Shown in pieces: positions 1-17,654 of a stretch of DNA of 17,654 nt. Position 1 is the first letter of the stretch. Each line of letters opens with the position of its first letter. The translations under genes and the position numbers were made by a program. The notes below the pieces were generated by a model that had not been told where the DNA came from, searched no databases, and was given only the letters and a program-made list of their open reading frames with translations. The DNA comes from Lysobacterales bacterium UBA5700 (GTDB lineage: Bacteria > Pseudomonadota > Gammaproteobacteria > Xanthomonadales > Xanthomonadaceae), in the NCBI GenBank assembly GCA_002420085.1, contig DIHI01000080.1, forward strand, positions 36,352 through 54,005, in the 5' to 3' direction.

Positions 1-1371
1 CGCCCCCCGCCACTCCGGCGGGGCTGAAGCCGGTGCCGATGGTGATGGCGATGGCACTGCGACGGTGGCGTCCGGCGATCGCGAATCGCCCTCCGGTGGC
101 AGCCAGAGGCTCAGTGGCAATCGCTCCGGGTAGGGCTTGTATTCCCGGATGTCCATGCCCAACCGACGCAGATAGGTGCGCTTGTACTTGTGCGAGATGG
201 CGTACACCGGCCAGGCATCGGTGGCGGCCAGGCTGTTGGTCGAGACCAGCACCTCGGGCCGGGGCTGCTTGCGGCGCAGGGCGCGAAAGGCGCGCCGCGC
301 CGGCTTGGTCATCACCAGGTACGGGGTCTGCAACACCACCGAATGCTGTGCCGAACGCACCAGATCGCGCAACTGGGTGCCGAGTGCGACCGAGCCGGCG
401 CTAGTCTTGTCCGGCCCGTCGGCGATGAAGCCGACCGCGCCGACCGTGAAGGCGGGTTGGCGCAGCCGTGCATCCAGCCAGTCGCGGTCGTCGGCCATGG
501 CCGATGCCGCAACCACCCGTTCGACCCGATCGAGGCGGGGTCGCGGCAGTCGGGTCGGGCCACCGACGCTGTCGAGCACGACCTGGGCGACATCGTGCAG
601 ACGTTCGATCGGCACGGCCAGCGGATGCTGCCAGAAGCGCTCGAAGGTCTCCCCCATCGTTGCGACGCTTGGGCCGAGCACCAGCAGGTCGCGATCGCGG
701 TAGTTGAAGTCGGGCTCCCAGTCGTAGTAGCGCGCCTGGATGTTGCGACCACCGGTGATCGCGGCGACACCGTCGATGCGCAGCAGCTTGTCGTGCATCC
801 GCCGGTTGAAGCGCCGGAAGCAGCAGACGATGCCGGCGGCGAATTCCAGTGGCCCGGTTTCGGCCTTGCCGAAGGTCGGGTTGAACAGCCGCGTCTCGAA
901 GTTCCGGTGGCCGCTGGCCATCACGGCCAGCAGGCTGACATCGTCCAGGCTGAACAACTGATCGACCAGGATGCGGACCCGGACACCGCGCCGGGCGGCC
1001 TGGGCGAGCTCGTTCAGCACCAGCCAGCCGACGTCGTCCTCGACGAAGATGTAGGTTTGCAGTTCGATGCTGCTGCGCGCAGCACGGATCAGGTGCAGGC
1101 GGGCGATCAGGGCATCATCGCCGCGTTCGAGCAGGGTCAGCCGGTGCTGCGGTGCGTCGGCCGGGCTCGCGGCCAGGCGATGGGCATCGTCGAGCAGGTC
1201 CGAGCGGCTCGGACACGGATCGAGCGGGCAGGCCGATGCACTCGGTCGCTGAGCGTGGGCGAGCGCTTCGGCTCGGTCCAGGCTGGCCACCGGCAACTGC
1301 GCGCAGCCAGCCAGCAGACACGCGGCCAACGCCACGAGCGATCGCAGCGGTGTGGATCGCCATCGACTCAT
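1..1371 (-). CDS. Phospholipase D superfamily lipoprotein, ClsC-like (3' end beyond window)
   Basis: The 457 visible codons read leftward off the window, so the C-terminus is missing. The protein begins with a lipoprotein signal (LLAGC, lipid-modified Cys near residue 22), which places it in the cell envelope. The first phospholipase D HxK(x4)D motif is seen as HDKLLRID followed by GGRN. The later TNSLAATD stretch and YKRTYLRR region resemble the second half of ClsC-type cardiolipin synthases and related transphosphatidylases. The second HKD motif would lie just past the edge and cannot be checked. At the edge there is a Pro/Ser/Ala-rich run (about residues 435-452) that I would not expect in the family core. 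The start at 1371 puts the signal peptide at the N-terminus; no good ribosome site is visible. The gene lies 95 bp downstream of the SixA-like gene on the same strand. Fold assignment is firm; substrate is inferred. Confidence 0.85.
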   Translation of the reverse strand, partial: MSRWRSTPLRSLVALAACLLAGCAQLPVASLDRAEALAHAQRPSASACPLDPCPSRSDLLDDAHRLAASPADAPQHRLTLLERGDDALIARLHLIRAARSSIELQTYIFVEDDVGWLVLNELAQAARRGVRVRILVDQLFSLDDVSLLAVMASGHRNFETRLFNPTFGKAETGPLEFAAGIVCCFRRFNRRMHDKLLRIDGVAAITGGRNIQARYYDWEPDFNYRDRDLLVLGPSVATMGETFERFWQHPLAVPIERLHDVAQVVLDSVGGPTRLPRPRLDRVERVVAASAMADDRDWLDARLRQPAFTVGAVGFIADGPDKTSAGSVALGTQLRDLVRSAQHSVVLQTPYLVMTKPARRAFRALRRKQPRPEVLVSTNSLAATDAWPVYAISHKYKRTYLRRLGMDIREYKPYPERLPLSLWLPPEGDSRSPDATVAVPSPSPSAPASAPPEWRGA

Positions 1372-1466
1372 CGTTCAACGTGGGCAGGCGTGACCGACGG
1401 CATCGGACCCGCGCAGTCGCCATGCCAGCCGACCGTCGTGCGTGCCGGACCCTGGTGCATCGGTGG

Positions 1467-1943
1467 TTACGGCGACCAGAACGCCGCCACCCGACCACAG
1501 CCCGGTTCGAGCGCGGCATCGACCGGTATTTCGATGACCACGATGCCGGCCGGCGGCAGACCACGGCGATCACCGGAACGGCCGGCCGTCAGCAGGGCGA
1601 CCAATTCTTCGAGACCGGGGTTGTGACCGACCAGCAGAACCCGCTCGGCATCGGCGACGGCATCGAGCAAGCGGATCAGATCGCCCGGACTGGCATCGTA
1701 GATTTCCGGCTTCGGCTCGCTGGCCGGCACGGTGACGGCGGCGCGCACCGCCTCCAGGGTTGCCAGGGTTCGCTGGGCCGGCGAACACAGCACGGCGTCG
1801 ATCGGGCCGCAATGTTCGGCCAACCACTGGCCGGCGGCTTGGGCTTCACGGCGACCGAGTGCGGACAGGGGCCGGTCGCGGTCGGCCTGATCGGGACCGG
1901 CGGCATCAGCATGGGCATGTCGAACAATGAGGAGTTGGCGCAT
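1467..1943 (-). CDS. sixA: SixA-type phosphohistidine phosphatase
   Basis: A 158-aa histidine phosphatase superfamily protein. The catalytic RH motif appears as IVRHAHA (R8-H9), the second catalytic His as VGHNPGLEE (H107), and CSPAQRT (residues 53-59) supplies the family's other active-site arginine. Length matches SixA, which removes phosphate from phosphohistidine on Hpt or PTS-type proteins in the cytoplasm. The family is broad, so another phospho-substrate is possible. The start at 1943 gives the usual N-terminus directly before the first beta strand. It lies 121 bp downstream of the ParA-like gene and upstream of the phospholipase D gene, all on the minus strand, but the spacing does not prove an operon. 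Confidence 0.85.
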   Translation of the reverse strand: MRQLLIVRHAHADAAGPDQADRDRPLSALGRREAQAAGQWLAEHCGPIDAVLCSPAQRTLATLEAVRAAVTVPASEPKPEIYDASPGDLIRLLDAVADAERVLLVGHNPGLEELVALLTAGRSGDRRGLPPAGIVVIEIPVDAALEPGCGRVAAFWSP

Positions 1944-2064
1944 GCAGGCAGCATAGCCCAGTCGCGGGTCGGACGGGGCAGATGGTGGCGTTTCGGAAAT
2001 GGCGCCGATCGAATGCGTCAGCGGCTCCGCCAGCGATCCATGCGGACGATCGAGCCTGTGCCGG

Positions 2065-2697
2065 TCAGCCGACCTTCTTCAGCCAGCGCAGCAGCGGCCG
2101 CCAATCGGCCTGATGCTCGCGAACCTGCTCGGAACCGTAGTCGAACAGACTCTTGCCCAGACCGGTCAACAGCACATAGCACTGGCTGTCGCGCAGACGA
2201 GCGCGCAGCGGGAAAGGCCAGGACTCGATCGCGGCGATCGCGTTCTGGCTGGCCAGGGTCCAGGGCTTGAGCCGATTGCCGACCAGGCCGATCGGCAGCT
2301 TGCCCTTGGCCACGCGCGGATGCCGAGCCAATGAGTTGAGAAACGGCACGGTCGCCTCGATGTCGAGCGCCGATGGCTGCACCGGTACCACCACGGCATC
2401 GACGATGTCGAGCAGGTTGCTCAGGTGGGCGGCCATGGCGCCGGCCGGGCCATCGATGATCAAGCGCTCGGTGTCGCTCGGAATCCGTTTTTCCCAGCCG
2501 TTTCGGGTGCCGTCGATCGCCAGCACCGGATGCGCGAAACCGACCCGCTTCTCGCACCAGTGGAAGGCCGAGCCCTGGGCATCGGCATCGAGCAGCGCGG
2601 TGCGCTTGCCATCGACCGCGTAGGCGGCCGCGAGATGGGTCGCAATCGTGGTCTTGCCGGCGCCACCCTTGGAACTGGCCACCAGAACCGATCGCAT
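2065..2697 (-). CDS. ParA/MinD-family ATPase (orphan, no ParB partner seen)
   Basis: A 210-aa P-loop ATPase of the ParA/Soj type. It carries the deviant Walker A motif KGGAGKTT (K10 and K15), a switch-like LLDADAQGS (residues 35-43) and a Walker B-like segment LIIDGPAGA. Such proteins dimerise on ATP and bind DNA, membrane or a partner to position plasmids, chromosome regions or other cargo. At 210 aa it is a short member without an N-terminal DNA-binding extension, and no parB-like gene or obvious parS cluster is next to it. It is therefore likely an orphan positioning ATPase with an unknown cargo. The start is well supported: GGAGG lies six to seven bases before the ATG at 2697. It is followed by the SixA-like gene. 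Confidence 0.85.
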   Translation of the reverse strand: MRSVLVASSKGGAGKTTIATHLAAAYAVDGKRTALLDADAQGSAFHWCEKRVGFAHPVLAIDGTRNGWEKRIPSDTERLIIDGPAGAMAAHLSNLLDIVDAVVVPVQPSALDIEATVPFLNSLARHPRVAKGKLPIGLVGNRLKPWTLASQNAIAAIESWPFPLRARLRDSQCYVLLTGLGKSLFDYGSEQVREHQADWRPLLRWLKKVG

Positions 2698-2790
2698 CGA
2701 CAGCCCTCCGGGTCGGATTCAGCCGAACGATACACCGCCCCGGCGAACGACGGAAGCGCACGCCAGGAGGGTCGATCGTGACGGTCGCGC

Positions 2791-3513
2791 TCAGCCGTTG
2801 CCGCCGTACAGCTTCTCGGCGCGCTGGAACAGGATCCAACTGGTGGCGATGTACTTGTCGCCGCTGGCCGGGGTATTGCCACGATGGGTGTGGGTGAAGG
2901 CCGAGGGTGCGATCAGCAGGCTGCCGGTCTTCGGCACGATCTTGCGCCGCTGGTAGAGAAATTCGGTCTCGCCCTCGCCGAAGCCGTCATTGAGGTAGAT
3001 CGTCCACAGCAGGTGGCGATGCAGCGGCTCGGCGTCCGGTCCCTTGGGATACAGCTCGCAATGCCAGTACGGATAGCCACCCTTGCCGCCGCGATAGCGC
3101 TGGAGATTGATCTCGCCCGGCCGGAATACGTGTTGAGCGATGGCGCCGAGGCGCTCGTCGGGCAGACGGTCGAAGTCATCGGCCTCCAGCCGCTTGGCCA
3201 CACCGGTCTCGGGATCGGCGATGCGCAGCATGAGCGGGGCGATCAGGGCATGGCGATAGCGCCGCAGATACTGGATGAAGGCGGTGAACACGGCCTGGTT
3301 CAGGCGATTCTTTGTGTCACGCCACTCCGGCCGGTCACTGAGCACGATGTCGTCGCTGTCCTTGAGGTCCGGCATGACCCCGCCCCCGACCTGACCCGGT
3401 CGGGCCTCCCGGCTCAACTCGAACAACTCGATCATCCGTTTACATTCGGCCGGACTGAGCGCATCCGGGTAGACCTCGATGAAATCGTCCTGGGCTGTGG
3501 CGTCCTGGGTCAT
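2791..3513 (-). CDS. 2OG-Fe(II) oxygenase (prolyl 4-hydroxylase-like fold)
   Basis: A 240-aa protein that I read as a 2-oxoglutarate/Fe(II)-dependent dioxygenase of the prolyl hydroxylase type. The C-terminal half shows the double-stranded beta-helix pattern: a predicted first metal ligand in YWHCELYP (H151, then E153), a middle strand LWTIYLND followed by GETEF, and a distal ligand plus 2OG-binding basic residue in THTHRGNTPASGDKY (H208 or H210, K220). The usual proximal motif is HxD; here it reads HxE. The N-terminal segment YPDALSPAECKRMIELFE is typical of this class. The start at 3513 is chosen because the sequence upstream in frame does not look coding; no strong ribosome site is visible. 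It is divergent from the DUF4010 gene, separated by 87 bp. The substrate is unknown. Confidence 0.75.
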   Translation of the reverse strand: MTQDATAQDDFIEVYPDALSPAECKRMIELFELSREARPGQVGGGVMPDLKDSDDIVLSDRPEWRDTKNRLNQAVFTAFIQYLRRYRHALIAPLMLRIADPETGVAKRLEADDFDRLPDERLGAIAQHVFRPGEINLQRYRGGKGGYPYWHCELYPKGPDAEPLHRHLLWTIYLNDGFGEGETEFLYQRRKIVPKTGSLLIAPSAFTHTHRGNTPASGDKYIATSWILFQRAEKLYGGNG

Positions 3514-3600
3514 GGCTGCATCGCGTCGGTGGGTGTCACGGCATTGTCCGGCGCCTGGGCCGATTTGCAAGTCCGCCGTCTCCGGCGCCATGCTGATCGG

Positions 3601-4875
3601 ATGCTGGCTGCCGCATCCGCCACCCCATCCGTCATCCCGGCTGCCGAGAGCCTGCCTGGCCTGCTGGCTGCACTCGGCCTCGGCCTGTTGATCGGCGCCG
3701 TGCGCGAACGCCGCAAGCGTTCGGGCCAGGTGGTGGTCGTGGCCGGCCTGCGCACTCACGCCCTGGTCGCGGTGCTGGGTGCGGTGGCCGCCGGGTTCGG
3801 GACGGCCACCCTGGCCGTGACCGTGATCGTGATCGGCCTGTTCGCGGCCCTGGGTTATCGCTATACCGCCGCCAGCGACCCCGGTCTGACCGGTGAAGTC
3901 GCCCTGGTGCTGACCGTCCTGCTCGGCGCCCTGGCCGCCCGACAACCGGCCCTGGCGGCCGGCATCGGGGTGGTGGCGGCGATCCTGCTTGAAGCCCGCC
4001 AGGCGCTGCATCGTCTCACCCGCGACCTGCTCAGTGAGCGCGAACTGCACGATGGCCTGATCCTGCTCGCCTCGGCCCTGGTGATCTGGCCACTGCTGCC
4101 CGATCGGCCGCTCGACCCCTGGGGCAGTCTGCGTCCGGATGCTCTGTGGCGGGTGGTTCTGCTGGTCATGGCAGCCGGCATGCTCGGTCATGTCGCCTTG
4201 CGCACGGTCGGTGCCCGTTGGGGCCTGGCCCTGGCCGGGTTCTTCTCCGGCTTCGTGTCATCCACGGCGGCCGTGGCCGGGTTCGCCACCCATGCCCGCA
4301 GCCAACCCGAGCATGCCCGTTACGCCGTGGCTGCGGCGCTGTTTTCCAACCTCGCCTCACTGCTGCTGATGCTGGCCGTGGTGACCAGCGTGGCACCGGC
4401 ACTGGGACGTGCAGTGCTGCCGCCACTGGCCGCTGCCGCCGCCTGTCTGCTGCTCGGCGGCCTGCTCGGGCTGGCGCGTGCGGGTGCGCACCCGGCATCG
4501 GCCGCAACCGATGGGCGAGCCTTCCGGCTCGATCATGCCGTACTGTTGACGCTGGCGATCGCCGCCGTGACCGTGCTGGCCAGTGCCGCGCGATCCGGTT
4601 TCGGTCAGCACGGTGCCCTGGCGGTGGCGGCGATCGCGGCACTCGCGGAATGGCATGCCGCCGCTGCCGGTCTTGCGCAGATGCACGCCAGCGCGACCCT
4701 GACCACCGAATCCGCACGCTGGGGTCTGGTGCTGTTGCTGGCGGCGAGCAGTTTGAGCAAATCGGCCCTGGCCTGGCTCGGTGGCGGCCGTCGCTACGGT
4801 GCCGCGATCAGCCTGGGCATGCTGACCGCGACCGCTGCCGCCGCACTCGTGCTGCTGCTGATCGGCAGCGACTGA
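3601..4875 (+). CDS. MgtC/SapB-like N-terminus with DUF4010, multi-pass membrane protein
   Basis: A 424-aa very hydrophobic protein with about a dozen candidate transmembrane segments. The first 130 residues follow the MgtC/SapB pattern: LGLGLLIGAVRERRK near the N-terminus, then GLRTHALVAVLGAVAAG. The rest matches the DUF4010 type, with FFSGFVSSTAAVAGFATHAR, AALFSNLAS and ASSLSKSALAWLGGG as typical segments. Members sit in the inner membrane; a transport or ion-homeostasis role is often proposed, but the substrate is not settled. The open frame extends far upstream, but that part is antisense to the oxygenase gene and hydrophilic, so I start at the ATG at 3601. It converges with phhA, with 48 bp between the stops. 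Confidence 0.8.
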   Translation: MLAAASATPSVIPAAESLPGLLAALGLGLLIGAVRERRKRSGQVVVVAGLRTHALVAVLGAVAAGFGTATLAVTVIVIGLFAALGYRYTAASDPGLTGEVALVLTVLLGALAARQPALAAGIGVVAAILLEARQALHRLTRDLLSERELHDGLILLASALVIWPLLPDRPLDPWGSLRPDALWRVVLLVMAAGMLGHVALRTVGARWGLALAGFFSGFVSSTAAVAGFATHARSQPEHARYAVAAALFSNLASLLLMLAVVTSVAPALGRAVLPPLAAAAACLLLGGLLGLARAGAHPASAATDGRAFRLDHAVLLTLAIAAVTVLASAARSGFGQHGALAVAAIAALAEWHAAAAGLAQMHASATLTTESARWGLVLLLAASSLSKSALAWLGGGRRYGAAISLGMLTATAAAALVLLLIGSD

Positions 4876-4923
4876 GCGACCGCCATCGACCGGCTGCGCG
4901 TGTTCGCCGCCTGCGCAGTCCGT

Positions 4924-5832
4924 TCAAACGTCGCCGTCGGCCAGCCAGCCCTCGCCGGTGCCGCGTTGGATGACCCGATCATCGTCGCCGACATCGCCTG
5001 CCGCGATTGCCGGCTGCCGGGTCACCCGGTGGTAGATCGGGGTGAAGTCCGGACGGGTGGCTGCGAACAACTGCTCGAAGCCATCGATGACGAAATAGGT
5101 CTTCTGGTAGGTATCGATCCGATAACGGGTACGCATGATCCGCTCCAGATCGAAGCCGAGCCGATTCGGAGCCGGGCTTTCCAGGCAATGGATCGACTCA
5201 CCCTTGGAACTGACGATGCCGGCACCGTAGATGCGCAGGCCCTCGGGCGTGGCGATCAGACCGAACTCGACCGTGTACCAGTACAGCCGGGTCAGTGCGA
5301 CCAGGGCGTCGGCCCCCAGGCCATGGGCCTTGACGCCGCCGCGCCCGTAAGCGGCCATGTACTCCGCGAATATCGGATTCATCAGCAGGGGCACATGGCC
5401 GAACAGATCGTGGAACAGGTCTGGCTCGGAGATGTAGTCGATGTGCTCGGCATCGCGGATCCACCAGGTGACCGGAAAACGCCGATTGGCGAGGTGCTCG
5501 AAGAAGCACAGCTCCGGCAACAGCCCCTCGACCCCGATCAGCCGCCAGCCGGTGGTCGCGGCCAGCACTTCGTTGAGCTGATCGAACCGAGGAATGGCAT
5601 CGGCACCCATGCCCATCGCGTCCTGGGCATCGAGGAACTCGCGGCAGGCCCGGCCCGGCAGGATGGTCCGCTGACGCTCGAACAACTGCGCCCAGACCCG
5701 ATGATCCTCCCGGCTGTACGACTGCCAGGGCTGTTCGACCACCTTGGTCGTGTAGACCGGAACCACACCCTTGTCGGTGATCTGGTGCTCGACCCGACGC
5801 GCGGGCGCAACGCTGGCATCGGCTGGGGTCAT
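4924..5832 (-). CDS. phhA: Phenylalanine 4-monooxygenase
   Basis: A 302-aa prokaryotic phenylalanine hydroxylase, which converts phenylalanine to tyrosine using tetrahydropterin and O2 at a non-haem iron. The iron-binding His-His-Glu triad is visible: H141 and H146 in EPDLFHDLFGHVPLL, and E189 in LYWYTVEFGL. The family segments PRFDQLNEVL, TGWRLIGVEGLL and SSKGESIHCLES are all present, and the length is normal. The start at 5832 has GGAG seven bases upstream. No pterin dehydratase (phhB) gene is next to it in this window. It is divergent from an Lrp/AsnC regulator across 137 bp with inverted repeats, so control by that regulator, probably sensing an aromatic amino acid, is likely but not shown. 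Confidence 0.96.
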   Translation of the reverse strand: MTPADASVAPARRVEHQITDKGVVPVYTTKVVEQPWQSYSREDHRVWAQLFERQRTILPGRACREFLDAQDAMGMGADAIPRFDQLNEVLAATTGWRLIGVEGLLPELCFFEHLANRRFPVTWWIRDAEHIDYISEPDLFHDLFGHVPLLMNPIFAEYMAAYGRGGVKAHGLGADALVALTRLYWYTVEFGLIATPEGLRIYGAGIVSSKGESIHCLESPAPNRLGFDLERIMRTRYRIDTYQKTYFVIDGFEQLFAATRPDFTPIYHRVTRQPAIAAGDVGDDDRVIQRGTGEGWLADGDV

Positions 5833-5870
5833 GGCGCGGCTCCGGAGCGATGAGGTTCCACCAGTCTAAG

Positions 5871-5937
5871 CGTGCCAGCACGCAATGGGCTTCGATTGCT
5901 GCATGACTTATCGCCGATTACGCATTATCATTGCGTG
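5871..5937. promoter_or_regulatory. Candidate Lrp/AsnC operator between phhA and the regulator gene
   Basis: The 137-bp divergent intergenic region holds several symmetric elements. CACGCAATG (5879-5887) is repeated as its exact reverse complement CATTGCGTG (5929-5937), with starts 50 bp apart, close to five helical turns. ACGCA-N7-TGCGT (5920-5936) overlaps the second arm and has an A/T-rich centre, as in Lrp-family sites. CGTGC-CA-GCACG (5871-5882) overlaps the first arm. Phased dyads of this kind suit a multimeric Lrp/AsnC regulator acting on both genes. Binding is inferred. Confidence 0.55.
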
Positions 5938-5969
5938 ACAGATGCGTATCCAGGCATAAAATTGCAACC

Positions 5970-6452
5970 ATGCTCGCTCGCCTCGATCCCACCGACATCA
6001 CCCTGCTGACCGTCCTGCAAACCGAGGGTCGAATCAGCAATGCCGAACTTGCCGAACGGATCGGCCTGTCCGCCTCGGCCTGTCTGCGCCGCGTGCAGCG
6101 GCTGGAGTCGGAAGGCGTGATCGCCGGCTATGCCGCCCTGGTCGATGGCAAGCGCATCGGCCTCGGCCTGGAAGCCTTCGTCCGCGTGCAACTGCGCGAC
6201 CACAGCAGCGCCGTGGTCGATGCCTTCGTCGCGCGGGTCCAGCACTGGGAGGACGTGATCGCCTGCCATGCCCTGACCGGCGAGATGGACTACCTTCTGC
6301 ACGTGATGGTCGAAGACCTGGAGCACTTCTCGCGCTTCCTGCTCGATCGCCTGCTCAACGATGCCGGGGTCGCCGACGTCAACAGCAGCTTCGTGCTGCG
6401 TGAAATCAAGCCGCGCCGGGCACTGCCGCTCGCCCATCTGGCCGGCACCTGA
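5970..6452 (+). CDS. Lrp/AsnC-family transcriptional regulator
   Basis: A 160-aa regulator with the normal two-domain layout. An N-terminal helix-turn-helix (DPTDITLLTVLQTEGRISN, then LAERIGLSASACLRRVQRLE, about residues 7-46) is followed by a RAM ligand-binding domain (about 65-150) with the TGEMDYLLHVMVED signature. It probably controls phhA, from which it diverges, and itself, with an amino acid such as phenylalanine or tyrosine as effector; that is inference from position. The frame is open to 5931 with an upstream TTG, but the ATG at 5970 gives the usual family N-terminus. There is no Shine-Dalgarno sequence before it. A TAAAAT (5957-5962) lies just upstream, so a leaderless transcript is possible. 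Confidence 0.93.
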   Translation: MLARLDPTDITLLTVLQTEGRISNAELAERIGLSASACLRRVQRLESEGVIAGYAALVDGKRIGLGLEAFVRVQLRDHSSAVVDAFVARVQHWEDVIACHALTGEMDYLLHVMVEDLEHFSRFLLDRLLNDAGVADVNSSFVLREIKPRRALPLAHLAGT

Positions 6453-6458
6453 GCGGAG

Positions 6459-6489
6459 CCCGACGTCGGCTGCATCGGCCGACGTCGGG
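6459..6489. terminator. Perfect 12-bp stem-loop between convergent genes
   Basis: CCCGACGTCGGC (6459-6470) and GCCGACGTCGGG (6478-6489) pair perfectly around a 7-base loop, starting just after the Lrp-like stop codon and ending 14 bp before the convergent M28 peptidase stop. Position and stability suggest a two-way terminator. Neither side has a proper T-tract, so it may be an RNA 3'-end stabiliser rather than a classical intrinsic terminator. Confidence 0.55.
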
Positions 6490-6503
6490 AAAATGATCGG
6501 GTG

Positions 6504-8126
6504 TCAGCGCGACCCGAAGCGCTCGCCGAAGAAATCGCCCTTGTTCCAGCGTGGCGCCCGATCGCCATCGGCAACCCGGCGACCGATTGCCGCATTCAGT
6601 CGGGCCATCTGTGCCGCCGTCGGATAATCGATCGGCAGATCGATCTGGTCCGACGGCAGGTGGTAGTGCTGGGTCAGGAAGGTTTCCGCGCGGCCGGCAT
6701 GCTCGCCCTCGGCCGGCTCCAGGCCGCCCTTGAGATAGACCGCCGGGATGCCCTGGCGGATGAAGGCGAACTGATCGGAACGGATGAACACCACTTCTTC
6801 CGGACGCGGGTCGGGTGACAGGGTGATGCCCAGTGACTTCGCGGCCGCCTCGACATCGGCCTTGAGCGAACTGTGCTCGATCCCGATCGGCACCACATCC
6901 TGCTGCGGCCAGAGCAGGATCGGCATATCGATATTGATGTTGGCAACGATCGTGCCGGGCAGCCCCGGCTGGGCCGCGAAATGCTCGGCACCGAGCAGGC
7001 CCTTCTCCTCGGCGGTGACCGCCAGGAACACCTGCGAACGCCGTCCGTGCGGTTCCGCCTCGACCGCCTCGCGTGCCGCTTCGAGCAGGATCGCCACCCC
7101 GATCGCATTATCGAGCGCACCGTTGTGGATGCCGTCGCCCTCGATCTCGACACCGATTCCGACATGATCGAGATGCGCACTGTAGACCACGTGTTCACTA
7201 GCCAGACGCGGCTCGGCCCCAGCCAGGCGACCGGCGACATTGAAACTCTCGATCGGCTCCACCCGACTGCGTGAAGCCAGCACCAGACTGCCGGGCAGAT
7301 CGAATGCCTCCAGCGTCCCGGCTGCGGCCTGCTCAAGCACCGCCGGCAGTTCATGCCGCGCCCCCTCGAACAGGGTCGCCGCCGCCTCCAGGCTCATCCG
7401 CGCACTGGCGCGCAGACTCGGAAACTCATCGATCGGCTCACCCTCGGCATCGCGCAGCCGCATTCCGGGGCGATCCCAGTTGCGTGCCATCCGCTGCCAC
7501 GGATAACGTTCGGCCCGCGCCGGATCGGGCAGGGTCAACACCCCGACTGCACCGCGTTCGGCCAGCTCGCGCAGCTTTTCCCGCGCGGAGGAATGAAAGG
7601 CGCGCGGATCGGCCGGCAGGCTGGCCGGCGCACCACCCAGCAGCACCGCGATCTTGCCCTGCACATCCACACCCTGGAACTGATCGACCCCGAAATCCGG
7701 CGCATGCACCGCCTGACCGACGAACACCATCGGCGCCGCCACCGCGACCTCACTGCGACCGTAACTGATCCCCGGCAGGTACTCGTCCTGAAACCGGAAG
7801 GCACGGATCCGACCGTCACGGACCAACTCCAATCGCGCGCCCTCGCGCTCGATCCAGCCGCGCAGCAACGGCACCCGCTGGAGGTAGTCGCCGGCATCGC
7901 CGGCCGGCTCCAATCCGAGTGCCCGAAACCGTTCGGCAACGTAACGTGCCGCGATGTCGTAGCCGCGCGTCCCGGCCTCGCGGCCTTCCAGCAGATCATC
8001 AGCCAGAAACCGGACATCGGCCTCGATCCGGACCGCGCGCGGATCCGGCAGCACGGTCTCGGCATCGCGACCGCAACCCGCCACGGCAACGGCAACCGCA
8101 AGAACAACCCCAGGCAGCAGGCGCAT
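6504..8126 (-). CDS. M28-family zinc metallopeptidase, lipoprotein
   Basis: A 540-aa secreted lipoprotein (VAVAGC, Cys18). The catalytic M28 domain occupies the C-terminal half. Its likely di-zinc ligands and catalytic residues are H318 and D320 (YSAHLDHVG), D339 (GALDNAIGVA), E373-E374 (TAEEKGLLG), D400 (NINIDMP) and H487 or H489 (HYHLPSDQ). The region around residues 125-230 looks like an inserted PA (protease-associated) domain. Related enzymes are aminopeptidases or carboxypeptidases that trim peptides in the envelope. The start at 8126 is preceded by a G-rich ribosome site (GGGGGG, six bases away). It marks the left, core side of the accessory region. Exact peptide specificity cannot be read from sequence. 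Confidence 0.92.
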   Translation of the reverse strand: MRLLPGVVLAVAVAVAGCGRDAETVLPDPRAVRIEADVRFLADDLLEGREAGTRGYDIAARYVAERFRALGLEPAGDAGDYLQRVPLLRGWIEREGARLELVRDGRIRAFRFQDEYLPGISYGRSEVAVAAPMVFVGQAVHAPDFGVDQFQGVDVQGKIAVLLGGAPASLPADPRAFHSSAREKLRELAERGAVGVLTLPDPARAERYPWQRMARNWDRPGMRLRDAEGEPIDEFPSLRASARMSLEAAATLFEGARHELPAVLEQAAAGTLEAFDLPGSLVLASRSRVEPIESFNVAGRLAGAEPRLASEHVVYSAHLDHVGIGVEIEGDGIHNGALDNAIGVAILLEAAREAVEAEPHGRRSQVFLAVTAEEKGLLGAEHFAAQPGLPGTIVANINIDMPILLWPQQDVVPIGIEHSSLKADVEAAAKSLGITLSPDPRPEEVVFIRSDQFAFIRQGIPAVYLKGGLEPAEGEHAGRAETFLTQHYHLPSDQIDLPIDYPTAAQMARLNAAIGRRVADGDRAPRWNKGDFFGERFGSR

Positions 8127-8777
8127 GATTCACCCCCCGAAATTCAGACCAACCCGGAGTGTACCGCCCGAAGCATCGATTGGCAGCGCCGCACTGCATG
8201 GTTTCAGTCCAAAGTTGTGATGTCTCCTTTCGGCTGGAGGGGGCGTGACGAGGGGGAGTCTCACGATGGGTCACTGTGAGGTGGATCGGAGGGTGGTGGT
8301 GAAGGCGATGCCTGCACGCCCGTTGAAGCTGCGCGAAGCGGACCGCCGTTCTCCGCCACCCACCCCGCCGGAAGCCCACAGTTCCACGCTGGCGTGATGG
8401 AGCCGGGGAGAGGGTGGACCTGCGAAGCCGGCATCACCCGAACCCACTCCGTCCAGACCACCGATTCGCACCCTGCCGACCGTCGCTGGTGCAGCCGGAC
8501 TCGGGCATGGCCGGGTAATCGTGCGGACTGATCTTGTCGGCAGATCCGACCGGCACGCTGGTGATCGAGTGCAATGAGCTGTGGGCGTTCAAGAACCTGC
8601 TGTCGCACTCTGCTGTTGCGGTCGATCGGGTGTACAACGCCAAGGGCGTGACGACGAACTGCGGGAGCGCGGACCAACAGCGAATCGGTCCCTGCGACAT
8701 CCTGATCAACCCCGACTGGCGGGCCGCGCTGGCCGTCCTCGGAAGTCCCCGGACGGCTGTGATTGCGGGGGGTGAGG
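8127..8777. other. 650-bp gap: M28 upstream region plus possible gene remnant
   Basis: This stretch separates the M28 gene from the RNA ligase gene. The first part holds the M28 ribosome site and presumably its promoter, though no good -35/-10 pair stands out. From about 8220 to 8500 there is no convincing reading frame on either strand. A weak CTCAC/GTGAG inverted repeat lies at about 8260-8280. The right half contains a plus-strand open frame described separately. The stretch may be a decayed gene or a dispersed repeat. I see no tRNA and no mobile-element ends. Confidence 0.5.
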
Positions 8778-8860
8778 TCAGCACCGATCGCCGGGCGACG
8801 CCATGCAACGATTCCACTGCATGCCGCGCCGGCGCCAGTGTTGATCGATCGCCTGGGTGA
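8519..8860 (+). pseudogene. Possible 5'-truncated gene remnant, unrecognised
   Basis: After a TAA at 8516-8518 the plus-strand frame stays open to the TGA at 8858-8860. The part from about 8534 to 8770 has strongly G/C-biased third positions, as in real genes of this window, and gives a protein-like stretch including LVIECNELWAFKNLL, VYNAKGVTTNC and CDILINPDWRAAL. There is no ATG or GTG at its left end, only a TTG at 8534, and its right end runs antisense through the last 80 bp of the RNA ligase gene, where the translation looks random. This suits the interrupted 3' part of an older gene. I do not recognise the family, and a chance open frame is a real alternative. Confidence 0.28.
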
Positions 8861-9479
8861 AATCCGGGCGAACCAGCTTGGCCCGTGCGATCAGGTGCTG
8901 GGAATCCTGCTTGCGTATCACCACACCCTCCATAGGCCCATCCCGGTAACGACTCCGACCCGTGTCGATCAGGTGTTCGAGTTGCGCACGGGTGTGGTGC
9001 CCGCGCCCGAGTTCCGGGACGGTTGGCACTCCGATCGCCGCCGCCCAGGCGTTGCGGCGCTCGCAACACCAGAACCGCCCGGTCGCATGCTCGTACATGT
9101 CGAATGCCAGCCACCAATCCGGCAAGGCCGTGTAGCCGAGCGAGTGCCGCGCCGCGCACCATTCTCCGAACACGATGAACCCCGGAGTCAATGCACCTCG
9201 CAAGACGGCCGCGTGTGCCTGTAACCAAGCGGTCAGGCGCGAGAACTGCCCGGCATAGGGCGGCCGTAGATATTGGCCGCGATTCTGCACGCGCAGTCCG
9301 CCATCTGCGGCCAGGGAGATACCCAGATTCGCGCCATCGAGCTTTTCCTCGACCACCACTTCGCCGGCAAGCAGTTCATCGGCCTCGCGTGGCGACAGCA
9401 GCTTGTCGTCGCGTGGCTCGCCAGTGCCGAGCCAGGCCAGATGTGGGGTATGCGGAAAACGAAAGAATGGCTCGTTCAT
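8778..9479 (-). CDS. RNA ligase family protein (Rnl2-like nucleotidyltransferase)
   Basis: A 233-aa ATP-dependent RNA ligase of the T4 Rnl2-like class. Nucleotidyltransferase motifs appear in order: motif I EEKLDGANLG (K46 is the AMP-accepting lysine), an Ia-like VQNRGQYL, motif III FGEW (E106), IIIa WWLAFDMYE (121-130 region), motif IV EGVVIRK (E184) and motif V ARAKLVRPDF (K201). The family seals 3'-OH/5'-phosphate RNA ends through ligase-AMP and RNA-AMP intermediates. Here only the catalytic domain is present, with no room for an Rnl2-type C-terminal domain. Its ATG overlaps the TGA of the PIN gene (ATGA at 9476-9479), so it is very probably translated with it as the last gene of a three-gene operon. 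That coupling suggests it repairs or reverses cuts made by the PIN protein, or acts on the same RNA. DNA nick sealing is a less likely alternative. Confidence 0.88.
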   Translation of the reverse strand: MNEPFFRFPHTPHLAWLGTGEPRDDKLLSPREADELLAGEVVVEEKLDGANLGISLAADGGLRVQNRGQYLRPPYAGQFSRLTAWLQAHAAVLRGALTPGFIVFGEWCAARHSLGYTALPDWWLAFDMYEHATGRFWCCERRNAWAAAIGVPTVPELGRGHHTRAQLEHLIDTGRSRYRDGPMEGVVIRKQDSQHLIARAKLVRPDFTQAIDQHWRRRGMQWNRCMASPGDRC

Positions 9480-10027
9480 GCCGAGGGTAATGGTGGCAGC
9501 GGCCGGTCCGGAAACTTTCTGGCGTAGACTTCAAGAAGGTCGTCGGGACAAAGAAATTTCACCCGGACTCCCAGTCTCTCCAGGTCTTGCCACCACCCCA
9601 ACCACTTGCTGTCCCCCGACTGCCAGACCGGTGGCTTGTCGGGGTGAGCGTTGGCGACCGCGACGAACTTGCGGTCCGGTGGATCGAACCGGTCCTGCAA
9701 GGCGGCATCTGGAAACTCGGCGAATCGATCTTCGTCGGTTGGCGTGATGCTGACGCGATGCACCCGCTTGCCATTGGTCTGATTCTGCAACAGCCACTTC
9801 AGGAACGCATCACCGACCCCTTTCGGCTGGTTGGGCCGGGTTTTATGGCTGTATTCCCCCAGAATCCGACTCGCGTCATCAAGCACCACCACGCCCGCTC
9901 GCTGACGCTCCAGCAGGCGCTTCACGCAGGTATCGCGACAGTTCTGTGAAATACCAGCATGGCTGCCATTGGCGATCAGCAGCACATTGGTGTCGATGAC
10001 CACCGCGTCCATGGCCGGTCTCGTCAT
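9476..10027 (-). CDS. PIN-domain ribonuclease
   Basis: A 183-aa protein with a PIN-like nuclease core. The likely acidic metal-binding set is D12 (VVIDTNVLL), E58 (SRILGEYS), D118 (PPDRKFVAVA) and D139 (QSGDSKWL), the order and spacing of a PIN active site. PIN enzymes are Mg/Mn-dependent and most cut RNA; VapC-type members cut tRNA or rRNA. It is longer than a typical VapC (about 130 aa) and has no antitoxin-like small gene beside it. Instead its ATG overlaps the TGA of the AAA ATPase (ATGA at 10024-10027) and its TGA overlaps the ATG of the RNA ligase. This suggests the ATPase is its activator or restraint, and the ligase its counterpart. The target RNA is unknown. Confidence 0.85.
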   Translation of the reverse strand: MTRPAMDAVVIDTNVLLIANGSHAGISQNCRDTCVKRLLERQRAGVVVLDDASRILGEYSHKTRPNQPKGVGDAFLKWLLQNQTNGKRVHRVSITPTDEDRFAEFPDAALQDRFDPPDRKFVAVANAHPDKPPVWQSGDSKWLGWWQDLERLGVRVKFLCPDDLLEVYARKFPDRPLPPLPSA

Positions 10028-11388
10028 GTCGACCCCGCTCGTCGACGCGATCCCGCCAGCACGCGCTCGGAAATATCACCCATTTCGTCGCCGAAGAAAT
10101 TTTCCGGCCAGTTTTCGATCTCGCCGAATTCGTCAAGTCGCAACTCTTCCAACTCGGCAGCAACGCCGTTGCGGTTGACGAAGTAGATCGCCACGTCACT
10201 GACTGTAATCACTCCTTCCGCAACCCGCCGCTGGAGCCGAGTGAGGAAATGTTCGGAATGGGTTTCGACGATCAACTGCGCCTTTCGGGGTTTACCCTCC
10301 TCGTAGGACTGAACGGCACTGATGAAAACATCGGCCAGGTTCGATTGCGCCATCGGGTGCAGGTGGATCTCCGGTTGCTCCATCCAGACCGTCGAGCCGG
10401 CAGGTGCATAGAACGCCTGCACCAGGGCCGGCAGCACTTGCGAAACACCGAAGCCGACATCAGTCAACCGCACCTCCTCGGCCTTTGGATGGGTTTTGAC
10501 CAGCACCTCATATTCCTTTCTGCCCTTGGCGACGGGCCGCACGACGAAGCTCTCGATGACGCCCAGATCCTTGAGCCAGCCGGCGATGAACGCATCAAAG
10601 CGGGTGATCCGCCGCTTGTGGCCACGGTTGAGCCTGCGGTTCTGTTCCGTTGCCGCCAGCAGCGCCGCCACGGCGAACCGGCCATCGGCACCGACGTCCG
10701 AGGGCGTGTCACCCGCCCAAGGGTAGATCCGCTTGGGCGGCGCGCGCAGTGGTCCAAGAAAATAGATGCCCTCCAGCATCTGTTCGGTACGCAAGGCAAA
10801 GTCGGCCAGGAAATCCGCATTCTGGTAGCGCAGCAAGGTACGGTCGGCGAAGCGGTAGAACTTCTCTGGCGGCTCGACCGGCCATTTTCGACCTTGCGCA
10901 TGAATCAGCCGGAGCGGCCTGCACTCAAGCGTCTCGGCGGTGTGCTTGATATCGAGTCGGGTCTCGCCTTGGTCGATCAGCTCGTAGCGGAACGCATCGG
11001 TGACCGGTTGCTCTTGTCTGTCGGCGCGGATCCCGCTGCTCAGGCGCAGTTCGTTACCCTGATAACTTTGCTCTCTGTTCAGCGGATCATTGACCGTCAG
11101 GCGCGGCTCGAGCCGCCAGCTCAAGGAAAACTCCAGTTTTCGACGCAGATCGTGACCGTGCAGGCAGTCGCGGAATGTTCCCAGATCGATTGCGGAGTTC
11201 TCGTCACCAAGGTGCAGTGCGCGTCGGCGATCGGCTAGCTGCGCGGTCTGCTTGAGCGCCATCAGCAGATGGCCGAGGCTCGACTTGCCGGAACTGTTGG
11301 TTCCAAAGATGACCGTCAGCGGCGCCAGACGCAGCAAGCCGGTGTCACGCCATGCCTTGAAGTTCCGGATTTGCAGTTCGGTCAGCAT
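10024..11388 (-). CDS. AAA/ABC-type ATPase of the OLD/DUF3696-like family
   Basis: A 454-aa ATPase with SMC/ABC-like organisation. It has an N-terminal strand LTELQIRNFKAW, Walker A GTNSSGKS (29-36), a middle segment YFLGPLRAPPKRIYPWAG (209-226) typical of the COG4938/DUF3696 group, an ABC signature-like VGFGVSQ (311-317), Walker B VWMEQPEIHLHP (334-345) and an H-loop VETHSEHF (H377). There is no Toprim domain, unlike OLD nucleases. Related ATPases act as the sensor or controller in defence systems such as Septu (PtuA) and PARIS (AriA), each with a separate effector. Here the effector candidate is the overlapping PIN gene. The frame is open upstream to 11682, but the extra residues look non-coding; the ATG at 11388 directly precedes the conserved first strand. 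A 16-bp palindrome lies just upstream. Defence function is inferred. Confidence 0.88.
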   Translation of the reverse strand: MLTELQIRNFKAWRDTGLLRLAPLTVIFGTNSSGKSSLGHLLMALKQTAQLADRRRALHLGDENSAIDLGTFRDCLHGHDLRRKLEFSLSWRLEPRLTVNDPLNREQSYQGNELRLSSGIRADRQEQPVTDAFRYELIDQGETRLDIKHTAETLECRPLRLIHAQGRKWPVEPPEKFYRFADRTLLRYQNADFLADFALRTEQMLEGIYFLGPLRAPPKRIYPWAGDTPSDVGADGRFAVAALLAATEQNRRLNRGHKRRITRFDAFIAGWLKDLGVIESFVVRPVAKGRKEYEVLVKTHPKAEEVRLTDVGFGVSQVLPALVQAFYAPAGSTVWMEQPEIHLHPMAQSNLADVFISAVQSYEEGKPRKAQLIVETHSEHFLTRLQRRVAEGVITVSDVAIYFVNRNGVAAELEELRLDEFGEIENWPENFFGDEMGDISERVLAGSRRRAGST

Positions 11389-11406
11389 GTTCGCTATATC
11401 CCGCTC

Positions 11407-11422
11407 GACGTCGCACGACGTC
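11407..11422. promoter_or_regulatory. Perfect 16-bp palindrome, candidate operator
   Basis: GACGTCG-CA-CGACGTC is a perfect inverted repeat with 7-bp arms, whose near edge lies 18 bp upstream of the ATPase start codon. The position suits a repressor or autoregulator site, or a hairpin in the 5' leader that limits translation of the operon. No DNA-binding regulator gene is adjacent, so the protein that would bind is unknown. Confidence 0.45.
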
Positions 11423-11501
11423 CGGTTCCGTTGACGCCGATCCTGGACGCACCGTCGTAGGATACGCCATCGTCGTAGCATCCCCCGAGCACAACCCGAC
11501 C

Positions 11502-11546
11502 GAACGTTGGCCGGCCGGGTGTTGGCCGGCCCGATGTTGGCCGACC
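11502..11546. repeat. Three 15-bp tandem repeats upstream of the ATPase operon
   Basis: Three consecutive 15-bp units (11502-11516, 11517-11531, 11532-11546) share the core GTTGGCCGGCC, with one base changed in the last unit (GTTGGCCGACC). The four bases before each core vary. The array lies about 115 bp upstream of the ATPase start. It may be an iteron-like regulator site or a slippage-prone repeat. Confidence 0.7.
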
Positions 11547-11715
11547 AACGGGGCGACAGCGATACGGTGGCTGCGGACAGAATGACTGACTGTCGGCAGG
11601 GTTGAAGCCCATGAACCAATCTGCGCTGCATCCTGCCATCATCGCGCAAGGCAGCATCCGTTTCAGCCATGCTGCCATGCACGATCCAGTGAGACCAACC
11701 CCTGCCCCGCTTGGA

Positions 11716-13155
11716 TCAGGTGTCGTCGTTGACTACGCTCGTGCCATTGAACAAGGCCCGACACTCGGCCGGCTGATCGCTGCGCGCTTCGGTCAAACGG
11801 ACGATGCCATCGAGGATGGCCTTGGTCATCTTGATGTCTTCCATGGCCTTATTGAATGTGCCGACAGCATTTTGTTCTGCGGCCTTCTTGTCACCCGCTG
11901 CTGGTTGACCCTCGATAGTCCCCTGGAGCGTCTGACCGGTCTCAAGCGCCGTTTCCATTTGTTGCTCCTGCGCTATTTCTAAGACTTTGAACCGCTCACG
12001 ATTGGTCTTGACCGTCCCGAAGATGTCCTGGGTTGCCTTGTCGGCGGCATCCTTCACTACCTGGACATCGGGTTGCTCATCAACCAGCGCCTTGTTGACC
12101 GCTAGGGCGATCAGGGTGGTGGCATTCTCCAGTGTTTCTGGCGCATGACGCACTGCGTCGTTGGTCGCGCGAAACCAGGTAGTGAACGATTCGATCGTCT
12201 GTTGGCTGGTCATGGCAACTTTTGCCACATTCGTGGTCAGCAAGCTTGCGATGATCGGATCGACTGTATCCTTCCCTGTGGGAGTACTGAGGGGCAATGC
12301 AGTCAGGGCAGGCACTCGATTATCGGAATCCGTTACAATCGTCTGTCGACCTTGCCCCTGTCCACCTTCAGTGTAAAGCTTCTCAAAGCTGCTATCACTG
12401 CGTAGATAAGGTGCATACATGTCGTAGTCCCCAGTCACATTTTCCTCGTGCGATTTACCAGATTCCATCAACCGCATCCGCTTGTATAGAATCTCGCGAA
12501 CCGACGTCGAAGGGTCTGTTTTTTCCGCTAATTTGTTCGGATGCAATTTATTATCTTTCAGACTGGTCGTGCGAGGATTATCGCCATCTGCAAGCGGGCG
12601 ATCCAACAAGGATTCGAATACCCGCTCGGCGAAGCCGTTCTCACCATCGCGCGCCAGGGCATCAGCGGTCATGATCGAGCATTCCAGAGCGCCGATCGCG
12701 TAGAAATACAGCCGATCGCGCGTTTCCAATGGCTGAAAGGCACGTATGCCTGCCACGGCACCTGCAGACAGGCCAAGCGCTGCAATCAGATCGTCCGACC
12801 CCCCGAACAAGCCGGCGGCTGATGCACCCAGGGCCAATATCTGTAGTCCCGCGCGCGTGCCCATTTCAAGATTCTTCATCTTGGTCAACTTCATTGCAAG
12901 CTGCTGTTGAACACAGCGTGTACGAATCCTCGCATTCAACAAGCGTTTTTCATAATCACCACTGTCAGAATCCAAATCTTTCAAAGCATTGCAGTTGGTA
13001 AAATCTGGCATCTGCACCAGACCTTGTTGCCCGCCTGTCTTAAGCGCGGTAATCTCGCGCACCGTCTGCGGAACCTCGATCGTCGGCGCTGTCGCACACC
13101 CTCCAAGCACCACCAAACCCATCACCGGAACGATGATTTTCACTACCTTGAGCAT
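11716..13155 (-). CDS. Large lipoprotein of unknown function
   Basis: A 479-aa protein I do not recognise. The N-terminus is a clear lipoprotein signal: basic MLKVVK, a hydrophobic stretch and the lipobox LGGC (Cys20). After it come a segment with two cysteines (NCNALKDLD and RTRCVQQQ), a short hydrophobic glycine/alanine-rich stretch (about 107-140: LQILALGASAAGLFGG and LSAGAVAGIRAF) that could insert in or lie on a membrane, and then a long polar, mostly helical-looking remainder. The start at 13155 is chosen for the lipobox and a GGAG eight bases upstream; the frame also has an ATG at 13212. Base composition is less G/C rich than in the flanking core genes. It lies 327 bp upstream of the ATPase operon on the same strand. 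It may be an envelope component linked to its neighbours or an unrelated island gene. Confidence 0.8.
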   Translation of the reverse strand: MLKVVKIIVPVMGLVVLGGCATAPTIEVPQTVREITALKTGGQQGLVQMPDFTNCNALKDLDSDSGDYEKRLLNARIRTRCVQQQLAMKLTKMKNLEMGTRAGLQILALGASAAGLFGGSDDLIAALGLSAGAVAGIRAFQPLETRDRLYFYAIGALECSIMTADALARDGENGFAERVFESLLDRPLADGDNPRTTSLKDNKLHPNKLAEKTDPSTSVREILYKRMRLMESGKSHEENVTGDYDMYAPYLRSDSSFEKLYTEGGQGQGRQTIVTDSDNRVPALTALPLSTPTGKDTVDPIIASLLTTNVAKVAMTSQQTIESFTTWFRATNDAVRHAPETLENATTLIALAVNKALVDEQPDVQVVKDAADKATQDIFGTVKTNRERFKVLEIAQEQQMETALETGQTLQGTIEGQPAAGDKKAAEQNAVGTFNKAMEDIKMTKAILDGIVRLTEARSDQPAECRALFNGTSVVNDDT

Positions 13156-13242
13156 GTCGTGTACTCCATTTGGTTTGTGACGAAATTCGTGACCTGCCGC
13201 ATCGTGTGTCATACACCGACAGGCATCCCTGGCAAACAGTCA

Positions 13243-13359
13243 TCAGATCTCGTGCAAGCTGTCCGTGACCGCTTGATACGGGCGCACGGGGGTGTTGGTT
13301 CCGGGACAGCAGCCCATCACCAACACCCGCTCATCCTTGTTTTGTTCGATGCCGTTCAT
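13243..13359 (-). CDS. Possible 38-aa small ORF upstream of the lipoprotein
   Basis: An ATG at 13359 opens 38 codons ending in TGA at 13243-13245; the peptide begins MNGIEQNKDERVLVMG and includes CCPGTN. Third positions are mostly G or C, as in coding DNA here. A weak GGTGG lies upstream of the ATG. It ends 87 bp before the lipoprotein start on the same strand, so it could be a leader or a small gene of that operon. A perfect 10-bp stem-loop lies inside it. No family is recognised, and chance is quite possible at this length. Confidence 0.27.
   Translation of the reverse strand: MNGIEQNKDERVLVMGCCPGTNTPVRPYQAVTDSLHEI
13290..13328. repeat. Perfect 10-bp inverted repeat (stem-loop)
   Basis: GGGTGTTGGT (13290-13299) and ACCAACACCC (13319-13328) pair perfectly around a 19-base loop. 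On the plus strand a T-rich stretch (CCTTGTTTTGTT) follows some ten bases later, as in a poor intrinsic terminator, but no plus-strand gene ends here. On the minus strand it lies inside the possible 38-aa ORF and in the presumed leader of the lipoprotein mRNA, where it could affect transcription or stability. Confidence 0.5.
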
Positions 13360-13473
13360 GATCTGACGACACCACCCAAAGACAACGTGACTGGCGGCAC
13401 TACAGGTAACGGAGATTCAGTCCTGTGACGGACATCGCCCGAAAACGGTGCCGAGCCACTCGCTACGATCCAA

Positions 13474-13588
13474 GCTGGACACCCATCGGAAGCGTGTTGC
13501 ACAACGCCGATCGAGAATCACCCGCCGCTACCAGACCCGAGCGTCTGGCTGGATGATCGAACGGGCAACTTCGTTGACAAATACCGCC
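13474..13588. repeat. 115-bp direct repeat, copy 1
   Basis: This aligns without gaps to 13801-13915, with about 94 of 115 positions identical by eye. The first 51 bases differ at only two sites; the rest is more diverged, mostly by transitions. It lies in non-coding DNA between the membrane-protein gene and the lipoprotein gene. The start-to-start distance is 327 bp. Confidence 0.85.
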
Positions 13589-13685
13589 TGATTCAGACAG
13601 CAACTCGCCTGGCACTGGGGGGTGGGGGATGTGTCGAGTCAGACCACAAACCCATGAAGGAAGCACTTCAGCGTCGATGGTCCCG

Positions 13686-13780
13686 CTGTCATTCTGCGCA
13701 CGGCGAAGCGGCTTTCGCAGAATCCAAGACGACTCGCAGGCCAGGGCAGATGGACCCTGCGACTTCGCGCAGGGTGACAG
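13686..13780. repeat. REP-like imperfect palindromic element
   Basis: The ends CTGTCATTCTGCGC (13686-13699) and GCGCAGGGTGACAG (13767-13780) are inverted copies matching at 12 of 14 positions. Inside are two smaller dyads: TTCTGCG with CGCAGAA (about 13692-13722), and CCCTGCG with CGCAGGG (about 13754-13774). This layout resembles the dispersed palindromic repeats (REP/BIME-like) found between genes in many proteobacteria. It lies between the two 115-bp direct repeats. Dispersal in this genome cannot be judged from one copy. Confidence 0.6.
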
Positions 13781-13800
13781 CCCGCAAGCTGAAGCCCGAA

Positions 13801-13915
13801 GCTGGACACCCATCGGAAGCGTGTTGCTCAACGTCGATCGAGAATCACCCGGAGCGACCAAGCCCAAGCACCTTGCAGAATGACCGAGCGGACAGCTTCA
13901 TTTAGAAACACCGCC
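13801..13915. repeat. 115-bp direct repeat, copy 2, running into the membrane-protein gene
   Basis: This is the partner of 13474-13588. Its right end covers the stop codon (13898-13900) and the last five codons of the 326-aa membrane protein. Copy 1 has lost the in-frame stop at the matching position. Copy 1 may therefore be a duplicated downstream flank of this gene, left over from a duplication and deletion. Confidence 0.85.
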
Positions 13916-14878
13916 AGCAGATCGGGCGACTTGTTCCTCCGGTGCGTTTACCGAATCTTTCTTGAACCAGTGTTCGGGGAGGCTTGTCTCGAAGAACGAA
14001 GCGCTTTCAATTTCGTCAATCGGAATGACCTTGATCCACTCGTCTAGCTTGATGTCCATGAGCGAGATATGCTCGTTAATTTTGAGGAAGCCTTCGATGG
14101 CATTCGTTGCTTCGGACTTACGTCTTTGAAGCTCAGAACGAGTATGTTCTAATCCTGGGTAATTCATCAGGTCAGGGCGCTTCAGGTCTCCGATGATTCG
14201 ATCGAACTCCTCAAGCTCTTTCTCCGCAACCTTCAGGGCAATTTGTGCTTCCCAGAGCGCGATGATCGGATAGGGTGTGCGTTGGCCAGACAGTTCTAAT
14301 GAATCTTTGTCGCGATGCGATGAGAATATCGGCAGAAGCTCTACAAAAGGGCTATCATGGTCGATGTCTGCGGGTGTTTCAATGATTCGTCCACAGTAAA
14401 CCTTGCGAGATTTCAATGTAATAAGCACGAGCTTCTGTGAATCCACTGCGCGACGCAAAAGCCTTGCAAGCGAGCTGCCATTCTCAGCAATCAATTTACT
14501 GAACACCTTTACTCGGACATTGCCGACACTCTTTCTGTACCGAAACCGGTCGATCAGGTTTCCGAGCCGAGCAGAGAGCCACGCAAATGCGAAAAGAGCC
14601 ATCCACGCCGTTGGCCTGCCAGGGTGATCGGGAGAGATTCGCAAGTGATCGAACAGTCCAGGGTTGGCTTGGCATAAAGTGATGACGAGCCATTCAATGA
14701 AGCAGATAAACAACGTGTAAGCTGCAACTGCTGCAAGGCCCAAGCCCGCAGACATGAAAAACAGGCGCTGTCCTTCGGCGCGGAGGCTGAAATATCTCAG
14801 TCGGTAGTTGAACGCGCCGAACACATAGCCTGCGATAAGGATCGGCAGTAATGAAAATAGCGCTGCGCTGGGTGTCAT
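13898..14878 (-). CDS. Membrane protein of unknown function
   Basis: A 326-aa protein not recognised. The N-terminal 110 residues hold about three transmembrane segments (about 5-23 SLLPILIAGYVFGAF, 40-65 FMSAGLGLAAVAAYTLF and onward, and about 92-103 WMALFAFAWLSA). A cytoplasmic-looking C-terminal domain follows, with a strand-rich section LVLITLKSRKVYCGRIIE (about 150-167), reminiscent of a small beta-barrel fold, and a charged helical part (about 210-265: LKVAEKELEEFDRIIGDL and RSELQRRKSEATNAIEGF) that may form a coiled coil. The start at 14878 gives a hydrophobic N-terminus. It follows the 62-aa gene by 25 bp, so the two are probably co-transcribed. Composition is A/T-richer than the core genes (28 of 60 bases are G/C in 14041-14100), which suggests acquisition. 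Confidence 0.75.
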   Translation of the reverse strand: MTPSAALFSLLPILIAGYVFGAFNYRLRYFSLRAEGQRLFFMSAGLGLAAVAAYTLFICFIEWLVITLCQANPGLFDHLRISPDHPGRPTAWMALFAFAWLSARLGNLIDRFRYRKSVGNVRVKVFSKLIAENGSSLARLLRRAVDSQKLVLITLKSRKVYCGRIIETPADIDHDSPFVELLPIFSSHRDKDSLELSGQRTPYPIIALWEAQIALKVAEKELEEFDRIIGDLKRPDLMNYPGLEHTRSELQRRKSEATNAIEGFLKINEHISLMDIKLDEWIKVIPIDEIESASFFETSLPEHWFKKDSVNAPEEQVARSAGGVSK

Positions 14879-14903
14879 GGGTCAGTCCATGACTCGATCG
14901 AAG

Positions 14904-15092
14904 TTATTTTGACAGCCGCTTCAGTTCCTCGATCGCACGTTGGCCATCGGCCTGCGAGATGTAGATATTTTCAGGGTTTACCCTGAGCGTGCCAAAAAAG
15001 TTCTGCGTGGTTTGATTCTTACGCATTGATTCTTCGACATTGCGGCGCGCCTGCTGATAGGCTTCCTCGGCGGTCAATACGTGTTTCGACAT
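14904..15092 (-). CDS. Small 62-aa protein of unknown function
   Basis: A short soluble protein beginning MSKHVLTAEEAYQQARRN and ending EELKRLSK. It is probably helical at both ends (EEAYQQARRNVEESMRKN and GQRAIEELKRL) with a short central part containing FFGTLRVNPENIYIS. No motif is recognised. The start at 15092 has a weak GAG at spacing. It lies 25 bp upstream of the membrane-protein gene on the same strand, so the pair probably forms an operon and the products may work together. It is similar in composition to its island neighbours, unlike exbD to its right. A partner or regulator role for the membrane protein is a guess. Confidence 0.6.
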   Translation of the reverse strand: MSKHVLTAEEAYQQARRNVEESMRKNQTTQNFFGTLRVNPENIYISQADGQRAIEELKRLSK

Positions 15093-15150
15093 GGCGATGA
15101 TCTCGGTTTGATTGTCAATTGATGGACAGTGTGTCAGCCGGAAACCAGCA

Positions 15151-15177
15151 GCCGCGCGCTCGTTCAGGCCGCGCGGC
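15151..15177 (-). terminator. GC-rich stem-loop after exbD
   Basis: GCCGCGCG (15151-15158) and CGCGCGGC (15170-15177) form a perfect 8-bp stem with an 11-base loop, 23 bp downstream of the exbD stop. On the minus strand it is followed only by a short GGTTTCC, so the T-tract is weak. It may end exbD transcription and separate the core genes from the accessory region. Confidence 0.45.
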
Positions 15178-15200
15178 GATGGAGTCCGATGGCCGATGGC

Positions 15201-15611
15201 TCAGTCGGAATCGATAAATCCGATTCGGACGATGCCGGCGTCGCGGGCCGAGGCGAGAACCTGGGCAACCACGTGGTAATCGGCTTCGCCGCTGGCGTTG
15301 ATGCGCAGTTCCGGCTGCGGGTTGAGGCTGCCCTCGACCTGCAGGAGTGAGGCGGCTGCCTGGGCCGACATCGGGGTGCCGTTGACCGACAGGTGACCAC
15401 GTGCGTCGATCCGGAGGCTGATCGGATCGACTTCCGGCGGGGGTGGAACTCGATCCGGTGGGACTGGCTGTGGCAGATCGAGGCCGATCCGATGGCTGAG
15501 CATCGGCGCGGTGACCATGAAGATGATCAGCAGAACGAGCAGGACATCGATCAATGGAACGACATTGATTTCACTTCGGGCTTTGCGCCCGATCGACACG
15601 GCAACGGACAT
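15201..15611 (-). CDS. exbD: ExbD/TolR-family proton-channel subunit
   Basis: A 136-aa inner-membrane protein with one transmembrane helix (about residues 16-36). The helix has the family's essential aspartate in VVPLIDVLLVLLIIFMV (D22), preceded by the conserved SEIN. A Pro-rich linker (PQPVPPDRVPPPPEVDP) and a small periplasmic domain ending IGFIDSD follow. ExbD/TolR proteins pair with ExbB/TolQ to use proton motive force for TonB transport or outer-membrane tethering. No ExbB/TolQ partner is in this window, so it is an orphan here or part of a split locus. The start at 15611 is set by GGAGG six bases upstream; an in-frame ATG further up lacks such a site. It follows aceE by 213 bp. ExbD and TolR are hard to tell apart without the partner. 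Confidence 0.9.
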   Translation of the reverse strand: MSVAVSIGRKARSEINVVPLIDVLLVLLIIFMVTAPMLSHRIGLDLPQPVPPDRVPPPPEVDPISLRIDARGHLSVNGTPMSAQAAASLLQVEGSLNPQPELRINASGEADYHVVAQVLASARDAGIVRIGFIDSD

Positions 15612-15779
15612 CTCGCACCTCCCCATCGTTGGTTGCGACACGCTGTGGCACTGGCTCGCACGCGCGGCCGAGGGTCGGGCGATGCGCGGGCAAGCCCAAC
15701 CTATCAGAAATACCGATCGAGGCCAATGGGCAAATATGCGATCACGATCACGGTGATGACGCCCTGGTCGGCCGAGGAG

Positions 15780-15799
15780 GGCCAATCGGGCGCTTGGCC
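15780..15799 (-). terminator. Weak stem-loop after aceE
   Basis: GGCCAA (15780-15785) and TTGGCC (15794-15799) form a 6-bp stem with an 8-base loop, 25 bp downstream of the aceE stop. There is no clear T-tract on the minus strand. It is the best terminator candidate in the 213-bp gap between aceE and exbD. Confidence 0.3.
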
Positions 15800-15824
15800 A
15801 GTCGGGGCGAACCCGGCGTCCGCC

Positions 15825-17654
15825 TCACACCGAAAGCGGGTTCGGTTTGTCCGGGTCGAGCTTGAATTCCTTGAGCGCACGCGCGACGTCTTTGGCATTC
15901 ATCGTGCCTTCTGCGGCCAGGGCGGCGATGGCGGCCTGGGCGATGTGATAGCGATCGACCTCGAAATGGCGGCGGAGGTTGGCACGGGTGTCGCTGCGAC
16001 CGAAGCCATCGGTGCCGAGTACGGTGTAGGTCATCGGCACGAAGGCGCGGATCTGATCGGCGTACTGCCGGACGTAGTCCGTGGCGGCGATCGCCGGCCC
16101 TGGTCGGCCTTCGAGGCAGGTGGCGACGTGCGATTTGCGCATCTGCTTGGCTTCGGGATGCAGTCGGTTCCAGCGTTCGACATCGAAGCCATCACGGCGC
16201 AGCTCGGTGAAGCTCGGACAGGACCAGATGTCGGCTGCGACGCCGAAGTGCTTGTCGAGCAGGTCGGCTGCGGCGATCACTTCGCGCAGGATCGTGCCTG
16301 AGCCCAGTAGCTGCACACAGGGCGGCGCGCTCTTGCTCTTGCTTTTCCCCGATTCCCGATTCCCGATTCCTGATTCCCGCAACAGATACATGCCCTTGAT
16401 GATGCCTTCGGCCGCGCCCTCGGGCATTTCCGGGTGCGGGTAGTTCTCGTTCATCAGGGTGAGGTAGTAGTACTCGTCGATCTGCTCGGTGAGCATCCGT
16501 TGGATGCCATGCTGGAGGATGACCGCGACCTCGTAGGCGAAGGTGGGGTCATAGGTCCGACAGTTCGGGATCGAGCCGGCCAGCAGGTGGCTGTGGCCGT
16601 CCTCGTGTTGCAGGCCCTCGCCATTGAGGGTGGTGCGTCCGGCGGTCGCGCCGAGCAGGAAGCCGCGCGCGCGCATGTCGCCGGCCATCCAGGCGAGGTC
16701 GCCGATCCGCTGGAAGCCGAACATCGAGTAGAAGATGAAAAACGGCAGCATCGGCAGGTCGTTGCTGCTGTAGCTGGTGGCGGCCGCCAGCCAGGAGCAG
16801 AACGCGCCGGCTTCGGTGATGCCTTCCTGGAGCACCTGGCCGGCCGCGTCCTCGCGGTAGTACATCAATTGATCGGCATCGACCGGCTTGTACTTCTGGC
16901 CGAACGGCGCGTAGATGCCGATCTGGCGGAACAGGCCCTCCATGCCGAAGGTGCGGGCTTCGTCGGCGACGATCGGAACCACGCGCGGGCCGACCTGTTT
17001 GTCACGCAGGACGATGTTGAGCGCCTGGACGAAGGCCATGGTGGTGCTGATTTCACGCTCGCCGGTGGTTTTCAGCAGGCGATCGAAGGTGGCCAGATCC
17101 GGGGCCGGCAGTGATTCGCTGGCCGTGCGCCGACGCTGGGGCAGCGGTCCGCCGAGCCGTTCACGCCGGGCCTTGAGGTACTTGACCTCGTCGGAATCGG
17201 GGCCGGGGTGGTAGAACGGGACATTCGGCAGGGCGGAGTCCGGCACTGGAATCTGGAAGCGGTCGCGGAAGGCGCGCACCGCTTCGTCGTCGAGCTTCTT
17301 GGTCTGGTGGGTCGGGTTGAGCGATTCACCGGACTTGCCCATGCCGTAGCCCTTGACGGTCTTGGCCAGGATCACGGTCGGCATGCCGCGTGTATTGACG
17401 GCGGCGTGATAGGCGGCATAGACCTTGTGCGGGTCGTGGCCGCCGCGATTGAGCCGCCAGATGTCGTCGTCGGAGAGGTTGGAGACCAGGGCGCGGGTTT
17501 CGGGATACTTGCCGAAGAAATGTTCGCGGGTGTAGGCGCCACCGAAGGCTTTGCAGTTCTGGTACTCGCCGTCCACGGTTTCCATCATCAGCTTGCGCAG
17601 CATGCCGGTGCTGTCGCGCGCCAGCAGCGGATCCCAGTAGCTGCCCCAGACCAG
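15825..17654 (-). CDS. aceE: Pyruvate dehydrogenase E1 component, homodimeric type (5' end beyond window)
   Basis: 609 codons of the single-chain E1 enzyme, which decarboxylates pyruvate with thiamine diphosphate and passes the acetyl group to E2 lipoyl domains. The frame is open through the right edge (GSYWDPLLARDSTG precedes the first internal Met), so about 280 N-terminal residues, including the ThDP/Mg-binding part, are missing compared with the usual length of about 890. Clear family segments include KAFGGAYTREHFFGKYPE, KTVKGYGMG, GEREISTTMAFVQALN, PFFIFYSMFGFQRIGD, GRTTLNGEGLQHEDGHS and a final domain with DVYSC-like WSCPSFTELRRDGFD. Within the C-terminal part, the segment between KGMYLLRE and VQLLGSGTILRE carries about a dozen extra residues (GIGNRESGKSKSKSAPPC) compared with E. 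coli, encoded partly by a heptamer repeat. Transcription runs toward exbD. Confidence 0.96.
   Translation of the reverse strand: MVWGSYWDPLLARDSTGMLRKLMMETVDGEYQNCKAFGGAYTREHFFGKYPETRALVSNLSDDDIWRLNRGGHDPHKVYAAYHAAVNTRGMPTVILAKTVKGYGMGKSGESLNPTHQTKKLDDEAVRAFRDRFQIPVPDSALPNVPFYHPGPDSDEVKYLKARRERLGGPLPQRRRTASESLPAPDLATFDRLLKTTGEREISTTMAFVQALNIVLRDKQVGPRVVPIVADEARTFGMEGLFRQIGIYAPFGQKYKPVDADQLMYYREDAAGQVLQEGITEAGAFCSWLAAATSYSSNDLPMLPFFIFYSMFGFQRIGDLAWMAGDMRARGFLLGATAGRTTLNGEGLQHEDGHSHLLAGSIPNCRTYDPTFAYEVAVILQHGIQRMLTEQIDEYYYLTLMNENYPHPEMPEGAAEGIIKGMYLLRESGIGNRESGKSKSKSAPPCVQLLGSGTILREVIAAADLLDKHFGVAADIWSCPSFTELRRDGFDVERWNRLHPEAKQMRKSHVATCLEGRPGPAIAATDYVRQYADQIRAFVPMTYTVLGTDGFGRSDTRANLRRHFEVDRYHIAQAAIAALAAEGTMNAKDVARALKEFKLDPDKPNPLSV
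16351..16378. repeat. Heptamer tandem repeat (GATTCCC)4 inside aceE
   Basis: Four adjacent 7-bp units, GATTCCC, GATTCCC, GATTCCT and GATTCCC, lie inside the aceE reading frame next to a TCTTGC-type repeat (16331-16346) encoding SKSKS. Together they make the in-frame extra segment. In my recollection, GGGAATC-type heptamer repeats are common between genes in xanthomonads; finding one in an essential coding gene is unusual. Confidence 0.85.

Follow-up and report, generated by a model that had tools for sequence, protein, structure and literature searches.

Why an ATPase, a PIN-fold nuclease and an RNA ligase should be encoded back to back is the question raised by a compact operon in the window, i.e., the whole stretch of 17,654 nucleotides analysed here. 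Cleavage of tRNA or rRNA is the mode of action of several phage defences, and the known cases of ligase repair come from phages or from distinct host systems. We lean, with modest confidence, towards the answer that the trio is a mobile anti-phage system performing ATPase-gated cutting and sealing of RNA.

Genomic Organization and Conserved Residues

The trio lies on the minus strand in the order ATPase, PIN, ligase. The first gene encodes an ABC-type (OLD/RecF-like) ATPase with a C-terminal DUF3696 (454 aa; 11388–10024), the second a PIN-fold nuclease (183 aa; 10027–9476), and the third an Rnl2-like RNA ligase (PF09414) comprising a nucleotidyltransferase domain and a short conserved tail (233 aa; 9479–8778). 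Two ATGA stop/start overlaps, also on the minus strand, join the ATPase stop to the PIN start (10024–10027) and the PIN stop to the ligase start (9476–9479); both overlaps, the gene arrangement and every residue named in the preliminary description were present in the open reading frames as claimed. Among relatives, a -4 nt overlap was noted at the ATPase/PIN junction in 58/89 loci and at the PIN/ligase junction in 42/80 loci, distances that are biased towards short values given that the script took the in-frame start closest to the upstream stop. No Rfam families were found in the window, and a scan for promoters and terminators returned no signal above shuffled sequence.

The ATPase displays the AAA_15/AAA_21 and DUF3696 families and matches the PADLOC model HEC-03B (PDLC04148, E 1.1e-129). 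Its key residues, K35 in the Walker A motif GTNSSGKS (11281–11304, minus strand), E340 in WMEQPEIHLHP, and H377 in ETHSEHF, are kept in 87/87, 88/88, and 88/88 proteins, respectively, across 89 loci whose PINs are <90% identical (gaps at the column were not counted). The PIN protein showed no match above the cut-off in Pfam and matched a single PADLOC model, HEC-03A (E 8e-29); however, its AlphaFold2 model (pLDDT 90.9) found mostly VapC/PIN proteins as its best structural matches. The acidic residues D12, E58, D118, and D139 are present in the window protein and are kept in 88/89, 89/89, 88/88, and 87/88 proteins of the same set. No Toprim match was found in any of the three proteins.

The ligase matches the RNA_ligase family (PF09414, 4e-35), carries a nucleotidyltransferase domain with Rnl2-type motifs, and yields a structural model closest to RNA ligases. 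K46 of motif I (KLDG; 9333–9344, minus strand), which we take from family knowledge to be the nucleotidyl acceptor, is present along with E184 and K201, and the three are kept in 80/80, 79/79, and 79/79 proteins of the 89-locus set. The distinct C-terminal domain of T4 Rnl2 is absent, the protein ending 32 residues past the motif V lysine, and the conserved tail (about residues 205–233) was poorly modelled when folded alone. Against PADLOC, the ligase gave no meaningful match (the sole match was to an unrelated model at 0.088). These features could fit a protein that regulates the PIN or the ATPase, as an adenylyltransferase or structural antitoxin, and joins no strands: it has the nucleotidyltransferase domain only, the poorly modelled tail is what could be expected of a binding surface, and REL1 ligases bind RNA via a partner protein (PMC4599027). 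We consider such a regulator unlikely, as the tested nucleotidyltransferase motif residues, including the motif V lysine, are kept in every ligase with the column, and ATPase–PIN pairs persist without the ligase (see below) with their PIN residues kept, which argues against an obligate antitoxin.

Recurrence of the Trio across Genomes

The preliminary description had expected the trio to recur in the same order and across distant taxa, with a ligase in most ATPase–PIN pairs, and these expectations were borne out. A PIN-anchored search returned 80 loci, with the ATPase adjacent in 80/80 and the ligase next in 75/80 (trios were counted using stop-to-stop frames and profiles). Overall, the ligase is present in the window and in 80 of the 89 non-redundant loci, while the ATPase adjoins the PIN in all 100 loci analysed with our own profiles; L084, a near-copy of L083, was left out of the pooled loci. 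Within 398 sampled genomes of the phylum, own genome included, 13 were HEC-03A-positive and 10 of these contained the trio; all 11 intact clade ligases (>200 bits) in these genomes sit behind an ATPase–PIN pair. Chance adjacency of the three genes is ruled out by this recurrence, in both the PIN-anchored loci and the 398-genome sample.

The operon is widespread: it spans classes within Pseudomonadota and also occurs on a plasmid of an actinobacterium. Twelve plasmid records were noted in total, and the six inspected comprised five trios and one locus with an HNH gene. The PIN tree (L039 omitted) mixes bacterial classes, and descent with the host chromosome alone was set aside on this ground. 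A 201-genome sample with a Chloroflexota bin at its centre contained no ligase >200 bits, and a 146-genome sample with a cyanobacterial bin at its centre contained such a ligase in that bin alone. Bins of this kind may be mis-binned; at the 'Chloroflexota' locus L029, the PIN clusters at ≥90% identity with its Piscinibacter L013 counterpart. In 5,426 E. coli genomes, the trio DNA of the satellite locus L218 gave 0 matches and that of L217 gave three partial ATPase matches; the match inspected (L240) had a different ATPase and a different neighbour.

The ligases of G030, G061, and G081 are 52–58% identical to that of the window, compared with 26–29% for the PINs and 35–38% for the ATPases; four broken or cut loci (L039, L061, L071, and L075) were left out of this comparison. 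In these genomes, Tistrella, and Rhodococcus, the ligase is better conserved than either the ATPase or the PIN, but this does not hold for Pseudomonas L010 (ATPase/PIN/ligase 68/60/55%) or G185 (42/41/42%). Such conservation in several divergent lineages, though not in others, would suit a role in RNA repair, with the PIN trimming ribotoxin-damaged ends to 3'-OH/5'-phosphate, the ligase sealing them, and the ATPase acting as a damage sensor; complexes that repair RNA have been described in bacteria (PMC4411300). This role appears quite improbable: the ligase should then be the core component, yet no intact clade ligase was found without an ATPase–PIN pair in the 398 genomes, the pair occurs without the ligase, and the closest structures to the modelled PIN are VapC toxins.

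Fusions, Ligase-less Loci, and a Lone Ligase

The cooperation of nuclease and ligase, initially proposed from the window alone, is strengthened by natural PIN–ligase fusions (P0242, P0243, and P0245) in which both active sites are retained, which marks the two as partners. The ligase is lacking in a small two-gene branch (G196 and G016) and in scattered loci. G196 and G016 are the best-scoring HEC-03A genomes of the sample, with PINs of 160–162 aa, and they, as well as L035, L059, and L111, have no ligase even though sequence continues past the PIN; in L022, this sequence runs into an integrase, and in L080, where no ligase was detected, the contig ends behind the PIN. In L067 and L085, the ligase position is taken by a gene for HNH_2, a protein seen in a minority of relatives. 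The nine ligase-less rows are mostly scattered on the PIN tree and slightly clustered, given 7 label changes compared to a shuffled mean of 8.7 (16/500 shuffles as low).

The PIN catalytic residues are kept in 8/9 non-redundant ligase-less loci (L110 has E for D139), and thus cutting alone seems enough. Given the bare nucleotidyltransferase domain and the five ligase-less loci with available DNA, a ligase acting as an obligate antitoxin is disfavoured. One phage contig carries the clade ligase alone, which hints at counter-defence.

The fusions, found in some lineages, would likewise suit coupled action on one RNA by a toxin whose PIN removes or exchanges nucleotides (e.g., in the anticodon loop) and whose ligase seals the product as part of the weapon, leaving permanently altered RNAs beyond restoration by phage repair enzymes. 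The lack of any intact clade ligase away from an ATPase–PIN pair in the 398 genomes is also compatible with this. We hold such a toxin to be improbable, as the ligase-less loci suggest that the cut suffices, and the ligase alone on a phage contig fits healing better.

Mobile Elements and Defence Neighbourhood

Among IMG/VR sequences, in which the catalytic residues of the trios are retained, L218 places the trio between the int and psu (PF07455, 4.9e-88) genes of a P4-like satellite, L217 places it behind an integrase similar to that of L218, and L211 carries it next to prophage genes for portal and terminase. The psu–int interval is a tested antiviral hotspot (PMC9122126). These viral trios were detected via a ligase query; a first viral scan, based on the PIN, confirmed 0/29 candidates. 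In annotated phages, there was no PIN match, and ligases were found only at 26–29% identity (5 records). No consistent attachment site was noted in the 60 sources scanned; tRNA genes occurred in 7 of them and a tmRNA gene in another 2. The suggestion that the trio keeps company with defence genes held for some copies, whose neighbours match BREX, DISARM, R-M, and Lamassu models or which occupy phage or satellite hotspots, but not for the window copy itself. Given its presence on phages and satellites as well, the trio is probably an antiviral system carrying its own repair tool.

Relation to Named Systems

The preliminary description did not recognise the trio as a named system. This is correct only in part, as the adjacent PIN (HEC-03A) and ATPase (HEC-03B) correspond to the PADLOC candidate HEC-03, whose two-gene composition we take from the model names; the window differs in having a third, conserved ligase gene. 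HEC-03 appears as a bare name in PMC13356809, and no function for it was found in the literature. No description of an ATPase–PIN–ligase trio was found in openly licensed PMC literature, and the ligase-bearing form is apparently undescribed.

The ATPase also matches NsnB of Menshen (E 3.4e-57), although HEC-03B is matched far better; the Menshen partners NsnA and NsnC are missing, and the PIN and ligase match no Nsn model. Septu has the HNH partner PtuB beside its ATPase, whereas the partners here are a PIN and a ligase. VapBC shares the PIN fold with an acidic active site, but there is no small VapB antitoxin gene, the direct PIN neighbours being the ATPase and the ligase. PARIS, reportedly found in P4 satellites, likewise combines an ABC ATPase (AriA) with a partner RNase (AriB); its effector, however, is a Toprim protein, while the trio has a PIN effector and an added ligase, and no Toprim nuclease of the PARIS/OLD kind, as an own domain or a partner, was found in it. 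For the AriB tRNase, 5'-phosphate ends are expected and 3'-OH ends shown (PMC12409363). The ligase shares the domain and motifs of Rnl2-type ligases and differs from T4 Rnl2 in its missing C-terminal domain.

A further parallel is HARP, a PIN_5 protein genetically linked to the ATP-dependent RNA ligase Rnl3 (PMC12153264). The likeness of a PIN beside an ATP-dependent RNA ligase raises the prospect of a housekeeping pair for RNA maturation or circularisation, which we judge very improbable. HARP belongs to PF09745, which the window PIN does not match, and Rnl3 to PF18330/TIGR01209, whereas the window ligase belongs to PF09414 and scores 17.7 bits with TIGR01209 (cut-off 136.9). In the linkage as reported there, the pair is typically bidirectional and includes no ATPase. 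Moreover, the trio is patchy (13/398 genomes), coupled to a defence-type ATPase, and carried on plasmids, a prophage, and satellites.

RNA cutting in defence is met by ligase sealing in the case of PrrC versus the Pnkp/Rnl1 of T4, and bacteria possess Pnkp-Rnl-Hen1 (PMC12409363 and PMC4411300). In those cases, the cutting and sealing enzymes come from opposed parties or from distinct systems; in the trio, they share one operon or polypeptide, with no kinase/phosphatase gene.

Proposed Mechanism and Implications

In the anti-phage system we favour, the ABC-type ATPase would hold and license the PIN ribonuclease, which upon a phage-linked trigger would cut structured host or phage RNA, most likely tRNA or rRNA, leaving 3'-OH/5'-phosphate ends. 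The Rnl2-type ligase, acting next to the PIN or as one polypeptide with it, would join such ends without extra end processing, and thus leaky or transient cuts would be healed and the cell could recover. A joint function of the three genes and a defence role are well supported by the genomic comparisons, while we infer the RNA target, trigger, PIN end chemistry, ATPase gating, and a healing as opposed to remodelling role of the ligase. The genomic predictions of the original cut-and-repair reading held, and the interpretation as a whole is partly supported. More tentatively, the trio could provide reversible RNA-cleavage immunity, in which an ATPase-switched machine stops phage translation by cutting an RNA and later restores the same RNA, and from which some phages captured the ligase alone as a counter-defence; we regard this as possible, though doubtful.

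The trio bears on the open question of whether RNA-cutting defences can be undone, and adds a ligase unmatched by the PADLOC-DB of 2023. The PIN and ligase, possibly with matched specificities, are candidate RNA tools. If the proposal is true, a defence operon with its own RNA ligase would show how a cell survives its own RNA-cutting response.

Conservation of the trio

The ABC-type ATPase, PIN nuclease and Rnl2-like RNA ligase form a unit. Scanning the PIN alignment against genome contigs returned 243 relatives, and among the best 80 of these the ATPase lay directly upstream of PIN in every case, and in 75 the ligase followed PIN immediately in the same orientation. HEC-03A, the PADLOC model matching the trio PIN, was found in 13 of the 398 sampled genomes of the phylum and in none of 14 control genomes, and the ligase accompanied it in 10 of the 13 positive genomes (own genome counted). 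The ATPase family, taken alone, is broad, given that HEC-03B (the corresponding ATPase model) matched five of the 14 control genomes. We pooled 100 loci, some picked via the ligase or the whole trio, and 89 remained with PINs <90% identical, 80 with and nine without the ligase. Gene starts were placed at the in-frame start codon closest to the preceding stop, which favours short gaps; on this basis the ATPase/PIN junction was overlapping or ≤10 nt apart in 85/89 loci and the PIN/ligase junction in 78/80. The catalytic residues are almost invariant across the non-redundant loci, and the distances of the three proteins across loci correlate with one another (0.78, 0.67 and 0.54 over 76 loci; Mantel shuffles ≤0.35).

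The nuclease and ligase are also partners in single proteins. A joined PIN and ligase query scored 7,998 candidates, and five single-chain proteins covering both were noted among the 120 matches listed (P0241–P0245; 397–413 a.a., 46–57% identity). Three (P0242, P0243 and P0245) align cleanly over PIN and ligase with both active sites present; the PIN half of P0244 is scrambled and the junction of P0241 is uncertain. No fusion was seen among six matching genomes (48 searched, class of genome G097).

A ligase-side search, likewise of 398 genomes, gave 16 matches at 1e-10: 12 clade ligases (>200 bits) and four at about 118–126 bits in longer frames. PIN and ATPase precede 11 of the 12, and the remaining one (L141:8955–9739, genome G003), half a gene adjoining a short HNH-like ORF, is a decayed copy. 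Given that ATPase-PIN pairs occur without the ligase and intact clade ligases never without the pair in the sampled cellular genomes, the ligase is accessory to the nuclease. This asymmetry argues against the ligase being either an obligate antitoxin or the core of a repair system. Other RNA ligases, with scores of about 102–135 bits (genomes G082, G196, G222 and G334; phage loci L219–L228), make up a second, outgroup set, with no ATPase-PIN nearby on the scanned phage flanks.

The ligase follows differing partners. Identity to the window proteins in G030, G061 and G081 is 26–29% for PIN, 35–38% for the ATPase and 52–58% for the ligase, and a Rhodococcus plasmid trio shows 43/33/48% (ATPase/PIN/ligase). 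In Pseudomonas locus L010 (68/60/55%) and in G185 (42/41/42%), the ligase is not the most conserved member. Two loci, L067 and the Acinetobacter plasmid L085, pair a window-type PIN with another ATPase and carry an HNH_2 nuclease in the ligase position (L067:8537–9292; L085:9538–10296), adjoined by R-M-type genes. A related HNH gene lies directly behind the ligase in five further loci (L002:9270–10019, L040:9198–9998, L041:9223–9990, L055:9223–10020 and L070), and this recurring endonuclease gene is a possible alternative or fourth module.

Genomic setting

The trio appears to have been inserted on its own between housekeeping genes in its own genome; the names of these genes, except the M28 peptidase, were assigned by eye. 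Five related genomes (L184, L189, L192, L195 and L199) have the PheH-like, Lrp-like and M28 genes as an uninterrupted block, and the stretches fetched from them showed no trio match. At the DNA level, trio matches of useful length came only from G154 and G406 out of 59 further genomes searched as relatives. Upstream of the trio lie two minus-strand ORFs without Pfam match (11716–13212 and 13898–14878), one lipoprotein-like and one membrane-like by eye, with no recurring link to the trio in other loci. A GC-rich repeat of 15 bases, present in two and a half copies (11506–11543), precedes the ATPase gene.

Without the window, the non-redundant loci have 163 direct neighbours, of which the 124 of 150–1600 a.a. 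were scanned. At 1e-10, 59 upstream proteins matched 162 PADLOC families and 65 downstream proteins matched 129, including R-M, PglX/BrxH (BREX), DrmMI/DrmD/DrmA (DISARM), HmaA and LmuB, with at most four (upstream) and six (downstream) proteins per family, as one helicase or methylase matches many models. In a control set of 120 ORFs, drawn from 20 distant regions of six genomes, 51 families were matched. These counts back a defence setting but are supportive only, as families rather than proteins were counted and the control was unmatched to the neighbour set.

Stronger support comes from phage and satellite positions on three IMG/VR contigs, all with intact trio catalytic residues. The L218 trio is flanked directly by a phage integrase on one side and psu (PF07455, 4.9e-88) on the other, and a primase-like gene lies close by, an arrangement resembling a P4-like satellite; on L217 the trio follows a similar integrase, and portal and terminase genes adjoin the trio of L211. 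The psu-int interval is described as a tested reservoir of antiviral systems, in a paper whose main text lacks the whole words 'RNA ligase' and 'PIN' (PMC9122126). PIN relatives also occur on 12 plasmid records (six predicted conjugative), with the trio on five of six inspected. Judged by eye, the gene directly behind the trio in a group of Pseudomonadaceae-like genomes (L046, L065, L069, L075, L076 and L077) resembles an F1 beta subunit from an alternative ATP synthase, and most members of the group also carry a permease-like gene in front.

A lone clade ligase (L212, also L216; 5998–6663) lies on an 80.6-kb IMG/VR phage contig that also has matches to portal, DnaB-like helicase, ribonucleotide reductase and Dda-like helicase proteins. 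It scores 265 bits (44% identical, motifs kept), compared to 35–135 bits for phage ligases L219–L239, and the record as a whole has no HEC-03A or HEC-03B match. As one, possibly incomplete, contig, this is a hint rather than proof of a candidate counter-defence RNA repair.

Mechanism and novelty

Cuts by PIN-family nucleases leave 3′-OH and 5′-phosphate ends, which Rnl2-type ligases join directly; the trio PIN and ligase would thus be chemically matched, with an end-healing enzyme unnecessary. Most likely, the ligase would heal PIN-cut RNA by rejoining the cuts, rather than remodelling it into an altered RNA. VapC-type PIN toxins are described as metal-dependent RNases, several cutting tRNA or rRNA (PMC5408214), and a 3′-OH end is reported as demonstrated for the PARIS nuclease AriB (PMC12409363), the analogue of the trio PIN. 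The PADLOC candidate system HEC-03 comprises ATPase and PIN, whereas the trio adds the ligase; in the openly licensed literature we found no description of the trio with ligase, the fusions, the satellite location or the phage ligase. The trio probably belongs to a known ATPase and nuclease type of defence, and its own principle is possibly new.
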